A stretch of 64,000 nt of DNA. It comes from Terriglobus albidus. GTDB lineage: Bacteria > Acidobacteriota > Terriglobia > Terriglobales > Acidobacteriaceae. Shown here piece by piece: positions 1-64,000 of this stretch. Position 1 is the stretch's first letter. Every line of letters begins with the position of its first letter. Under the pieces are notes generated by a model that made no database searches, was not told where the DNA came from, and saw only the letters and a list, made by a program, of their open reading frames with translations. The position numbers and the translations under genes were made by a program. The stretch lies in contig NZ_JAGTAS010000050.1 of NCBI RefSeq assembly GCF_025685425.1, positions 124,001-188,000 of the forward strand. The letters run 5' to 3'.

Positions 1-143
1 GGAGCAGCGGGCTTCAGCCCGCTGATTAAGGTTACGTAGAAAAATGGGCTTTTAGCCCTGGGCTTTGATTGCTAAAGACCCAGGGCTAAAGCCTATTCAT
101 GATTGAGTCGGAAGACCGTGGGCTGAAGCCCACGGCTCCCACC
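1..143 (+). repeat. Dispersed three-hairpin element, copy A1
   Basis: This non-coding element consists of three consecutive inverted repeats: a short hairpin around AGCGGGCTtcAGCCCGCT, a long stem whose arms contain GGGCTTTTAGCCCTGGGC and its complement, and a third hairpin CGTGGGCTgaAGCCCACG. It ends with GGCTCCCACC. Copies A2 to A4 have the same order and begin with (G)TGGGAGC, so the full element has terminal inverted repeats. This copy is cut by the window edge. It lies just downstream of the GH92 gene. No protein is encoded. The function is unknown; a REP/MITE-like element or a structured RNA are both possible. Confidence 0.8.
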
Positions 144-166
144 GTAAGGCAAGGACGATGCTCTAC

Positions 167-2455
167 CTATTGTGCGAGATCGAACCGCAATGTTCCGCCC
201 TGCTTTAGAGCGTCGTGTGTGAGTTGAGAGTCCGTGATCTTCTTGCCGTTCCAGGTCACTTCGCGGACGGTGAACTTTCCGGCCTCGGCTCCTTTGGCGA
301 TGACGTGCAGCTTCTGTCCATTGGGTAAGGAGATAGTTGCGTCGTCAAAGCGTGGAACGCCCAGCGTGTAGACCGGGATACCAGGGCATACCTGGTAAAG
401 GCCGAGTGCGCTCATTACGTACCATGCGCTCATCTGCCCTGCATCATCATTCCCTGCGAGACCGTCGGGACCGTCTTTGTACTGGCTGTCCAGGATGGCG
501 CGCACGTGCTGCTGCGTCTTCTCCGGAGCGCCTGCGAATGCGTACAGATAGGCGATGTGGTGGCTGGGCTCGTTGCCGTGCTCGTAGTAGTTCTTCGCGA
601 AGAGCTCGTCGAGCTTGGCGACAAATTTTTCCCGGCCGCCGAGATACTCCATTAGTCCGGGTACATTCTGCGGAACGAAGAAGGTGTACTGCCATGGCAG
701 ACCTTCGGTGATCCACGAGACATGTGCTGCGGGATCGAACGGTTCAGCCCACGATCCATCGCTGTTGCGTCCGCGCGCGAAACCTGTTTTGGGATCGATC
801 ACATTTCGCCAGTTCTCTCCGCGTTTTGCAAAGAGAGCTGCGTCTTCGGTATGTCCCAGAACCTTGGCAAAGCGAGCCAGCATCGCATCGTCGTAGGCAT
901 ACTCCAGCGTGCGGGAGACCTGCTCGTTCTTGTGGAAGGCGTCATCGATGTGATCTTCAAGCGGAATGTAGCCGTACTTCAGATACGAGTCCAGGCCACG
1001 GCGGCCTTTGCCGTCGAGATACTCGGCGCGATCCTGCGGAATGGTCAACGCATTCTTGCGCATCAGCTTGTAGGCGCTTTCAGTGTCGAAGCCGCGGATG
1101 CCCTTCTGCCATGCATCGATGATCATGGAGATCGAGTGATCGCCGACCATCTCCGAGGTGTAGCTGTTCCAAGCCGGGAAGATCGGCAAGTAGCCGCCCT
1201 GTTCTCCCTTGGTGATGATCGACTGCAGCATCGAGGCTTCAAGCTTCGGATCGAGGATCATCATCAGCGGCGCCTGGGCGCGGAAGATATCCCACACCGA
1301 GAAGTCATCGAACTGCGTCTGACCGGCCGCCGCGTGTTCCGCTGTGCCGTGATCGTGAAAGCGCGGATAGGTGCCGCTGACGTCGCTATAGGTACGGGGT
1401 TGCAGCATGGCGTGATACAGCGAGGTATAGAAGACTGTCTTCGCGGGATCATTGCCGCCGATCTGAATGCGGCCCAGAGCATCGTGCCAGGCCTTATGCG
1501 CCGTGGCCTCGACACGCTTCGCATCCCAGTCGGTAATCTCTACGCGAAGGTTGCGTCGCGCCTCTGCTTCGGAGACGAAGGAGCTGCCTACGCGGACGGT
1601 GATGGTCTCGCCCTTGTGTACGGCGCCAAAGTGCAGATATGCACCGAAGCCGGGCCGGGGCGCCGAGACCGGATTGGTGGCGGCAGCCGCTGAAGCTCCA
1701 CCAGTGGAGGTCATCATCTTTGGAACGACAACAACGCCTGCGGGCTTGTCGTCCCCGACCTGCTTCGTAATGCCGTCGTGCGCCTGCGCGCCGATATACG
1801 TTCCTACCGAAGTCACCGGATGATCGAATTCGGCTACGTACCAGGCGCTGTATCCTGCCGGTTTGCCGGAGCCTGCATACTCGCGACGGACTGGCACCTC
1901 TGCCGTCACCTCTTTGCCGGCAGCGCTGACATTGACCGAGCCCTCACCGGCGCGGGCATTGTTCTCAAAGACCACCCATCCATCGGCGGCATCTTCGGTG
2001 AAGGTGAAACGCAGAATACCCGCGCGCGAAGTGGCGGTGACGTATGCGGTTGCGTGAGCATCGGGCAGATCGACCGTGTACGCATAGGGGGTCGCGTGCT
2101 CGCTGGTGCGCGCAAAGCTGGAAGAGCGTCCCACCGCGTCTGTCTTCAAGGCGCCAGTGCCGGGCATCAGCGTCACGCTCCCGTAGTCAGGAACACAGCT
2201 CCCACTTAGAAAATGGGTTGCGCGAATTCCCTGGATCCGTGTGTCGGGGAAGTAGTAGGGCGCGACGCACTTGATCTCTCCCGCACGCGTCTGCGGCGTC
2301 CAGTGCGTCATCGCGAAAGGGACCCCGACGGCGGGATAGGTCTGGCCTTCGTTCTGTGTTCCGGTGAGCGGATGCACCAGGTCTTCCGGTGTGGTCTGGG
2401 CAAGAGAGGGAAGGCTAAGCAGGGAGGCAACAACGAGTGGGATCAGTCGGGACAT
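167..2455 (-). CDS. GH92 family alpha-1,2-mannosidase, secreted
   Basis: This is a calcium-dependent exo-alpha-mannosidase of glycoside hydrolase family 92, which removes terminal mannose from glycans such as N-glycans or mannan. A signal peptide (MSRLIPLVVASLLSLPSLAQ) is followed by the beta-sandwich domain and then the (alpha/alpha)6 barrel. Family motifs seen are FDDFSVWDIFRAQ in the middle, GNEPSHHIAYLYAF near residue 625 and GLAGNDDAGQMSAWYV near residue 664. At 762 residues the length is normal for the family. A GTG nine bases further upstream is possible, but the ATG places the signal peptide at the very N-terminus. No strong Shine-Dalgarno sequence is visible. It stands alone on the minus strand, with a three-hairpin repeat immediately downstream. 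The specificity (alpha-1,2 versus 1,3 or 1,6) cannot be read from the sequence. Confidence 0.93.
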   Translation of the reverse strand: MSRLIPLVVASLLSLPSLAQTTPEDLVHPLTGTQNEGQTYPAVGVPFAMTHWTPQTRAGEIKCVAPYYFPDTRIQGIRATHFLSGSCVPDYGSVTLMPGTGALKTDAVGRSSSFARTSEHATPYAYTVDLPDAHATAYVTATSRAGILRFTFTEDAADGWVVFENNARAGEGSVNVSAAGKEVTAEVPVRREYAGSGKPAGYSAWYVAEFDHPVTSVGTYIGAQAHDGITKQVGDDKPAGVVVVPKMMTSTGGASAAAATNPVSAPRPGFGAYLHFGAVHKGETITVRVGSSFVSEAEARRNLRVEITDWDAKRVEATAHKAWHDALGRIQIGGNDPAKTVFYTSLYHAMLQPRTYSDVSGTYPRFHDHGTAEHAAAGQTQFDDFSVWDIFRAQAPLMMILDPKLEASMLQSIITKGEQGGYLPIFPAWNSYTSEMVGDHSISMIIDAWQKGIRGFDTESAYKLMRKNALTIPQDRAEYLDGKGRRGLDSYLKYGYIPLEDHIDDAFHKNEQVSRTLEYAYDDAMLARFAKVLGHTEDAALFAKRGENWRNVIDPKTGFARGRNSDGSWAEPFDPAAHVSWITEGLPWQYTFFVPQNVPGLMEYLGGREKFVAKLDELFAKNYYEHGNEPSHHIAYLYAFAGAPEKTQQHVRAILDSQYKDGPDGLAGNDDAGQMSAWYVMSALGLYQVCPGIPVYTLGVPRFDDATISLPNGQKLHVIAKGAEAGKFTVREVTWNGKKITDSQLTHDALKQGGTLRFDLAQ

Positions 2456-2547
2456 AGGTATCACAATGGCTTCAGGATCAGGATCGGTAAGAAAGAGTAC
2501 ATGGCAAGGCGGGCAGGTCGGGAACCTGCCCGCCCCGACGGAAGGGC

Positions 2548-3867
2548 CTAAGCTTTTTTGCCCGCGGCGAGTTCGCCGATGGCATTGACGAATCGATCCA
2601 GGTCCGCAAGCGTCGTGTAAACGTGGGGCGTTACGCGGATGCAGCGCACTCCCTCATAGTCGATACCGACCGTATGGATCTTGTAGCGATCGAACAACGC
2701 ATTCATTAATTCTGTGGGGGTATACCCTTCAACGCTGACACCACAAATGGCGCAGGAGAAGCGCGGATCGAGAGATGTATGAAGCGTTACGCCCTTGATC
2801 TCGCGTACACGGGTTGCCCAGTAGCTCTTCAGGTAATGGATGCGCTCCTGTTTGCGGCGCGGTCCAATGCCCTCATGAAAGTTGATGGCCTCGCCGATGC
2901 CCTGTTCGATCGGGAAGCTGCGTGTTCCCAGGGCCTCAAACTTGCGGATGTTGGGGCTGTGCGGATCGCCGTAGCAGGTCAGCGGCCACAATTTGGCGAT
3001 CTTCTCCTGCTTCACCCACATCATGCCTGACCCGATCGGCGCCGAGAGGAACTTATGCAGGCTGGTGCCGAAGTACTCGCAGTGCAGATCAGGAATCTTG
3101 AAGTCCAACAGGCCAAAGGAGTGTGCTCCGTCAACGATCACCTCGGCGCCGTGGGCATGTCCCATATCGGCGATCTGCTGCACGGGCATGATCTGGCCAA
3201 CCCAGTTGACGACATGGGTAATGTGCACCAGCTTCGTCCGCGGAGTCATTGCCTGCTCGTAGGTCTTCACGATGGCGTCTACGTCTTCTACCGGGAACTT
3301 GAAGGTGACCTGCTTGTAGACGATGCCGTCGCGTTCTGCCCGCTGGCGGTAGGCATTCATCATGTTGGGGTAGTCGAACTTGCAGCCGACCACCTCGTCG
3401 CCTGCCTTGAGCGGCAGGCCATAGATGATGGTGTTCAGCGCCTCGGTCGCATTGCGGTTGATGGCGATCTCTTCAGCGGAGGCGCCGGCCAGCCTCGCAA
3501 GCTTCTGGCGGAGAGGCTCGCGGCCCTGATCCAGGATCTGCCACATGAAGTACGAAGGCCCCTCGTTCGTCATCTGGTTATAGCGGGCGACTGCTTCCTG
3601 CACGACAATCGGGGCGGGAGAGACGCCGCCATTATTAAGGTTCAGAATTAGCGGGCTAACGGAATAGCCGCGCTGGATCACGCTCCAGAAGTCCTCGTTC
3701 TGCGCCACCGTCGCCGCATCGTGATGATTGACAGCGCCTGCCGCCGCCTGCCACTCCTCCGCATGCGCCTGCTGGAAAAAGCTGTTCGATGAAAATGCGC
3801 CGGCAAGGGCGGTCATCTTCAGGAAGGAACGACGATCGTGCTGGGCCATACCAGCAATGTAGGGCAT
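2548..3867 (-). CDS. Tat-exported class V aminotransferase (PLP enzyme)
   Basis: This is a PLP-dependent aminotransferase of class V (cysteine desulfurase / isopenicillin-N epimerase-like fold). The N-terminus carries a twin-arginine signal (DRRSFLKMTALAGAF, residues 11-25), so the folded enzyme with its cofactor is probably exported by Tat. The fold-type I signature is present: VDGAHS with Asp246 for the pyridine nitrogen, and HKFLSAP with Lys272 as the likely Schiff-base lysine. The substrate is unknown. The length of 439 residues is normal once the leader is counted. A second in-frame ATG (codon 7, position 3849) just before the Tat motif is an equally plausible start. It is transcribed divergently from the Gfo/Idh gene, and paired palindromic boxes lie 25 bases upstream of its start. 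Confidence 0.88.
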   Translation of the reverse strand: MPYIAGMAQHDRRSFLKMTALAGAFSSNSFFQQAHAEEWQAAAGAVNHHDAATVAQNEDFWSVIQRGYSVSPLILNLNNGGVSPAPIVVQEAVARYNQMTNEGPSYFMWQILDQGREPLRQKLARLAGASAEEIAINRNATEALNTIIYGLPLKAGDEVVGCKFDYPNMMNAYRQRAERDGIVYKQVTFKFPVEDVDAIVKTYEQAMTPRTKLVHITHVVNWVGQIMPVQQIADMGHAHGAEVIVDGAHSFGLLDFKIPDLHCEYFGTSLHKFLSAPIGSGMMWVKQEKIAKLWPLTCYGDPHSPNIRKFEALGTRSFPIEQGIGEAINFHEGIGPRRKQERIHYLKSYWATRVREIKGVTLHTSLDPRFSCAICGVSVEGYTPTELMNALFDRYKIHTVGIDYEGVRCIRVTPHVYTTLADLDRFVNAIGELAAGKKA

Positions 3868-3891
3868 GCTCTTCTGTTACGTAAACAACCC

Positions 3892-3923
3892 TTCACCGTG
3901 AAGAGCCCGCTGTTCACGGTGAA
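3892..3923. promoter_or_regulatory. Paired TTCACSGTGAA boxes, candidate operator
   Basis: TTCACCGTGAA (3892-3902) and TTCACGGTGAA (3913-3923) are each near-palindromic, are exact reverse complements of each other, and start 21 bp apart, which is two helical turns. They lie in the 316-bp divergent intergenic region between the aminotransferase and the Gfo/Idh oxidoreductase, 25 bp from the aminotransferase start. A nearby TGTTACGTAAACA (3875-3887) is also near-palindromic. The rest of this intergenic region shows no gene. The boxes fit a dimeric repressor binding on one DNA face, or a hairpin in the aminotransferase leader. The regulator is unknown. Confidence 0.4.
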
Positions 3924-4183
3924 AACCGTATTCGCTGCGGCGATTTGCAGTGAGAAGAGGTCTTCGACACAGGATTAATTCAAGCCATCATCATAAATTC
4001 GGCAACCATCATTTTGTACCGGAATTGGAGAAGGAGATGCCGAATTCTACCGGAAGTGTGTAAGATTGTCGCGCTTCTCTGGCTGACCGAAATTCGTTGG
4101 CTTGAGATCGGATATCGGCAATTGTTCCTTCCGCAAACGAATCAGGCTGCCAGTGCGGCCGCAACCAGTAAGAGGGATGAGTC

Positions 4184-5566
4184 ATGGAAGCAGAGATGAA
4201 CACGACCTACTCGCGCAGACGGTTCCTGAAGACATCAGCGGGGGCCGCGGTCGCAGCCGGATTCCCGGCGATTGTTCCAAGTTCTGTCTTCGGACAGAAC
4301 GCTCCTTCGAACCGCATCAATATCGGCGCCATCGGTGTCGGCCGCATCTCTCGCACGCACGATCTGCCTGGTCTCTGGAAGTATGACCAGGCGCGCATCC
4401 TCGCCGTCTGCGATCTGGATGCGGGCCGTGTTCAGGCAGGCAGGGAGCTGATTGATGGCGTCTATGCCAAGAAGACGGGCAAGCCCTATCAAGGGACGTT
4501 GGGATACAGCAACTATCACGAGCTGCTGGCCAACAAGGACATCGATGCGGTTGTGATCTCCACACCTGATCATCAGCATGCCATCCTCGCTGTCTATGCC
4601 GTGCGTGCCGGTAAGGATGTGTATTTGCAGAAGCCGGCTTCGCTCACCATCGCGGAGGGCAGGCGCATGGCAGACGAGGTCAAGAAGTCAGGCCGCATCC
4701 TGCAGATCGGTTCGCAGCAGCGATCGTGGAAGCAGTTCCGCCGCGCCTGCGAGTTGGTGCGGAACGGACGCATTGGAGATATCAAGCATGTCGAGATCGG
4801 TCTGCCGGGGGATCCTTCGGGAGGCAACCCGACACCTATGCCTGTGCCTGCGGGCTTCAACTACGATGCCTGGCTTGGATCTACTCCGGAGGTGCCTTAT
4901 ACGCTCGACCGTGTCATGCCGACTCACGGTTTCGATCGTCCCGGCTGGTTGCGTTGCGAGCAGTTCGGCGCCGGCATGATTACGGGCTGGGGCGCCCATC
5001 ACGTCGATACCGCGCACTGGGGTATGAATACCGAACTAACGGGCCCGGTGGAGATCTGGGGAACGGCGGAGTTTCCGACGTCAGGTTTGTGGGATGTCCA
5101 TGGACCTTTCAAAACCCACGCTGTCTACGCCAACGGCATGACGATGACCATCAGCGGGGAGTTCCAGAACGGCATCAAGTTTTATGGCACCAAGGGATGG
5201 ATCTTTGTCTGCCGTGATGAACAGGCTTCGCCTACGGCTGCAGCAGGTGAAAAGGCAAAGATCGAGCCGCTGGTAGCGAGTGATCCGAAGATCCTCGACA
5301 GCGTCATTGGCCCGAATGAGACCCATCTCTACTACAGCGAAGATCAGCATGGAAACTGGCTCGACTGTATCCGTTCGCGCAAGGAACCCATTGCTCCGGC
5401 TGAGATCGGACATCGTGCCTGCTCGACTTGCCTGCTGCATCACATTGCGATGAAGACGAAGCGTCGTCTGCACTGGGATCCGGTGAAAGAGCGCTTTGTG
5501 AAGGATGATGATGCCAACCGGTATCTCAGCCGTACACAGCGTGCACCGTATACGTTGCCGGTTTAG
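4184..5566 (+). CDS. Tat-exported Gfo/Idh/MocA family oxidoreductase
   Basis: This is an NAD(P)-dependent sugar oxidoreductase-like protein of the Gfo/Idh/MocA family. A Tat signal (SRRRFLKTSAGAAVAAGF, residues 10-27) precedes the Rossmann domain, which starts with NIGAIGVGRIS (residues 46-56). The catalytic-region lysine is in LQKPASLT (Lys150), equivalent to the family EKP motif but with Gln in place of Glu. GWGAHHVDTAHWGM follows in the C-terminal alpha/beta domain. Tat export with bound NADP is known for glucose-fructose oxidoreductase relatives. AGAGGGA six bases upstream of 4184 supports this start; ATG 4196 is an alternative. The substrate is unknown, probably a sugar or inositol derivative given the neighbouring glycan genes. 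Confidence 0.9.
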   Translation: MEAEMNTTYSRRRFLKTSAGAAVAAGFPAIVPSSVFGQNAPSNRINIGAIGVGRISRTHDLPGLWKYDQARILAVCDLDAGRVQAGRELIDGVYAKKTGKPYQGTLGYSNYHELLANKDIDAVVISTPDHQHAILAVYAVRAGKDVYLQKPASLTIAEGRRMADEVKKSGRILQIGSQQRSWKQFRRACELVRNGRIGDIKHVEIGLPGDPSGGNPTPMPVPAGFNYDAWLGSTPEVPYTLDRVMPTHGFDRPGWLRCEQFGAGMITGWGAHHVDTAHWGMNTELTGPVEIWGTAEFPTSGLWDVHGPFKTHAVYANGMTMTISGEFQNGIKFYGTKGWIFVCRDEQASPTAAAGEKAKIEPLVASDPKILDSVIGPNETHLYYSEDQHGNWLDCIRSRKEPIAPAEIGHRACSTCLLHHIAMKTKRRLHWDPVKERFVKDDDANRYLSRTQRAPYTLPV

Positions 5567-5612
5567 TGGGTGAATAAAGTGGGTGCCCTAGGTCCCCTTA
5601 CGGACCTGGGTA

Positions 5613-5629
5613 TTCGAGCGAAGCTCGAA
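5613..5629. repeat. Small palindrome TTCGAGC-GAA-GCTCGAA, copy D1
   Basis: A perfect hairpin with arms TTCGAGC and GCTCGAA. Related palindromes occur at 28897-28913 and 55975-55991, in both cases directly next to a three-hairpin element. Here it sits just upstream of repeat B1, without an A element. Confidence 0.5.
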
Positions 5630-5639
5630 CCTCTTTTTG

Positions 5640-5823
5640 TTTGTCATCTCGTAGCGATCAGGGGCCCCAGTCAGCTTTGCTGGCTGGGGGCGAAGCTGAG
5701 CGGAGAAATTCGCTTTTCTACCTCTGAATTCAAGGTGGAGAAGCAGATTTCTCCGCTCCCTTCGGTCGACCCACCCCAGCCAGCAAAGCAGGCCGGGGAC
5801 CCCGGTCGCTGCGAAATGACAAA
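5640..5823 (+). repeat. MITE-like repeat, copy B1
   Basis: A 184-bp non-coding element bounded by TTTGTCATCTCG-AGCGA and its near-complement CGCTGCGAAATGACAAA. The interior holds AGCAGATTTCTCCGCT and a CCAGTCAGCTTTGCTGGCTGG hairpin region. The same ends and core recur at 32193-32410 and 60457-60589. It fills most of the gap between the Gfo/Idh gene and the convergent ROK gene and shows no ORF of interest. Such convergent gaps are typical sites for palindromic intergenic repeats. Confidence 0.75.
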
Positions 5824-5839
5824 GCAAAATGCACGAGTG

Positions 5840-7024
5840 CTAACGGAGCACCGTCAAGCGTTTGAAGCCTGTATGCCGTTGCAGCACCACCGCTGCGGCG
5901 CCACGCAACCGCGCTGCTTCGCCGTCGGCCAGCGCGATCAGCTTCGGCGGAGCTCCGGTCAACATGCGGTTGGAGAGTTCTGAGGCGACGATCGGCCCTA
6001 CCGTATCCCAGCGCAAGGTGATGTCTCCGGCAAACAGAATCACCTCAGGATCGAAGGTTGCCGTCACAATACGCAGCCCCCGTCCGATCCCTCTGGCTTG
6101 CTTCTCCAGCGCGATCCGCGCTTTCTCGTTGCCGCTGGCTTCCATATTGAGAAGCTGCTGAATCGTTGGAGTCTGGCTCGGACCGGCGCTTTCGTGGAAG
6201 TAGCGCAAGGCTGCTCGTGAAGAAGCGAACATCTCCCAGCAGCCCACCTGTCCGCATGCGCATTGGGGGCCGGAATCGGCGATGGGAATATGTCCCAGCT
6301 CTCCGGCCATGCCGGTGGCGCCTTCAACAAGATTGCCATTTACCAGCAATGCAGCGCCGACGCCTTCTGAAATGGTGACCAGTACCGCGTTGCGGATTCC
6401 CTGAAGTCGTCCGAACCATTGCTCTGAGAGCATGCAGGCGTTGGCTGCGTTCTCCAGTTCCACCTGGAGACCAAGGCGTTTTTGCAGAGCGCCGCGGATA
6501 TCGAACCCCACCCAGGGAAGGTTGGGCGCCAGGGCCAGCCGGTGCGATCGCTTGTCGACGCGGCCGGGAAGGCTGATGCCCACTCCCTCACACGTCTTGT
6601 CAGGGAACTGTGCCTGTAGGCGCTTCATCCCTTCGGCAATGGCATCGACACCTTGTTTGGCATTGGTGATCACCGGTACGAGCGTGCGGTCGAGGAACCT
6701 TCCATTCAGATCGACAACAGCGAGAATCGTCTGTGTCGGGCGCACATCCGCGACCAGAATGACGAGATCGTCATTCATGGTCAGCATGGTTGGCCTGCGG
6801 CCTCGCGCTGTCTTCAAGACCTGTCCTTCGCGGATCCAGCGCTCCTCGATCAGCCCGTCGACGATGGCCGAAACGGTGGAGCGCTGCAGACCTGACCGCC
6901 GCGCGATATCGACACGGGAGATGGGTTGGTTGCAGCGCAAGACCTCCAGAACCAGATCACGGTTGTGGTCACGAATTGGCGCAGCAGTGCGGGTGCTGGG
7001 AGCGGGAGACGGAAGGCGTGTCAT
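5840..7024 (-). CDS. ROK family transcriptional regulator (NagC/XylR type)
   Basis: This is a sugar-responsive repressor of the ROK family. An N-terminal winged helix-turn-helix covers roughly residues 22-70 (ISRVDIARRSGLQRSTVSAI), followed by an actin-like ROK domain. The ROK zinc site is seen as GELGHIPI (His245) and CACGQVGCWE (Cys255, Cys257, Cys262). The position where ROK kinases have the catalytic Asp (ENDAN) reads ENAAN here (Ala193), so the domain probably senses a sugar without phosphorylating it. At 394 residues it is a normal length. It is divergent from the TonB-type receptor at 7267, with 242 bp between them, which suggests it controls that promoter. Confidence 0.93.
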   Translation of the reverse strand: MTRLPSPAPSTRTAAPIRDHNRDLVLEVLRCNQPISRVDIARRSGLQRSTVSAIVDGLIEERWIREGQVLKTARGRRPTMLTMNDDLVILVADVRPTQTILAVVDLNGRFLDRTLVPVITNAKQGVDAIAEGMKRLQAQFPDKTCEGVGISLPGRVDKRSHRLALAPNLPWVGFDIRGALQKRLGLQVELENAANACMLSEQWFGRLQGIRNAVLVTISEGVGAALLVNGNLVEGATGMAGELGHIPIADSGPQCACGQVGCWEMFASSRAALRYFHESAGPSQTPTIQQLLNMEASGNEKARIALEKQARGIGRGLRIVTATFDPEVILFAGDITLRWDTVGPIVASELSNRMLTGAPPKLIALADGEAARLRGAAAVVLQRHTGFKRLTVLR

Positions 7025-7199
7025 GCGAGCAGAGAAAGGTACGTCAAAGGAGCGCGTGTATTTATTTCATAAATCCGCCATAAATCACAAATTGTGGTGT
7101 TTTGAGGCGTACAGAACATACCAATGTTATTTGTGCAAACAAACTCTGGGTTTATCGATTTTATTCGGTAGTCACAGAAATCACTCCTCATTAAATGCC

Positions 7200-7229
7200 T
7201 TGACACTTCTTCGAAGTCGACCATATAGT
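7200..7229 (+). promoter_or_regulatory. Sigma-70-like promoter of the receptor gene with internal palindrome
   Basis: TTGACA (7200-7205) and TATAGT (7224-7229) are separated by 18 bp and lie 38 bp before the receptor start codon. The spacer holds the inverted repeat ACTTC-TTC-GAAGT (7205-7217), which a repressor could occupy to block RNA polymerase. The neighbouring divergent ROK regulator is the obvious candidate, but this is inference. Confidence 0.5.
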
Positions 7230-7266
7230 TCGGTCCTCTTCCAAAAGATGTACTGGAGATGCACTG

Positions 7267-10200
7267 ATGTCAAAAAGACGTAGCCTTCTTCTCTTGCAGT
7301 TCTTGTTGTGGGTCGGGTGTTTTTGGGGGTACAACGCTTTCGGGCAGACACTCTATGGAACGTTGACCGGTGTTGTCAGCGATGCGACCGGTTCCGTTCT
7401 TCCCAACGCACAGATCACCGCAACCAACCCATCCACCGGTCTTACCCGCACCACCACGACCGACGCTTCAGGCAACTATCAGTTCACGGACCTGCCGCCG
7501 GGCTCCTACGATGTAACCTTCTCCGCGCCGAACTTCACGCAGAGTGTCAGCAAAGGTGTTGCTGTCAGCGCCAATCAGACCCGCCGTATCGACACGACGA
7601 TGTCACTGGGCGCGGTCTCCGACAAGATTGAAGTCACCACGGCTCCGCCGGCACTGCAGACCGATCGCGCCGATGTGAACTACGAGATCACCAGCACCCA
7701 GGTGCAGGAGCTGCCGACGACCTCCACCGCAGGCCGTAACTTCCAGGGGCTGTATCGCCTGATTCCTGGTGTGCCGCCGCCGACGGAGAACAACTCACAG
7801 GCAGGTAATCCGGGCCGTACCCAGGCAGTGACGGCAAACGGCATTGCGAACACCATCAACTCCACCAAGATTGACGGCGCGGCTGTGGGATATCCGTGGC
7901 TTCAATCGATCGTCGCGTATATTCCACCGACGGACTCGATCGAATCAGCCAACATTGTGACCAACAGCTTCAACGCCGAGCAGGGCGCAGCGGGTGGTAT
8001 CGCGGCAAACCTGATCGTCAAGAGTGGTACGAATAACTTCCACGGCAGTGCCTGGGAGTACAACTCCATTTCACAATTCAATGCACGTCAGTACTTCACG
8101 CGTGTTTCGACGACGCCGGTAACCCCGAAGAACATCTACAACGAGTACGGCGGGAACATCGGCGGTCCGATCATTAAGGATAAGCTCTTCTTCTTCTTCG
8201 GCTACAACAAGGTTTCTCTGCGCCAGTTCAAGACAGGCAATGCGATGAATGTGCCGCTTGCTGCGGTACGTGGAGGCAACTTCGCCGGTACCGGAGTGAC
8301 GATCTACGATCCCACGACGGGCAATGCGGACGGTTCCGGCCGTACGGCATTTGCGGGGAATGTGATTCCGAGCTCGCGGCTGAGCACGGCATCGCAGAAG
8401 ATTCTTGCCCTGCTGCCTACAGAAAAGATCAATGCCACTTCGGGTAACTATCCCGGAGGTGCGATTCTGCAGTTCGATCGCGCAGCCTATGACACAAAGG
8501 TGACCTACAATCCCACCACGAAAGCTACTGTCTTCGGCCGCTATTCTGTACAGCGTTCGCAGATCACTGATCCGCCCGCGCTCGGTAATGCCATTGGCAA
8601 CACCTGGGACGGAGGTCAGCCTGGCTCCGCACCCGGAACAATCCAGAACATTGGTATCGGCGCCTCGTATATCGTTACGCCGAACTTCGTGATCGACGGC
8701 AACGTCGGTTTTGTGCGCATCAATCTGGCAGCGCGCGCTCCGGACTATGGAAAGAACGTCGGTCTCGATACGTTGGGTATCTCTGGTACCAATGGTTCTA
8801 CACCTTTCCAGTCCGGTACGCCCGGCTTCATCGTCGCCAACAACTCAAGCTTCGGAAACTACATTCAGTCGAATCCGTTCCAATTCCGCGACATGCAGTA
8901 TGTCAGCAACCTCAATGCGTCCTGGACTCGAGGACGCCACACGATGCGTTTTGGCGGTGAGTATGTTCACTCGGCTATCAACCATCTTCAGGCGAACAAC
9001 GCCGGCCCGCGTGGGCAGTTCACGTTCTCTGGCGGTGTGACCGGCAATAACAGCGGTGCTACTGCGGATGGTCCGACCTACTATCGCGCGGTTGCCGATC
9101 TTCTTCTCGGTATGCCGCAGGCTATCGGCAAAACGGTACAGCTCTTTCAGCCAAACGGCCCGCGCTTTTCGAGCTTCAGCTTTTTTGCGCAGGATACATG
9201 GAAGGCTACGGCAAACCTGACCCTCAACTACGGCGTCCGCTATGAGTACTATCCGTTCGCGAATCGCGATCATACCGGTGTCTTCCGCTTCGACCCTGCA
9301 ACCAGCAATGTGCTGATCGGCGGTCGTGGCAATGTGCCGACCGACACGGGCGAAGATGTAGGGCACGGCATGCTGGTGCCTCGTCTCGGAATCAACTATC
9401 GCATCAATGACAAGACTGTGGTTCGCTCCGGTGGAGGCCTCACGGTCGATCCGGAAAACTTCCGCTTCTTCCGCGACTCTTATCCTGCTCTGATTACGCT
9501 GAACAACACGGGCGCGAATAACTACGTTCCCGCGGGGGCGCTCACGGCTCCGAACTCGTCGGCGCCGAACATGAATACACTGCCGAGCGGTACATTGGCC
9601 GCAGGGGTGCCAACAGTGGGTGTACCGGATATCTCTTCCGGTATTGTGTCTCTACCGTACAACTACACCACGCAGACCGCTCCGCAGAAGTGGCGTCGCG
9701 GTTATATCGAAACCTGGAACCTGTTCGTCGATCGTGACCTGTTCAAGGGGCTGGTTCTGAACCTCGGCTACGTCGGCACGCATCACGTCCGTCAGGTCGT
9801 CGGTATCGACATCAACGCGGGCGGCGTCAGCACGCTGGGCGCCAGCAGCCGTCCTCTTTTTGCCAACGCAAACGCTCCTGGCGGCGCGAAACGCTATACC
9901 GGAACCATTCTGAATGTTCTTCCTTGGGCCGATGAAAAGTATTCCGGTATGCAACTGCAGTTGAGCAATCGTAGCTCTTCACAGTTGCAGTACGGCTATG
10001 CCTATACCTGGTCGCACTATATGAATAACTACGACGCGGACAGCACGCTCGGAGCGGTTGCCTTCAATACTCCGGCGCTGCAGAAGCGTAATTTCGCCAA
10101 CTCGCAGTTCGATCGTAAACACCTCAACGTACTGTGGACCGTGTGGCAGATGCCTGTCGGTCGCGGACGTCGCTTCCTGAACCAAGGGATCGTCGCCAAC

Positions 10201-10668
10201 CTCGTCGGTGGATGGGATCTGAATACCATCATGACCTACTACAGCGGGCGCCCGTTCCAGATTACGGATAACTCGCAGGCCGGTAACGGAGATACCGTCG
10301 TACCCAACCAGGTAAGCCCGCTACAGCTCACCGGAACGAAGTACACCAGCGGATCCACCACGTATCCGTATTACTTCGTCAACAACGGCAACATCACCAA
10401 GCTGCCGAATGCGACTTCCAACGGCAACATGGGTCGCAACTCTGTCCGCGGCCCCGGCTACTTCAATCTGGATGTGGGACTCACGCGCAATATCCCCATC
10501 TGGAGAGAGATTTCTGTTGTGCTGAAGGCTGAGTCGTTTGACGTCACCAACACGCCGCAGTGGAGCAATCCCACTGCCAATGTGAATGACGCCGGCTTCG
10601 GTCAGATCACCAGCGTTCTCTCAACCAGCAACCGGACGCTGCGCTTCAGCGGACGCATCAAGTTCTAA
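7267..10668 (+). CDS. TonB-dependent receptor, Oar-like, carboxypeptidase-regulatory N-domain
   Basis: This is a predicted outer-membrane receptor of the acidobacterial Oar-like type. A signal peptide (to about residue 27, ending GYNAFGQ) precedes a carboxypeptidase-regulatory-like Ig-fold domain (LYGTLTGVVSDATGSVLPNA, residues about 29-110). A plug-like region and a long beta-barrel with alternating aromatic residues follow, ending in RTLRFSGRIKF with the terminal Phe typical of outer-membrane barrels. At 1133 residues it is much larger than classical siderophore receptors but normal for this group. The substrate is unknown, plausibly an oligosaccharide or peptide. CTGGAG sits eight bases before the start. 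It is divergent from a ROK repressor, which points to sugar-responsive expression. A hairpin follows the stop codon. Confidence 0.9.
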   Translation: MSKRRSLLLLQFLLWVGCFWGYNAFGQTLYGTLTGVVSDATGSVLPNAQITATNPSTGLTRTTTTDASGNYQFTDLPPGSYDVTFSAPNFTQSVSKGVAVSANQTRRIDTTMSLGAVSDKIEVTTAPPALQTDRADVNYEITSTQVQELPTTSTAGRNFQGLYRLIPGVPPPTENNSQAGNPGRTQAVTANGIANTINSTKIDGAAVGYPWLQSIVAYIPPTDSIESANIVTNSFNAEQGAAGGIAANLIVKSGTNNFHGSAWEYNSISQFNARQYFTRVSTTPVTPKNIYNEYGGNIGGPIIKDKLFFFFGYNKVSLRQFKTGNAMNVPLAAVRGGNFAGTGVTIYDPTTGNADGSGRTAFAGNVIPSSRLSTASQKILALLPTEKINATSGNYPGGAILQFDRAAYDTKVTYNPTTKATVFGRYSVQRSQITDPPALGNAIGNTWDGGQPGSAPGTIQNIGIGASYIVTPNFVIDGNVGFVRINLAARAPDYGKNVGLDTLGISGTNGSTPFQSGTPGFIVANNSSFGNYIQSNPFQFRDMQYVSNLNASWTRGRHTMRFGGEYVHSAINHLQANNAGPRGQFTFSGGVTGNNSGATADGPTYYRAVADLLLGMPQAIGKTVQLFQPNGPRFSSFSFFAQDTWKATANLTLNYGVRYEYYPFANRDHTGVFRFDPATSNVLIGGRGNVPTDTGEDVGHGMLVPRLGINYRINDKTVVRSGGGLTVDPENFRFFRDSYPALITLNNTGANNYVPAGALTAPNSSAPNMNTLPSGTLAAGVPTVGVPDISSGIVSLPYNYTTQTAPQKWRRGYIETWNLFVDRDLFKGLVLNLGYVGTHHVRQVVGIDINAGGVSTLGASSRPLFANANAPGGAKRYTGTILNVLPWADEKYSGMQLQLSNRSSSQLQYGYAYTWSHYMNNYDADSTLGAVAFNTPALQKRNFANSQFDRKHLNVLWTVWQMPVGRGRRFLNQGIVANLVGGWDLNTIMTYYSGRPFQITDNSQAGNGDTVVPNQVSPLQLTGTKYTSGSTTYPYYFVNNGNITKLPNATSNGNMGRNSVRGPGYFNLDVGLTRNIPIWREISVVLKAESFDVTNTPQWSNPTANVNDAGFGQITSVLSTSNRTLRFSGRIKF

Positions 10669-10679
10669 CGAACACCTAC

Positions 10680-10720
10680 CGAAGCGGACCTTGTTCTTTT
10701 TCAGGATGAGGTCCGCTTCG
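10680..10720 (+). terminator. Hairpin after the receptor gene
   Basis: An 11-bp perfect inverted repeat, CGAAGCGGACC ... GGTCCGCTTCG, with a 19-nt loop, begins 12 nt after the receptor stop and is followed by CTTTATG. It has no long T-run, so termination may be partial, leaving read-through to the SGNH gene possible. Confidence 0.45.
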
Positions 10721-10744
10721 CTTTATGTAAGAATCGGCTTCGCG

Positions 10745-11416
10745 ATGCGAGGCCTTTCTTTTTTGCTCACTGTTTTGATGGCGGTAATGATGCATGGGCA
10801 GACACGTGTGGTGAACGCCGGCTTTGGCGGCAGAAACACCGCCGAGCTCGAAAAACGTTTCGCGCATGAGTTGGCGGAAGCCAAACCCGCCTACGTCGTG
10901 CTCTTTACCGGTACCAACGATGCATTGAACGACACCAAGTTTCTCACTCCATCGCAGACCAGAGAGAATCTCACCGCTATGGTCCGACAGGCCCAGGCTG
11001 CCGGAGCGTCCGTGGTTCTGGTGACCGTGCATGATCCAGATCTCACGCGGCTGCTGAAACGCCATCGGCCGGAGGCATACGGTGCTGTGCCGCCGCTGGA
11101 GCGGGTAGCCCAGGTTAATGCCGTGATCGAAGAGGTCGCCGGAGTCCACCATGCCGCGGTTGTCCCATTTCACGACATTCTGCAGCAGGCCGGCGGAGCC
11201 AGTGCCGAGCTCAGCACCGACGGCGTTCACCTCACGGTAAAGGGTTACGGCATGCTCGCAGCGGCGGTGCGGGCAAAGCTTCCACAGCAGATGCCTCCGA
11301 ATGTTTCGATTTTATGTATGGGCGACAGCCTGACCTATGGCATTGGTGTTCGCCCCGATGGCACGCCAGAAACCGCCGAAACTTACCCCGCGCAGTTAAG
11401 CGCTCTTCTTCGGTGA
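10745..11416 (+). CDS. Secreted SGNH/GDSL hydrolase with permuted motif order
   Basis: This 223-residue protein carries all the SGNH hydrolase blocks, but in the order II-III-V-I. After a signal peptide (MRGLSFLLTVLMAVMMHGQ) come VVNAGFGGRNT (block II, residues 22-32), FTGTNDALN (block III, 54-62) and STDGVHLTVKGY (block V, Asp159 and His162). Only then does the nucleophile block ILCMGDSLTYGIGV appear (Ser195), followed by YPAQLSALLR and the stop. In ordinary family members the GDS block is N-terminal and YP..L..LL runs straight into VVNAG; here those two ends are the protein termini. All catalytic residues are present, so activity as an esterase or lipase-like hydrolase is plausible. An upstream ATG at 10706 is possible, but it overlaps the hairpin and would mask the signal peptide. 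Confidence 0.85.
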   Translation: MRGLSFLLTVLMAVMMHGQTRVVNAGFGGRNTAELEKRFAHELAEAKPAYVVLFTGTNDALNDTKFLTPSQTRENLTAMVRQAQAAGASVVLVTVHDPDLTRLLKRHRPEAYGAVPPLERVAQVNAVIEEVAGVHHAAVVPFHDILQQAGGASAELSTDGVHLTVKGYGMLAAAVRAKLPQQMPPNVSILCMGDSLTYGIGVRPDGTPETAETYPAQLSALLR

Positions 11417-11452
11417 CGACAAAGCGGCTTGGCTCTGCGTAGAATTCCCTCC

Positions 11453-12736
11453 ATGGCAACGACTCTCCCTCCGCCGGTTCAGGAATCTTCGGAGACCTCC
11501 GGCGCCATCGAAGCGCATGTGCAGCGGGTGCTGCACAGTCCGCACTTCGCCCGGGCTGAAACGCAACGCAAGTTGTTGCAATACCTCTGGGAGCATCGCT
11601 CCGAGAATGTGAGCGAGTATGCCATCGCCACAGAGGCGCTCGGCCGGCACAGCAACTTCGACTCCACGACAGACGCTTCGGTCCGTGTCCATATCTCTCG
11701 CCTGCGCCGCAAGCTGAAGGACTACTACCAGCAGGAGACGGACGAGCCCGAGCTCCTGGTCATTCCCACCGGTACGCATCAACTGATGGTGCTCGACCAT
11801 CCGGCACCTTCGGTTACGGAGCCGCTTCGGGCGGCGGATCTCGATCCCGTGGCCATAGAGGAAGTGAAGCGGTCGGCGGTGCCGTTTCTGTGCGGAGCTA
11901 TCGTTCTCCTGGTCATGGCTGTCGTATGGCTGGCCTGGAGCAACCATGTTTTGCGCGCGACGAATGACCGCCATGCGCCGAATGCCTTCTGGGCCTCGTT
12001 CCTGGAGGGTTCAGCCCCGATTCGCATCATTCTGCCGACGCCGATCCTGTTTTCGTTTGCGAATGCCCCGACCTTCCGCTTCCGCTCCACTCAAGTTAAC
12101 GATTACAACGATATCCCCAAGGACCCCCAGTTCGAGGCGTTGACGAAGGATCTGGGGAAGCCGTTGTTGGAGCAACCCTACACCGTCTCCTGGGACACCC
12201 TCGCCGCCATCGATATGGCGCGCTACCTGGACTCGGTCGGCGCCAAACAGCGCGTCTCGTTCGATGTGACCCGGGACTTGTCCCCGATGGTCCTTGAACA
12301 GGCAAATGTGATTACCCTTGGGACTCACCAGACGCTCCAGCCGCTCCATGACTACCTGCAGGCGATGAACTTTTCGTTGTCGCAGTCGGAGCGACGGGTG
12401 ACCAATGCTCATCCCGCCAAGGGAGAGCAGGCGACCTACGAGATCATCCATAAGTCGAGGGATCGCGAGGTGCGTCCCTCCATTATTTCCATCCTCCCGG
12501 GCCGTGCACCGGGACTTAAGGTCCTGCTGATGCAGTCAGGCGATACGAGAGCTCTGGTTGCGCTGATCTCGTCTTCGGCCGGCTCGAACTCGATTGAGGA
12601 GATGTGGAGGAAAAACGGTTCACCGAAATACTTTGAAATGGTGACCTATACCGAGGTGGAGAGCAATCGGGCGCTCCGTACGTGGCCTGTGGCAATGCAC
12701 GTCTTCACCTCGCAAGCCCCTGCAAATTCAATGTAA
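11453..12736 (+). CDS. Membrane-anchored winged-helix regulator (CadC/ToxR-like layout)
   Basis: A cytoplasmic DNA-binding domain of the kind common in acidobacteria lies at residues about 22-95: HFARAETQRKLLQYLWEH, EYAIATEALGR and a recognition region DASVRVHISRLRRKLKDYY. One transmembrane helix follows (SAVPFLCGAIVLLVMAVVWLA, about 141-161), then an extracytoplasmic domain of about 260 residues with no recognised motif. This is the layout of one-component membrane regulators such as CadC or ToxR, which sense an external signal and act on DNA directly. The ATG at 11453 starts 36 bases after the SGNH stop; an upstream ATG at 11429 adds eight residues. It lies between the SGNH and the FAD oxidoreductase genes, which could be its targets. 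Confidence 0.78.
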   Translation: MATTLPPPVQESSETSGAIEAHVQRVLHSPHFARAETQRKLLQYLWEHRSENVSEYAIATEALGRHSNFDSTTDASVRVHISRLRRKLKDYYQQETDEPELLVIPTGTHQLMVLDHPAPSVTEPLRAADLDPVAIEEVKRSAVPFLCGAIVLLVMAVVWLAWSNHVLRATNDRHAPNAFWASFLEGSAPIRIILPTPILFSFANAPTFRFRSTQVNDYNDIPKDPQFEALTKDLGKPLLEQPYTVSWDTLAAIDMARYLDSVGAKQRVSFDVTRDLSPMVLEQANVITLGTHQTLQPLHDYLQAMNFSLSQSERRVTNAHPAKGEQATYEIIHKSRDREVRPSIISILPGRAPGLKVLLMQSGDTRALVALISSSAGSNSIEEMWRKNGSPKYFEMVTYTEVESNRALRTWPVAMHVFTSQAPANSM

Positions 12737-12789
12737 CAGCGCGTAACATACGGCTCGAAACGTGTCAGCCATGTCTCCGGGATGGCAGT

Positions 12790-14418
12790 ATGCATTTCAT
12801 GACTGGATTGCTGCATCGCATATTCCCCCTTACTGCTGCTCTTCTTCTTTTCGCCCTACCAGGCATTTCGCAAAATACTCCACCGCCCGCTGACCTTGTG
12901 GTCTATGGTGGTACGGCCTCAGGAGTCATGACGGCCTATGCTGCCGCGAAGGAGGGGCTGCATGTTGTGCTGCTCGAGCCTGGCACACACCTTGGCGGCA
13001 TGGTGACCGGTGGTCTTTCGGCGACGGATGTCGCGCACTTTCAGATCATCGGCGGCTACGCCCGCGAGTTCTACCGGCAGGCTGCTGCCCACTACGGCGT
13101 GCACACCCTGAACAAGCACGATGACTGGCTCTCGGAGCCGAAGGTGGGAGAGGCGATCTTCCAGCAGTGGCTCAAGCAGGCGGGCGTCGAGGTTCAGTTT
13201 CACGAGCGCCTGAAGGAGCACGGCGGTGTTTCGAAGTCGGGAACAACCGTTGTCTCCATCACGACGGAAGATGGCAAGGTGTGGAAGGCAAAGACCTTTG
13301 CTGACTGCTCCTATGAGGGTGACCTGATGGCGCAGGCGGGTGTGCACTATACCGTCGGCCGCGAGGGGATCGAGGTGTATCACGAAGATCTTGCCGGAGT
13401 TCGCGTCGACACCCCCAAGCACCAGTTCCTGTGGAAGATCTCACCTTTCGATGAGAAGGGGAAGCTGATGCCTGAGGTGGATCCCGGGCCGATGGGGGCA
13501 AACGGCGCGGGGGACAAGAAGGTGCAGGCCTATAACTTCCGCATGATCCTGACCAACGATCCTCAAAACAAGCTGCCATGGACGAAGCCGGCAGGCTATG
13601 ACGCTGCCCGCTTTGCGCTACTGGCGAAGTACCTGGGCGAGTGGAAAGAGCACATGCATCGCGAGCCGACCTTCCGTGATGTGATGAACCCGGTAATGAT
13701 TCCCAACCATGAGGCCGACTTCAACAACAACGGCGCCTTCTCCAGCGATTACATCGGCAAAAGCTGGACCTATCCCGACGCCGGTTATGACGAACGCAAG
13801 AAAATCTGGGACGACCACCTGCTCTATACCAAGTCGTTCCTCTGGTTCCTGGCTTCCGATCCTCGGGTGCCGAAGCAACTGCAGGCTGAGGTCAACAGTT
13901 GGGGCCGGGCGAAGGACGAGTTTGTCGATACGGACGGCTGGCCGAACCAGCTCTACATCCGCGAGGGGCGCCGCATGATCGGTATGTATGTCATGAAACA
14001 GGCTGACCTGCAGACCGATCGTACCAAGCCTGACTCCATTGCCATGGGTTCCTACAACAGCGACTCACACAACATTCAGCGCGTCGCTATGCCCGACGGC
14101 GGTGTCCGGAACGAGGGAGATGTACAGGTTCCGGTTAAGCCCTATGAGATCGCCTTCGGAACCATTCTTCCCAAGAAGGAGGAGACGGTGAATCTGCTTG
14201 TCCCGGTCTGTTTGTCAGCGTCGCATGTCGCCTATTCCTCGGTCCGTATGGAGCCGCAGTACATGATGCTCGGTCAGGCTGCGGGCGTGACGGCTGCGAT
14301 GGCGGTTCGGGGGAAGACGGCTGTGCAGGAGATCGATTTGAAGGCTCTGCAAAAGCGTCTGCGTGAGCAGAAGGCCATTCTCCATCTCGATCAGGAAGAA
14401 TCCGGCGATAGTCTCTGA
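12790..14418 (+). CDS. Secreted FAD-dependent oxidoreductase (FAD_oxidored type)
   Basis: The protein has a signal peptide (residues 1-28, ending FALPGISQ) and then an N-terminal FAD-binding Rossmann motif, VVYGGTASGVMTAYAAA (residues about 38-54), a variant of the GxGxxG fingerprint as seen in the PF12831 FAD-dependent oxidoreductases of environmental bacteria. A C-terminal segment RMEPQYMMLGQAAGVTAAM matches the second FAD contact of this group. At 542 residues the length is typical. The substrate is unknown; relatives are often found near glycan-degradation genes. Export suggests periplasmic action. The ATG at 12790 gives a clean signal peptide, 53 bases after the regulator stop. A strong palindrome follows the stop codon. 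Confidence 0.85.
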   Translation: MHFMTGLLHRIFPLTAALLLFALPGISQNTPPPADLVVYGGTASGVMTAYAAAKEGLHVVLLEPGTHLGGMVTGGLSATDVAHFQIIGGYAREFYRQAAAHYGVHTLNKHDDWLSEPKVGEAIFQQWLKQAGVEVQFHERLKEHGGVSKSGTTVVSITTEDGKVWKAKTFADCSYEGDLMAQAGVHYTVGREGIEVYHEDLAGVRVDTPKHQFLWKISPFDEKGKLMPEVDPGPMGANGAGDKKVQAYNFRMILTNDPQNKLPWTKPAGYDAARFALLAKYLGEWKEHMHREPTFRDVMNPVMIPNHEADFNNNGAFSSDYIGKSWTYPDAGYDERKKIWDDHLLYTKSFLWFLASDPRVPKQLQAEVNSWGRAKDEFVDTDGWPNQLYIREGRRMIGMYVMKQADLQTDRTKPDSIAMGSYNSDSHNIQRVAMPDGGVRNEGDVQVPVKPYEIAFGTILPKKEETVNLLVPVCLSASHVAYSSVRMEPQYMMLGQAAGVTAAMAVRGKTAVQEIDLKALQKRLREQKAILHLDQEESGDSL

Positions 14419-14443
14419 TGTGCTAACTCACTGAAAACAAAGT

Positions 14444-14466
14444 AGCTGTTACGTAACGTAACAGCT
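14444..14466. promoter_or_regulatory. Perfect palindrome AGCTGTTACG-TAA-CGTAACAGCT
   Basis: A 10-bp perfect inverted repeat with a 3-bp centre, between the FAD oxidoreductase stop and the next receptor start (130 bp away). There is no T-run, so it looks more like an operator than a terminator. Its core TGTTACGTAA recurs at 3875-3884 upstream of the aminotransferase gene. A second hairpin, GGCGATTCC ... GGAATCGCC (14525-14550), lies in the likely leader of the receptor. Confidence 0.4.
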
Positions 14467-14595
14467 TGGAACTTCACCGGCATCGACCCGGGAACGAATA
14501 GTTAGCAAGCCATAAGGGAGAACCGGCGATTCCTTTTCTCGGGAATCGCCTCCCTTGGACGCAGGACAAACTGCAGTGCTTATGAGGCCTAACCT

Positions 14596-17500
14596 ATGAA
14601 GCAAATTCTCAAGACGCAAGGTCGTTGCTTTGGCCTTCTTCTCGTTCTACTCCTTCTCGTTTCGTCTATGTTGCGAGCGCAGGTTGCGAACGGTGTCATC
14701 ACCGGACGCCTGACCGACAGTACCGGCGCCGTTGTCGCCAACGCTCAGGTGACGCTTACCAAGACCGATACCGGCCTCACGTTGACGACCCAGACCAACA
14801 GTGATGGCATCTACTCTTTCCTCTCGCTCCAGACCGGTCCCTACAAGGTGCAGGTTTCGCAGTCAGGTTTCAAGTCGGCGGAGACTACGCTGACCCTCAG
14901 CGTTGGTCAGACCGCCAATATCGATCTCGCGCTTGAGATCGGCTCCAGCACCGAGACCATCAATGTCGAGTCTGCCGGCATGGCCGACCTTGAGGTCAGC
15001 GATGCGACCATCAGTTACACGGTGCGAACCAGGCAGGTCAGCGACCTCCCGCTGAATGGCCGCAACCCCTATGGTCTTGCAGCGCTGTCACCCGGTATTG
15101 CTCCTGGCGGCGGTTTCGGACAGGGTGTGAGCCAGACACGTGGCGCCGTGGTGGCCGCGGGCACGAACAACTTTGAATCCAATGGCGGCGCTGCCGGTTC
15201 GAACGAGATCTTCTTTGACGGTGTGCCGGTAACGGTCTGCTGCCAGGGACAACCAGCGCTAACCCCTTCAGTTGAGGTTGTCGACCAGTTCAAGGTCATC
15301 ACCTCAGTGCCTTCGGCGCAATTTGGACGCTCTTCGGGTGGAATTCTGAATATCGTTTCGAAGACCGGCACCAATCAGATCCACGGCACGGCCTATGACT
15401 ATCTGCGCAACGAGAAGTTGGATGCAGCGCCATACTTTCTGAAGTACAACAACACACCGCCTATCCGCGGACGCAATGACTTCCGCGCACCCCACAAGTT
15501 CAACCAGTATGGCTTCTTCCTGAACGGTCCGGTATGGCTGCCGAAGATCTATAACGGCCGCGAGAAGACCTTCTTTACCTTTGGGTGGGAGGCGGCGCGT
15601 AACGTGCTGTATAACGCGGTGACGACAACTGTGCCGACGGCGTTGCAGCGTCAAGGTGTGTTTAGTGAAGCTCCCGGAATGATCTACGACCCCTACAGCA
15701 CCAGCGGCAACACCCGTCAGCCTTTGCCTGCGGGCTGCAACTCCACCGGGTGCTATGGCGCCGGTAAGCTCGTGCAGAACATCAACCCTGTTTCACAGAA
15801 GCTGCTGCAGTTTCTTCCGCTGCCCAACCTGTCTGGTACAAGCAACAACTACGTGTATGCCAACCGCACCAGCGATCAGGTAGATCAGTTCAATTTCCGC
15901 GTTGATCATAACTTCTCCCCATCGCAGCGTGTCTTCGTACGCGGCACTCGTGACACCAATACGCATCACGAGAACGACCTTTTTAATCAGGCCAATGGTC
16001 CTAGCGGCATCAATCAGACGCTTCGCGCGTATCTCTTTGCCTTGGGTGATACATGGACCATCACGCCGAATCTTCTGCTGCAGACCAACTACGGTTTTGC
16101 TTACCAGAAGAACTTCCAGATCCCCCAGAACTACACCGGCTACAAAGCTTCTGACTACGGCTTCACCAACCTTGATTCACAGCAGCAGCTTCCTGGTTTG
16201 CCGTACATCGGTATCAGCGGCTACGCCAATATGTCATATGCCACCAATACCAATCGTTGGGAGCACTACAGCCACTTCCTCGAATCGACAGCAGTGTGGC
16301 AGCACGGCAAGCACACCCTGACCTTCGGTTACGATGGCCGTCTCATCATCGAGCACCAGCAGAGCGCCGGCAACGGTCCGGGTTCACTATCGTTCGACAC
16401 CACGCTGACCAATGGACCGAATGTTACCAGCGCGGCGGCTTCCAATCAGGCCCAGTTCGACTCCTTTGCGGCCTTCCTGATGGGAACCTTCACCAGTGCC
16501 TCGATCGTGCGTCAGGTGAAGCCGGCATATGACTCCTGGTATCACGCCATGTATGTGCAGGAAGACTGGCGTGCAAATTCGAAGCTGACGATGAACTTCG
16601 GCCTGCGTTATGACATCGAGACCGGATATCGTGAGCGGCATAACCAGTGGGCAGATCTGGACTTGTCGGCAGCGAATCCGTTGTCGAGTTCGGCGTTGCC
16701 GTTCACGGGCGGAGCACGTTATCTCGGCAGCAATTTCCCCAATCGCACGTGGAAGACGTACTACAATAAATTCGCTCCTCGCATCGGCCTTGCCTTCCAG
16801 GCAACCAACAAGACTGTGCTGCGCGCGGGCTACGGTCTGATGTATCTGCCTACATCGCAGCGCTTCTACGGTACAGGTACGCTTGGCTACTCGCAGCAGA
16901 CGCAAACGAACTTCACCAGCACGAGCGTCCCCACCACTACGATCGCGAATCCATTCCCGTCGGGTGTGTTGCTGCCAGCAGGACCGAGTGCCGGTGTGAC
17001 TGCCGGAACGGGTACTTCTGTCAGCGGCGCGATTTATAACAATCCACTGCCATACTTCCAGCAGTTCAACGCAGGTGTTGAGGAGCAGATCGCCAATGGC
17101 GTCGTGGTTCACCTCAACTACGTCGGCAGCCACGGTGTGCACCTTCCCATCAACTACCGGCCTAACGATCTGCGCGATCAGTACTGGGGAGTTCCTGGTA
17201 GCCAGTCGCAGATTGACTACCTCAACGCATCGGTAACAAACCCGTTCTACGGCAATTCCCTGGCCGGGCCGCTTGCGACTCCTGCAGCCGTGCAGCGGGT
17301 GCAGTTACTTTCGCTCTATCCGCAGTACACACCGAATACCGGTATGTCGAACGGTTCCATCACAGTTGCCCAGATGGGAATCGGCGCCTCTATCTTCCAT
17401 GCGGTGCAGGCGTTCATCACCATCCAGCGCACCAAAAATCTTTCGGCTACCGTCAGCTACACTTTCTCGAAGCTGATGGGGAATACGTCGCCCCTGTTGA

Positions 17501-18153
17501 CGGGCTTCCTCAATGTCAATGGAACGCCAGGCTTCCAGAACAGCTATCACATCCAGGATAAGGAGTGGTCTGTGATGGCTACCGATATCCCACATCGTAT
17601 CGTTGCCAATGCCAATTATTCGCTGCCCTTCGGACGCGGACAGGCACTTGGTGGCAATGTCAGCGGTTGGTTGAACCAGATCGTCGGCGGATGGAAGCTT
17701 AATAGCATCGTCTCGGTGCAGTCAGGTTACGCGTTGGGTATCACCCAGACGGGTGGTCAGGCCTACTCTGGCTCTCGTCCCTTCTTCGTCTCCGGCGCTG
17801 ATCCGCTTACCTCGGGCGATGTCCATCAACGCCTTGGCGGTAATGGACAGACGCAGGGTTATCTCAATCCCAATGCCTTCCGCAAAGCAACTGCTTTCGA
17901 GTTGGGCGATGTACCTCGGAGTTCCGGACGCATGCGCAGCGCGGCCGGTTTCCAGGATGACCTGTCGCTGTTGAAGGATTTCACTATCCACGAGCGTCTT
18001 GGACTACAGTTCCGCTTTGAAGCTTTCAACCTTCTCAATAAGGTCCAGTTTGGCGTGCCAAATACGCAGTTCGGATCATCGACGTTCGGCAACATCACAT
18101 CGCAGGCGAACTCTCCGAGGAATATACAGACGGCGCTGAAGCTGACCTTCTAG
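14596..18153 (+). CDS. TonB-dependent receptor, Oar-like, carboxypeptidase-regulatory N-domain
   Basis: This is an outer-membrane receptor of the same acidobacterial type as the one at 7267. The signal peptide (residues about 1-30) contains the hydrophobic run FGLLLVLLLLVSSML. The regulatory-like domain starts with GVITGRLTDSTGAVVANA, and the plug region contains the conserved SDLPLNGRNPYGLAALSPG. The barrel runs to the C-terminal IQTALKLTF with terminal Phe. The length is 1185 residues. A Cys-rich turn VTVCCQGQP near residue 215 is unusual for the group. It follows the FAD oxidoreductase gene by 177 bases, with a strong palindrome between them, so it may be co-regulated with it. The substrate is unknown. 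Confidence 0.9.
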   Translation: MKQILKTQGRCFGLLLVLLLLVSSMLRAQVANGVITGRLTDSTGAVVANAQVTLTKTDTGLTLTTQTNSDGIYSFLSLQTGPYKVQVSQSGFKSAETTLTLSVGQTANIDLALEIGSSTETINVESAGMADLEVSDATISYTVRTRQVSDLPLNGRNPYGLAALSPGIAPGGGFGQGVSQTRGAVVAAGTNNFESNGGAAGSNEIFFDGVPVTVCCQGQPALTPSVEVVDQFKVITSVPSAQFGRSSGGILNIVSKTGTNQIHGTAYDYLRNEKLDAAPYFLKYNNTPPIRGRNDFRAPHKFNQYGFFLNGPVWLPKIYNGREKTFFTFGWEAARNVLYNAVTTTVPTALQRQGVFSEAPGMIYDPYSTSGNTRQPLPAGCNSTGCYGAGKLVQNINPVSQKLLQFLPLPNLSGTSNNYVYANRTSDQVDQFNFRVDHNFSPSQRVFVRGTRDTNTHHENDLFNQANGPSGINQTLRAYLFALGDTWTITPNLLLQTNYGFAYQKNFQIPQNYTGYKASDYGFTNLDSQQQLPGLPYIGISGYANMSYATNTNRWEHYSHFLESTAVWQHGKHTLTFGYDGRLIIEHQQSAGNGPGSLSFDTTLTNGPNVTSAAASNQAQFDSFAAFLMGTFTSASIVRQVKPAYDSWYHAMYVQEDWRANSKLTMNFGLRYDIETGYRERHNQWADLDLSAANPLSSSALPFTGGARYLGSNFPNRTWKTYYNKFAPRIGLAFQATNKTVLRAGYGLMYLPTSQRFYGTGTLGYSQQTQTNFTSTSVPTTTIANPFPSGVLLPAGPSAGVTAGTGTSVSGAIYNNPLPYFQQFNAGVEEQIANGVVVHLNYVGSHGVHLPINYRPNDLRDQYWGVPGSQSQIDYLNASVTNPFYGNSLAGPLATPAAVQRVQLLSLYPQYTPNTGMSNGSITVAQMGIGASIFHAVQAFITIQRTKNLSATVSYTFSKLMGNTSPLLTGFLNVNGTPGFQNSYHIQDKEWSVMATDIPHRIVANANYSLPFGRGQALGGNVSGWLNQIVGGWKLNSIVSVQSGYALGITQTGGQAYSGSRPFFVSGADPLTSGDVHQRLGGNGQTQGYLNPNAFRKATAFELGDVPRSSGRMRSAAGFQDDLSLLKDFTIHERLGLQFRFEAFNLLNKVQFGVPNTQFGSSTFGNITSQANSPRNIQTALKLTF

Positions 18154-18163
18154 GGGATAAGAG

Positions 18164-18193
18164 GAGCCCCATGTCCCGAATGGCATGGGGCTC
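18164..18193 (+). terminator. Hairpin after the second receptor gene
   Basis: GAGCCCCATG ... CATGGGGCTC, a 10-bp perfect stem with a 10-nt loop, 11 nt after the receptor stop. There is no T-run. It directly abuts repeat copy A2. Confidence 0.45.
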
Positions 18194-18196
18194 AAA

Positions 18197-18350
18197 TGGG
18201 AGCAGCGGGCTTGAGCCCGCTGACAAAGGCATAGAAGTAAATGGGCTTTAAGCCCTGGGCCTTCTCTATCTGTCAGGAAAAAGTCCCAGGGCTAAAGCCC
18301 ATTTCTATATTGAGCAATAAACCGTGGGCTAAAAGCCCACGGCTACCACC
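18197..18350 (+). repeat. Dispersed three-hairpin element, copy A2
   Basis: A full-length copy of the element at the left edge of the window: TGGGAGC end, AGCGGGCTtgAGCCCGCT hairpin, a long stem built from GGGCTTTAAGCCCTGGGC and CCCAGGGCTAAAGCCC, then CCGTGGGCTaaAAGCCCACGG and GGCTACCACC. It fills the gap between the convergent receptor and VWFA genes. No coding potential is seen. Confidence 0.85.
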
Positions 18351-18392
18351 CGGTCGAAACGTGTGGTGTACCGGTTCTCAATAGTGTTTCAG

Positions 18393-20513
18393 TTACTGCA
18401 CTTCAACCTTGGCTGACCAGAAGAAGCTCTTCTGGTCTGTTGCACCCAGAACGGTCACCTGGCACTGGTACTCGCCAGGCTCAAGCTGGTCCAGCGGAAT
18501 CGTCATGGCGATTGGGGTAATGTGCAGTTGCGTGCTGCCGGCGTTCGATGCGATGACCGTCGGTGTCTGCATGGCAACCTCCTGCTTCCCATCATGCGTA
18601 CGGAAGAAGGTGGCATATGCCAGCAGGGGCTCTGGTGGAGTGGTGCCCTGCTGGTATGCCTGCAGAAAGATAGTGGCGGGTCGTGCGTGATGGAAGACTC
18701 GCGTGACAGAGGGAATCAGCTTCTCTCCGCCCAGCATCAACGGATTGACCGCATCGTTTTTCGCCTGCTGCTTCTGCTTCTCTACATTGAACAGAGCCTG
18801 GGATGCCGCCACACGCTGGCTGCTCAACACCACGGAACTTATGGCGAGGCGTTCGACCTGCTTGTTGAGGTTCGGCACTGTGAAATTGGCCTGGTAAGTG
18901 CCAATGCGTCCGGTCTCATTGTCGCGAGCGAGGAACTTGATAACGTACTTACCGGGTAGCAGCGTGAAGCCGGCATCGTATTGGATCGGGCGACGAGCCA
19001 GCTCCTGTGCGGTGGAGTCGGAGATTTTGATGTCGACGGAATCGCGCAGGTTCTGCACGGTGGAGCCGTAGCTGTCCTTCACTTCGCCGATGAAGTCGAT
19101 CAGCGTATGCTGCGATCCACGCTTCTTGGCCAGCGCCAGCTCACGTCCTGGAATCTTTACGGCGATGGGCACAAAGTACTCGGCGCGGTTGAGCTGGAAG
19201 TAATTCACCTCCATCGCGATCGTGAGATCTGTGACGGGATCAGGCTGCATGAGCGCATCCTCAAGCTGGCGCTCTTTGTCCGCAGTATTGAATTTGGCGT
19301 AGTCTTTGCCGGCGTAATAGCCTTGGCGGTATTCGAGCGTTGCTTCCTGGCCGTTATTCAGTGTGATCTTGATGCGGCGGAACTTGCCATCCTTTTCTCC
19401 ATTGGTCGTGTAATAGCCGAGGAGATAGTAGCTGGACATGGACTCCTGCGCATTGCGGATGCCGCGAGTGAGATCGTTGTTGTCCAGCAGCGCCTTTCCT
19501 CCGGTATCTGACGCCAGGGCGTAGAGAGTGTCCTGCGACTGGGCGCGCATATTGGTGACAGATGTTGCGGACGCTCCCGTATACATGGCCAGTCCGCCGG
19601 GAGAGCTCTGCGTCGCATCACCCATCGGCGGCGTAGCTACCAGGCCGCGTGCATCGATCGGCCAGAACGAAACACCTGCGCGGATAGCTGCGTTGGTGGT
19701 GGCATGCAACTGCGCCTGATTGTTCAAGCCATTCAGGTTGAGGCCAGAGCCGAAGTAGAGCAGTGATTTCTTCTCACTCAACCGGCCCAGCATGTCCGCG
19801 GCTGTCTGCAATGCGGCAAGCTGGCGGTCGGTGTTGAAGATGTTGAACTCAGCATCGTCCTGTCCGAAGGCCGCTCCGGGATCAGAGGTATCGTCGCCGG
19901 AGTTATCGCCCGCCATGCCCTGACCTTCACCAACGACCATGGTGCTGAGGATGGAGAGCAGACGGTTGCGGTCCGCGGAGAAGTCCTGCAGCACATCCAC
20001 AGAGCCGCCACCATATCGCAGGATCGCTACCAGGTCCTCGGGAAGCATCTGGGTGCGAATGAACTTCTCTGCAGCCTGCAAGGCGCGCAATTGGTCCGGT
20101 GGAGGCATCGATGTCATATCGAAGTACATCGCCAGCAGACGATGGTCGCGATACTTTGGCGTCGCTGCAGACTCACCGGCGATCTGCGTACGGCTGAGCC
20201 TGTCGTAGATCTTTACCTTCTCGTCGTTCTTTGCCTGCTCCAGTGGCACAACCGCGGATGGGTCTGAGAGCTTCTGGAACTCGAAGAGCTTGATGTTCTG
20301 CTCTGTTCCGTTCTCCGTGATGGTGAAGTCCTTCGCCGTCAGTCCTGGGATGGTGTTGCCTTTTTTGTCTTTCACGGTCACGGTTTCGACGACCAGGTTC
20401 GACGTCACCTTCATGGTGAAGACCTGGTCCTGCCCATCGCCCTGCGGCTTATTGGTGCCGGTCTGTTGGGCGGTGAGCGTCGTTGCGAGCAATAGTGGCA
20501 GAAATTTGCGCAT
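18393..20513 (-). CDS. VWFA-related acidobacterial protein (TIGR03436 type)
   Basis: A secreted 706-residue protein with signal peptide MRKFLPLLLATTLTA and an N-terminal beta region (SNLVVETVTVKDKKGNTIPG, TAKDFTITENG) characteristic of the acidobacterial VWFA-related family. A von Willebrand A-like domain follows, with a MIDAS-like YFDMTSM strand near residue 145. The C-terminal third looks beta-rich and ends in an Ig-like segment. The start ATG overlaps the stop of the upstream receptor (TAATG), so translation is probably coupled. The frame extends further upstream without a stop, but that part only overlaps the receptor and is not used. It is the last gene of the six-gene block starting at 27032. 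The function is unknown; VWA domains usually mediate metal-dependent protein contacts. Confidence 0.85.
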   Translation of the reverse strand: MRKFLPLLLATTLTAQQTGTNKPQGDGQDQVFTMKVTSNLVVETVTVKDKKGNTIPGLTAKDFTITENGTEQNIKLFEFQKLSDPSAVVPLEQAKNDEKVKIYDRLSRTQIAGESAATPKYRDHRLLAMYFDMTSMPPPDQLRALQAAEKFIRTQMLPEDLVAILRYGGGSVDVLQDFSADRNRLLSILSTMVVGEGQGMAGDNSGDDTSDPGAAFGQDDAEFNIFNTDRQLAALQTAADMLGRLSEKKSLLYFGSGLNLNGLNNQAQLHATTNAAIRAGVSFWPIDARGLVATPPMGDATQSSPGGLAMYTGASATSVTNMRAQSQDTLYALASDTGGKALLDNNDLTRGIRNAQESMSSYYLLGYYTTNGEKDGKFRRIKITLNNGQEATLEYRQGYYAGKDYAKFNTADKERQLEDALMQPDPVTDLTIAMEVNYFQLNRAEYFVPIAVKIPGRELALAKKRGSQHTLIDFIGEVKDSYGSTVQNLRDSVDIKISDSTAQELARRPIQYDAGFTLLPGKYVIKFLARDNETGRIGTYQANFTVPNLNKQVERLAISSVVLSSQRVAASQALFNVEKQKQQAKNDAVNPLMLGGEKLIPSVTRVFHHARPATIFLQAYQQGTTPPEPLLAYATFFRTHDGKQEVAMQTPTVIASNAGSTQLHITPIAMTIPLDQLEPGEYQCQVTVLGATDQKSFFWSAKVEVQ

Positions 20514-23500
20514 TAGAAACGAAGCCTCGAGACGAATTGCACGGTGCGCATTCCATTGACGGCCGAGGGGAGGCCGAACTGGGTGGATGTAAGCGTTGTG
20601 TTCCAACGGGTGAAAGCGACATGATTCAGCGCATTGGTCACGTCGGCACGGATATCCAGGTTCATATCGCTCTTCTTCAGGCGGAAAGTGCGGGCGAGCG
20701 AAGCGTTCAGGCCGAACTGGCCAGGGCCGGTGATGGAGTTGCGGCCCGCGTTGCCGAAGGTGCCGGCGGCAGGCGTCGTGAATGCCGCGGGATTCAGATG
20801 CAGCCCGGAAGGCGCGGCGTAAACATCTGCTCCTGTCAGTTGTGCACGCAGATTGCCGGTAATGCCTGTGCCGGGTGTTGCGACGGGATAGATCGGTGTC
20901 TGCGGTTGTCCGCTGTTGAGCAGAATCTGTCCAAGCACCGTCCATTCCTTGAGCGCCGTGCCTGCTTTGCCACTCATCAGCGTGCCGCCACCGATGCCCA
21001 TGCCAGTGGTGTACTGCGCTGTCAGCGAGAGGGTGTGACGCTGGTTGAAGGCAGAGCGTCCGCGTTCTGCCTGGAGGTCGCGCCAGTTCTGGGCAACGGT
21101 TGTGTCGTTCTTGGTGGTGGGTGTAGGTACAGCGAAGGGATTCTGCGAGGTGGCGCCGGCGCCCGAAGATGCGTTCTGTCCGCCGAGGAAGGACGCATTG
21201 TCGATGGTGTTGGCGTAGGTGTAATCCAGCGATGCAGTAAATCCGTTATGCAGACGGCGGCGAAGTTGTACCTGTCCCGCGTGACGTGTCGAGTTGCCGC
21301 CCGAGGTCAGATAGGTGAAGCCGTTCGGGCATGAGGGGCACAGGTCCGTGCCGCCATAGGCATAGGTGTTCGGCAGGATCTGCTGGGCCGCGTGTGTTCC
21401 TTTCAGACCGTTGTAGGTTGCGGTCATCTGTAGCGAGAAAGGAAGGTCGCGCTGGATGGCGAGCTGCCAGTCCTGTACATAGCCCGCGCGGAACCTTGGA
21501 TCGACGGCGAAGGTATTTGATGTGATGCCGGCGCAGTTTTGGAAGCCATTGGCCAGCGTGATGGGGCAGGTGCTCGATCGCTGTACAGACAAGGAACGCG
21601 AGAGCGGCGCCTGCTGAGCAAGTTTCAGCGCGGTGGTCTGATAGACAGAGCTATCGAAGTAGATACCGTAGCCTGCACGCACGACAACAGAGGATGCAGG
21701 GATAGGCCGCCATGCGACGCCGACACGCGGCTGGAAGGCCTTGCGGAAGGGACGGACGAGCGAATCAGGATAGTGCTGTCCGGTCAGGCTGCCGGTCGGC
21801 GAAGAGGCCAGCACCTGCGAGACAGCCGAGAAGTCCGGCAGGATATCGAGATTCACCATGCGATCTTTCAGCTCGGTGATGGGCGCTCCGTACTCCCAGC
21901 TGAGACCAGCCTTGACAGTGAAGGTCGGTGTCATGCGGAAGTCGTCGTCGGCATAGGCCCTGATGACGTTCTCGCGGAAGTACTTGTCGGGGTTGCCGGT
22001 GGCAAGCGCACTGGTATCGGGCACTCCGATCAGGAAGCCTGCGAGATCGTTGCCGGTAGCCGTTCCGGTAAAGCTGAACGAGCCGCGAGGATTCTCCTGG
22101 GTGAAGTAGTTGAACTGCTGGCGGCGGTACTCCCCGCCGAAGGTGACGTTATGGCGCCCGCGGTTCCACTGCACGGCGCCGGTGACGGTCTGCGTCTGGT
22201 TGCGGTTGTATGCGGGAATTCCATCAGTTAAACCGGCGATGCCGCTGGCGAAGGAAAGCGTCGGGGGGCCGTAGTTGAATGGATCCTGGTTATTGCCGGA
22301 GATACCCGCATTGCCGGACACGTTGGTGCCGTCCTGAAAGAAGGTAGTGGTGCGCTGGACCCGCCGCGCAAATTTATAGCCGACGTTGAAGGACCAGCGG
22401 CCGTTGATCCGGTGCGACCAGTTCACGCCTCCGGCAAGGCCGAAGTCCTTCTGGTGATCAGTGAACTGGAAGATCGTGTTCGACGAACTGCGGATCGACT
22501 GGAAGTTGAAGCTTCCGTAGACCTGGTTCTTTCGATTGACGGTCTTGTCAACGCGCGCTTGGAGGGCATCCTGATGTGAACCGCTTAGCAATGTTGTCTG
22601 ATAGTTATAGCGTGTGCTTCCGGAGAGATTCGGCAGCGGATAAAACTGCAGCAGAGACGCCGCCTGCGGTGATACCGGGACCTGGTTGTTGGTGTAGGGA
22701 AGTCCGGTTGCCGGATTGATGATCGGCGTGGAGACCGAAGAGAGATCGCCGTTGCGTTGCGCCTGCGTCGGCACCAGTGCTGAGGAAGAGTTGGCGGTGC
22801 TGTTCCGTGTCCATTGGTACGCAAGGAAGAACGTGGGTGCATTGTTGCGGTTGGTCAGATGCGGAATGCGCAATGGCCCACCGAGTGTGGCAAGGCCGGT
22901 GAAGCGGTAGTACGACGGCTTGGGCACATCCAGGCCTGTGATCGAGTACGACTTCGCATCGAAGATGGAACTGCCGACACTCATGATGCCAATGCCGCCG
23001 TTGTAGAGCGAGCGGCGGTTGTTACGGCGATTACCGATGGCGGCAAACTGAGCGAAGGGAGAAGACGCTCCATTGTTCACGCTGCCATTGATCAGCAGGC
23101 CATCGTTGTTGTTACGCGCTTCCTGCGTTGCAGGAGGTGGCGGCGCCGCAGAGGCATCCTCTTTGGTGTCGGAGCCTTTCTTTGCGGGCGCCGCGGTGGC
23201 AGTCAGTACCGGGGCGATCGGCTGATCGGCGGGTTGCGCATGAATCTCTGCCAGAGGTAGAAGTTTCAGTTCGAACTTCGTTGCACCCGCGGCTGTGGTG
23301 TTGACGTTCACCTCCTGCGTAATGATGGTAAAGGCAGGCTTGCTGATACGTATGGACCATGCGCCATCGGCGATATTTGAGAGCGTATAGAAGCCCTGCT
23401 CGTCTGTTACGGCTGTGACCGTTGTGCCTGCGTGAGTGGCGGTGATGACGGCGCCCGGAACAGGGAACCCACCATAGAGAACCTGTCCCCGCTGTTCAGC

Positions 23501-23566
23501 GGCGAAGGCGGCGCAGGGGAAGAGAACGTATGCGCAGAGCGAGCGGAGTGTACGTATCAGAGTCAT
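20513..23566 (-). CDS. TonB-dependent receptor-like protein of the TIGR03435 block
   Basis: An Oar-like outer-membrane protein of 1017 residues. The signal peptide (MTLIRTLRSLCAYVLFPCAAFAAEQ) precedes a regulatory-like domain (GFPVPGAVITATHAG). Next comes a low-complexity Ala/Pro/Lys linker near residues 105-150 that the other receptors in the window lack, then the barrel ending VQFVSRLRF. The linker suggests the N-terminal domain is held away from the barrel. It is 34 bases downstream of the last TIGR03435 gene and overlaps the VWFA gene by one base (TAATG). Gene order and spacing indicate an operon with these partners. The ligand is unknown. Confidence 0.87.
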   Translation of the reverse strand: MTLIRTLRSLCAYVLFPCAAFAAEQRGQVLYGGFPVPGAVITATHAGTTVTAVTDEQGFYTLSNIADGAWSIRISKPAFTIITQEVNVNTTAAGATKFELKLLPLAEIHAQPADQPIAPVLTATAAPAKKGSDTKEDASAAPPPPATQEARNNNDGLLINGSVNNGASSPFAQFAAIGNRRNNRRSLYNGGIGIMSVGSSIFDAKSYSITGLDVPKPSYYRFTGLATLGGPLRIPHLTNRNNAPTFFLAYQWTRNSTANSSSALVPTQAQRNGDLSSVSTPIINPATGLPYTNNQVPVSPQAASLLQFYPLPNLSGSTRYNYQTTLLSGSHQDALQARVDKTVNRKNQVYGSFNFQSIRSSSNTIFQFTDHQKDFGLAGGVNWSHRINGRWSFNVGYKFARRVQRTTTFFQDGTNVSGNAGISGNNQDPFNYGPPTLSFASGIAGLTDGIPAYNRNQTQTVTGAVQWNRGRHNVTFGGEYRRQQFNYFTQENPRGSFSFTGTATGNDLAGFLIGVPDTSALATGNPDKYFRENVIRAYADDDFRMTPTFTVKAGLSWEYGAPITELKDRMVNLDILPDFSAVSQVLASSPTGSLTGQHYPDSLVRPFRKAFQPRVGVAWRPIPASSVVVRAGYGIYFDSSVYQTTALKLAQQAPLSRSLSVQRSSTCPITLANGFQNCAGITSNTFAVDPRFRAGYVQDWQLAIQRDLPFSLQMTATYNGLKGTHAAQQILPNTYAYGGTDLCPSCPNGFTYLTSGGNSTRHAGQVQLRRRLHNGFTASLDYTYANTIDNASFLGGQNASSGAGATSQNPFAVPTPTTKNDTTVAQNWRDLQAERGRSAFNQRHTLSLTAQYTTGMGIGGGTLMSGKAGTALKEWTVLGQILLNSGQPQTPIYPVATPGTGITGNLRAQLTGADVYAAPSGLHLNPAAFTTPAAGTFGNAGRNSITGPGQFGLNASLARTFRLKKSDMNLDIRADVTNALNHVAFTRWNTTLTSTQFGLPSAVNGMRTVQFVSRLRF

Positions 23567-23599
23567 CCAATGGCTTTCTTGTGCTGCGGAACGTCAGGT

Positions 23600-24421
23600 T
23601 TAGTTTTCTGTAGGACGTTCGATATGGTTGATGGCAATCGCCGGGACAGTACCTTTTTGTGATTCGAGCTTCAAGCCGAGTTGCTCCTGCAACGCTGTGA
23701 AGAGGGTTGGACCCGCCTCCGAGGCGGGCGTGCTGGTTCCAGCTGCGGAGTTAGACTGTGGAGCCCAGTGCAGCTTCCAGTCATACTGCCCTGGCATATT
23801 GGTCTTATCTACGACAACGCGCCCGTCGGCCTCCGGCATGTTGGAGATGACCCTGGCCACCAGGTCCATGGTGATGGAGCTACCCTCGGCTTCGCCGGGC
23901 CCATGTCCTCGCCATCCACGGTTCCGTTGTTCTCCGGGAGCGGGTGGAGGTGTGGGGGTTACCTTTGCTCCGCCCTTTGCGACGACCAGCGCATAGATGG
24001 GCACTTCGACAGTCTGCGGTGTGGTTTCGAGGTGGAAGCGCTCCACCAGCATCTGCCGGACCAACTCCCGCATCGTTTCATTGCGGCCCTCCATCGCCAT
24101 TTTCTGCAGCGCTGCGCTTTCAGCCTCCTCTTCCTTGGCATCGATCTCATACGGGTCTGTGTTCACCCAACTGGGAGCGTTCAGCAGCTGCGAGTCGGAC
24201 TTCAGATCGTAGGCAAATTTAATGAGGTTCTTGATTGGCATGTTATGGACCTTCATCTTGCCCTCGCCGAAGTTCAGCGAGTAGCCCATCGCGCCGGGCT
24301 CTGTGGGCTTGATGACAACAACCTCGAACTTTGCATTTGCGATTGGCTGCTGCGTCTGTGCGCTGCAAAGAGAGGCCGCGAGGACAACCATGCTTGTAAG
24401 GAGAGATAAGGAGCGCTTCAT
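23600..24421 (-). CDS. TIGR03435 family secreted protein, paralogue 4
   Basis: Member of the acidobacterial TIGR03435 family, whose function is not known. It has a signal peptide (MKRSLSLLTSMVVLAASLCSA), a first strand FEVVVIKPTEPG, the mid-protein segment IYALVVAKGGAKV, and the family C-terminus: VVVDKTNMPGQYDWKLHWAP, LFTALQEQLGLKLE and the final HIERPTEN. The length is 273 residues. The start lies two bases after the stop of the preceding paralogue, which implies translational coupling. A Pro/Gly-rich loop (PTPPPAPGEQ) lies in the middle. The four neighbouring copies share the C-terminal half best, while the N-terminal half and loop differ, so they may bind different partners. Confidence 0.87.
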   Translation of the reverse strand: MKRSLSLLTSMVVLAASLCSAQTQQPIANAKFEVVVIKPTEPGAMGYSLNFGEGKMKVHNMPIKNLIKFAYDLKSDSQLLNAPSWVNTDPYEIDAKEEEAESAALQKMAMEGRNETMRELVRQMLVERFHLETTPQTVEVPIYALVVAKGGAKVTPTPPPAPGEQRNRGWRGHGPGEAEGSSITMDLVARVISNMPEADGRVVVDKTNMPGQYDWKLHWAPQSNSAAGTSTPASEAGPTLFTALQEQLGLKLESQKGTVPAIAINHIERPTEN

Positions 24422-24423
24422 GT

Positions 24424-25221
24424 TCAGTTCTCCGTCGGACGTTCCAGATGATCGATGACGATAGTGTCAATCGGAGCCTTGTCTTGCTCCAGCTTCAGGC
24501 CAAGCTGTTCCTGGAGTGCCGTGAAGAGAGAGGGCTTCGACGTATCCTGTGCCGCGTCCGGCGACCAGCTCAACTCCCAGTCATAATGTTTCGTCAGACC
24601 GGTCTTATCAACGACGACTCGCCCGTCAACATCGACGAGGTGTGACAGCAACGGGGCAAACAGATCCATGGTGGCATCCGTCGCTGTTATGTGAGTTCCA
24701 GTGAAGGAGACGCTGCCGCCCGTGTCGCTGGATGAAACAGATGTGCCTTCTGTCCGTGGTCTGGGAACTGACTCTTTCAGCTTTGGCCCGCCCTTCGCAA
24801 TGGTCAGAGCGTAGACTGGGCGTTCGCGACGGCCGTGAGTGACCTTAAGATGAAACCGATCTTCCAGGAGGTGTTGCATCTCTGCCCTGCAGAGATCCTC
24901 ACTTTTTTCATTGGATAAGGTCTTGAGTAGCGCAACCGTCGCCTCGTCTGGCTTTGCCTCAATGGTGTACCGCGCCGACTTTGCCCATTCGGGGAGGTTA
25001 TCGAGCTGGGAGTCGGAACGAAGATCGAAGGCCGTTTTAATGATGTCATGGAGAGTTTCATTGACCACGCGAATGCCGTGCGGTCCGATATTAGTTTTCG
25101 AATTGAAATTCCCGGAGGTCGAAGGTTTTATCGACGCTACCTCGTATACATAGCGTGTCTGCCCATCGGCTGCTATCGAGGCAAGCAGCAGGCAACCCAT
25201 CAGGATGTGGCGTCGACTCAT
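24424..25221 (-). CDS. TIGR03435 family secreted protein, paralogue 3
   Basis: The protein has 265 residues with a signal peptide (MSRRHILMGCLLLASIAADG). Family motifs are YEVASIKPSTSG, VYALTIAKGGPKLKE, VVVDKTGLTKHYDWELSWSP, LFTALQEQLGLKLE and the final HLERPTEN. The C-terminal third is nearly identical in pattern to the two flanking copies. The central loop is Ser-rich (TEGTSVSSSDTGGS) where the other paralogues have Pro/Gly. It starts five bases after the stop of the upstream paralogue. The function is unknown. The tandem arrangement with diverged central loops points to repeated gene duplication. Confidence 0.87.
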   Translation of the reverse strand: MSRRHILMGCLLLASIAADGQTRYVYEVASIKPSTSGNFNSKTNIGPHGIRVVNETLHDIIKTAFDLRSDSQLDNLPEWAKSARYTIEAKPDEATVALLKTLSNEKSEDLCRAEMQHLLEDRFHLKVTHGRRERPVYALTIAKGGPKLKESVPRPRTEGTSVSSSDTGGSVSFTGTHITATDATMDLFAPLLSHLVDVDGRVVVDKTGLTKHYDWELSWSPDAAQDTSKPSLFTALQEQLGLKLEQDKAPIDTIVIDHLERPTEN

Positions 25222-25226
25222 GATGC

Positions 25227-26120
25227 TCAGTTCTCCGTCGGACGTTCCAGATCATCAATCACCAGCAGGTCCACCGGAGCTTTATCCTGCTCCACTTTCA
25301 GACCGAGCTGTTCCTGCAATGCGGTAAAGAGAGTTGGTTTTGAAGTGTCGGCTGCCGGAGCGGGATTGCCCCCGTCCGCTCCCCGGAAACTATTCTGCTG
25401 TCTCTCAGGCGACCAGTCCAGTGTCCAATCGAATCTGCCGGGAAGATTAGTCCGGTCCAACACGACGCGGCTATCCATCTCGGTCATGTGCGAGAGCTGA
25501 TTGGCGAACATCTCCATGCTGCCGTTGGCGACGACCATGTGCCCGTTGTTGGTGCTGAAGCTGGTTCCGGAGTCCCGGGGCTTAGCGTTGCGGTCGGTAC
25601 CCGACGGGGGAGGGACGGTTGCTTTCAGCTTGCTGCCGTTCCTGGCACCGTTCCGGGCAACCGTAAGGATGTAGACCGGCAGCTCCTTCTTGTCCCAATG
25701 GAACTTCAAGTGGAAGCGGTCTTCGAGCAGCGACTGCATCATCTCCTGCTGCCACCTCTGGCGTTCGTCGCGGGAGAGACCTTTCATTGCGGCGGCGGTC
25801 TCTTCATCCACCTTGGCATCGATATTGAAGCGCTCCGACTTTGCCCAGTCGGGCATACTCTCGATCTGCGATTCAGACCGGATGGCAAAGGCCATCATGA
25901 GAAGCTGCCGCACCAGGACGTTTTCGCAGTGCACGCGATACGGTGTAGTGTCGACGTTCGTACTATCGTTTGCTGCTGCCGACGGTTTTACAGAGACGAC
26001 TTCGAAGCTATGCTTCTGCTGCCCAGTCTGAGGCAGGCTCTGGCCATGGGCGGCCAGGGCGCCGCCCAGCACGGCAACCGTAAGAAGTCGATGCATGGCG
26101 ATGGATACGTGGGCGGCCAT
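25227..26120 (-). CDS. TIGR03435 family secreted protein, paralogue 2
   Basis: The protein has 297 residues. An internal ATG at codon 9 (26096) would give a more compact signal peptide, MHRLLTVAVLGGALAAHGQ; the upstream ATG at 26120 lies three bases after the previous stop and has no clear ribosome-binding site. Motifs are FEVVSVKPSAAAN, VYILTVARNGARN, VVLDRTNLPGRFDWTLDWSP, LFTALQEQLGLKVE and the final DLERPTEN. A longer insert before the C-terminus (PERQQNSFRGADGGN) is shared in part with paralogue 1 (FRGADAG), which groups these two copies. The function is unknown. Confidence 0.86.
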   Translation of the reverse strand: MAAHVSIAMHRLLTVAVLGGALAAHGQSLPQTGQQKHSFEVVSVKPSAAANDSTNVDTTPYRVHCENVLVRQLLMMAFAIRSESQIESMPDWAKSERFNIDAKVDEETAAAMKGLSRDERQRWQQEMMQSLLEDRFHLKFHWDKKELPVYILTVARNGARNGSKLKATVPPPSGTDRNAKPRDSGTSFSTNNGHMVVANGSMEMFANQLSHMTEMDSRVVLDRTNLPGRFDWTLDWSPERQQNSFRGADGGNPAPAADTSKPTLFTALQEQLGLKVEQDKAPVDLLVIDDLERPTEN

Positions 26121-26123
26121 GAT

Positions 26124-27032
26124 TTAGTTCGCGGTTGGGTGATCCAGACTCTCAACACGATAGCTCGTCACCAGGTCTTTGGCGGCCTCCAGCTTCAGCC
26201 CAAGCTGCTCTTCCAGGGCAGTAAAGAGGGTCGGACCATTGTCCGCCGCCGGCGGCGGTGGGGCTCCGGCGTCGGCTCCGCGGAAGGCGGGCGCCGGCAT
26301 CTCGGGTGTCCACTTCAGGGTGAAGTCATAGTGTCCGGTCAGGCCGGTCTTGTCGACGACCACGCGTTCGCTCGCCTCAGGCATGTGAGAGATCACATTC
26401 GCAATCATGCCGGTTGTGGAATCGGTCCCGGTCAGCTCGCCACGACTGTTCATCATCATGCCCCGCCGCATGCGTTTGGGGTCTCCGCCGCCCGGTCCGG
26501 CACCTGTTTTCGCGTCTGGCCCGGAACCACCACCGGAGCCAGGTCCGGTATTCTCGTCTGCCGGCGGAGCGGCCGACGGCTTCATCTTCACGCCGCCCTT
26601 GGCCACCACCAGCGCGTAGACAGGCTGCTCTTTCTGTTCTTTGGCCAACTTCAGATGCAGCCTGTCTTCCAGCAGCTTCTGCACCATGCGCCGAGTGGCA
26701 TAGCCGCGCTCTTCCTCGGGAAGCTTTCGCAAGGCTCGGGCCTCTTCCTCGTCCTGCTTGGCCTCAATGTCGTAGTGCTCCTGCTTGGCCCACTCCGGCA
26801 GGCCAGTCAATAAAGAGGAGGACTTAATCTCATAGGCGAAGTTGATGAGCTCCACCAGGGGCATGTTCTTTGCATGCAGCCCTCCATCGCCCAGCTGCAT
26901 CATGATGCGCCGTTCTGCCGGATCGCTGGGTTTGATGGTGGCGACTTCAAAGGCAGGCTCTGGCTTGACGGCCTGCTGGGCCGCAGCGAAGCACGTAACC
27001 GTACAGAGAAGGAGAGCAGGAAGACGGTTCAT
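26124..27032 (-). CDS. TIGR03435 family secreted protein, paralogue 1 (first of block)
   Basis: The protein has 302 residues with signal peptide MNRLPALLLCTVTCFAAA. Motifs are FEVATIKPSDPAER, VYALVVAKGGVKMK, VVVDKTGLTGHYDFTLKWTP and LFTALEEQLGLKLE. The C-terminus reads SLDHPTAN, where the other three have RPTEN. The central loop is very rich in Gly/Pro/Asp (GPGSGGGSGPDAKTGAGPGG). It is the first gene of the six-gene minus-strand block and follows the Fpg-like gene by 75 bases, so it may share that transcript or have its own promoter in the gap. The function is unknown. Confidence 0.86.
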   Translation of the reverse strand: MNRLPALLLCTVTCFAAAQQAVKPEPAFEVATIKPSDPAERRIMMQLGDGGLHAKNMPLVELINFAYEIKSSSLLTGLPEWAKQEHYDIEAKQDEEEARALRKLPEEERGYATRRMVQKLLEDRLHLKLAKEQKEQPVYALVVAKGGVKMKPSAAPPADENTGPGSGGGSGPDAKTGAGPGGGDPKRMRRGMMMNSRGELTGTDSTTGMIANVISHMPEASERVVVDKTGLTGHYDFTLKWTPEMPAPAFRGADAGAPPPPAADNGPTLFTALEEQLGLKLEAAKDLVTSYRVESLDHPTAN

Positions 27033-27107
27033 GAAATTTCCTCGATGTGTTTCCTTGGACAGCTCGGCCGCCGCACGGTTAGGTGCAAGAGCAAAATTTT
27101 CCGGGAG

Positions 27108-28007
27108 TTACCTTCGCTTCAATGCGTCCAGCTCATCCAGGGTACGCGGCCAGTCTTTGCCGAGCAGGCGGGAGAGGCTGCGGTCGGCCAGCACCCGGCC
27201 CTCAGTCTGACAGGTGGCGCAGTAGTTGGTCTCGTTATCCGCATAGCGGATGCGCTGCACCGGCGACCCGCACCGCGGGCAGGGTTTACCGAAGCGTCCA
27301 TGCACGGCCATCTCCGGCCGAAAAGCGGTGACCTTCTCCGGAAACTTCTCCTCTGCCTCTGCCTGCAGCCGGTCGATCCATTGCTGAAGCGCCGTGCGTG
27401 TTGCTTCATAGAGCCGCTGCCACTCGTCGTCGCTCAGCTTGCCCGTTTGAAGGATGGGTGAGAGCCGGGCCGTCCACAGAATCTCGTCGGAGTAAGCATT
27501 GCCGATGCCGCTAACGATACGCGGATCGGTCAAGGCGCGTTTCAGCGTCCGGTTCTCAACGCTCAGTGCGGTGCGGAACTGCTCCGGTGTTGCGTTCATT
27601 ACATCGATGCCCCCGGGATCCATCTCTATCAGGGCAGCCTCGCCCCGTACCAGGTGCAGTGAGGCTCGCCGTTTGGTTCCGGCTTCCGTTAATAGGAGTG
27701 TTCCATCCTCGAAGTCGAAGGCTGCCAAGTTGATCCTGCCGCCGAGTTTGGCGCCTGCGGGCTTCCAGTGCAGCCGGCCGGCGATCATCAGGTGCAGCAC
27801 CAGGAAGAGATCGTCCCCCAGAACGAAGACGATGCGTTTACCCACACGCCGCAGTGCGAGGACGGTCTTGCCCTCAGTTTTATAGATGGGTGGATCGGCT
27901 GTCCGCAGAAGCGATGGTCCCTGGATCCGGACCTGCAGCAGGCGCTTGCCAACGACCCGGGGTGCGAGGGCATGGAGATAGGCGGCGATATCAGGCAGCT
28001 CCGGCAT
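27108..28007 (-). CDS. Fpg/Nei family DNA glycosylase
   Basis: Formamidopyrimidine-DNA glycosylase-like protein, a bifunctional base-excision repair glycosylase/AP lyase that removes oxidised bases. The N-terminus MPELPD supplies the catalytic proline and glutamate (Pro2, Glu3); the usual second acid of PELPE is Asp here. The helix-two-turn-helix region (DPRIVSGIGNAYSDEILW) and a C-terminal zinc finger (Cys243, Cys246, Cys263, Cys266) are present. The length of 299 residues is slightly above the 270 usual for MutM because of the tail after the zinc finger. Substrate preference cannot be decided between Fpg-like and Nei-like. It is divergent from the AIM24 gene, with 86 bases between starts. 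Confidence 0.9.
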   Translation of the reverse strand: MPELPDIAAYLHALAPRVVGKRLLQVRIQGPSLLRTADPPIYKTEGKTVLALRRVGKRIVFVLGDDLFLVLHLMIAGRLHWKPAGAKLGGRINLAAFDFEDGTLLLTEAGTKRRASLHLVRGEAALIEMDPGGIDVMNATPEQFRTALSVENRTLKRALTDPRIVSGIGNAYSDEILWTARLSPILQTGKLSDDEWQRLYEATRTALQQWIDRLQAEAEEKFPEKVTAFRPEMAVHGRFGKPCPRCGSPVQRIRYADNETNYCATCQTEGRVLADRSLSRLLGKDWPRTLDELDALKRR

Positions 28008-28093
28008 GGCACCAATATCTTATGGAAATCGGGTTTGGGGAACCGGCTTCAAGCCTGCAGCGTAGAATCCACTCGAAGGAGCGACCCATCGCC

Positions 28094-28852
28094 ATGCAAA
28101 GCCGTATTACCGGAACCACCATGCCCGTTCTCGAGTTTCTGCTCGAGCCCGGCGAGACCATCATCTCTGAAGCTGGAGAACTCTCCTGGATGTCGCAAAG
28201 CATCCAGATGCAGACTCACACGCAGTTCGGGGGCGGAGGCGGTTTCTTCGGTGCGATCAAGCGTATGGCCGGCGGTGGCTCGCTCTTTATGACCGAGTAC
28301 CGGGCCTTTAACTATCCGGGCGAGGTCGCCTTTGCGACCAAGGTCCCGGGACACATCGTTCCGGTGGAGGTCTCTCCCGGTCACGAATATCTTATTCATC
28401 GCCACGGCTTCCTCTGCGCGACCTCGCAGATACAGCTCGGCGTCGGCTTCCAGCAGTCACTTGGAGCGGGCATCTTTGGTGGCAGCGGCTTCATTCTGCA
28501 GCGCGTGAGTGGCCAAGGCACGGCCTGGTTGGAGCTTTCGGGCGAGCTCGTGATCAAAGACCTTCAGCCGGGAGAGATCCTGCGCGTTCATCCCGGTCAC
28601 GTCGGGGCCTTCCACGCAAATGTGAACTTCCAGATCACCACGGTCCCGGGCATCAAAAACATGCTCTTTGGCGGTGACGGCATCTTCCTGGCCCAGCTCA
28701 CCGGTCCCGGACGTGTATGGCTGCAGACGCTGCCGCTTCCACGCCTGGCACATGCGCTGCAGGAGTACATCACCGTGGAACGAGTGCGCGAGAGCGGCGA
28801 AGCCGGTGCGATAGGAGCGATTGTGGGGTCAGTATTGAGGGATCGCTTTTAG
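28094..28852 (+). CDS. AIM24 / TIGR00266 family protein
   Basis: A 252-residue protein of the AIM24 family, a glycine-rich beta-fold group whose mitochondrial member supports inner-membrane organisation; bacterial members have no established role. Family features are the N-terminal VLEFLLEPGETIISEAGELS, the glycine-rich GGGGGFFGAIKRMAGGGS with the hydrophobic FMTEYRA, the repeat-like LELSGELVIKDLQPGEILRV, and the C-terminal GSVLRDRF. There is no signal peptide. The ATG at 28094 has AAGGAG about 14 bases upstream. It lies divergent to the glycosylase gene. The downstream region holds repeats only. Confidence 0.88.
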   Translation: MQSRITGTTMPVLEFLLEPGETIISEAGELSWMSQSIQMQTHTQFGGGGGFFGAIKRMAGGGSLFMTEYRAFNYPGEVAFATKVPGHIVPVEVSPGHEYLIHRHGFLCATSQIQLGVGFQQSLGAGIFGGSGFILQRVSGQGTAWLELSGELVIKDLQPGEILRVHPGHVGAFHANVNFQITTVPGIKNMLFGGDGIFLAQLTGPGRVWLQTLPLPRLAHALQEYITVERVRESGEAGAIGAIVGSVLRDRF

Positions 28853-29310
28853 CGGTTAATGCCCGTGCCCCATTCACGCGGAGCGTGAGTGGGATATTCG
28901 AGCCGTGCTCGAACCGGTGGGAGCCGTGGGCTTTCAGCCCACGGTCTATCGGCTCAATATAGAAATGGGCTTTAGCTTTGGGCTTTTCCTCACAGACAGA
29001 GGAGGCCCAAGGCTAAAGCCTGTCTACTTTTATGCCTTTCTCAGCGGGCTGAAGCCCGGCTGCTCCCACCAGCTTCAGTCATGCTGTATCAGATCAAATG
29101 AATTTGTCGATACGCCCTAGGTACTCGAGACCGGGGGGTGCCCAGGCTGATATGGAACGCGCCTTTCCACCCCGATGAACAAGTTCATTGGGGGACCCGG
29201 CCTTCAGCGCTTGAAAAGCAGGCCTGGATCTTGAATCGAGGGTTGCGTTTGATGGGTCCGCTCGGTGAGACTTTCAGGTAAAGCGTCTATCTGAAAGGCC
29301 TTCATTCCTG
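28853..29310. other. Gene-free 458-bp region with repeats
   Basis: Contents in order: the palindrome TTCGAGCCGTGCTCGAA (28897-28913), a full three-hairpin element in reverse orientation (28916-29070), the segment CTGTATCAGATCAA (29083-29096) and the C repeat GAATTTGTCGATACGCCCTAG (29100-29120), all of which recur around 55.8 kb, then about 190 bp with no recognised feature except the hairpin CTTTCAG ... CTGAAAG (29273-29300) just before the PIG-L gene. Confidence 0.7.
28916..29070 (-). repeat. Dispersed three-hairpin element, copy A3 (reverse orientation)
   Basis: Full-length copy, inverted relative to A1, A2 and A4: it starts GGTGGGAGCCGTGGGCT, contains GGGCTTTAGCTTTGGGC and GCCCAAGGCTAAAGCC, then AGCGGGCTgaAGCCCGGCT, and ends CTCCCACC. 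Several substitutions within stems are compensated or are G-T pairs (for example CTTTGGGC opposite GCCCAAGG), which suggests the fold is maintained. Confidence 0.82.
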
Positions 29311-32133
29311 ATGCGACGGAACGCCCTGCTGCACCCTGCTTTGTCTTTGCTTCTCACCGCCGCCCTGGTGGCGCAGAGTGCGCCGCCACCGCCTCTGGCT
29401 GGCACTCCGCTGCCTCCGGCCTCGGCGATACCGTTGCCGTACGACCGCGGCTCGGCTGCTGTCTGGCAGGGCCTGCAGAAGCTCAGAACCCGCGCCAGCC
29501 TGCTGACCATCAACGCCCATCCCGATGACGAGGACGGCGCCATGATGGCCTACGAAGCGCGCGGCAAGGGAGTCGATGCCTCGCTCTTCGTGCTGACGCG
29601 CGGCGAGGGTGGCCAGAATGTGATGTCGGGCGACTACTGGGATCAGCTCGGTCTCGTCCGTACGCAGGAGCTTCTGGCCAGCACCGGCTACGAGGGCATT
29701 CATCTCTATTTCGGGCGCTTCGCCGACTATGGCTTCTCGAAGACGCTGGAGGAGGCGCACAAGCAGTGGGGTCATGAGACGGTGCTGCGCGATGCAGTCC
29801 GCATCGTGCGTATCCTGCGGCCCATGGTGGTGACATCGAGCTTCAATGGCAACTTCGCCGACGGACATGGACAGCACCAGGTCTCCGGCGAGATGGCGCA
29901 GGAGGTCTTCAACGCCGCCGCCGATCCCAACATGTTCCCGGAGCAGATCAAGGAAGGCCTCCTGCCTTGGAAGGTGCAGAAGGTTTATGCGCGCGTGCCG
30001 TTTGCCCGCGTGACCGAGAAAGGTATCTTCGACTACGCCACCACGCGCTGGGAACCGGTGGTCTTCCATAATTACGTCAACAACACGGATATCAAGACAC
30101 TGCCTCCGACAACGGTGCAGGTGCCTGTGGGCGACTACAGTTATGTACTGGCCAACAACTACTCGGCGATCGCCCGTGAGGGATTGGCGCAGCAGCGCTC
30201 GCAGAACGGCGGTATCGGCCCCGCTCTGCCCGCCCCGCAGAACTCGGCCTATCATCTGTGGGCTACACGGGCAACGGCGACAATCCCGGAGAAGGAGAGT
30301 GACTTCTTCGAAGGTATCGACACGACCCTGCCGGCGATTGCCGATTATCTTCCGGCAGCGGAGCGCAGCCCCTGGCAGCAGCAACTGATCCGCCTTGCCA
30401 CGACGGTTGGGGATGCGGAGACGCACTTCGATCCGGCCGATCCGGGTAAGGTTGCGCCCATGCTCGCCAAGGGGCTGCAGCAGACGAATAAGCTGCTTGC
30501 CGATCTCGACGCGGCCAAGCTTCCGGAGGAAGCGGCGTACAACATGAAGCACGAACTGCGGGTGAAGCAGCAGCAGTTTCAGACCACGCTGGCTGCCGCC
30601 CTCGGTATCTCGCTTACGGCCTTCACCGGCCGCCCGCCGGCAACTGGTCCTGGAGGCCCGGGGGGACCTGTGCGTCCGACGGACTTCTCTCAGACCGCTA
30701 TTCCCGGCCAGACGGTCGAGGTGAATCTGCATGTCGCCAACATGGGTTCGCAGGAGGTGGCGGTACATGTTGCTCCGCTCAACCTCTATGACGGCAAGAT
30801 GGTGCAGGAGATTGGCGCCGGCGCTGCCGATCTGGAGAAGCTCAGCGGGGGTAAGGTGATCGACCGTCCTGTCAGTATTCAGGTGCCGGAGACGCAGCCA
30901 TATACCAAGCCATACTTTTCGCGCAGCAGCCTGGAACAGGCGGTCTATGACGTGAATAATCCAGCCGCACTCGGTATGCCGATTGAGCCGTACCCGCTCA
31001 GCGCCGTGATTCATGTGCAGTATGACGGCGTTACGTTTCCAGTCACCGCGACGGTACAGACACAGCATCGGTATCTCGGCTATGGCATTGTTTATGAGCC
31101 GTTGCTGATTGCTCCCGCGATCTCGGTTACGGTCTCACCATATGCGGGTATCGTCCCCATGACGGCGACGAGCTTTACGTTGAACGTGAACGTGCGCTCG
31201 AACGGGAAGGGACCGGCGAAGGGCGAACTCGCGCTCAACCTGCCCGCAGGCTGGATCTCATCTCCGGCGAAGGCTACGTTCAGCACCATGCGCGACGGCG
31301 ATGAGCAGAGTATCAGTTTCCAGGTCACACCGAAGTCGGTTGAGCCAAAGGCGTACACGCTTACGGCAGTCGCTACCTATAACGGCAAACAATATGAGAA
31401 TGGCTACGTCACGACGGGATATACGGGGCTTCGCCCCTATCCGTCGTATAGGGATGCGGCGTATCGCACGACAGGCACGGATGTGAAGATCGTGCCAGGT
31501 CTCAAGGTGGCTTATGTGACGGGTACTGGCGATGAGGTGCCGCAGACATTGGCGGACTTGGGCATCCATCCCACGTTCCTTTCTCCGCAGGACATTGCCA
31601 AGGCCGATCTCTCGGTCTACGACGTCATTCTGCTGGGCATCCGTTCTTATGCGGCTCGTCCCGAGCTGCGCACCTTCAACAATCGTCTGCTCGATTATGT
31701 ACAGCAGGGTGGCGTGTTGATCTCGCAGTACCAGAGCAACGAGTTCGACCATAACTTTGGCCCGTACCCCATTACGCTGGGCGGGGAAGGGGAGCGCGTC
31801 GTGGAAGAGGATTGCAAGGTGACGATCCTCGACGACAAAGATCCTGTCCTGAGCTGGCCGAACAAGATCACGACTGCTGACTTCGATGGCTGGGTGGAAG
31901 AGCGCGGCCACGGTTTCCTGCAGAGCTGGGATGCGAAGTACACTGCGCCGACCGAGATGCATGACACGCAGATGGATCCGCAGAAGGGCGGTTTGATTTA
32001 TGCGCGGTATGGCAAGGGTGTGTATGTCTATATGGCGTATGCATTCTTCCGGCAGATGCCGGACGGCGTGCCGGGTAGCTTCCGCATTATGGCGAATCTG
32101 TTGAGTGTGGGGAAGAACAAGAACCTGAAGTAG
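29311..32133 (+). CDS. PIG-L family deacetylase, large multidomain secreted form
   Basis: The N-terminal catalytic domain belongs to the LmbE/PIG-L zinc-dependent N-acetylglucosamine deacetylases. The zinc motif is AHPDDE (His70, Asp72, Asp73) in LLTINAHPDDEDGAMM, with a distal HGQHQVSGEMA segment near residue 190. The signal peptide is MRRNALLHPALSLLLTAALVAQ. After the catalytic domain (about 55-330) come a helical linker, an NPCBM/NEW3-like beta-sandwich region (about 460-700) and a C-terminal alpha/beta segment (TGTGDEVPQTLADLGIHPTF onward) resembling a Class I glutamine-amidotransferase/ThuA-like fold. At 940 residues it is about four times the size of a minimal LmbE protein. The substrate is probably an extracellular amino-sugar glycan. 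A terminator follows. Confidence 0.87.
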   Translation: MRRNALLHPALSLLLTAALVAQSAPPPPLAGTPLPPASAIPLPYDRGSAAVWQGLQKLRTRASLLTINAHPDDEDGAMMAYEARGKGVDASLFVLTRGEGGQNVMSGDYWDQLGLVRTQELLASTGYEGIHLYFGRFADYGFSKTLEEAHKQWGHETVLRDAVRIVRILRPMVVTSSFNGNFADGHGQHQVSGEMAQEVFNAAADPNMFPEQIKEGLLPWKVQKVYARVPFARVTEKGIFDYATTRWEPVVFHNYVNNTDIKTLPPTTVQVPVGDYSYVLANNYSAIAREGLAQQRSQNGGIGPALPAPQNSAYHLWATRATATIPEKESDFFEGIDTTLPAIADYLPAAERSPWQQQLIRLATTVGDAETHFDPADPGKVAPMLAKGLQQTNKLLADLDAAKLPEEAAYNMKHELRVKQQQFQTTLAAALGISLTAFTGRPPATGPGGPGGPVRPTDFSQTAIPGQTVEVNLHVANMGSQEVAVHVAPLNLYDGKMVQEIGAGAADLEKLSGGKVIDRPVSIQVPETQPYTKPYFSRSSLEQAVYDVNNPAALGMPIEPYPLSAVIHVQYDGVTFPVTATVQTQHRYLGYGIVYEPLLIAPAISVTVSPYAGIVPMTATSFTLNVNVRSNGKGPAKGELALNLPAGWISSPAKATFSTMRDGDEQSISFQVTPKSVEPKAYTLTAVATYNGKQYENGYVTTGYTGLRPYPSYRDAAYRTTGTDVKIVPGLKVAYVTGTGDEVPQTLADLGIHPTFLSPQDIAKADLSVYDVILLGIRSYAARPELRTFNNRLLDYVQQGGVLISQYQSNEFDHNFGPYPITLGGEGERVVEEDCKVTILDDKDPVLSWPNKITTADFDGWVEERGHGFLQSWDAKYTAPTEMHDTQMDPQKGGLIYARYGKGVYVYMAYAFFRQMPDGVPGSFRIMANLLSVGKNKNLK

Positions 32134-32167
32134 GTTTCTCTGGGCGGTGCCCACGTGAATCAAAGTT

Positions 32168-32195
32168 GGGCTCCACGTAAGTGGAGCCCTTTTTT
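32168..32195 (+). terminator. Rho-independent terminator of the PIG-L gene
   Basis: GGGCTCCAC-GTAA-GTGGAGCCC followed by TTTTTT: a 9-bp perfect stem, 4-nt loop and T-run, 34 nt after the stop codon. Confidence 0.9.
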
Positions 32196-32410
32196 GTCAT
32201 TTCGCAGCGCCCGGATTCCCCTGCCAGCAAAGCTGGCAGGGTGAAGTGTAGCGGAGAAATCTGCTGCTTTTCTATCGATTTCTCCCAGCCCGCCTTACCC
32301 ACCCTCGCAACGCTAAGGTGGGTAAGGCGGCCACGAATTTAAGAGCGCTGGGATAACCGAAAGGTATCGGTAGAGAAGCAGATTTCTCCGCTACGCGGCG
32401 AAATGACAAA
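32193..32410 (+). repeat. MITE-like repeat, copy B2 (long form)
   Basis: A 218-bp copy bounded by TTTGTCATTTCGCAGCGC and CGGCGAAATGACAAA. It has the core GCGGAGAAATCTGCT near the left end and its complement AGCAGATTTCTCCGCT near the right end. An extra inner hairpin GCCTTACCCACC ... GGTGGGTAAGGC distinguishes it from B1 and B3. It begins inside the T-run of the PIG-L terminator. Confidence 0.78.
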
Positions 32411-32561
32411 AAAAGGTAGCATCTCGCCAATGAATAGTCATTTCAGCCAGTGAAAAATTAACTTGCATGCTCTCTCCATGCATGTATAGAGTGGCTGGCG
32501 ACCGATCTCATGCTCAAGAGACACACATCAGAGAACGGCTAAGATATTGCGCATATTTGCG

Positions 32562-32579
32562 CAAATGTATACGTGTACA
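32562..32579. promoter_or_regulatory. Near-palindromic AATGTATACGTGTACATT, candidate operator
   Basis: An 18-bp near-perfect palindrome with central ACGT, 58 bp upstream of the beta-helix gene start, preceded by a second palindrome GCGCATATTTGCGC (32547-32560). The shape is that of a LacI-family operator, but no regulator gene is adjacent. The 60 bp before it look AT-rich enough for a promoter; no convincing -35/-10 pair was fixed. Confidence 0.35.
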
Positions 32580-32636
32580 TTTTTGCACCAGCAATGTTTC
32601 TCTCCCTCCCCGGTTACACCTCAAACGGAGACATGC

Positions 32637-35099
32637 ATGCAAACCCCATCGTCGTTTCGTTCGATACACAGGGCTAAAACTGGACTGAAAGCCCTGGCCG
32701 TTCTTTTGTTTTCCCCAGCATTGATGCTTGCGCAGGGGCCACGTCATCCCGGCCTCTATCTTCCTCCCCCTTCGAGCTATGTGCTCGATCCATCGGAGAC
32801 CGCAGTACAGCTTCAGTTCGGCACCGTGCCGCTGGCAACGGTGCAAACCCAGCTCGATGCTGCGCGAACCGCCAATCCTGATTCGCCTATTGTGCTGACG
32901 CTTACCGGAACGTACTGGGTGCACTCCGCTCCATTGGTTTTGCCATCAAAGACTTCTCTGGTTCTCTATGGCACGATTGCTGCATTTCCCAATGCGACGG
33001 CAGGCAGCCTGATCTCCATCTCCGGTCAGAGCAAGGTTGCGATTGCAGGCGGCGTGCTCGAAGGGAACTTCGCCAATCTCTCCGGCATTGACGCTGAAAC
33101 TTCCACCAAGATCAATATCGACTCCGTCACCATCCGCAACACCGGCCGTGATGCCATTGTGCTCTCCGGCAATGGCAATACGGTCTTTGATAGCGGTTCG
33201 GCCATTACACGCTGTGATATCGCTGGATCAGCAGCAAATGGCCTCACGGTCGAAAACATTACCCAGACGCTGCTGCTGGATAACTTCGTTCACTCCAACA
33301 GGGGAACCGGCGTGCAGTTGAGTGGCGCTCACTCTTCCGTGACGAACAACGAGATCAGCGGAAACAGGATCGGTGTCTTTGCCGACGCCAACAACAACCT
33401 CATCTCGGATAACGATCTCAGCGATAACAGTCAGATAGGCGTTCAGCTCGCATCCCTCAGCTCCGTGACCTCGATTATGCGGAATGTGATTCGTCATAAT
33501 GGCGTCAGCGGCATCGACTTTGACGGTACCGGCAACTTCATCTTTGATAACGTACTTGCCAACCAGAACGATCTCACCGACCGCTCCTCGGCAAACTATG
33601 TTGTTGCTCATGGAGCTCCGCTGAACGCACCGGCGAGTACTTATTTCTATCCGCCTACGATCGATAACCAGCACAACGATCCGATCCTTCATGGTGTTGG
33701 CCGCGCCGATATTACGGTCAATGGCGGCAATCTCAACGATGTGCAGGCGGCCTACAACGCGGCGCTGGCGGCCAATCCGGGAAGCTATATCGTCCTGCAC
33801 ATGAATGGAACGTTCACTATGGATGGGACCTCCCCTCTCACGCTCAGCTCGAATACTGCTGTGGTGCTTAACGGCACCATCAATGTGACCTCGAAACCCG
33901 CTCAGGTCATTACGGCCACGAATCCCGCATCGTTTGTCTCTATCTCCGGGGGCACGATTGACCTCCATGGCCAGGGGAAGATCACTGGAATCCTCTTCCC
34001 CTCAACGACGAATGCAAACATCGATCACGTAACGGTAATCAATGGCGGTATCCCGACGGTGCGCACCAGTGGCGGCATGATCCAGTTGCAGCGTGGAGGC
34101 GGGTACAACATCCTCTATCGCAACACGGTCAACATGAGCGGTGGACGTTGCATCTGGACCGAACATTCGAATGCCCATTACGTGGTGATGGAAAACAAGG
34201 TGAGCAACTGCAATATGGACGGGGTCGATCTGGACGCCGCCACCTCCAACAGCTTCGCGATCGATAACAGCAACATCGATAACGTGCGCTATGGCGTCTT
34301 TATCGAGCAGTCTGACTCGTTCAATAAGATCTACGGCAACTACACCACAACCCGCGACTATGCCTCGCCGACCGGTCACGGCATCGGGGTCTACAACAAT
34401 GCCACCTCTAGCTCAACCCGCGCAGTAACGGATGGAAATGTTGCCTTCAGCAATGTGAACGATGTGGTCAGCAATGGTCTGCGCATTGGCTCTATCGCGA
34501 CCGCGGCTGGAGGAGTTGCGGAGTCGGCGCACACCTTCTTCTTCAACAACGTCGCCACCAACAACGGTGGAAATGCCATTCTCTTCGACACACAGTTTCC
34601 GCGAAGCGTCGAGAACTATCTTTCGCAGACAGTTCTTTCGGGTAACAAGAACAACCTCAGCCAGCAGAACACCAATGGTGCGGCGCCACCGGACTTCTTC
34701 AATCCGATGTCCGCAATCGACCTGGCGCTCAGCCGGCCGGTAACGGTCTCATCGACGGCAACGGGCTCTGACCCGGCAAATGCGGTCGATGGCCTGGCCT
34801 TCACCGGCTGGAAGTCGGGTGGCAGCTCGGAGGAGTGGCTGACGGTGGACCTTGGCAGCTCTATCAGCTTCCAGCGGGTTGTTGTGAAGCCGTCGACACT
34901 GCTGGGATTTTTGCAGCCTGTCAGGCTCCAATCTTCGGACGACGGAGTGAACTTCTCCGACATCCATAGCGTCGGGCTTCCCGGCTCCGTACGCACCTTC
35001 CTCTTCAAGCCTGTATCCGCACGCTATCTACGCGTAAACCTACGCAGCATTCCGGGTGTGGAGATCAATCTGCGCGAGGTAAGTGTCTATCCGCAGTAA
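32637..35099 (+). CDS. Secreted right-handed beta-helix protein with C-terminal discoidin domain
   Basis: This 820-residue exported protein has a signal peptide (residues about 1-37, ending SPALMLAQ) and then two copies of a pectate-lyase-like beta-helix module. The copies begin with comparable segments, VQTQLDAARTANPDSPIVLT and VQAAYNAALAANPGSYIVLH, each followed by a ladder of Asn-rich turns (for example GNGNTVFDSG and NNNLISDNDLS). The last 140 residues resemble an F5/8 type C (discoidin) carbohydrate-binding domain (AVDGLAFTGWKSGG, EEWLTVDLGSS). It is probably a polysaccharide lyase, epimerase or hydrolase of plant or microbial glycan; no catalytic residues were assigned. ATG 32637 has GGAG six bases upstream, which decides the start over the in-frame ATG 90 bases earlier. 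Confidence 0.85.
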   Translation: MQTPSSFRSIHRAKTGLKALAVLLFSPALMLAQGPRHPGLYLPPPSSYVLDPSETAVQLQFGTVPLATVQTQLDAARTANPDSPIVLTLTGTYWVHSAPLVLPSKTSLVLYGTIAAFPNATAGSLISISGQSKVAIAGGVLEGNFANLSGIDAETSTKINIDSVTIRNTGRDAIVLSGNGNTVFDSGSAITRCDIAGSAANGLTVENITQTLLLDNFVHSNRGTGVQLSGAHSSVTNNEISGNRIGVFADANNNLISDNDLSDNSQIGVQLASLSSVTSIMRNVIRHNGVSGIDFDGTGNFIFDNVLANQNDLTDRSSANYVVAHGAPLNAPASTYFYPPTIDNQHNDPILHGVGRADITVNGGNLNDVQAAYNAALAANPGSYIVLHMNGTFTMDGTSPLTLSSNTAVVLNGTINVTSKPAQVITATNPASFVSISGGTIDLHGQGKITGILFPSTTNANIDHVTVINGGIPTVRTSGGMIQLQRGGGYNILYRNTVNMSGGRCIWTEHSNAHYVVMENKVSNCNMDGVDLDAATSNSFAIDNSNIDNVRYGVFIEQSDSFNKIYGNYTTTRDYASPTGHGIGVYNNATSSSTRAVTDGNVAFSNVNDVVSNGLRIGSIATAAGGVAESAHTFFFNNVATNNGGNAILFDTQFPRSVENYLSQTVLSGNKNNLSQQNTNGAAPPDFFNPMSAIDLALSRPVTVSSTATGSDPANAVDGLAFTGWKSGGSSEEWLTVDLGSSISFQRVVVKPSTLLGFLQPVRLQSSDDGVNFSDIHSVGLPGSVRTFLFKPVSARYLRVNLRSIPGVEINLREVSVYPQ

Positions 35100-35114
35100 G
35101 TTACAGAGAGCGGG

Positions 35115-35140
35115 CGAGGGAAGGCGCAATCCTTCCCTCG
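35115..35140 (+). terminator. Hairpin between beta-helix gene and ispE
   Basis: CGAGGGAAGG-CGCAAT-CCTTCCCTCG, a 10-bp perfect stem 15 nt after the beta-helix stop, followed by CAGCATTTG without a real T-run. A likely weak or factor-assisted terminator separating the catabolic gene from the housekeeping run. Confidence 0.55.
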
Positions 35141-35174
35141 CAGCATTTGCCGCCACGTACAATCAAACCCGGGC

Positions 35175-36119
35175 ATGACCACAGTTCGTTCCTATTCGAA
35201 GATCAATCTCGGCCTGCATATCGGCCCGCCCCGTCCGGATGGCTACCACCACCTGGCGACCATCTACCAGACCATCGAGCTCCATGATCTGGTGACAGTC
35301 ACGGCAAATGTCGCCGGCGAGACCCACATCACTCTCCGCTGCCAGCATCCTGGCGTTCCCTGCGACGAACGCAACACGGCGTATAAGGCAGTGGCCATGG
35401 CGCTGGATGCTCTGGAGATCAAAGCCGTGGTGGAGATCACGATCAACAAGCGCCTGCCGGTGCAGGGAGGGATCGGAGCCGGATCGGCAAATGCCGCCGC
35501 CGCGATCCTGGCTCTGGAAGCCGAGCTTGGCCGTCAGCTCCCCGCCAATGACCGTCTGGCTTTGGCAGGCAAGGTCGGTTCCGATGTCCCGATGTTCTTT
35601 GTCGGCGGGACGATGCTTGGTATCGAACGCGGCGAAGAAACCTTTCCCCTGCCGGATCTGCCTTCCTTTCATATAGTTACGGCATTCCCCGGGGTGGGCG
35701 TTTCGACGCCGCAGGCCTTCCGCGACTGGGATGCACGATTGACCCAAAGTGCTGAAAACGATAGACTAGGGGAGTTTCGTCGGCGTGTTGCCATGGCATT
35801 CGCCGGCCAACCTGGTGTCTCCGGCAAGGCTGGAGACCTGGCCGAGGAACCTCTTCTCGCGCTTGTCCGCACCGGGCTTGAGAACGACTTTGAAACGGTC
35901 GTCTTTCCCCAGCAGCCATCGCTGCGTGCGCTCAAATCTGCGTTAGAAGAAGGTTCTTTGTACGCGGCCCTGTCCGGCTCCGGTTCTTCTCTGTTTGGTT
36001 TGTACCGTACAGAAGAGGCTGCGCAAGCTGCACAGCAGAGAGTTCGTTCGCTTGGATGTGAGGCGCGACAAACACGCACCTTGCCTCGGAGCGAGTACTG
36101 GGCCACGATATTTGTATAG
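35175..36119 (+). CDS. ispE: 4-diphosphocytidyl-2-C-methyl-D-erythritol kinase
   Basis: IspE phosphorylates CDP-methylerythritol at the 2-hydroxyl, the fourth step of the MEP pathway to isoprenoids. It is a GHMP kinase: SYSKINLGLHI (Lys9), the ATP loop PVQGGIGAGSANAAAAI (residues 95-111) and VGSDVPMFF with catalytic Asp137. At 314 residues it is slightly longer than the E. coli enzyme (283). The GHMP loop reads GGIGAGSAN where GGLGGGSSN is usual, a conservative change. It is followed after 11 bases by a tRNA-Gln gene and then prs, an arrangement common in bacteria (ispE-prs). Confidence 0.95.
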   Translation: MTTVRSYSKINLGLHIGPPRPDGYHHLATIYQTIELHDLVTVTANVAGETHITLRCQHPGVPCDERNTAYKAVAMALDALEIKAVVEITINKRLPVQGGIGAGSANAAAAILALEAELGRQLPANDRLALAGKVGSDVPMFFVGGTMLGIERGEETFPLPDLPSFHIVTAFPGVGVSTPQAFRDWDARLTQSAENDRLGEFRRRVAMAFAGQPGVSGKAGDLAEEPLLALVRTGLENDFETVVFPQQPSLRALKSALEEGSLYAALSGSGSSLFGLYRTEEAAQAAQQRVRSLGCEARQTRTLPRSEYWATIFV

Positions 36120-36130
36120 GCCGCAGTAGA

Positions 36131-36204
36131 TGGGCGATCGACTAATGGTAGGTCAAGTGCCTTTGGAGCACTTTGTCTAGGTTCGAATCCTAGTCGCCCA
36201 GCCA
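36131..36204 (+). tRNA. tRNA-Gln (anticodon UUG), CCA encoded
   Basis: A full cloverleaf can be drawn: acceptor TGGGCGA/TCGCCCA, D-arm GACT-AATGGTA-GGTC, anticodon stem AGTGC/GCACT around loop CTTTGGA (anticodon TTG), T-arm CTAGG-TTCGAAT-CCTAG, discriminator G and an encoded CCA. It is 74 nt long. It lies 11 nt downstream of the ispE stop and is probably co-transcribed with ispE and prs, needing processing out of the mRNA. Confidence 0.97.
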
Positions 36205-36328
36205 ATCTATGCCGTATGCCAACGGGCATGCGGGAAGCGCAGTGTGCCGAACATGGCTCGCTGTATGACCAGATCGGACGGACGCAGCACCTCAAAGGGC
36301 AAACCTGCCCGGAAGGAAGCCACGAAGC

Positions 36329-37366
36329 ATGACCGACGCCACCCTCTCGCAGAGCGAACTGAACAGCATGCCATCCCCCGCGGTAAAACCCGCGGAGCGT
36401 AAGCGGGCCTCCCGCATCGCCGACGACAAGCGGTTCAAGATTTTCTGTGGCTCCGCCAACAAACCGTTGTGTGAAGAGGTATGCAAGTTCCTGGGAGTCG
36501 CCATGGGGGAGACGCGTTTGCAGCGTTTCTCGGATGGCGAGATTCACTTCCAGCTTCTTGAGAATGTGCGCGGCGCCGATGTCTTCCTGGTTCAGCCCAC
36601 CAGTTTTCCTGTCGATCAGCACCTGGTCGAACTGCTCATTATGATCGATGCTCTGAAGCGCGCGTCTGCCGGCCGGATCACCGTGGTGATTCCGTACTAC
36701 GGTTATGCCCGGCAGGACCGCAAAGATCGTCCGCGTGTGGCCATCAGCTCCAAGCTGGTTGCCGATCTGCTGCAGACTGCTGGAGCGAATCGTGCTCTGC
36801 TGGTCGATCTGCATGCGGCGCAGATTCAGGGCTTCTTCAATATTCCGGTCGATCACCTGTTCGCTTCGCCGGTGCTGGTCTCGCACTTCCGCGAGATGAA
36901 CCTGCCGAACCTGACAGTGGTTTCGCCCGATGCGGGCGGCGTGGAGCGCGCCCGTTTCTTCGCGCAGAAGATCAACGCTCCGCTGGCTATCGTCGACAAG
37001 CGTCGTACCGATATCAATGTCACCGAAGTGATGAATGTGATCGGCGATGTGAAGGGCCGTACCTGCCTGGTGCTCGACGACATTATCGACACCGCCGGAA
37101 CGCTGGTGAAGACGGCCGAAGCTCTGCTGGAGCAGGGAGCTGCCGAGGTCTATGCCTGCGCTTCGCACGCTGTGCTCTCCGGCCCGGCTTCCGAACGTAT
37201 CGCGGCCAGCCGCCTGAAGCAGGTGGTGGTCACCAATACTATCCCGCTGAATGAGGCTGCTCAAAAGCTGGGAGATAAGATCAAGGTTCTTTCGATCGCC
37301 GGTCTGCTGGGACGCGCCATCGAGAGTATTCACATGGAGACCAGCGTCAGTTCGCTGTTCTCTTAG
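36329..37366 (+). CDS. prs: Ribose-phosphate pyrophosphokinase (PRPP synthetase)
   Basis: Makes PRPP from ribose-5-phosphate and ATP for nucleotide, His and Trp synthesis. Class I motifs are RFSDGEIHFQLLENVRGADV, PYYGYARQDRK, VDLHAAQIQGFF and the PRPP-binding loop VLDDIIDTAGTLVKT. The 345 residues exceed the usual 315 because of an N-terminal extension of about 33 residues before FKIFCGSANKPL. An internal in-frame ATG at codon 14 (36368) would shorten it. The start at 36329 has AAGGAAG about nine bases upstream, so the long form is favoured. It lies after tRNA-Gln and before rplY. Confidence 0.95.
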   Translation: MTDATLSQSELNSMPSPAVKPAERKRASRIADDKRFKIFCGSANKPLCEEVCKFLGVAMGETRLQRFSDGEIHFQLLENVRGADVFLVQPTSFPVDQHLVELLIMIDALKRASAGRITVVIPYYGYARQDRKDRPRVAISSKLVADLLQTAGANRALLVDLHAAQIQGFFNIPVDHLFASPVLVSHFREMNLPNLTVVSPDAGGVERARFFAQKINAPLAIVDKRRTDINVTEVMNVIGDVKGRTCLVLDDIIDTAGTLVKTAEALLEQGAAEVYACASHAVLSGPASERIAASRLKQVVVTNTIPLNEAAQKLGDKIKVLSIAGLLGRAIESIHMETSVSSLFS

Positions 37367-37468
37367 CAGTTTGTAGTTGCAGTTCAACTTAACCGCGGCG
37401 ATGAGCCGCAAAGGGAGCGGTCAGCGCGCTGAAAGTAGCAAGCCGAACGTGCCCGAAAGGAAAACATC

Positions 37469-38122
37469 ATGTCAGAAGCAGTTCTCGCCTCCCTTCGCGA
37501 AGGGAAGTTCAACAAGAATGCGGCTCGCCGCGTACGCGCTGCCGGTCAGATTCCGGCTGTGGTGTACGGCGCCGGACAGGAGTCGCAGGCGATCGTCCTC
37601 GATCCCAAGGTGATCACCCGCATTCTGCACTCGGAGTCGGGTCATAACACGATCTTCGACCTTTCCGTTGGTTCGGCTGCTCCTATCAAGGCCATGATCG
37701 TCGACTGGCAGTACGAGCCCATCAAGGGCAAGCTGCTGCACATCGACCTGAAGCGTATCGCGATGGATAAGGCCATGCGCGTCAGCGTCCCGGTCATGTT
37801 GATCGGTACGGCGACCGGCGTGAAGAACCAGGGCGGCATTCTGGATCAGGTACTGCGCGAGGTCGAAATCGAGTGCTTGCCGGGCGATATCCCGTCGCAC
37901 ATCGATGTCGACGTCACCAACCTCGGTCTGCATCAGGCGATCCACGTCTCTGACCTTCCGCACGGCGGCAAGTTCAAGTTCATCGAGGACGAGGGTGCGG
38001 TTGTGGCTCACGTCACCATCGTGAAGGAAGAGGCTCCGGTCGAGGCAGTTGCCGCTGCCGAACCGGAAGTGGCTAAGAAGGGCAAGGAAGCTGCTCCCGC
38101 AGCCGACGCTGCCAAGAAGTAA
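37469..38122 (+). CDS. rplY: 50S ribosomal protein L25 / Ctc
   Basis: Long CTC-type L25, which binds 5S rRNA in the large subunit. Its N-terminal 5S-binding domain (VLASLREGKFNKNAARRVRA, IPAVVYGAGQ) is followed by the TL5/CTC C-terminal beta domain (LLHIDLKRIAMDKAMRVSVP, VNLG-like DVTNLGLHQAIHVSDL). An Ala/Glu/Lys-rich tail ends in AADAAKK. The length is 217 residues. AAAGGAAAAC lies just before the start. The order prs-rplY-pth is conserved in many bacteria and supports co-transcription. Confidence 0.95.
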   Translation: MSEAVLASLREGKFNKNAARRVRAAGQIPAVVYGAGQESQAIVLDPKVITRILHSESGHNTIFDLSVGSAAPIKAMIVDWQYEPIKGKLLHIDLKRIAMDKAMRVSVPVMLIGTATGVKNQGGILDQVLREVEIECLPGDIPSHIDVDVTNLGLHQAIHVSDLPHGGKFKFIEDEGAVVAHVTIVKEEAPVEAVAAAEPEVAKKGKEAAPAADAAKK

Positions 38123-38190
38123 CTGCCTGACGTCGGCTGCCGGAGCGTATCGCCCGGCAGCCGGCGTGGGTTCTGTAAGGGATTTGGGAC

Positions 38191-38781
38191 GTGAAGCTGA
38201 TTGTCGGACTTGGAAATCCAGGAATCGAGTATCAGTTCACGCCGCATAATGCGGGGTTTCTGGCCATTGACCGCATCGCGGAAGACGCGGGAGCGGTGGT
38301 GGCCAACCGGAGGGGAAAGGCGCTCACCGGCAAGGCGATTCTGGCAGGGCAGGAAGTTCTGCTGGCGAAGCCTGAGACCTTTATGAACCTGAGCGGGTTT
38401 TCCGTGGCTGCTCTGGTTCAGGAGCTCGGTATCGATCCGTCGAAGGACGTGATTGTGCTGTATGACGAGCTGGCGCTTCCGCTGGGCACCATCCGCATTC
38501 GCGAACGGGGCAGCGCCAACGGACACAACGGTGTGAAGTCCATCACTGGCGTGCTCGGGACAGAAGATTGGATCCGTATCCGGATCGGGGTAGGCAAACC
38601 GCCTGCCGCCGACGGCCGCGAGATCAGGGCCGGTGGTTCGAATTACCTGCTCGCGCCCATGAAAAAGGCCGAGCTCACCGTGCTGGATGAAGTACTCGAT
38701 CGTGTGAAATTGGCGGTCGAGGCGGTACTGACGGAAGGTGTCGGCCCCGCGATGAGCAAGTTCAATGCAGTACCCAAGTAA
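38191..38781 (+). CDS. pth: Peptidyl-tRNA hydrolase
   Basis: Releases tRNA from prematurely dropped peptidyl-tRNA. The N-terminus KLIVGLGNPGIEYQFTPHNA contains the catalytic His (HNAGF). LAKPETFMNLSG, YDELALPLGTIRIRERGSAN and HNGVKSI are the other Pth signatures. At 196 residues the length is normal. The start is GTG at 38191, the only initiation codon that leaves the conserved N-terminus complete; GTAAGGG about 14 bases upstream is a weak ribosome-binding site. It lies 68 bases after rplY and upstream of the rpsF operon. Confidence 0.95.
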   Translation: MKLIVGLGNPGIEYQFTPHNAGFLAIDRIAEDAGAVVANRRGKALTGKAILAGQEVLLAKPETFMNLSGFSVAALVQELGIDPSKDVIVLYDELALPLGTIRIRERGSANGHNGVKSITGVLGTEDWIRIRIGVGKPPAADGREIRAGGSNYLLAPMKKAELTVLDEVLDRVKLAVEAVLTEGVGPAMSKFNAVPK

Positions 38782-38833
38782 GACAGACAGCGGCAACGCG
38801 GTCTGGCAGTAAACGAAAGTACCTAACTTCCAT

Positions 38834-38868
38834 ACCGCCTGAAACGGCGGTGCCCGGCAAAACCGGGC
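38834..38868 (+). promoter_or_regulatory. Candidate rpsF leader hairpins (S6:S18 type)
   Basis: Two adjacent hairpins, ACCGCC-TGAAAC-GGCGGT and GCCCGG-CAAAA-CCGGGC, end 15 nt before the rpsF start. Bacterial rpsF leaders often carry a structure bound by the S6:S18 complex for autoregulation, with a conserved CCG element. The location and the CCG-rich stems fit, but the detailed motif was not verified. Confidence 0.4.
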
Positions 38869-38883
38869 AGAAAGAAGAACTGA

Positions 38884-39300
38884 ATGAATCGCACTTATGA
38901 AGTCATGTTTATCGTCCGTCCTGACGTACAGGAAGAGGACCTGGACAAGCTGATCGAAGGCTTCTCCGGCACCGTCACCAGCAACGGTGGCGAGGTGAAG
39001 TCGGTAGAGAAGATGGGCCGCCGCCGTTTGGCCTACGTTGTCCGCAAGTTCCAGGACGGCCAGTACATTCTGATGAATGTCGCCGCCGACGGAAAGCTGA
39101 TTGCCGAGCTGGAGCGCCGTCTCCGCGTTACGGAGCAGGTCATCAAGTTCATCACCGTCCGCACGGACGAGGAAGACAAGCGCCTCGCCAAGATCAAGGC
39201 GATCCGCGACACCAAGGTTAAGCGCTCGGCGCAGAGCCCTGAGGCTCCGGCCCCGGCTGCTGCCGTCACCGCTGCAGAGCCTGAGGCAGCTACCGCCTAA
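38884..39300 (+). CDS. rpsF: 30S ribosomal protein S6
   Basis: S6 binds 16S rRNA together with S18. The N-terminal NRTYEVMFIVRPDVQEEDLD and the segment GRRRLAYVVRKFQDGQYILM are typical, as is the C-terminal VIKFITVRTDEEDKRLAK. A 30-residue Ala/Pro/Glu-rich tail follows (ends AEPEAATA), making 138 residues. It is the first gene of rpsF-rpsR-rplI, and two hairpins precede the start. Confidence 0.96.
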   Translation: MNRTYEVMFIVRPDVQEEDLDKLIEGFSGTVTSNGGEVKSVEKMGRRRLAYVVRKFQDGQYILMNVAADGKLIAELERRLRVTEQVIKFITVRTDEEDKRLAKIKAIRDTKVKRSAQSPEAPAPAAAVTAAEPEAATA

Positions 39301-39426
39301 GCCAGATTTTTTGCGTACGAACGACGAAGAATGCGGTTCTGATCGCTTCCCGGCATAGCCGGTCCGGAGGCCTCCTCGCAGGCCTGGGGCGACAAGCCGC
39401 CACAACCATCGAAAGGATAATCAGCA

Positions 39427-39780
39427 ATGGCTGACGAGATTACGACAACACAAGCAGCAGCTTCCTCAGAACGCCCCTCCGAGCGTCCCTCCGGCCCTCG
39501 TGGCCCACGTCCTGGCGGCCCTGGCGCCGGTCCTGGCGGACCGGGTGGCCCTGGCGGCCGCAAGTTCTTCCGCCGCAAGAAGGTCTGCAAGTTCTGCACC
39601 GAGAAGATTGACGCCATCAGCTACCGCGATGTGCGTCTGCTGCAGGGCTTTGTCGCCGAGCGCGGAAAGATTGTTCCCCGCCGCCTGACGGGCGTGTGCA
39701 CCACTCACCAGCGCAAGCTCAGCGCGGCTATCAAGCAGGCCCGTAACATCGCCCTGCTGCCGTTCGCGGCTCGCTACTAA
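39427..39780 (+). CDS. rpsR: 30S ribosomal protein S18 with Gly/Pro-rich N-terminal extension
   Basis: The S18 core [39 protein letters not shown] and [20 protein letters not shown] is intact and of the cysteine-containing (putative zinc) type: CKFC plus the CTTH pair. About 46 residues precede it, ending in a low-complexity run of Gly, Pro and Arg ([20 protein letters not shown]). Ordinary S18 is about 75 residues; this one has 117. GAAAGGATAATC before the ATG supports the long start. The 126-base gap after rpsF contains an AGGCCTCC/GGCCT hairpin region but no terminator. Confidence 0.95.
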
Positions 39781-39804
39781 GCAAAGAGATCAGGAGAGAT
39801 TCAC

Positions 39805-40311
39805 ATGGAAGTCATTCTGAAGGAAGATATCCTCAAGCTCGGCCACCGTGGCGACGTCGTGAAGGTTGCCGACGGCTATGGCCGCAACTACCTGCTGCCG
39901 CAGAAACTCGCTATCGAGGCGACCGCGGCCAACAAGGCCGTCATCGAGCAGATGAAGGGCTCCGCTCTGCGCAAGTCTGCGCGTGAGAAGGGCGATGCCG
40001 AGACACAGGCCACCAGCCTCAACAATGCGGAGCTCGTCTTCGAGCGCAAGGTTGGCGAGGGCGACCACCTCTTTGGTTCGGTTACCTCCTCTGACATTGC
40101 ACACGCTCTCGAAGCGCAGGGCTTCACCGTTGATCGCCGCAAGATCGCTCTGGACGAGCCGCTGAAGACCATCGGTGAGTTCCACGTGCCGATCAAGCTG
40201 CACCGTGAGGTTTCGGCCCACGTCAAGGTCGTCATCAAGAGCGACAAGCCGGAAGATGTTATCTCCAGCGCCGCTCCCGCGGAAGAGCCGGAGACGGTTG
40301 AGGCTGAGTAA
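39805..40311 (+). CDS. rplI: 50S ribosomal protein L9
   Basis: L9 has an N-terminal rRNA-binding domain (MEVILKEDILKLGHRGDVVK, DGYGRNYLLPQKLA), a connecting helix (AANKAVIEQMKGSALRKSAR) and a C-terminal domain (EGDHLFGSVTSSDIAHALEA, FHVPIKLHREV). The 168 residues exceed E. coli L9 (149) by a C-terminal acidic tail. It follows rpsR by 24 bases with AGGAGAG before the start. A strong terminator closes the operon. Confidence 0.96.
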   Translation: MEVILKEDILKLGHRGDVVKVADGYGRNYLLPQKLAIEATAANKAVIEQMKGSALRKSAREKGDAETQATSLNNAELVFERKVGEGDHLFGSVTSSDIAHALEAQGFTVDRRKIALDEPLKTIGEFHVPIKLHREVSAHVKVVIKSDKPEDVISSAAPAEEPETVEAE

Positions 40312-40335
40312 GCCTTTCCGCACAGGTAAGACACG

Positions 40336-40366
40336 AAGGCCGCCCGGCAGGGCGGCCTTTCTGTTT
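40336..40366 (+). terminator. Rho-independent terminator of the rpsF operon
   Basis: AAGGCCGCCC-GGCA-GGGCGGCCTT followed by TCTGTTT; a 10-bp GC-rich stem, 24 nt after the rplI stop. Confidence 0.88.
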
Positions 40367-40523
40367 GCGTTGGTGAAAATAGAGCATTTTCCCTGTAGGT
40401 GTGTAGGCTTCCCAATGAAAACGCCGCTGCGCGCCCCTTCCGGGATACCCAGCGACAGAGAAAATGCTTTAATCCGAACACTTCTTCTGCCTTCACGGTC
40501 TATGAATGTAGAAAGGACAACGA

Positions 40524-41081
40524 ATGGGTTCGCCCGCCCTGCAACTCGGAATGCGTCGCGAACTTATGGAAGACTTGGTCCTGGTGCGCAAGAACGAGTG
40601 GGATGCAGTCTTCGCCGGGCTTGTCCAGGAACATGCGCGATTGCTGTATCGCGTCGCCTATGCGGTGGTGAGAAATCAGCAGGATGCGGAAGACGCGGTG
40701 CAGGATGTCTTTCTTAAGGCCTATCGAACTCGCCCCAATCCGCAGGATGCACGTGCGTATCTGGCTCGGGCTGCGTATCGATCGGCGCTCGACCGTCTGC
40801 CGCGCAAAGATACGCGGGCTTTTGCCGAGCATGAGGATTTCCCCGCAGGAACGGTATCTCAGGAGGAGCTCGCCGCCGGATGGAGTGAACAGCGACGGCT
40901 TCATCGCCTGATCGATGGCTTGCCGGAAGAGCTGCGGCAGCCTCTATTGCTGACGGCGATTGAGGGGCTGACTTCACGCGAGGTCGCCGGGATGCTCGGC
41001 ATTCCCGAAGGCACCGTGAGAACGCGCGCGCAGCGGGCCAGGGAAGAGCTTCGGAAGCGATTGGAAAGGAGAAGGGCGTGA
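40524..41081 (+). CDS. ECF-type RNA polymerase sigma factor
   Basis: A 185-residue sigma-70 family factor with regions 2 and 4 only. Region 2 is LVQEHARLLYRVAYAVVRNQ, DAEDAVQDVFLKAYR (residues about 34-68). Region 4 is LPEELRQPLLLTAIEGLTSR and the helix-turn-helix REVAGMLGIPEGTVRTRAQR (about 133-172). AAAGGA six bases before ATG 40524 supports this start over the internal ATGs at codons 10 and 15. The stop overlaps the next start (GTGATGG), which couples it to the membrane protein that probably acts as its anti-sigma factor. Confidence 0.92.
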   Translation: MGSPALQLGMRRELMEDLVLVRKNEWDAVFAGLVQEHARLLYRVAYAVVRNQQDAEDAVQDVFLKAYRTRPNPQDARAYLARAAYRSALDRLPRKDTRAFAEHEDFPAGTVSQEELAAGWSEQRRLHRLIDGLPEELRQPLLLTAIEGLTSREVAGMLGIPEGTVRTRAQRAREELRKRLERRRA

Positions 41082-41602
41082 TGGAAGATCTGGACGATCT
41101 GCTTCACTGTGAAGCGAACATCGAGCCTCTTCACGGATTCGAAGAACGCATCCTGCATCGTGTTGCCTCGCAGCGGAACCGCCGGACTATGTGGGTGTGG
41201 CTAGTTGGAGCAACCGCGGCCTGTGCCGCGGGTGTTGTGACCTGGACGATGCGATCGCCGAAGCCGCTGGAGCAAAAGCCGGCGATTGCAATTGTGCAAT
41301 CGCCAATAGCAGGCACTCCTGTGCCTTTGCCGATGAAGCCGTTGCCGTCGCCATCCGCGCTTTCCCGCCATGTCAGGAAAGACCGTCCCGAGCCAGGCCC
41401 AGTTATCGCCAGCGCCACTGATGAGAAGCTTCCCAAGCTCGATGTCTTTCCCTCGCCTGTAGAAGGCGCGGAACGTCGTGCTGCCGTCGCTTTGTCAGAT
41501 CCGCGTGTAGCCCAAGCCGCAGCCGATCTCAAGCAACGGCAGGAAGAGCCGATCGAGATTGCTGAAATTCACATTGCACCACTATCTGAGGAGACCCGAT
41601 GA
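41081..41602 (+). CDS. Putative anti-sigma factor, single-pass membrane protein
   Basis: Unrecognised by family, but placed where ECF anti-sigma factors lie. A cytoplasmic N-terminus of about 38 residues (MEDLDDLLHCEANIEPLHGF) is followed by one transmembrane helix (MWVWLVGATAACAAGVVTWTM, about 40-60). The rest is a Pro/Lys-rich periplasmic region with no recognised motif. The N-terminal part is too short for a full zinc anti-sigma domain (no HxxxCxxC), so the anti-sigma role is inferred from context only. Its ATG overlaps the sigma stop by one base (TGATG); GTG 41078 is an alternative. Its own stop overlaps the next gene's start (ATGA). Confidence 0.6.
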   Translation: MEDLDDLLHCEANIEPLHGFEERILHRVASQRNRRTMWVWLVGATAACAAGVVTWTMRSPKPLEQKPAIAIVQSPIAGTPVPLPMKPLPSPSALSRHVRKDRPEPGPVIASATDEKLPKLDVFPSPVEGAERRAAVALSDPRVAQAAADLKQRQEEPIEIAEIHIAPLSEETR

Positions 41603-42165
41603 TTCGCCGACTGAAACGATGCACCTTGTTTCTTGCTGCAGTTCTTACCCTATGCTGTGCCGCGTCTGCTCAGGAGGCAGCGGCCAAGGACACAGCTCCA
41701 GCCGGGCCAGCGACGCGCCATCTCTTGAAGTTTGTCGTGAAGGAGCTCGAGGGTGGAAAGGTGATCAACAGCCGTGAGTACTCGACGTATCTGGCTGGCG
41801 GTCCGAAGGAGACCGCGGGAACTTCATCGATCCGCACCGGCAGTAAGGTGCCGATTCCCTTCAGTTATGAGACGGCGAAGCCAGCCACAACGCAGATCAC
41901 GTACATCGACGTCGGCGTGAATATCGATATCCGGGGAGACCGCGTGGAAGATGGAAAACTTTACTGTTTCATCAAGGCTGAATTCACAAGCATCGATTCC
42001 AGCGCGAACGCTGAAAACAGCGTTTTCCCCAGAGTAGTCCGGCAGAATTCCTGGAGCTCTCCAATCTTTGCTCCCCTTGGCAAGCCCATCACACTCTTCT
42101 CGTCTGACGATGTCGCTTCCAAGCGCACGATGCAACTGGAGCTGACCGCGACCGAGGTCAAATAG
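41599..42165 (+). CDS. Secreted hypothetical protein of the sigma operon
   Basis: A 188-residue protein with a clear signal peptide (RRLKRCTLFLAAVLTLCCAASAQ) and a beta-rich mature part (LLKFVVKELEGGKVINSREY, ITYIDVGVNIDIRGDRVEDG, MQLELTATEVK). No family was recognised. The VGVNIDIRG...L pattern recalls the beta-strands of secretin-domain proteins, but there is no further support. The start overlaps the stop of the membrane protein gene by four bases (ATGA), so the three genes form one translationally coupled operon. It may be the envelope component the sigma/anti-sigma pair monitors, or a target. Confidence 0.7.
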   Translation: MIRRLKRCTLFLAAVLTLCCAASAQEAAAKDTAPAGPATRHLLKFVVKELEGGKVINSREYSTYLAGGPKETAGTSSIRTGSKVPIPFSYETAKPATTQITYIDVGVNIDIRGDRVEDGKLYCFIKAEFTSIDSSANAENSVFPRVVRQNSWSSPIFAPLGKPITLFSSDDVASKRTMQLELTATEVK

Positions 42166-42170
42166 AACAA

Positions 42171-42200
42171 AAAATGGCGGCTGCGAAAGCAGCCGCCGTC
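42171..42200. terminator. Bidirectional terminator between sigma operon and receptor
   Basis: GGCGGCTGC-GAAA-GCAGCCGCC (42176-42197). Read on the minus strand it is followed by ATTTTTTG, so it is a good terminator for the receptor gene at 42218; on the plus strand it may act more weakly. Confidence 0.8.
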
Positions 42201-42217
42201 AGGAGACCACCTCTGTT

Positions 42218-45200
42218 TTAGAAGCGGTATTTCAATGCGAATTGAATCTGCCGCTGCTGCGACCGGGTGCTCTGGATGAAACCGAACGATGCCGGTGACG
42301 AAGCACTGCGGCCCGGGTTGTTGTAGCTGGAGATATTGCCGACGTTATATGCGTCGACACGGAACTGCAGCTCATGTGTCTCGTAGATCGGGAAGGTCTT
42401 GAATCCCGCCGCATCGATTCCGCGGAAGCCGGGCGAGCGCTCCGATCCGATACCCGCGTTGCCGTAGGTTCCCAGTGCAGGAACACCATACGCGCAGACA
42501 CCGTTATCAACACCCGGGGTGGTGCAGGGCGTTGCCGACGGATCATTACCCCACCAGCCATAGAAACCGGCGCCGGTGTTCGGCGGGAGGAAGCGGGCAT
42601 TCGTCCGCTTCAATGCGCGGTAGTGGTTGGCGCGTCCGGTCGACTGGTTCGTGCCCGCCATATTGTTTGCCTGAACCGTGATCGGGAAACCCGAGTACAG
42701 CGTTGCATTGCCCGCAACCTTCCATCCACCAACCGCGAGATCCAGCATGCGGTTCATGTTGCGGCCGAAGTGTTGTCCACGGCCGAAGGGCATTTCGACG
42801 ACCCAGGTCGAGGTCAGGTTGTTGCGGATGTCGAATCCCGCCGGGCCGTATTCAGCACGCAGATCATAGGCATTCTGCGGATAGTTGGCGCCGCCGGAGA
42901 TATTCGACGGTGCGGCATAACCCTGTGCATTCGTCAGGTTCTTCGAGTAGGTGTAGTTCAGGGTGAAGGTAACGCCGCGGCTGGCGCGCTTACGATAGAT
43001 CGCCTCGGCGGCGTTGTAGTTCTGCATACCTTCGTGATCGAACAGAGTAACGGTTCCCGTCTGTCCTGCCAGCGAGAAGTACGGAGCTACTTCTGTCGTC
43101 GTACCCGTGTTGGTCTGCTTCAACTGGTTGATGTTGCGCAGGTTCAGCAGGCGGTTTCCGATATTGCCGACGTAGGCAACCATCACGGTCTGCGTGTTGC
43201 TGATCTGGTACTCCATGGCGAGATCGAAGGACGGCACGAATGAGGGCCGCAGGTCGTCACGCCAGGTGGTGTAGTTGGTAGCTGTGTTGACTGCCGAGGC
43301 ATTGGCGAAGCCGCTCGCGGGATTGACGACAGTGCCACCCGAGGTGGTCGTTGGCACGGTTGCCGTTGCGGCCGCAGTGTTCACATAGGGGCGATTGGTG
43401 AGGTGGCTCACGAACTGGTTGAAGTCCATGAAGGTGGTGCTTGCAAATCCGCCGCGAAGCACCGTACGGTTGTTAAGCTGCCAGGCGAAGCCGAAGCGCG
43501 GATCGAACTGGCCGTAGAACGGGTTGTATAGAGCGCGGTTATTTCCGTTCTGTCCCGCGAGACGAAGCTGGCCGGTGGCGATATCGACCTTAGCCATACG
43601 GTTCTGCACTTCGTGGAATGGGGTGTCGTACTCATAGCGCAGACCCAGGTTCAAGGTCAATTTGTCAGTGATGCGCCAGTCATCCTGGAAGAAGTAGGCA
43701 GAGCGCCACTGGCGTCCGCCGCGGCGTCCAAGGGTGCCGACGCTGATGGACGATCCTGAGCTGTAGCCAAGCACGAAATCAGCGTAGTCATAGCCATTCG
43801 GTTTGCCGATGCGCGGATTGCCTGTGTAGAGACCGTTGTAGTTAAAGTTGCCCAGCGCTCCCGCGGGGTTCGCCTGGAAGTTGTTCTGGTACCACACCCA
43901 CTGCAGGCCAGCCTTGAACAGATGCCTGCCGTGCTGGATGGAGAGTGTGTCGTCGTATTCGAAGTTGTTGTTCAGCGCCAGGCGTCCGCTGCCGGTTGTG
44001 CCCAGCGAGGTCGTCGGGCTCGATGCCGACTGTGTTCCGGTGAACGACTGTTGTGTGAAGCCGGGGATCGTCTGCACGAACGAGGTCGCAATGCCGACAA
44101 GGCTGTCGCCTTTGGTGCCGAAGACGCCGGTGTAGTCGATGTTGTAGCTGTTGTAGGCCATCCGCGTGAAACCGCCGCGGAACTCATTCACAATCGCCGG
44201 TGAGAAGGTGTGGGTATAAGCAGCCGCATAGCTGGCAAATGGAAACTCGGAGATCAGCGGAAACACTACGCCCATGCCCTGGTTGTTACTTCCCGAACGT
44301 GCGCGGCCATACGAAACACGAGCAAAGACAGCGTCCTTCTCGCCGATCTTGTAATCGACCTTCAGATCGCCCTGATCGTTGCGGTCCAGCGCCTTGATCG
44401 CGGTTCCGGTGTAGTTCTGATAGACGCCGTCCGGAGCGGTGGAGGCGCGGTTCGGCAGCGGATACAACTCAGGATGAGCAAAGAGATATGCGGCTACCGG
44501 ATTATTGACCGGTAGCTTGTTGTTGGTAAATGCAGCGTAGTTGTTCTGCGAGTCGTAGAGCTGGCCGTAGGACGTGCCAAGCAGTGAAGAGAAATCACCG
44601 GTTCTGAAGGCTGCTGGAGCAACGCTGTAGATCGGAATCGAAGAGCTGGGTTTGCGATATCCGGCATAGTCGCCGAAGAAGAACAGCCGGTCGCGCACAA
44701 TGCGTCCGCCAAGAGAGGCACCGAAGGTCTGCTGGGTGTACTTGGTACGCGCCGTCGGCGTGGTGCCGGGAGTGACACGCTTGTTGCTCCAGGTGTTGGC
44801 GTCCTGGTTCCAGTTCTGCAGGTAGTCATACACGCTGCCGTGGAAGCGGTTGCTGCCGCTCTTCAGAACGGTCAGAATCTGGCCGCCAGTACCGAAGCCG
44901 AACTCGGCCGCGGGATTAGTGCTGACTACCGTTACCTGTTGAATGGCGTCAGGGCTAGGGTTATAGCCAGGCAGGCCGAAGGCGTTGGAAAAGTTGGCGC
45001 CGCTGTCGAAGAACTGAATCCCGTCAAGCGTGTAATTGTTCGTGATCATACGGTTGCCGTTGATGCTCGGCGCCGTGGCTACGCTCTGCTGGCGGACACC
45101 GGAGTTATTCGGGCTGCCGGTAGCGCCGTTCCACTGGTTCTGGTTGGTCAAAGCGATACCGGGCATGAATTGCGTCAACTGGGTAAAGTTGCGTCCGTTC

Positions 45201-45646
45201 ACCGGAATGTTGTCGACGGTGGTGGCGTCCACTACGGCATTGACGGTTCCGTTCTCCGCATTCAGCAGCGGAACCTCGGTCGTCACCTGCACCTGCAAGG
45301 TATCTCCGACGGTCAAACGGCCGTCCACTTTGAGTTGTTGATTGGTCTCCAGTGTGAACGGGCCGACCTGGTAGCGATTGAAGCCCTGTGCTTCGACAAC
45401 GACCTGATACGAACCGATCTGCAGGAAGCGGATGGAGTAAACACCTTCCTGATTCGTCGTCGATTTGGTCGCGACATTGGTATCGCGGTTGATGGCAGTT
45501 ACCGAGGCATTCGGAATCACGGCCCCTGACGCATCGGTCACCGTGCCTCCAATGGAACCTGAGGAAGACTGCGCAAGAGCAGTAGCGCCGGCCAGGCTGC
45601 AGCACAGCGCGAGGAACACCAGCTTTATGCGATTTCGTAGTTGCAT
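42218..45646 (-). CDS. TonB-dependent receptor, Oar-like, carboxypeptidase-regulatory N-domain
   Basis: The fourth large receptor of the window. Signal peptide MQLRNRIKLVFLALCCSLAG to about residue 26, then the regulatory-like domain (GSIGGTVTDASGAVIPNASV), the plug motif NIPVNGRNFTQLTQFMPG near residue 145, and a long barrel ending RQIQFALKYRF. With the start at 45646 it has 1142 residues; this ATG has GGGGGTCG before it and directly yields the signal peptide, so the 22 extra upstream codons are rejected. It is divergent from a putative glycosidase with a 202-bp AT-rich control region between them, suggesting joint control of uptake and hydrolysis. Confidence 0.9.
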   Translation of the reverse strand: MQLRNRIKLVFLALCCSLAGATALAQSSSGSIGGTVTDASGAVIPNASVTAINRDTNVATKSTTNQEGVYSIRFLQIGSYQVVVEAQGFNRYQVGPFTLETNQQLKVDGRLTVGDTLQVQVTTEVPLLNAENGTVNAVVDATTVDNIPVNGRNFTQLTQFMPGIALTNQNQWNGATGSPNNSGVRQQSVATAPSINGNRMITNNYTLDGIQFFDSGANFSNAFGLPGYNPSPDAIQQVTVVSTNPAAEFGFGTGGQILTVLKSGSNRFHGSVYDYLQNWNQDANTWSNKRVTPGTTPTARTKYTQQTFGASLGGRIVRDRLFFFGDYAGYRKPSSSIPIYSVAPAAFRTGDFSSLLGTSYGQLYDSQNNYAAFTNNKLPVNNPVAAYLFAHPELYPLPNRASTAPDGVYQNYTGTAIKALDRNDQGDLKVDYKIGEKDAVFARVSYGRARSGSNNQGMGVVFPLISEFPFASYAAAYTHTFSPAIVNEFRGGFTRMAYNSYNIDYTGVFGTKGDSLVGIATSFVQTIPGFTQQSFTGTQSASSPTTSLGTTGSGRLALNNNFEYDDTLSIQHGRHLFKAGLQWVWYQNNFQANPAGALGNFNYNGLYTGNPRIGKPNGYDYADFVLGYSSGSSISVGTLGRRGGRQWRSAYFFQDDWRITDKLTLNLGLRYEYDTPFHEVQNRMAKVDIATGQLRLAGQNGNNRALYNPFYGQFDPRFGFAWQLNNRTVLRGGFASTTFMDFNQFVSHLTNRPYVNTAAATATVPTTTSGGTVVNPASGFANASAVNTATNYTTWRDDLRPSFVPSFDLAMEYQISNTQTVMVAYVGNIGNRLLNLRNINQLKQTNTGTTTEVAPYFSLAGQTGTVTLFDHEGMQNYNAAEAIYRKRASRGVTFTLNYTYSKNLTNAQGYAAPSNISGGANYPQNAYDLRAEYGPAGFDIRNNLTSTWVVEMPFGRGQHFGRNMNRMLDLAVGGWKVAGNATLYSGFPITVQANNMAGTNQSTGRANHYRALKRTNARFLPPNTGAGFYGWWGNDPSATPCTTPGVDNGVCAYGVPALGTYGNAGIGSERSPGFRGIDAAGFKTFPIYETHELQFRVDAYNVGNISSYNNPGRSASSPASFGFIQSTRSQQRQIQFALKYRF

Positions 45647-45790
45647 TCGACCCCCATAGATAAGCCGCTCCATTCCGGTGATCGGTGTCATCCGGCTCAG
45701 CGAAATAAACACTAAAAGTGATCGATTTCCGTTGAATTGTGCAGCATAGACGCACGGTAACTCGCCGTTTAGTCACAAAGCAATAATTAT

Positions 45791-45824
45791 TTGTCGACAA
45801 TTTGCATTTTTTATATCGACAATT
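45791..45824. promoter_or_regulatory. TCGACAATT direct repeats, candidate operator
   Basis: TCGACAATT occurs at 45794-45802 and 45816-45824, a spacing of 22 bp (two turns of DNA). The first copy sits in the perfect palindrome TTGTCGACAA. They lie in the AT-rich divergent intergenic region between the receptor (45646) and the putative glycosidase (45849). Confidence 0.4.
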
Positions 45825-45848
45825 GTTCATGGGATACTCAAAAAGCGC

Positions 45849-48245
45849 ATGAGACGAATCACTTTGCTTGTCGCCTGTCTTTCGGTGTGTGCCGGCTGCG
45901 CGTGGGCGCAGGTCCGCACTGTCGTTTTCGCCCGCCCGCAGACGCCGGTCGAGGCGAAGGCCATCGAGATGCTGCATGAGGAGGCCGCCAGACACACCAG
46001 CGTGCCTCTCAAGTTTGTTGAGCAAGCGCCTTCACGCCCGGCCGCCCCGCTACTCCTCATCGCGACGCGGCAACAGGTTCCCGCACTTCTGCCAGCCGAT
46101 TTGCAGAACTCATGGCAGGGAACTCTCTCGCAGCTCCATCCCTCATCGGCTGCGGAAGGCTATCTGATTGCGCCGCTTCGCTGGCACGATACTCCTTTTC
46201 TGGTGATTGCCGGGAATGATGCTCGGGGCGAGCTCTTCGGCATCGGCTGGCTTCTGCGCCAACTCGCAACGAACAACACCGCGACGCTCTTTGCGACGAA
46301 AGCCTTCTTCACCGCACCGGAGAAACCCGTACGCGGCTACCAGATCGGCTACCGGATGAAGAACAACACGTACGATGCCTGGACGCTGCCGCAGTTTGAA
46401 CGGCAATTGCGCGATCTGGCTGTCTTCGGGATGAACACCATGCAGGTGGTCGCTCCGGTCTCAGACGATGCTCCCACCAGCCCCCTCTACCCTGCTCCGG
46501 CGCTTGAGACTGTGATCGGCCTTTCGCGCATGAGTGCCGCCTATGGCCTGCGTTTTGACCTCTACTATCCGGAGCTCAGAAAAGACTACGGCCGTACCCA
46601 GGACCAGGAGGATGAGCTGAAGGACTTTGAGGCCCTGGTGCGTCAGCTTCCTCTGGTCGATTCGCTCCACATCCCCGGCGGTGATCCTGGCCGTACGCCT
46701 CCCGAGCTTCTCTTTCCTCTTGTACAAAGGGAGGCCGAGATCCTTCATCGCTATCATCCGGCCGCCACTATCTGGATCTCCGGGCAGGGTTTCGATGCCC
46801 AACGCTATGAGACCTTTTATCGCCTGCTGCGGCAGAAGCCATCATGGCTGACTGGCGTTTTCTTCGGACCGCAGTCGCGTGATGGTCTGCCGATACAGCG
46901 TCAGCGCATTCCCCGCGAAATCACCCTCGAGTTCTATCCTGACATTGCACATACGATGCACGCGCAGTTTCCGGTGCCGGAGTGGGACCCGATCTTCGCA
47001 CTGACCGAAGGGCGTGAACCTATCTGCCCGCGGCCTGCGGGCTTCGCCGCGATCTACCGTCACTTCGCTCCGCTGCACTCCGGGTTCATGCTGTACTCCG
47101 AGGGAGTCAATGATGATGTGAACAAGTTCCTGTGGGCGCAGTGGGGTTGGTCGTCTTCATATTCCGCGCATCAGACGCTTACGCAATATGCTCGCTACTT
47201 CCTGCATGCCTGGAGTGCGCAGAGGGCAGAACAGGCTACCTCTGCTATCGAAGATCTGGAGCGGAATTGGAGCGGTCCGCTCCTTACCAATACGCATATC
47301 CCCAAAACGCTCGCGGAGTTCCGCCATATATCGCAGCCGGCCCAGAGTGGATGGCGCTGGAAGTCGCTGCTCTATCGTGCTGTTTACGATGCATACGTGC
47401 AGCAGAAGCGTAAGCGGGAGGCTGCTGCGGAACAGGAAGCCTATGCAGCGCTTACAGGCTCCGGACGCAGTGAAGAGATCGCCAATCACGCACGCACCGT
47501 GCTTATGTCCAGCTCGCCATCGGCAACGGAAACAGAATTGCACCAGCAGCTCTTTCAACTCGCGGACGATCTCTTTCACGAGGCTGGACTGCAGCTAAGT
47601 GTCTCCCGTTATCAAGCCTCCAACTGGGAGCGCGGGGCCAACCTCGACCGCGCCGATACACCGCTCAACGACCGTGTCTGGATTACGTCCGAGATCAGCA
47701 AAGCATTGCAGCAGGCATCTGAAGAAGAGCGCATCCAGCGTCTGCACCAACTCGCCCACTCCGTGAGCCTACAGGTTGGAACGCTCTACGATGATCTCGG
47801 CAATCCCGCGGCGGAGCCGCATCTGGTGCGTGGCAAAGGATGGGAACAAGACCCTGAGCTCTACCAGACCGCGATCGATGGGATCGCCGACCAGACTCTG
47901 GAGCATGGATGGAAGCTGTCGTGGTTGAGCTACGCAGAGACTCTCTACGAGACACCATTGCGGATGCACTACGATCATCTGCAGACAGCCTGCCCCTATC
48001 GTCTCCGCATCGTCTACGCTGGCGAGGAGTACCACCTGCCTATGCGTCTTACTGCAAACGGGGACACCGAGCTTCAGCCGTATCGTTTGCGCGCTACCAA
48101 TCCTGAAGTTGTCGAATACGATCTCAACCCGGCGCTAACAGCACACGGAGATCTGGATCTCGCATGGAACCGGCCTACCGGAGCTGGCGGAGGTGGTCGA
48201 GGCGGTCAGGTCGCCGAGGTGTGGTTGATTCCGTGTGGCCGGTAG
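45849..48245 (+). CDS. Putative secreted glycoside hydrolase (GH20/GH67-type N-domain plus TIM barrel)
   Basis: A 798-residue exported protein (signal peptide RRITLLVACLSVCAGCAWAQ). The first 160 residues resemble the small alpha/beta domain that precedes the barrel in hexosaminidase- and glucuronidase-type glycosidases (YLIAPLRWHDTPFLVIAGND, GELFGIGWLLRQL). The next part looks like a TIM barrel: RGYQIGYRMKNNTYDAW, FGMNTMQVVAPVSDD, FDLYYPELRKDYG, SLHIPGGDPGRTPPELLFPL, WISGQGFDAQ, YSEGVNDDVNKFLWAQWGWS. The C-terminal 250 residues are helical, then beta-rich. The exact family and catalytic acids could not be assigned. It shares a divergent promoter region with a receptor, which supports a role in using the imported glycan. 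A terminator follows the stop. Confidence 0.62.
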   Translation: MRRITLLVACLSVCAGCAWAQVRTVVFARPQTPVEAKAIEMLHEEAARHTSVPLKFVEQAPSRPAAPLLLIATRQQVPALLPADLQNSWQGTLSQLHPSSAAEGYLIAPLRWHDTPFLVIAGNDARGELFGIGWLLRQLATNNTATLFATKAFFTAPEKPVRGYQIGYRMKNNTYDAWTLPQFERQLRDLAVFGMNTMQVVAPVSDDAPTSPLYPAPALETVIGLSRMSAAYGLRFDLYYPELRKDYGRTQDQEDELKDFEALVRQLPLVDSLHIPGGDPGRTPPELLFPLVQREAEILHRYHPAATIWISGQGFDAQRYETFYRLLRQKPSWLTGVFFGPQSRDGLPIQRQRIPREITLEFYPDIAHTMHAQFPVPEWDPIFALTEGREPICPRPAGFAAIYRHFAPLHSGFMLYSEGVNDDVNKFLWAQWGWSSSYSAHQTLTQYARYFLHAWSAQRAEQATSAIEDLERNWSGPLLTNTHIPKTLAEFRHISQPAQSGWRWKSLLYRAVYDAYVQQKRKREAAAEQEAYAALTGSGRSEEIANHARTVLMSSSPSATETELHQQLFQLADDLFHEAGLQLSVSRYQASNWERGANLDRADTPLNDRVWITSEISKALQQASEEERIQRLHQLAHSVSLQVGTLYDDLGNPAAEPHLVRGKGWEQDPELYQTAIDGIADQTLEHGWKLSWLSYAETLYETPLRMHYDHLQTACPYRLRIVYAGEEYHLPMRLTANGDTELQPYRLRATNPEVVEYDLNPALTAHGDLDLAWNRPTGAGGGGRGGQVAEVWLIPCGR

Positions 48246-48250
48246 AACGT

Positions 48251-48280
48251 AAAGGGCCGCCTCTCAGCGGCCCTTTGTTC
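48251..48280. terminator. Bidirectional terminator
   Basis: AAAGGGCCGC-CTCTCA-GCGGCCCTTT followed by GTTCCTT; it lies between the convergent putative glycosidase and the small hydrophilic protein gene and can serve both. Confidence 0.85.
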
Positions 48281-48296
48281 CTTGTGGTTGTTGATA

Positions 48297-48668
48297 TCAG
48301 GCACTCTTGCGGAAACGATTGACGCCCGCCTGGGCATCCTCGCGTTTGTCGGTGACTTTATGTTGGCGCGCCGACTCCTCACTTGCGGAGTGAGAGGTGA
48401 TCCCCTGGTTCTTCCCCTCGGGGGTACGCGTATTGAGTTTGCCCACAGGGGCCTGTGAACTCTGAACGGAGTGGCGTTCAATCTGCCGTTGATCGGTGTG
48501 CAGTGGGGCCCGGTCTCCTCCCATTTGCCCTGCTTCCCGAGTGACGTAACGCCGCTCTTCCTCGGCGCTCAGGCCAAGGTCTTCAATCGCCTGGTCTTCA
48601 GCCAATTCGCTCTGCGCAACATCGACATTCTGCTGTGGCTGGGTGTGGGGCGTTTTCTGAATTGCCAT
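48297..48668 (-). CDS. Small hydrophilic hypothetical protein
   Basis: A 123-residue protein, not recognised. It has no signal peptide or membrane segment and is rich in Gln, Glu, Ser, Arg and Lys, with few hydrophobic residues outside SELAEDQAIEDLGLSAEEER, so it is probably largely disordered. The start ATG is preceded by a perfect AAGGAGG ribosome-binding site that lies inside a 12-bp inverted repeat. It is 53 bases downstream of valS on the same strand and may be read from the valS transcript. Confidence 0.72.
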   Translation of the reverse strand: MAIQKTPHTQPQQNVDVAQSELAEDQAIEDLGLSAEEERRYVTREAGQMGGDRAPLHTDQRQIERHSVQSSQAPVGKLNTRTPEGKNQGITSHSASEESARQHKVTDKREDAQAGVNRFRKSA

Positions 48669-48710
48669 GGCGTCCTCCTTGGGCGATGTAAGACGCCGAA
48701 GGAGGACGCC
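48669..48710 (-). promoter_or_regulatory. Inverted repeat that buries the ribosome-binding site
   Basis: GGCGTCCTCCTT (48669-48680) and AAGGAGGACGCC (48699-48710) form a perfect 12-bp stem with an 18-nt loop. On the minus-strand mRNA the right arm contains AAGGAGG directly before the start codon at 48668. The structure could act as a valS terminator or as a translational switch for the small gene; there is no T-run. Confidence 0.55.
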
Positions 48711-48721
48711 GCGTTGTCAGC

Positions 48722-51457
48722 TTATTGCAGCGCTTCCAATGCCGCTTTGGCTTTGTCGTACAGCAACTGGGTCTCTGCCTGTTGCTTCTTCAAACCTTCC
48801 ACGACGTGTGCCGGAGCCTTTCCGACAAACGCTTCATTACCAAGCTGTTTCGCCGCGGCCTCGAGGCCTTTGCTCAACTTGGCGAGCTCCTTGTTCAGGC
48901 GTTCGGTCTCCGCAGCCACATCGATCTGGCGCTCGTAGACGACTGCCACATCGAACTTCGGCGTATTGCGGACGTTGGCGCCGCTCAGCGCACCTTCCAT
49001 AAAGTCCACTGCATCAACACGCGCCAGCCGCGACAGCATCTCGCGATTGGCATCGACCACGGCGATGACCTGGTTGTCGGCGAAGATGCGAATAGGAGCG
49101 AACTCCTTCTCCGGCACCGCAGCGTCTTTGCGCAGGCCGCGGATGGAGACGATGAGATCCTGCAGCAACGCCATGTTCTCTTCCGCATCCTTGTAGCAAG
49201 GGAAGTCGCTCGCCTGGGGATAACGTGTCAGCGCAATCGACTTGGCATATGGCTCGTTGTCATATAGCGCATGCCACACCTCTTCCGTAAGGAAGGGCAT
49301 GAACGGAGAAAGCAGCCGCAGTGCAGCTTCAAAGACTCCGACCAGCGAGGCCAGCGTGATCGCAGTTTCGGCATTCCCCGGGCGGTCGAAGTTCAGACGC
49401 AGCTTGACCAGCTCCAGGTACCAGTCGCAGAACTCGCCCCAGAAGAACTGGTAGACGGCCGCTGAGGCCTCATCGAAGCGGTAGTTGTTCAGCGCTGTCT
49501 CCACTTCGGTGCTTACGACGGAGAGACGGGCAAAGATCCAGCGCGTCTCCAGCGGAGTCTCCGCCGGCAGCACGGTCACGGGCAGGTTCTCGCCCAGGCG
49601 GATCTTGTAGCCTGCCTCTTTCGCCTTCTCAATCTGCATGAAGAGGAAGCGGGCCGCATTCCAGATCTTGTTGGCGAAGGCGCGATATCCTTCGGTGCGC
49701 TGCTCGTTGAAGGCGATATCGGTTCCGGGCGAGGCCTGACTGGCCAGGGTGTAACGCACGGCATCGGTTCCAAAGCGCTCGATGATCTCGATCGGGTTGA
49801 TCACGTTGCCTTTGGTCTTCGACATCTTCTGGCGGTCGGCATCGCGCACCAGGCCGTGGATGTAAACCTCCTTGAACGGCACTGCATCTTTCAACGTACG
49901 TTTGCTGCCGTCGGGCATGGGGACATCAAGCATGAAGTGGCATCCCAGCATGATCATGCGGGCTACCCAGAAGAAAAGGATGTCGAAACCGGTAACCAGC
50001 AGCTCAGTCGGATAGAAGGCTTCCAGCGCCGCACCCGCCTCCGGCCAGCCGAAGACGGTGAAGGGAAGCAGGCCAGAGGAGAACCATGTGTCCAGCACAT
50101 CGGTCTCCTGCTCCAACTCATCGTTGCCACATGCCGTGCAAGCTACCGGGGTTTCCCGCGCGACGGTGATGCCGGAACACTTCGGGCAGTGCCATGCGGG
50201 AATACGATGTCCCCACCAGAGCTGACGCGAGATGCACCAGTCGTGGATGTTCCGCATCCACTCGAAGTAGGTCTTCGCATACATCTCCGGTATAAACCGG
50301 ATGTGACCTTCCTCCACGGCGGCAATCGCCTTGTCAGCGAGCGGCTGGATCCTGACGAACCACTGCTTCGACAGGCGTGGCTCTACGATGGCTTTGCAGC
50401 GGTCACAGCGGCCGATGGAGTTGGTGTGGTCCTTGATAGCGACCAGATTCCCCTGGGCTTCCAGGTCGGCCACAACCTTCTCGCGCGCGGCGTAGCGGTC
50501 CAGGCCGTTGTAGGGTGAGTCCGGCAGGAGGATATGCGCGGTCTCGTCCATGATATTCAGGTTCGGCAGGTTGTGACGCTTGCCTATCTCGAAGTCATTG
50601 GGATCGTGGGCCGGTGTCACTTTCACCGCGCCGGTGCCAAACTCCGGATTCGCCCAATCATCGGCGACGATCGGAATCTCACGGCCGACCAGCGGTAGCA
50701 CCAGCAGCTTGCCGATCATCGCCTTGTAGCGTTCGTCGTTCGGGTTCACGGCAACAGCGACATCGCCCAGCATCGTCTCCGGACGTGTAGTGGCAACGGT
50801 GATCGAGCCGGAGCCATCAGCCAGGTCGTAGCGGATGTGATAGATCTTGCCGGCCTGCTCCTCGTGCACTACTTCCAGGTCAGAGACGGCGGTCTGCTGC
50901 TGCGGGCACCAGTTGACGATGTACGAGCCGCGATAGATCAGGCCCTGTTCGTAGAGACGGACGAAGGCCTCACGCACCGCGGTGGAGAGGTTTTCGTCCA
51001 TCGTGAAGTACTCGCGCGACCAGTCGACAGAGGCGCCCAGACGCCGCATTTGTCCGGTAATGGCGCCACCGTACTCCTGCTTCCACTGCCAGACACGCTT
51101 CGCGAAGGCTTCGCGGCCGAGCTGCTGGCGAGTTGTGTTCTCTGACGCAAGTTGGCGCTCCACCATCATCTGGGTGGCAATGCCGGCGTGATCGGTACCC
51201 GGAACCCACAGAGAGCGCTCGCCCTTCATGCGATGCCAGCGGGCCAGGATGTCCATCTCCGTCTGGTTCAGCATGTGGCCCATGTGCAGGCGGCCGGTGA
51301 CGTTGGGCGGAGGCAGAAGCTGGACGAACTTTTTCTCGCCGGCAGACGTACCCGAAGGCGGGGTTGGTACGTCGAACAGACGTTCTTCAATCCAGTACCG
51401 GGCCCAGCGTTCTTCAATTGAGGTTGGATCGTAGGCTTTTGCGAGTTCCTGCGGCAT
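48722..51457 (-). CDS. valS: Valyl-tRNA synthetase
   Basis: Charges tRNA-Val; class Ia enzyme. PPPNVTGRLHMGHMLNQ carries the HIGH motif as HMGH (residues 58-61). The CP1 editing domain follows (for example GTGAVKVTPAHDPNDFEIGK), then DRQKMSKTKGNVINP with KMSKT in place of KMSKS, as is usual in ValRS-like variants, the anticodon-binding helical domain, and the C-terminal coiled-coil arm (ERLNKELAKLSKGLEAAAKQ). At 911 residues it is close to the E. coli enzyme (951). A T-box was not seen upstream. Confidence 0.96.
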   Translation of the reverse strand: MPQELAKAYDPTSIEERWARYWIEERLFDVPTPPSGTSAGEKKFVQLLPPPNVTGRLHMGHMLNQTEMDILARWHRMKGERSLWVPGTDHAGIATQMMVERQLASENTTRQQLGREAFAKRVWQWKQEYGGAITGQMRRLGASVDWSREYFTMDENLSTAVREAFVRLYEQGLIYRGSYIVNWCPQQQTAVSDLEVVHEEQAGKIYHIRYDLADGSGSITVATTRPETMLGDVAVAVNPNDERYKAMIGKLLVLPLVGREIPIVADDWANPEFGTGAVKVTPAHDPNDFEIGKRHNLPNLNIMDETAHILLPDSPYNGLDRYAAREKVVADLEAQGNLVAIKDHTNSIGRCDRCKAIVEPRLSKQWFVRIQPLADKAIAAVEEGHIRFIPEMYAKTYFEWMRNIHDWCISRQLWWGHRIPAWHCPKCSGITVARETPVACTACGNDELEQETDVLDTWFSSGLLPFTVFGWPEAGAALEAFYPTELLVTGFDILFFWVARMIMLGCHFMLDVPMPDGSKRTLKDAVPFKEVYIHGLVRDADRQKMSKTKGNVINPIEIIERFGTDAVRYTLASQASPGTDIAFNEQRTEGYRAFANKIWNAARFLFMQIEKAKEAGYKIRLGENLPVTVLPAETPLETRWIFARLSVVSTEVETALNNYRFDEASAAVYQFFWGEFCDWYLELVKLRLNFDRPGNAETAITLASLVGVFEAALRLLSPFMPFLTEEVWHALYDNEPYAKSIALTRYPQASDFPCYKDAEENMALLQDLIVSIRGLRKDAAVPEKEFAPIRIFADNQVIAVVDANREMLSRLARVDAVDFMEGALSGANVRNTPKFDVAVVYERQIDVAAETERLNKELAKLSKGLEAAAKQLGNEAFVGKAPAHVVEGLKKQQAETQLLYDKAKAALEALQ

Positions 51458-51577
51458 GTCTATTTCCGGCGTGGCGCATGTTTGTGTGCACCATCAAGCG
51501 CACAGGGCCAAAGTTCAATTTTAGTACGAGCCGCCGGTGCTCACGGTAGAATCGGGTGCACCGCGAGGAGTGGTTTC

Positions 51578-52065
51578 ATGCGTCGTCTACCGATTCTTGC
51601 TGCCGTTTCGCTTCTATCCATCTCCGCTGTCGTAGCGCATGCCCGCAGCTCTGAAGATCGCGCAGGAGTTGGAAACCACATCATTGTTGGAGAGAACGAG
51701 ACTGTCGGCGACGTCGCCTGTGTCTTCTGCGATGTCGTTGTGCACGGCCGCGTGACTGGTGACGTTGCCATTGCCTTTGGCAAGCTGCAGGTCGATGAGG
51801 GCAAATCCATCTCGGGCGATGTCGCCGCGTTCGCGACCCCCATCACCCTGGAGGAAGGGGCCAGCATCGGCGGCGATTTAGCCGCGGTTGGCGGAAACTT
51901 TACGGAAAAGGGCGCAACCATACACGGAAATCGTGTGATCTCGTCCAGCCCGCTCTGGGTTCTGATTCCGCTGGCGCCGATCCTGTTTGTCGGCGGCCTG
52001 ATCTGGCTGTTGATCACCACGATCCGCAACCGCACTCCGATGCCGCCGCCGTATCCTGGGCGTTA

Positions 52066-52078
<13 letters not shown>
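51578..52078 (+). CDS. Exported membrane protein with bactofilin-like beta-repeat
   Basis: A 166-residue protein with a signal peptide ([20 protein letters not shown]) and short hydrophobic/Gly-Asp repeats ([60 protein letters not shown]) that resemble the beta-solenoid of bactofilins. A C-terminal transmembrane helix ([20 protein letters not shown]) follows. Unlike true bactofilins, the repeat would lie outside the cytoplasmic membrane. Function unknown. GAGGAG seven bases before ATG 51578 fixes the start. The last 13 bases overlap the convergent hslU gene. Confidence 0.78.
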
Positions 52079-53556
<1,478 letters not shown>

Positions 53557-53565
53557 GAGGTACTC

Positions 53566-54180
53566 CTAAGCCTTCAGCTCTTCAATCGTGAATGTCTGGT
53601 TGGTGTAGATGCAGATGTCGCCGGCGATCTTCATTGACTTCTCGGCGATCTCGCGGGCGCCCATCTCTGTGTTCTGGTACAGCGCGCGGGCGGCGGCAAG
53701 GGCAAAGCTGCCGCCGGAGCCGATGGCGCAGATGCCTTCATCCGGATCGATCACGTCCCCGGTTCCAGAGAGGAGGAAGGTCTGGTTCAGGTCCGCTACG
53801 ACGAGCAGGGCTTCCAACTGCCGCAGCATCTTGTCGGTGCGCCAGTCCTTGGCCAGCTCTACCGCTGCGCGGCCGAGGTTGCCGGCATACTGCTCCAGCT
53901 TCGATTCGAAGCGCCCGAAGAGCGAAAAAGCATCGGCGGTCGAACCCGCAAATCCTGCCAGCACCTTGTCCTGATACAGCCGGCGGATCTTTTTGGCCGA
54001 GTGCTTCAGAACGCTCGCGCCCAGGGTGACCTGCCCGTCGGCGGCCATTACCACCTGGTTATTGCGCCGCACACAGATGACCGTCGTCGACCGGATGCGG
54101 CCGGCGGAGAGGTCGATCGGATGCCCGATCTGGTGTCCGGTTTGGGCGGAATTTCCTTTGCTTGCAGCGGTTTTGCTCAC
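53566..54180 (-). CDS. hslV: ATP-dependent protease peptidase subunit HslV with N-terminal extension
   Basis: Threonine peptidase of the HslVU protease, related to proteasome beta subunits. The core begins [24 protein letters not shown], followed by [20 protein letters not shown]. The nucleophile should be Thr32 (or the adjacent Thr33), but it is preceded by about 31 residues ([20 protein letters not shown]...), whereas in E. coli only the initiator Met precedes the Thr. No start codon was found just before TTV, so the extension is either cleaved or the enzyme behaves differently. The rest of the protein is of standard length. It is the first gene of hslVU. Confidence 0.92.
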
Positions 54181-54317
54181 ACCTTATTGTACGCCGCCTC
54201 GCCGCGCTTCCAGGCCATGCGGATGGGCATCAAATAAGTGTCAGGTGGCGGGAAAACCGTCAGGCTGCCCGGTTGCGATGTCATACTAGCGGCAGCAAGT
54301 CTGAGGTACTTTTCGCA

Positions 54318-54755
54318 ATGCGTTTTGCTGGGCTTCCTTTGGTTCAAGCCGTGATCCACCATCCGCGGGTGGCGATCGCCATCGGCGGCGGGTTGGTGGT
54401 CGCTGTGGCGATCACCGCATGGCTGGCGCTTCGCCGCAAGCCATCACCGGAGGAGCTGGAACGCCGCCGGCGCCAGCTTCTGGCCGAGTCCGGAAGGTTG
54501 ATCGACGGCACCATTGTGGAAGCCACCGGTCCGGAAGAGATTCCGGATGTGTTGGTTTACAAATATGAGCTTGCCGGTGTCGAATACGAAGCCGCACAGG
54601 ACGTTACACCGCTCCGGGACCGTATCGCCAAAGTTCGCTGGGACCTTCCGGTAAGCATCAAGTACGATCCCCGCAACCCCGGCAATAGCATCGTGCTCGC
54701 CGAAAGCTGGAGCGGTTTGCGCGGCAGCGAAGGCACTTCCGCAGGAGCTCTCTGA
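54318..54755 (+). CDS. Small membrane protein, DUF3592-like
   Basis: A 145-residue protein with one N-terminal transmembrane helix (VAIAIGGGLVVAVAITAWLA, about 18-38), a charged linker (RRKPSPEELERRRRQLL) and a beta-rich domain (GRLIDGTIVEATGPEE, VLVYKYELAGVEYEAAQDVT, LPVSIKYDPRNPGNSIV). The last part recalls the DUF3592 family, in which a membrane-anchored beta domain has a YxP.NP signature. Function unknown. It lies three bases upstream of the CDF transporter start, probably in the same operon. The long upstream frame extension overlaps hslV and is not used. Confidence 0.75.
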   Translation: MRFAGLPLVQAVIHHPRVAIAIGGGLVVAVAITAWLALRRKPSPEELERRRRQLLAESGRLIDGTIVEATGPEEIPDVLVYKYELAGVEYEAAQDVTPLRDRIAKVRWDLPVSIKYDPRNPGNSIVLAESWSGLRGSEGTSAGAL

Positions 54756-54758
54756 TCG

Positions 54759-55697
54759 ATGCATGTTCACGGCAGTCCGACCGGTAAGACGCAACGCGTG
54801 CTGCAGTTTTCGCTGCTGCTGACGGCGCTCTATGTGATCGCGACTCTGTGGTTCGGCATCCGTGCCCGATCGCTGGCTCTGGTCGGCGAGGCTGGCCACA
54901 ATGCCAGCGACTTCTTCGCCATCCTGCTCAGTTTTGTGGCCGTCTATTTCCAGGCCAAACCGGCTACGGACGAAAAGACCTTCGGTTATCAGCGCGCCGG
55001 TGTTCTGGCCGCGTTTGTCAACGGCATCACCCTGATCGTGATCGCCATCTGGATCGGCCTCGCCGCCGTCGGTCGTCTCTACCGGCCAGTCGATGTGCAG
55101 CCGGGGATCATGATGACGGTCGCCGCCTTTGGGGTGGTGATGAATGGCGTCATTGCGCTGTTGCTCTGGCGTGTGGGCCGCGATCTGAATCTGCGCTCGG
55201 TCTTCCTGCACATGATGGGTGACGCCCTGTCGACGGCCGCTGTGATCGTCGGAGGTGCGGCGATTGCCTGGACTGGCCTGCGCTGGATCGATCCTGTCCT
55301 CTCGATTGGCATTGCTGCCATGATCCTGTGGTCGAGTATCGGGATCGTGCGCGAGACCCTGAATATTCTGCTGGAAGGCACACCGCGCAGTCTCTGCCTG
55401 GCCGATGTTCGCGAGGCGATGCGTGACATCCCTGGTGTGCGGGATGTGCATGACCTGCATGTCTGGAGCCTGGGATCGCAGAGCTATGCTTTGGCCAGCC
55501 ATGTCACCGTTGGCGATGTTCCTATGCAGGACCAGGCCGGAATCCTTGATGGAATCCGAGGGGCGCTACGCCGCAACTTCCATATCACTCACACAACGAT
55601 CCAGTTCGAGATGGAGTGCTGCCCTGGCGCGGAAGAGAACTGCTGCGCACCTCCGGAAGAAGCACATCACGACTGCGACCATACCCACGCGCATTAG
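54759..55697 (+). CDS. Cation diffusion facilitator (CzcD/ZitB-like metal exporter)
   Basis: A proton-coupled divalent metal efflux pump of the CDF family. There are six predicted membrane segments. The metal site is formed by GEAGHNASDFF in helix 2 and LHMMGDALSTA in helix 5 (HxxxD each, the zinc-type site). The C-terminal cytoplasmic domain (VREAMRDIPGVRDVHDLHVW) is typical. The extreme C-terminus is a metal-binding tail rich in Cys and His (ECCPGAEENCC, EAHHDCDHTHAH). The most likely substrate is zinc, with cobalt or cadmium possible. At 312 residues the length is normal. Repeats follow the stop. Confidence 0.93.
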   Translation: MHVHGSPTGKTQRVLQFSLLLTALYVIATLWFGIRARSLALVGEAGHNASDFFAILLSFVAVYFQAKPATDEKTFGYQRAGVLAAFVNGITLIVIAIWIGLAAVGRLYRPVDVQPGIMMTVAAFGVVMNGVIALLLWRVGRDLNLRSVFLHMMGDALSTAAVIVGGAAIAWTGLRWIDPVLSIGIAAMILWSSIGIVRETLNILLEGTPRSLCLADVREAMRDIPGVRDVHDLHVWSLGSQSYALASHVTVGDVPMQDQAGILDGIRGALRRNFHITHTTIQFEMECCPGAEENCCAPPEEAHHDCDHTHAH

Positions 55698-56110
55698 GTC
55701 GATCCGAATCTAGGGGTAATCGAACCAGAGTATGGGCTATTCGAATGTACCAACTAGCAACCAGGAACTACGGCGTATCGACAAATTCAGTTGATCTGAT
55801 ACAGCCTGAGTGAAAGTGGTGGGAGCAGCGGGCTTGAGCCCGCTGATAAGGCGTAAAAGTAGACGGGCTTTTAGCCCTGGGCCTCTTCTGTCTGTGAGGA
55901 AAAGCCCAGGGCTAAAAGCCCATTTCAATATTGGGCCGATAGACCGTGGGCTGAAAGCCCACGGCTCCCACCGGTTCGAGCTTCGCTCGAACATCCACCA
56001 TCGCGTATCGGGGTCCCCGACGAACTTCGTTCGTTGGGGCCATTTGCGATGGATGGGGCACCCAGAGTATGGCTATCTGGAATTTGTCGATACGCCCTAG
56101 CAACCAGCAA
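55698..56110. other. Gene-free 413-bp repeat cluster
   Basis: From left to right: the repeated phrase AACTAGCAACCAGGAACTA (55752-55770), the C repeat GGCGTATCGACAAATTCA (55772-55789), element A4 (55818-55972), the palindrome TTCGAGC-TTC-GCTCGAA (55975-55991), a CGACGAACTTCGTTCGTTGG hairpin (56018-56037), and a second C copy in opposite orientation (56080-56100) followed by CAACCAGCAACTAG. So A4 is enclosed by inverted C repeats. The 28.9-29.12 kb region shares most of these parts. Confidence 0.7.
55818..55972 (+). repeat. Dispersed three-hairpin element, copy A4
   Basis: The most regular copy: GGTGGGAGC end, AGCGGGCTtgAGCCCGCT hairpin, GGGCTTTTAGCCCTGGGC paired with GCCCAGGGCTAAAAGCCC, CCGTGGGCTgaAAGCCCACGG, and GGCTCCCACC end. 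The outer ends GGTGGGAGC and GCTCCCACC are complementary, so the RNA or single strand would fold as a closed multi-branch structure. Confidence 0.87.
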
Positions 56111-56722
56111 CTAGAGAGGCTGATAATACCGCTCTTTGGGTGCAGCACAGGCTCGGCACAATATCTCTCCCTCACCTTCGCCAACCACAAAGCGGTCATA
56201 GTTGATGCCTTCACCGCATTGTGCGCAGGCGACGCGCTCCCCCTTGTATCCCGGAAACTCTTTTGGCGGCAGATACACCGAGACCCATTCCTCGCTGAAC
56301 AGCTCCGCTTCCGGCATTTCGCGATAGGCCAGCATCTGCTGCGCGTTCTTTGGTTCGACGTCAGGATAGAGTTCCTTTGCCCGCTGCTTGCTGCTCTCCA
56401 GCGCGCAGACGCGGATCGCTTTGTAGCGATCGTCACCCAGAGGCAGAGAGAGATCAGCAAAGGTCGCAGCCATCTTGCCATAGTCAACTGGCTTCAGAGC
56501 TCGTTTCCCCAGCCGGCAGCCGGTGACGACACCGATCGCGTCGGTGGCGCAGCGATCAATCTCGATCCAGGTGACCAGGCGCTTGCGGTCTTTTCCGCGG
56601 GGCTCGTCGATCCCCAGACGGGCACAAGCCAGCATTGCCATACGCACTCCGAGAATCTGCCCGGCACAAAGATGTCCGTGCGCGATCTCGGCTTCCTTCA
56701 GCAATTCATCCAGGGTCAGCAT
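56111..56722 (-). CDS. FmdE-like zinc-ribbon protein
   Basis: A 203-residue protein related to FmdE, once named subunit E of formylmethanofuran dehydrogenase, but widespread in non-methanogens and without a proven function. The N-terminal EIAHGHLCAGQILGVRMAML carries the HGHLC motif, with a second cysteine in IDRCATDAI. The C-terminal zinc ribbon is ACAQCGEGINYDR ... ILCRACA. No other molybdopterin or formate genes are in the window, so an isolated accessory or redox role is more likely than C1 metabolism. Single gene between the repeat cluster and the divergent bactofilin. Confidence 0.88.
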   Translation of the reverse strand: MLTLDELLKEAEIAHGHLCAGQILGVRMAMLACARLGIDEPRGKDRKRLVTWIEIDRCATDAIGVVTGCRLGKRALKPVDYGKMAATFADLSLPLGDDRYKAIRVCALESSKQRAKELYPDVEPKNAQQMLAYREMPEAELFSEEWVSVYLPPKEFPGYKGERVACAQCGEGINYDRFVVGEGEGEILCRACAAPKERYYQPL

Positions 56723-56957
56723 GGCTTAATGGTGCCGGGTTCCGCAGGCAAAAAACAAGGGTCGCCCTTCCGCGAGCGAAGTCCTTTTTTCTCCATATCT
56801 TCGCTGGTTACAAGATAGGTGCCCTGTGGAAAGCGTCCCTAGTTTTCCGCAAACTTTGCGACTAGGGGATTAACCACGGAGTAATATCAACCCTAAAGGG
56901 CAGCGGACGCGAGCCGCAGTCAAACACGCGTACGAACGAAAGGAAACAGGATTCACC

Positions 56958-57476
56958 ATGTGGAAACCGAACCAGCCCGGCAACGTGCCCACCTCAACCC
57001 CCGAACCAATTCGTCCGACCCCGCCAGCGACCGGCTATGAACCGGCAGCGGCGCGGACACCTGCTTCTTCTCCTGCTGCCGCCACGACCGGCGAGCAGGC
57101 TACGATTGGCAAATCCCTCGTCGTCAAGGGCGAAGTCTCCGGTTCGGAGAGCTTGTTCATCGACGGCAAGGTGGAAGGCGCCATCAATCTGCCGGGGAAC
57201 CGTGTAACGGTTGGCCGTAATGGTCAGGTAGCCGCAAACATCAGCGCGCGCGAAATCGTCGTGCTGGGTAAGGTGCGTGGCAATTGCCAGGCCAGTGATC
57301 GCGTGGAGATTCGTAGCGAAGGCTCGCTGACCGGCGATGTGATCGCTGCCCGTATCAGCATCGAGGACGGCGCCTTCTTCAAGGGCGGTATCGATATCCG
57401 CAAGCCCGGTGGTACGGACGCCAAGGGCGGCCCGGCGGTCGTCGAGAAGTCTGAGCCGGTTGCGGCAGAAGCATAA
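56958..57476 (+). CDS. Bactofilin (polymer-forming cytoskeletal protein)
   Basis: Bactofilins polymerise spontaneously into membrane-associated filaments that shape cells or position proteins. After a disordered Pro/Thr/Ala-rich N-terminus (about 50 residues) comes the beta-solenoid: TIGKSLVVKGEVSGSESLFI, DGKVEGAINL, NRVTVGRNGQVAANISAREI, VLGKVRGNCQASDRVEIRSE, GSLTGDVIAARISIEDGAFF, KGGIDI. A short Ala/Glu C-terminus ends the protein (172 residues). AAAGGAAAC precedes the start. A perfect terminator follows. It stands alone, facing the zapA gene. Confidence 0.93.
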   Translation: MWKPNQPGNVPTSTPEPIRPTPPATGYEPAAARTPASSPAAATTGEQATIGKSLVVKGEVSGSESLFIDGKVEGAINLPGNRVTVGRNGQVAANISAREIVVLGKVRGNCQASDRVEIRSEGSLTGDVIAARISIEDGAFFKGGIDIRKPGGTDAKGGPAVVEKSEPVAAEA

Positions 57477-57516
57477 CTCAAATTGTTCCCAGATCTGCAC
57501 GGTTGCAACACACAAG

Positions 57517-57543
57517 AAAGCCCCGCTCTCCGCGGGGCTTTTT
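57517..57543. terminator. Bidirectional terminator between bactofilin and zapA
   Basis: AAGCCCCGC-TCTCC-GCGGGGCTT followed by TTT (and AAAG on the left), 42 nt after the bactofilin stop and 21 nt from the zapA stop. Confidence 0.9.
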
Positions 57544-57563
57544 CGCGTTTGATTGGAACCACA

Positions 57564-57887
57564 TCAGCCGACGCGGCGTTCTTCCAGAATCGAATCGAGC
57601 AGACCTGCCAACGAATCGGCGCGGTTGCGCACGGTTGTTGAGGTCTCTTCCACGCTGCCCTCAAGCTCCGAGTAGCGTCCGCGTGCCTGCTCCAATTCAT
57701 CGGCGATATTCAATGCTGCCAGAACAGCGACACGCAGAGAATCTACAGTTGCGCCATGGGCAGCGACGGCACGCATTTTTGCGTCGACCAACGCGGCCAG
57801 ACGTTCGATGTACTGCGTGTCGGTTCCGCGCAGATTATAGATCTGCCCGTAGATATCAACACTGACGGCCTGGGGGACTTCTGCCAT
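57564..57887 (-). CDS. zapA: Cell division protein ZapA
   Basis: ZapA promotes bundling of FtsZ at the division site. The N-terminal beta region VSVDIYGQIYNLRGTDTQYI and the helix RLAALVDAKMRAVAAHG, followed by SLRVAVLAALNIADELEQA and a C-terminal coiled coil, are typical. At 107 residues the length is normal. It begins eight bases after the coiled-coil gene. The order pheT - (zapB-like) - zapA is known from other phyla (pheT-zapA) and supports the assignment. Confidence 0.92.
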   Translation of the reverse strand: MAEVPQAVSVDIYGQIYNLRGTDTQYIERLAALVDAKMRAVAAHGATVDSLRVAVLAALNIADELEQARGRYSELEGSVEETSTTVRNRADSLAGLLDSILEERRVG

Positions 57888-57895
57888 CGTTCCTC

Positions 57896-58177
57896 CTACA
57901 GCGTCTCGAGCTGCTCGAGCAGCTTCTCCATGCGTCCGCGCACGTTTTCACGTTCGCCCTTCAGGGTCTCGACCTGGGTCTGGACGTCCTGGGTCTCCAT
58001 CTGCTGCAGCTCGAGCTGTTCGCGCAGTGACTGCACCTGCTGCGTGAGTTGCGCGACCTTCGCCTCGGCGGCGGCGCGCTCTTCGCGCTCCTTGCGGACA
58101 ATCTCAACGGCACGGAGCACCTTCTGTTCAAGTGCCTGCAGTTCATCAACGGTTACGGTGGTTGGGGCGGTGCTCAT
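57896..58177 (-). CDS. Small coiled-coil protein, ZapB-like
   Basis: A 93-residue protein that is almost entirely coiled coil (LQALEQKVLRAVEIVRKERE, AKVAQLTQQVQSLREQLELQ, VETLKGERENVRGRMEKLLE). It sits eight bases upstream of zapA. ZapB of enterobacteria is a short antiparallel coiled coil that binds ZapA, so a partner role is plausible, but coiled coils are not diagnostic. The frame is open for another 44 codons upstream; ATG 58177 is preferred because the segment before it is not coiled coil and looks non-conserved (MSSNSSRQRCEETGAEPDSQ). Confidence 0.75.
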   Translation of the reverse strand: MSTAPTTVTVDELQALEQKVLRAVEIVRKEREERAAAEAKVAQLTQQVQSLREQLELQQMETQDVQTQVETLKGERENVRGRMEKLLEQLETL

Positions 58178-58312
58178 AGCTGAAAATCTACCTCTTCTGG
58201 GCGAAGTATAGCCTTCGTGCGGGTGGATGTGTGGCTGGAAATCCACAAGCTGGGAATCTGGCTCGGCACCCGTCTCTTCACAACGTTGCCTGGAGGAGTT
58301 GGATGACAAGCC

Positions 58313-60385
58313 CTACGCGCGCAGTTTGCCGCCAAGCCCTTCCAGAGTTTTGATGATCTCGGCCGACCAGCCCGTCAGTTCTTCGTCGCGCAGCGTTCGC
58401 TCCTGCGACTGAAAGACTACGCGGGTCAGCAAGGAGTAGTGTCCGGCAGCGACAGCCTTGCCCTTCGCATCGCGGAAGATCTCCTCCGGAGCCACTCGCA
58501 GCAGCTCGGCGTTTCCGAGTCCATGAATCGCGGCTTCCACTGCTGCCCATGTCACGGCATCGGGGAAGACAAACGAGAAGTCGCGCTCGACTGCCTGGTA
58601 GCGCGAGATCTCATGCGCTACCGGTGTGCGTAGCGGGAAGGCGAAGAGCTTCGCCAGGTTTACCTCGGCCAGCCAAACTGGCTGCCGCAGCTTGCGTTTA
58701 GCGGCTTCTGCCGAAGACAGCTCTCCGAGCGCGGCCACGATTTGGCCTTCAATGCTGATCGTGGCTCCGCGGCCTGGCTCAATCCACGACGGCAGATCTT
58801 TCTGCGCATACACCGGCGCTGTGATGCGGAACCGAGCAAACAGCTTTTCGAGCGCGCCCTTCAACTCGTAGAAGAGGGCATCGGCCTCGTTTACCAGTGC
58901 GGTGGCGCGGGCTCCGCCGGTTGCTCCGAGAGAGAGTGATGGCTCTTCGACGACCTTTGCTGTCGATCCTGTGAAACGTGTGCCCATTTCATAGAGGCGA
59001 ACGTCATTTACGTCGCGGTTCAGGTTCGTCGCCAGCATGGTCACCATGCCGGGCAGCAGCGATGGCCGCAGATTACCTGCCTCTTCATTCAGCGGATTGC
59101 CCATCGGTACACCGCCGCCTGCGAAGGTCTGCGAGTCGGTTTCGGAGGCAAAGGTGCTGGAGATCGCCTCCGTAAAACCCGCGGCAAGCAATGTCGAGCG
59201 TACCGCGCTCTCCGGAGCTTCGTGGGGCAGCTCCACGACTCCACCGGAGAACGACGGCAGCGTATTCTCGAACCGGTTGTAGCCATACACGCGTGCGACC
59301 TCTTCAATCAGATCGATCTCACGCTCAAGATCAAGCCGCCACGAGGGCAACGTCACCGCATAGGAACTATCGCCGGCAGGGGTCAGGACGCAGCCCAGGG
59401 CACGCAGATATTGCTCCACAACACAGGCGGTAATGCCTTTGCCATCGATTGTGGAGCCAAGCAGGCGCTGCACTTCACTTGCTGCCAGAGCAATCGGAGG
59501 GCGTTTCACTGTCTTTGCTTCGACCTCCGGAATCAGAACATTGGTCATCGCTCCGGTCAGAGTGCCGCCGCAGGACTGCAGGATCAGCTTTGAGACCAAG
59601 GCATTGGCCGCCGGTGCAGCCGCGATATCCGCGCCGCGCTCGAAACGATGCGAGGCATCGGTATGTAGGCCGTGACGGCGTGAACTCCGGCGGATGCTCG
59701 CTGGATCGAACCAAGCAGCCTCCACCAGGATGTTCTTCGTCTCTTCCGTGACGCGCGAGTCCCAGCCACCCATCACGCCGGCCAGACCAAGCGCCTTCTT
59801 CTCGTCGGCGATGACCAGGTCGTCGGCTTCCAGCACTTTGTCGGTGCCATCCAGCAGCTTGATGGTTTCGCCCTTGCGCGCGGTGCGCACCACAATGGCG
59901 CCCTCGATCTTGTCCAGATCGAAGACATGCGTCGGGTGGCCCATCGCCAGCCAGGTGTAGTTGGTAATGTCGACCGCGTTCGAGATTGGCTTCTGCCCCA
60001 GTGCCGCAAAACGCGAGGCGATGTCGCCCTCGCTCGCCTTAACGGCCACGCCGCGGATCACCTGGGCTGTGAAGCGTCCGCACAGCTCCTTCGCCTCAAT
60101 GCGCACCGGGTGAGACTCACCTGCGGAGGGAGTGGGCAGCGCCAGATCCAGCGGCTGCAGCGGAACGTCATAGATGGCTGCTACCTCACGGGCCACACCG
60201 TAGTGGTTCATCGCATCCACGCGGTTGGTGGTGATGTCCATCTCGAACAGAGAGCCGTTGCCGTCGTTCAATTCGAAGACACCTTCGACGGCGATGCCGC
60301 GCAGGGTCAGGTCATCGGCCAGTTGACGGTCAGAGACGGTGAGCGCAGGAAGGTAGGAGCGGAGCCAGTTGGAGAGGATCTTCAT
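58313..60385 (-). CDS. pheT: Phenylalanyl-tRNA synthetase beta subunit, short form
   Basis: Beta chain of the heterotetrameric PheRS. The N-terminus MKILSNWLRSYLPALTVSDR is standard, but it runs within about 40 residues into FEMDITTNRVDAMNHYGVAR, so the tRNA-binding EMAPII-like OB domain that usually lies between (about residues 40-150 in E. coli) is absent. The B3/4 editing region, B5 domain and C-terminal FDX-ACB domain (RYQAVERDFSFVFPDAVTWA) are present. The length of 690 residues, versus 795 in E. coli, matches this loss. The alpha subunit gene pheS is not adjacent or in the window. Confidence 0.93.
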   Translation of the reverse strand: MKILSNWLRSYLPALTVSDRQLADDLTLRGIAVEGVFELNDGNGSLFEMDITTNRVDAMNHYGVAREVAAIYDVPLQPLDLALPTPSAGESHPVRIEAKELCGRFTAQVIRGVAVKASEGDIASRFAALGQKPISNAVDITNYTWLAMGHPTHVFDLDKIEGAIVVRTARKGETIKLLDGTDKVLEADDLVIADEKKALGLAGVMGGWDSRVTEETKNILVEAAWFDPASIRRSSRRHGLHTDASHRFERGADIAAAPAANALVSKLILQSCGGTLTGAMTNVLIPEVEAKTVKRPPIALAASEVQRLLGSTIDGKGITACVVEQYLRALGCVLTPAGDSSYAVTLPSWRLDLEREIDLIEEVARVYGYNRFENTLPSFSGGVVELPHEAPESAVRSTLLAAGFTEAISSTFASETDSQTFAGGGVPMGNPLNEEAGNLRPSLLPGMVTMLATNLNRDVNDVRLYEMGTRFTGSTAKVVEEPSLSLGATGGARATALVNEADALFYELKGALEKLFARFRITAPVYAQKDLPSWIEPGRGATISIEGQIVAALGELSSAEAAKRKLRQPVWLAEVNLAKLFAFPLRTPVAHEISRYQAVERDFSFVFPDAVTWAAVEAAIHGLGNAELLRVAPEEIFRDAKGKAVAAGHYSLLTRVVFQSQERTLRDEELTGWSAEIIKTLEGLGGKLRA

Positions 60386-60456
60386 TGCCAGGGTACTGGC
60401 AATAGTCTATCGAACCCGGAGCTGTGGCCGTCTGGGCCTGGGCACAGCCCCTTTTG

Positions 60457-60589
60457 TTTGTCATCCCGAACGGATCTGATTTTCGGGTCTGCCTAGGTCA
60501 GAGTTATCGGCACAAAAGCAGATTTCTCCGCTTACGCTTCACCCCAGCCAGCTAAGCTGGCGGGAACCCGAGCGCTCCGAAATGACAAA
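60457..60589 (+). repeat. MITE-like repeat, copy B3 (short form)
   Basis: A 133-bp copy with ends TTTGTCATCCCGAACGG and CGCTCCGAAATGACAAA, and the core AGCAGATTTCTCCGCT. Relative to B1 the left interior is replaced by a TCTGATTTTCGGGTCTGC segment. It lies between divergent or unrelated genes (pheT and the small zinc-ribbon gene). No coding potential. Confidence 0.75.
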
Positions 60590-60628
60590 CAAAAAAGGCC
60601 GGAACTTTAAACGCCAAAGGTGCACGCT

Positions 60629-60808
60629 TTAGTAATAATCCGCGCACGACATGTAATAGCCGCACTGGTCACAGATCAGCTTGCACCGGCGGCTGGTAAG
60701 GCGCGCCGAGCACGTCGGACAGTACACTTGGTGGTGTTCGCCGGGTAGCGGGCAGCTCTCCGTATCCTCGGCGGCCGTCTCAACCGTTTGTTCAGGTTGC
60801 GTCTGCAT
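60629..60808 (-). CDS. Small zinc-ribbon protein
   Basis: A 59-residue protein. The N-terminal half is polar (MQTQPEQTVETAAEDTESC); the C-terminal half is a probable treble-clef or zinc ribbon: YCPTCSARLTSRRCKLICDQ, CGYYMSCADYY (pairs CPTC and CDQC plus extra cysteines). Function unknown; similar tiny ribbon proteins are common in this phylum. The ATG at 60808 is preferred; a TTG start 21 bases upstream is possible. Divergent from the OsmC gene with 67 bases between. Confidence 0.72.
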   Translation of the reverse strand: MQTQPEQTVETAAEDTESCPLPGEHHQVYCPTCSARLTSRRCKLICDQCGYYMSCADYY

Positions 60809-60875
60809 GGCAGGAGCATACACCTGCAACGCGAAAAAAATCGCAGCATCTAACCGCTACAAGGAGAAAGAATCG

Positions 60876-61310
60876 ATGGCTATCGCAGATCGCACTGCAA
60901 CCGCGGTATGGAAGGGTGGACTGAAGGACGGAAGCGGCGTTATCTCGACGCAGAGCGGCGTCCTCAAGGATCAGGAGTACTCGTTCGTTACGCGCTTTGA
61001 GAACAAGCCAGGCACCAACCCCGAGGAGCTGATCGCCGCCGCCCATGCCGGCTGCTACTCGATGGCTCTCTCGGCCGAACTGACCAAGAACAACACGCCG
61101 CCGGCCTCCATCGATACCACCGCGAAAGTCACCCTCGATATGGTCAATGGCGCACCCACCGTCAACGAGATCCTGCTTACGGTCAAGGCCAGCATTCCCG
61201 GGCTTGATGCCGCGAAGTTCCACGAAATCGCGGATGGCGCCAAGAAGAACTGCCCGATCTCGCGGCTACTGGCTGCGGCCGAAATCACCCTCGACGCTAC
61301 TCTTCTCTAA
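60876..61310 (+). CDS. OsmC family peroxiredoxin-like protein
   Basis: Reduces organic hydroperoxides with two cysteines. The 144-residue sequence TATAVWKGGLKDGSGVISTQ, EELIAAAHAGCYSMALSAEL and GAKKNCPISRLL contains both catalytic cysteines (AHAGCYSM and KKNCPIS). AAGGAGAAAG before ATG 60876 fixes the start. The closest type is OsmC of enterobacteria rather than Ohr. Single gene with its own terminator. Confidence 0.93.
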   Translation: MAIADRTATAVWKGGLKDGSGVISTQSGVLKDQEYSFVTRFENKPGTNPEELIAAAHAGCYSMALSAELTKNNTPPASIDTTAKVTLDMVNGAPTVNEILLTVKASIPGLDAAKFHEIADGAKKNCPISRLLAAAEITLDATLL

Positions 61311-61323
61311 CTCCGCTTAAAAC

Positions 61324-61357
61324 AAAATCCCCGCTCCATGAGAGCGGGGATTTTTTA
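61324..61357. terminator. Bidirectional terminator after the OsmC gene
   Basis: ATCCCCGCT-CCATGAG-AGCGGGGAT with TTTTTT after it (and AAAA before it), between convergent genes. Confidence 0.9.
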
Positions 61358-61366
61358 TGTTTTTTG

Positions 61367-61690
61367 TTACCGTACGCGAACCCCGAAGCTGACGCCCGGG
61401 CGATAGTAGTAGGGCGGAGGCACCGGCCGCACATACACTGGCCGCGGAGCGTAGTAGACAGGTCTCGGAGCGTAGTAGCCGTAAGGCCGATAGTAGCCAT
61501 AGGGCCGGTAATAGCCACCATAGTACGGCCGATAATAGGGCGGCGGCACCGGCCGAGCTACCAGCACTGGGCCGCCAATCTGAACGCCAACCGCAACCTG
61601 GGCCTCACTCTTTTGCGGAGCCGCCACGAACATCGCGCCGGCCAACGCGGCGCCGGCAATCCACCTGGAAATTGTCTTCAGAGCACTCAT
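61367..61690 (-). CDS. Small secreted Tyr/Pro-rich protein
   Basis: A 107-residue protein. Signal peptide MSALKTISRWIAGAALAGAMFVAAP, then AQVAVGVQIGGPVLVARPVP, then a low-complexity run of Tyr, Pro, Arg and Gly (PPPYYRPYYGGYYRPYGYYR). It ends RPGVSFGVRVR. Its leader and IGGPV core match the next gene upstream (61847), so the two are tandem paralogues with different repeats. AGGAGG before ATG 61690. The function is unknown; such YRP repeats occur in exported proteins that may bind the cell surface. Confidence 0.82.
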   Translation of the reverse strand: MSALKTISRWIAGAALAGAMFVAAPQKSEAQVAVGVQIGGPVLVARPVPPPYYRPYYGGYYRPYGYYRPYGYYAPRPVYYAPRPVYVRPVPPPYYYRPGVSFGVRVR

Positions 61691-61796
61691 CGCATTTACC
61701 TCCTGCGTACATCCAGTTGAACGGGAAACATCGCTTTGTGTTGCGCGCAACCTTTCAAGATGTCTTGGGTTGCTGCTGTAACCTACTGACTCAAAA

Positions 61797-61832
61797 GGAA
61801 AAATGCGGGACGGGTAACGTGCACCCGCCCCG
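61797..61832 (-). terminator. Terminator of the Asp/Arg/Tyr-rich protein gene
   Basis: On the minus strand: CGGGGCGGGT-GCACGTT-ACCCGTCCCG followed by CATTTTTCC, 14 nt after the stop at 61847. The stem has one G-T pair. Confidence 0.75.
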
Positions 61833-61846
61833 GGTGGAAGGCGTAC

Positions 61847-62206
61847 TTAGCGGCGTCCGTAGCCGTATCCGTACCCATAGCCGTGGTCACGGTCCAAGTC
61901 GCGTCCGCGATCATGGTCGTAGTCGCGATAGTAGTCACGGTCATAGTGGCGTTCGCGTTCCCAACGCTCGTGCTGCCAGTACTGGCGGCGGCGCCAGTCG
62001 TCACGGTCACAGTAAGCTCCGTTGTAGTAGCCACCGTTGTAGGCATAGGCATACGGATACGCAGGCTGGGCTACAACGACGGGACCGCCGATCTGCACAC
62101 CGAACGAGACACGCTGCGCCTCTGCTTTGTGAGAGAGACCGAAGAACATCGCGGCAGCTATTGCCGCCCCGCCCATCCACTTCGTTGCCGACTTGATCCT
62201 ATTCAT
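61847..62206 (-). CDS. Small secreted Asp/Arg/Tyr-rich protein
   Basis: A 119-residue protein. Signal peptide MNRIKSATKWMGGAAIAAAM to about residue 30, then RVSFGVQIGGPVVVAQPAYP, followed by a charged low-complexity tail (WERERHYDRDYYRDYDHDRG, GYGYGYGYGRR). It is a tandem paralogue of the gene at 61367, with which it shares the leader type and the VGVQ/FGVQIGGPV core. GGAGG before ATG 62206. Function unknown. The S9 peptidase gene is divergent, with 111 bases between. Confidence 0.82.
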   Translation of the reverse strand: MNRIKSATKWMGGAAIAAAMFFGLSHKAEAQRVSFGVQIGGPVVVAQPAYPYAYAYNGGYYNGAYCDRDDWRRRQYWQHERWERERHYDRDYYRDYDHDRGRDLDRDHGYGYGYGYGRR

Positions 62207-62317
62207 ATGCGGTAACCTCCGCCTTACGTTCTGCTCAAACGCGTTTTGTTGCACCTTGTTGCGCGCAACAAACATGGCTGCACCGGGTTGCGCGAGCGGC
62301 GGTAGACTAATCTCCTC

Positions 62318-64000
62318 ATGCGACCCTTCCTTCTCTTCAGCGCGATGGTTTTCGGTACAGTTGTGGCAGCTTCCGGGCAGGTAAAACGCCCGATGACCTT
62401 CGAAGACCTGCAACAGATCAAACGTGTTGCCGACCCTCAGGTCTCGCCCTCAGGCAAGTGGGTCATGTTTTCGGCCACCTCAGTGGATCTGGCTACGAAT
62501 AAAAAGACCACTCACCTCTATACCGTTCCCGTCGACGGCAGCGCGAAGGAGAAGGCCATCACAGCGGGCAAAGACGGTGAGACCGGCGGCCGCTTCTCGC
62601 CCGATGGCAAGCAGGTGCTCTTCCTCTCCAGCAACGAGGGGAGCCAGCAGATCTATCTCGCTCCCTGGGATGAGCAGCAGGGAGTGGTCGGTCCGTCACA
62701 AAAGCTGACCAATATCTCTACCGAGGCGGACGGCGCTATTTGGTCTCCGAAAGGCAACTGGATCGCGTTTGTCAGCGATGTCTATCCGGAGTGCGCCAGG
62801 GAAGGCGCAGTGGATGATGCCTGCAACAAAACGAAAGACGATGCTGCGGCAAAAAGCCCCGTAAAGGCGCAGATCTGGGATGGTCTTCTCTACCGTCACT
62901 GGGACCACTACCAGGGACTGAAACGCAGCCACATTCTGCTGGTCAGCGCCGATGGCAAGCAGATGCGCGATCTGACACCCACACGCGATATCAAAGACCA
63001 TATCGCTCCTACCTTCTCGCTTGGAGGGCCTATTGGCTATGCGTTCTCGCCCGACGAGAAAGAGCTGGCCTATGTGGTGAATATGGATGAGGTTCCAGCG
63101 GCCAGCACCAACAATGACATCTACACGGTGGATCTCACGTCGTCGAGTGGGAAGCCGGTCAAGGTTACAACCTCACCCGGCAGCGATGATGGTCCGGCAT
63201 ACTCTCCGGACGGAAAGTATCTCGCTTTCCGTTCGCAGGCGCGGCCCGGCTATGAATCAGACCGCTTCCGGTTGATGTTGTATGACCGGGAGAAGAAAAC
63301 CGCTACAGAGGCGGTCAGACGATTCGACAATTGGGTGGACGAGTTCACCTGGTCGCCCGATTCGAAGCGGATCTACTTCGCGTCTGGTTCTGAGGGGCAG
63401 GAGCCTGTGTTTGCGATTGATGTTGATGGTCCAGCTGCCGGAGAAGCAAAAGACATCGTTCATGGAGCGGAGTTCAGTTCTCTGGCCCTGACACCAGACG
63501 GCAAGACATTGATTGCGGCCGCGATGAAAGTAGACCGCCCGGCGGGTATCGTCTCGCTGACAGCCGCAGGCCCGTCCGATCATTACTCCGAGTTGTCAAA
63601 GGGGAATGAGGAGCTGATCCATTCGCTTGAACTCCCCGCGATGGAATCTTTCAAGTTCCCAGGCGCCGGTGGCACTTCTGTGCAGGGCTTCATCATCCGT
63701 CCGCCAAACTTCGATTCACAGAAGAAGTACCCTTTGAAATTCCTCATCCACGGTGGCCCACAGGGGGCCTGGGGAGATATGTGGAGCTATCGCTGGAATC
63801 CTGAACTCTTTGCCGCCAACGGCTATGTCGTAGTCATGATCAATCCGCGCGGTTCTACTGGTTATGGGCAGGCCTTCATTGACGGCGTAAATGGAGACTG
63901 GGGCGGTAAGCCGTACATCGATCTGATGAAGGGACTCGATTACGCTGAGGCGCATTATCCCTTCATCGACAAAGACCGTGAGTGTGCACTCGGTGCGAGC
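62318..64000 (+). CDS. S9 family prolyl oligopeptidase (partial, runs off the window)
   Basis: The first 561 residues of a secreted dipeptidyl/acylaminoacyl peptidase. Signal peptide MRPFLLFSAMVFGTVVAASG, then a WD40-like beta-propeller with PDGK/SPD repeats (ADPQVSPSGKWVMFSATSVD, GGRFSPDGKQVLFLSSNEGS, YAFSPDEKELAYVVN). The catalytic alpha/beta-hydrolase domain starts with KFLIHGGPQGAWGDMW and NPRGSTGYGQAFI, reaching the nucleophile elbow at the very end (LGAS, where GASYGG is expected), so the last residue in the window is the predicted catalytic serine. The start ATG is 62318. Incomplete at the right edge. Confidence 0.92.
   Translation, partial: MRPFLLFSAMVFGTVVAASGQVKRPMTFEDLQQIKRVADPQVSPSGKWVMFSATSVDLATNKKTTHLYTVPVDGSAKEKAITAGKDGETGGRFSPDGKQVLFLSSNEGSQQIYLAPWDEQQGVVGPSQKLTNISTEADGAIWSPKGNWIAFVSDVYPECAREGAVDDACNKTKDDAAAKSPVKAQIWDGLLYRHWDHYQGLKRSHILLVSADGKQMRDLTPTRDIKDHIAPTFSLGGPIGYAFSPDEKELAYVVNMDEVPAASTNNDIYTVDLTSSSGKPVKVTTSPGSDDGPAYSPDGKYLAFRSQARPGYESDRFRLMLYDREKKTATEAVRRFDNWVDEFTWSPDSKRIYFASGSEGQEPVFAIDVDGPAAGEAKDIVHGAEFSSLALTPDGKTLIAAAMKVDRPAGIVSLTAAGPSDHYSELSKGNEELIHSLELPAMESFKFPGAGGTSVQGFIIRPPNFDSQKKYPLKFLIHGGPQGAWGDMWSYRWNPELFAANGYVVVMINPRGSTGYGQAFIDGVNGDWGGKPYIDLMKGLDYAEAHYPFIDKDRECALGAS

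Follow-up and report, generated by a model that had tools for sequence, protein, structure and literature searches.

Is the protein encoded at positions 10745–11416 of a 64,000-nucleotide stretch of Terriglobus albidus DNA (the window) an SGNH/GDSL hydrolase whose chain was circularly permuted in nature, with the nucleophile moved close to the C-terminus? The initial annotation proposed this from the order of the conserved blocks. The open reading frame, its stop codon, and the residue numbers agree with that description: VVNAGFGG occupies residues 22–29, GTND 56–59, DGVH 159–162, and MGDSLTYGIG 192–201, and the protein ends with YPAQLSALLR. Position 10745 is the likely start, because in the near relatives L008, L009, and L012 the frame opens only 12 codons 5' of the ATG. 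The gene and the elements of its product are arranged as follows.

10745–11416, + strand: circularly permuted SGNH/GDSL hydrolase gene, 223 amino acids (P0001), from open reading frame, Pfam, rotation scoring, and 17-row alignment
10745–10801, + strand: signal-peptide-like segment, residues 1–19, a short basic start and a hydrophobic stretch leading directly into the new first strand
10808–10831, + strand: block II VVNAGFGG, residues 22–29, with the presumed oxyanion glycine; V22, G26, and G29 invariant in 17/17
10910–10921, + strand: block III GTND, residues 56–59, with putative oxyanion Asn58; G56, N58, and D59 invariant in 17/17
11219–11230, + strand: block V DGVH, residues 159–162, with Asp159 and His162; invariant in 17/17
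11276–11305, + strand: linker, residues 178–187, between the last helix (old C-terminus) and strand 1 (old N-terminus); variable, no helix or strand in the models
11306–11323, + strand: old first strand, residues 188–193, now near the C-terminus; a DSSP strand in the mature-protein model (188–192 in another)
11318–11347, + strand: block I MGDSLTYGIG, residues 192–201, with nucleophile Ser195 at 11327–11329; G193–T197, G199, and G201 invariant in 17/17
11375–11410, + strand: old first helix, residues 211–222, with YPAQLSALL, now the C-terminus; helix in the model, Y214, P215, and L218 invariant

The GDS of block I, the glycine of block II, which we take to be an oxyanion-hole residue, the asparagine of block III, and the DxxH of block V are all found in the protein. 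Each block is present once, and the order II-III-V-I departs from the linear SGNH order I-II-III-V. Therefore, the protein is a permuted relative of the PF13472 superfamily and not a canonical member of it. Our reading, to which we assign a probability of about 0.88, is that of a probably exported SGNH/GDSL ester hydrolase with a circularly permuted chain, which originated once, is kept by selection, and is linked to a gene cassette. Its esterase activity, like its substrate, is predicted.

Rotation of the chain and the predicted fold

Residues 186–223 were placed ahead of residues 20–185 in silico. The unrotated protein matches the Pfam GDSL lipase profile PF13472 with E 1.7e-28 and 100.7 bits over profile positions 32–176 only, and the rotated protein reaches 114.2 bits (+13.5) in a single continuous match over positions 1–176. 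Rotation also raises the scores of PF00657 from 57.4 to 68.2 bits (+10.8), with the match now beginning at profile position 1, of DUF459 from 28.1 to 33.5 bits (+5.4), and of NonGDSL from 28.1 to 32.6 bits (+4.5). In phmmer comparisons with solved structures, the rotated match begins at the N-terminal strand of 1yzf and of TesA 4jgg, with small gains in score (from 52.4 to 54.0 bits and from 46.9 to 48.0 bits, respectively).

A local HMM was built from 67 canonical SGNH rows from the fetched loci, 66 of which have a recognisable block I. The mature protein scores 115.0 bits against it when unrotated; the best of 204 rotations start at residues 182–188 and score 129.5–129.8 bits, and 23 of the 204 gain at least 10 bits. 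Rotated forms with shuffled C-terminal segments (500 shuffles) have a mean of 116.3 bits, a standard deviation of 0.9, and a maximum of 121.7. Rotation raises the score against the same HMM in 17/17 members of the family described below, by 7.1–14.7 bits. The permuted-family HMM matches the ordinary enzymes L045, L051, and L053 with its C-terminal part first and its core second, 5–9 residues apart, the block I matches being individually weak (E 3e-4 to 4e-3). The C-terminal part also precedes the core in the viral-contig proteins L151–L153 (weak block I matches, E 1e-5 to 1e-4), where the YP..L helix of block I continues into block II. The gains from rotation and the reversed HMM matches therefore indicate that each SGNH element is present once and that the difference lies solely in where the chain is opened. 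The natural circular permutation proposed for the junction of blocks I and II is strongly supported by the sequence, the conservation, and the family evidence.

The structure of the protein was predicted from a four-row alignment, and the models contain the three-layer alpha/beta/alpha core. Residues 188–193 form a DSSP strand in the model of the mature protein, with a mean pLDDT of 48–62 in the last four blocks of this four-row prediction. The fold-search match to canonical SGNH chains covers the core; AlgX and PatB1 are absent among the fold-search matches listed, but these alignments run in chain order and are thus uninformative on permutants. In the predicted arrangement, the short linker would bridge from the former last helix, which follows block V, to the former first strand. 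The new chain ends would lie at the junction of helix 1 (block I) with strand 2 (block II), and the signal-peptide-like segment is attached there. The fold would be an ordinary alpha/beta/alpha SGNH core in which the C-terminal strand 188–193 would take the usual place of strand 1. Catalysis would be carried out by Ser195, His162, and Asp159, with Gly29 and Asn58 forming the oxyanion hole; the C-terminus would supply the nucleophile strand of an ordinary Ser-His-Asp ester hydrolase.

A different use of the same elements is conceivable, in which the clasp formed by the Ser195 strand and helix docks on a second subunit, or acts as a switch between an open and a closed state. The position of the nucleophile segment at the end of the chain after a variable linker, and its low model confidence, would suit such a domain-swapped or two-state enzyme, but the confidence may merely reflect the four-row alignment and the linker is short, and we consider this unlikely. 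It is considerably less probable that the protein is a divergent polysaccharide O-acetyltransferase of the AlgX/PatB1 type. These enzymes have the same fold permuted, with the same ends joined (V to I), and the present protein is apparently exported; however, its cut differs (II-III-V-I and not V-I-II-III), it carries the canonical GDSL and DxxH motifs and not GTSYS/KDS and DxH/DHHW, no Pfam family of that kind matches at E up to 1, and the scan of the three conserved cassette genes showed no MBOAT-like partner.

Distribution, conservation, and origin of the permuted family

The search for homologues across the Acidobacteriota, which the initial annotation had suggested as a check, found the II-III-V-I order in 17 genomes of two genera. 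The full-length permuted protein is present, with E 2.6e-75 or better, in 17 of 398 genomes of the Acidobacteriaceae, the family of the window: in 11 of the 19 from the window's genus and in 6 of the 62 from a second genus. Seven candidates per genome were scored in full in the 398-genome family search and in a 396-genome search of the phylum, and all candidates were scored in the 62-genome search of the second genus. Among the 396 genomes across the phylum, with seven candidates scored per genome, no further match was better than E 2.4e-23. Outside the 17 genomes, the listed matches with an uninterrupted frame reach model position 189 at most and therefore leave out block I; the listed matches beyond that position read through stop codons. 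An exact peptide-pattern scan of the genome contigs returned three family members (L008–L010) and one canonical TesA-like protein, L011.

Two alignments were used, A4 with all 17 members and A2 with 14 of them. Ser195, Asp159, His162, Asn58, Gly29, and Gly26 are invariant in A4, as are C191, GDSLT, G199, G201, Y214, P215, and L218; the catalytic serine, aspartate, and histidine named in the initial annotation are retained in all 17 members. In A2, few parts of the mature protein vary more than the linker 178–187. The architecture is kept in the 17 genomes down to 43% identity. The moved C-terminal segment is under purifying selection, as judged from about 27 synonymous sites: its dN/dS of 0–0.103 is below that of the core (0.085–0.146) in all six pairs among the four closest genes. 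Cysteines occur near the end of the hydrophobic start in L016–L018 and L010 (for example, LLCCASLPAQ), with none in the window protein, and might form a lipoprotein signal in some members.

The C-terminal block I could also be the remnant of a second domain lost after a truncated tandem duplication, which would leave a binding protein devoid of catalytic activity. A permutation that starts from a duplication goes through a stage of this kind, and the model confidence of the C-terminal segment is low, but the invariance of GDSLT in 17/17 members and the segment dN/dS below that of the core in 6/6 pairs make a dead remnant very improbable. Moreover, block I is missing from the first domain, which leaves the C-terminal one as the only nucleophile of the protein. 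An artefact, in which a frameshift or misassembly joins two genes and the C-terminal block I marks where another SGNH gene begins, as the initial annotation had considered and as the adjacent canonical SGNH gene pairs of the family make conceivable, has a negligible probability: it is ruled out by the same order in 17 independent genomes down to 43% identity, and disfavoured by the fetched stretches, where the regulator or other genes and no SGNH core follow block I, and by purifying selection across the whole frame.

The relationships of the permuted hydrolases were reconstructed in two trees of rotated proteins. For the first tree, duplicate loci per genome were collapsed, which gave 17 permuted and 67 canonical rows. 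The second tree contains 54 of these 84 rows (the 17 permuted, 8 TesA-like, and 29 of the 59 rows of the large canonical group, with the long-branch L002, L003, and L086 left out) and three viral-contig rows. The 17 permuted proteins form one clade in both trees, with an SH-aLRT of 99 in the first and support of 98/94 in the second, where 97% of 200 bootstrap trees recover the clade; long-branch warnings apply to both trees. In our reading, the permutation arose once, before the family spread in the two Acidobacteriaceae genera, and purifying selection maintains it.

In the second tree, the permuted genes do not separate by genus: G098 groups with G289 at 100/100, and the genes of G347 and G130 fall inside groups of the window's genus. 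The regulator, oxidoreductase, and receptor that accompany the hydrolase in G347 are 68, 81, and 83% identical to those of the window, which exceeds the identities of seven mates from the window's genus (G289, G219, G277, G194, G166, G095, and G031). The intermingling (loci L142, L140/L137, and L141) reflects either transfer between genera or old paralogues.

The initial annotation had attributed the permutation to duplication followed by trimming, for which we found no support in that form, as neither a tandem intermediate nor a canonical sister was found; the route may have been duplication and trimming, or fission and fusion. A parent search with the rotated query in 150 genomes of the family and 399 of the class gave canonical matches of 27–40% identity at E 8.5e-19 or weaker, and neither tree contains a resolved canonical sister of the permuted clade. 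Neighbouring canonical SGNH gene pairs, apparently separated by only tens of bases, were observed in the second genus (L062/L066 in G098, and L069 in G309). Their presence in the same family means that raw material for duplication exists, and no more; they were examined as a possible source, and the tree does not join them to the permuted clade. The viral-contig proteins L151–L153 are of canonical order, and their block I (LCLGDSLT.G......YP..L) closely resembles the one in the permuted family. They were likewise examined as a possible source, and the tree does not join them to the permuted clade either. A plasmid search (seven records) and a phage search (one record) gave nothing above 34.1% identity, and H1 and H2, the two of these records that cover 80% of the query, are canonical, with block I first.

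The cassette around the hydrolase gene

Three genes that follow the hydrolase gene in the window constitute the rest of the cassette.

11453–12736, + strand: CadC/ToxR-like one-component regulator with a winged helix (PF00486), an apparent transmembrane stretch read from the sequence, and an uncharacterised outer domain
12790–14418 (start provisional), + strand: FAD-dependent oxidoreductase, third cassette gene (PF12831, E 6e-105)
14596–18153, + strand: outer-membrane TonB-receptor-like protein, last cassette gene (PF25183 and CarboxypepD_reg)

A match of the regulator's outer domain to SASA is below the threshold (E 0.16) and was taken as noise. The regulator, oxidoreductase, and receptor are contiguous in all 15 fetched regulator loci. 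The hydrolase gene adjoins the regulator in 12 of the 17 genomes; ten of these cases lie in fetched 20-kb stretches (divergently in G289 and G098), and two, L008 in G248 and L009 in G270, on shorter contigs. In G327 the gene is found at the opposite end of the cassette. In G194, G095, G166, and G031 it is encoded at another genomic location, and the functional link in these four therefore rests on co-occurrence. A second TonB-receptor-like gene (PF25183, window positions 7267–10668) lies just upstream of the hydrolase gene, and was found at that place, among the loci compared, only in the closest relatives G128/L012, L008, and L009.

The regulator was searched for in 81 genomes of the two genera with a limit of E 1e-40. 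Matches were obtained in 19 genomes, namely the 17 with the permuted gene, and G388 and G750. The best E values in the 17 are 6.6e-76 (G270, cut by the contig end) or better, and the matches in G388 (4.3e-59) and G750 (2.6e-56), which are 33–35% identical, were taken as paralogues, with a cut set after the gap was seen. Such paralogues are also carried by some of the 17 genomes as second copies, with E 5.9e-73 or weaker. Among the 81 genomes, orthologue-level regulator matches and the permuted gene thus coincide in the same 17, the genomes being related and not 81 independent trials. Displaced, inverted, and decayed cassettes occur, which makes chance co-occurrence unlikely.

A decayed cassette was observed in G034, where fragments of the hydrolase (residues 22–80), regulator (397–427), and oxidoreductase (27–55) lie in cassette order within about 500 bases (L146, G034:C8, about 9900–10394; L065, 1471–1710). 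No regulator match at E 1e-40 was obtained in this genome.

Judging from the signal-peptide-like start and from the receptor and oxidoreductase encoded nearby, the enzyme may be an exported esterase with a glycan or glycoside as its substrate; we give this de-acylating role an even chance. It would probably strip O-acyl groups from a substrate that the adjacent CadC-like regulator, FAD oxidoreductase, and receptor also serve to handle. The co-occurrence with these three genes opens a way to study a nutrient-handling module of soil bacteria that is so far undescribed.

Comparison with known SGNH enzymes

The present protein shares all four blocks, with canonical motifs, with the canonical PF13472 hydrolases (TesA-like 4jgg and 1yzf; the GDSL lipases 3p94/4iyj; Axe2; AlAXEase 7ddy), and is 19–30% identical to these chains over the aligned core. 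Their order is I-II-III-V, in contrast to II-III-V-I here, where the nucleophile is residue 195 of 223. Canonical SGNH enzymes coexist with the permuted one in some of the same genomes, with four in the genome of the window. The family is a natural experiment on circular permutation, with one origin and 17 descendants, in a small single-domain protein that should express easily.

Permuted SGNH enzymes have already been published. In the parts of the papers available to us, AlgX/AlgJ (PMC9487903, PMC4148444) and PatB1 (PMC9487903) are described as circularly permuted, with the order H-S-G-N/Y, and WssI as likewise permuted, with the order H-S-G-N (PMC10302187); permutants of the AlgX/AlgJ and PatB1 type are contrasted there with true SGNH enzymes (PMC5697884). 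The suggestion in the initial annotation that no family of this kind was known does not hold for SGNH permutants in general. For the II-III-V-I order, no description was found in the literature searched, partly accessible and with most subscription journals outside the search.

AlgX/AlgJ and WssI have in common with the present protein the natural permutation and the joining of the block V side to the block I side (PMC4148444, PMC9487903, PMC10302187). According to the same partial texts, they are opened between blocks III and V and are O-acetyltransferases with GTSYS and DxH motifs, a cap, and extra strands, whereas in the present protein the opening falls between blocks I and II, the motifs are canonical, and no further domain is present. 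It was not assigned to AlgX/AlgJ, as its order is II-III-V-I and GDSLT and DGVH are present in 17/17 members instead of GTSYS and DxH. Bacillus cereus PatB1, of the DHHW family, also has a naturally permuted SGNH core (PMC9487903, PMC5697884); in the text available, it is a Gram-positive cell-wall O-acetyltransferase of HSGN order with KDS and TDHHW motifs, an order and motifs that are absent here. The protein was not placed in the DHHW family either, since order, KDS, and TDHHW all differ and no Pfam match to a family of that kind was obtained at E up to 1.

We tentatively propose, at somewhat less than even odds, that the family is a further independent SGNH permutant in addition to AlgX/AlgJ and PatB1, and the first to combine canonical motifs with a cut between blocks I and II. 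It would have a single Acidobacteriaceae origin and serve as the dedicated esterase of an undescribed cassette of CadC-like regulator, FAD oxidoreductase, and TonB-type receptor whose genes move and decay together, and its C-terminal nucleophile clasp would complete the active site only once the last residues are in place. Together with AlgX and PatB1, it would show the SGNH circle opened at two places while the same old ends are joined.
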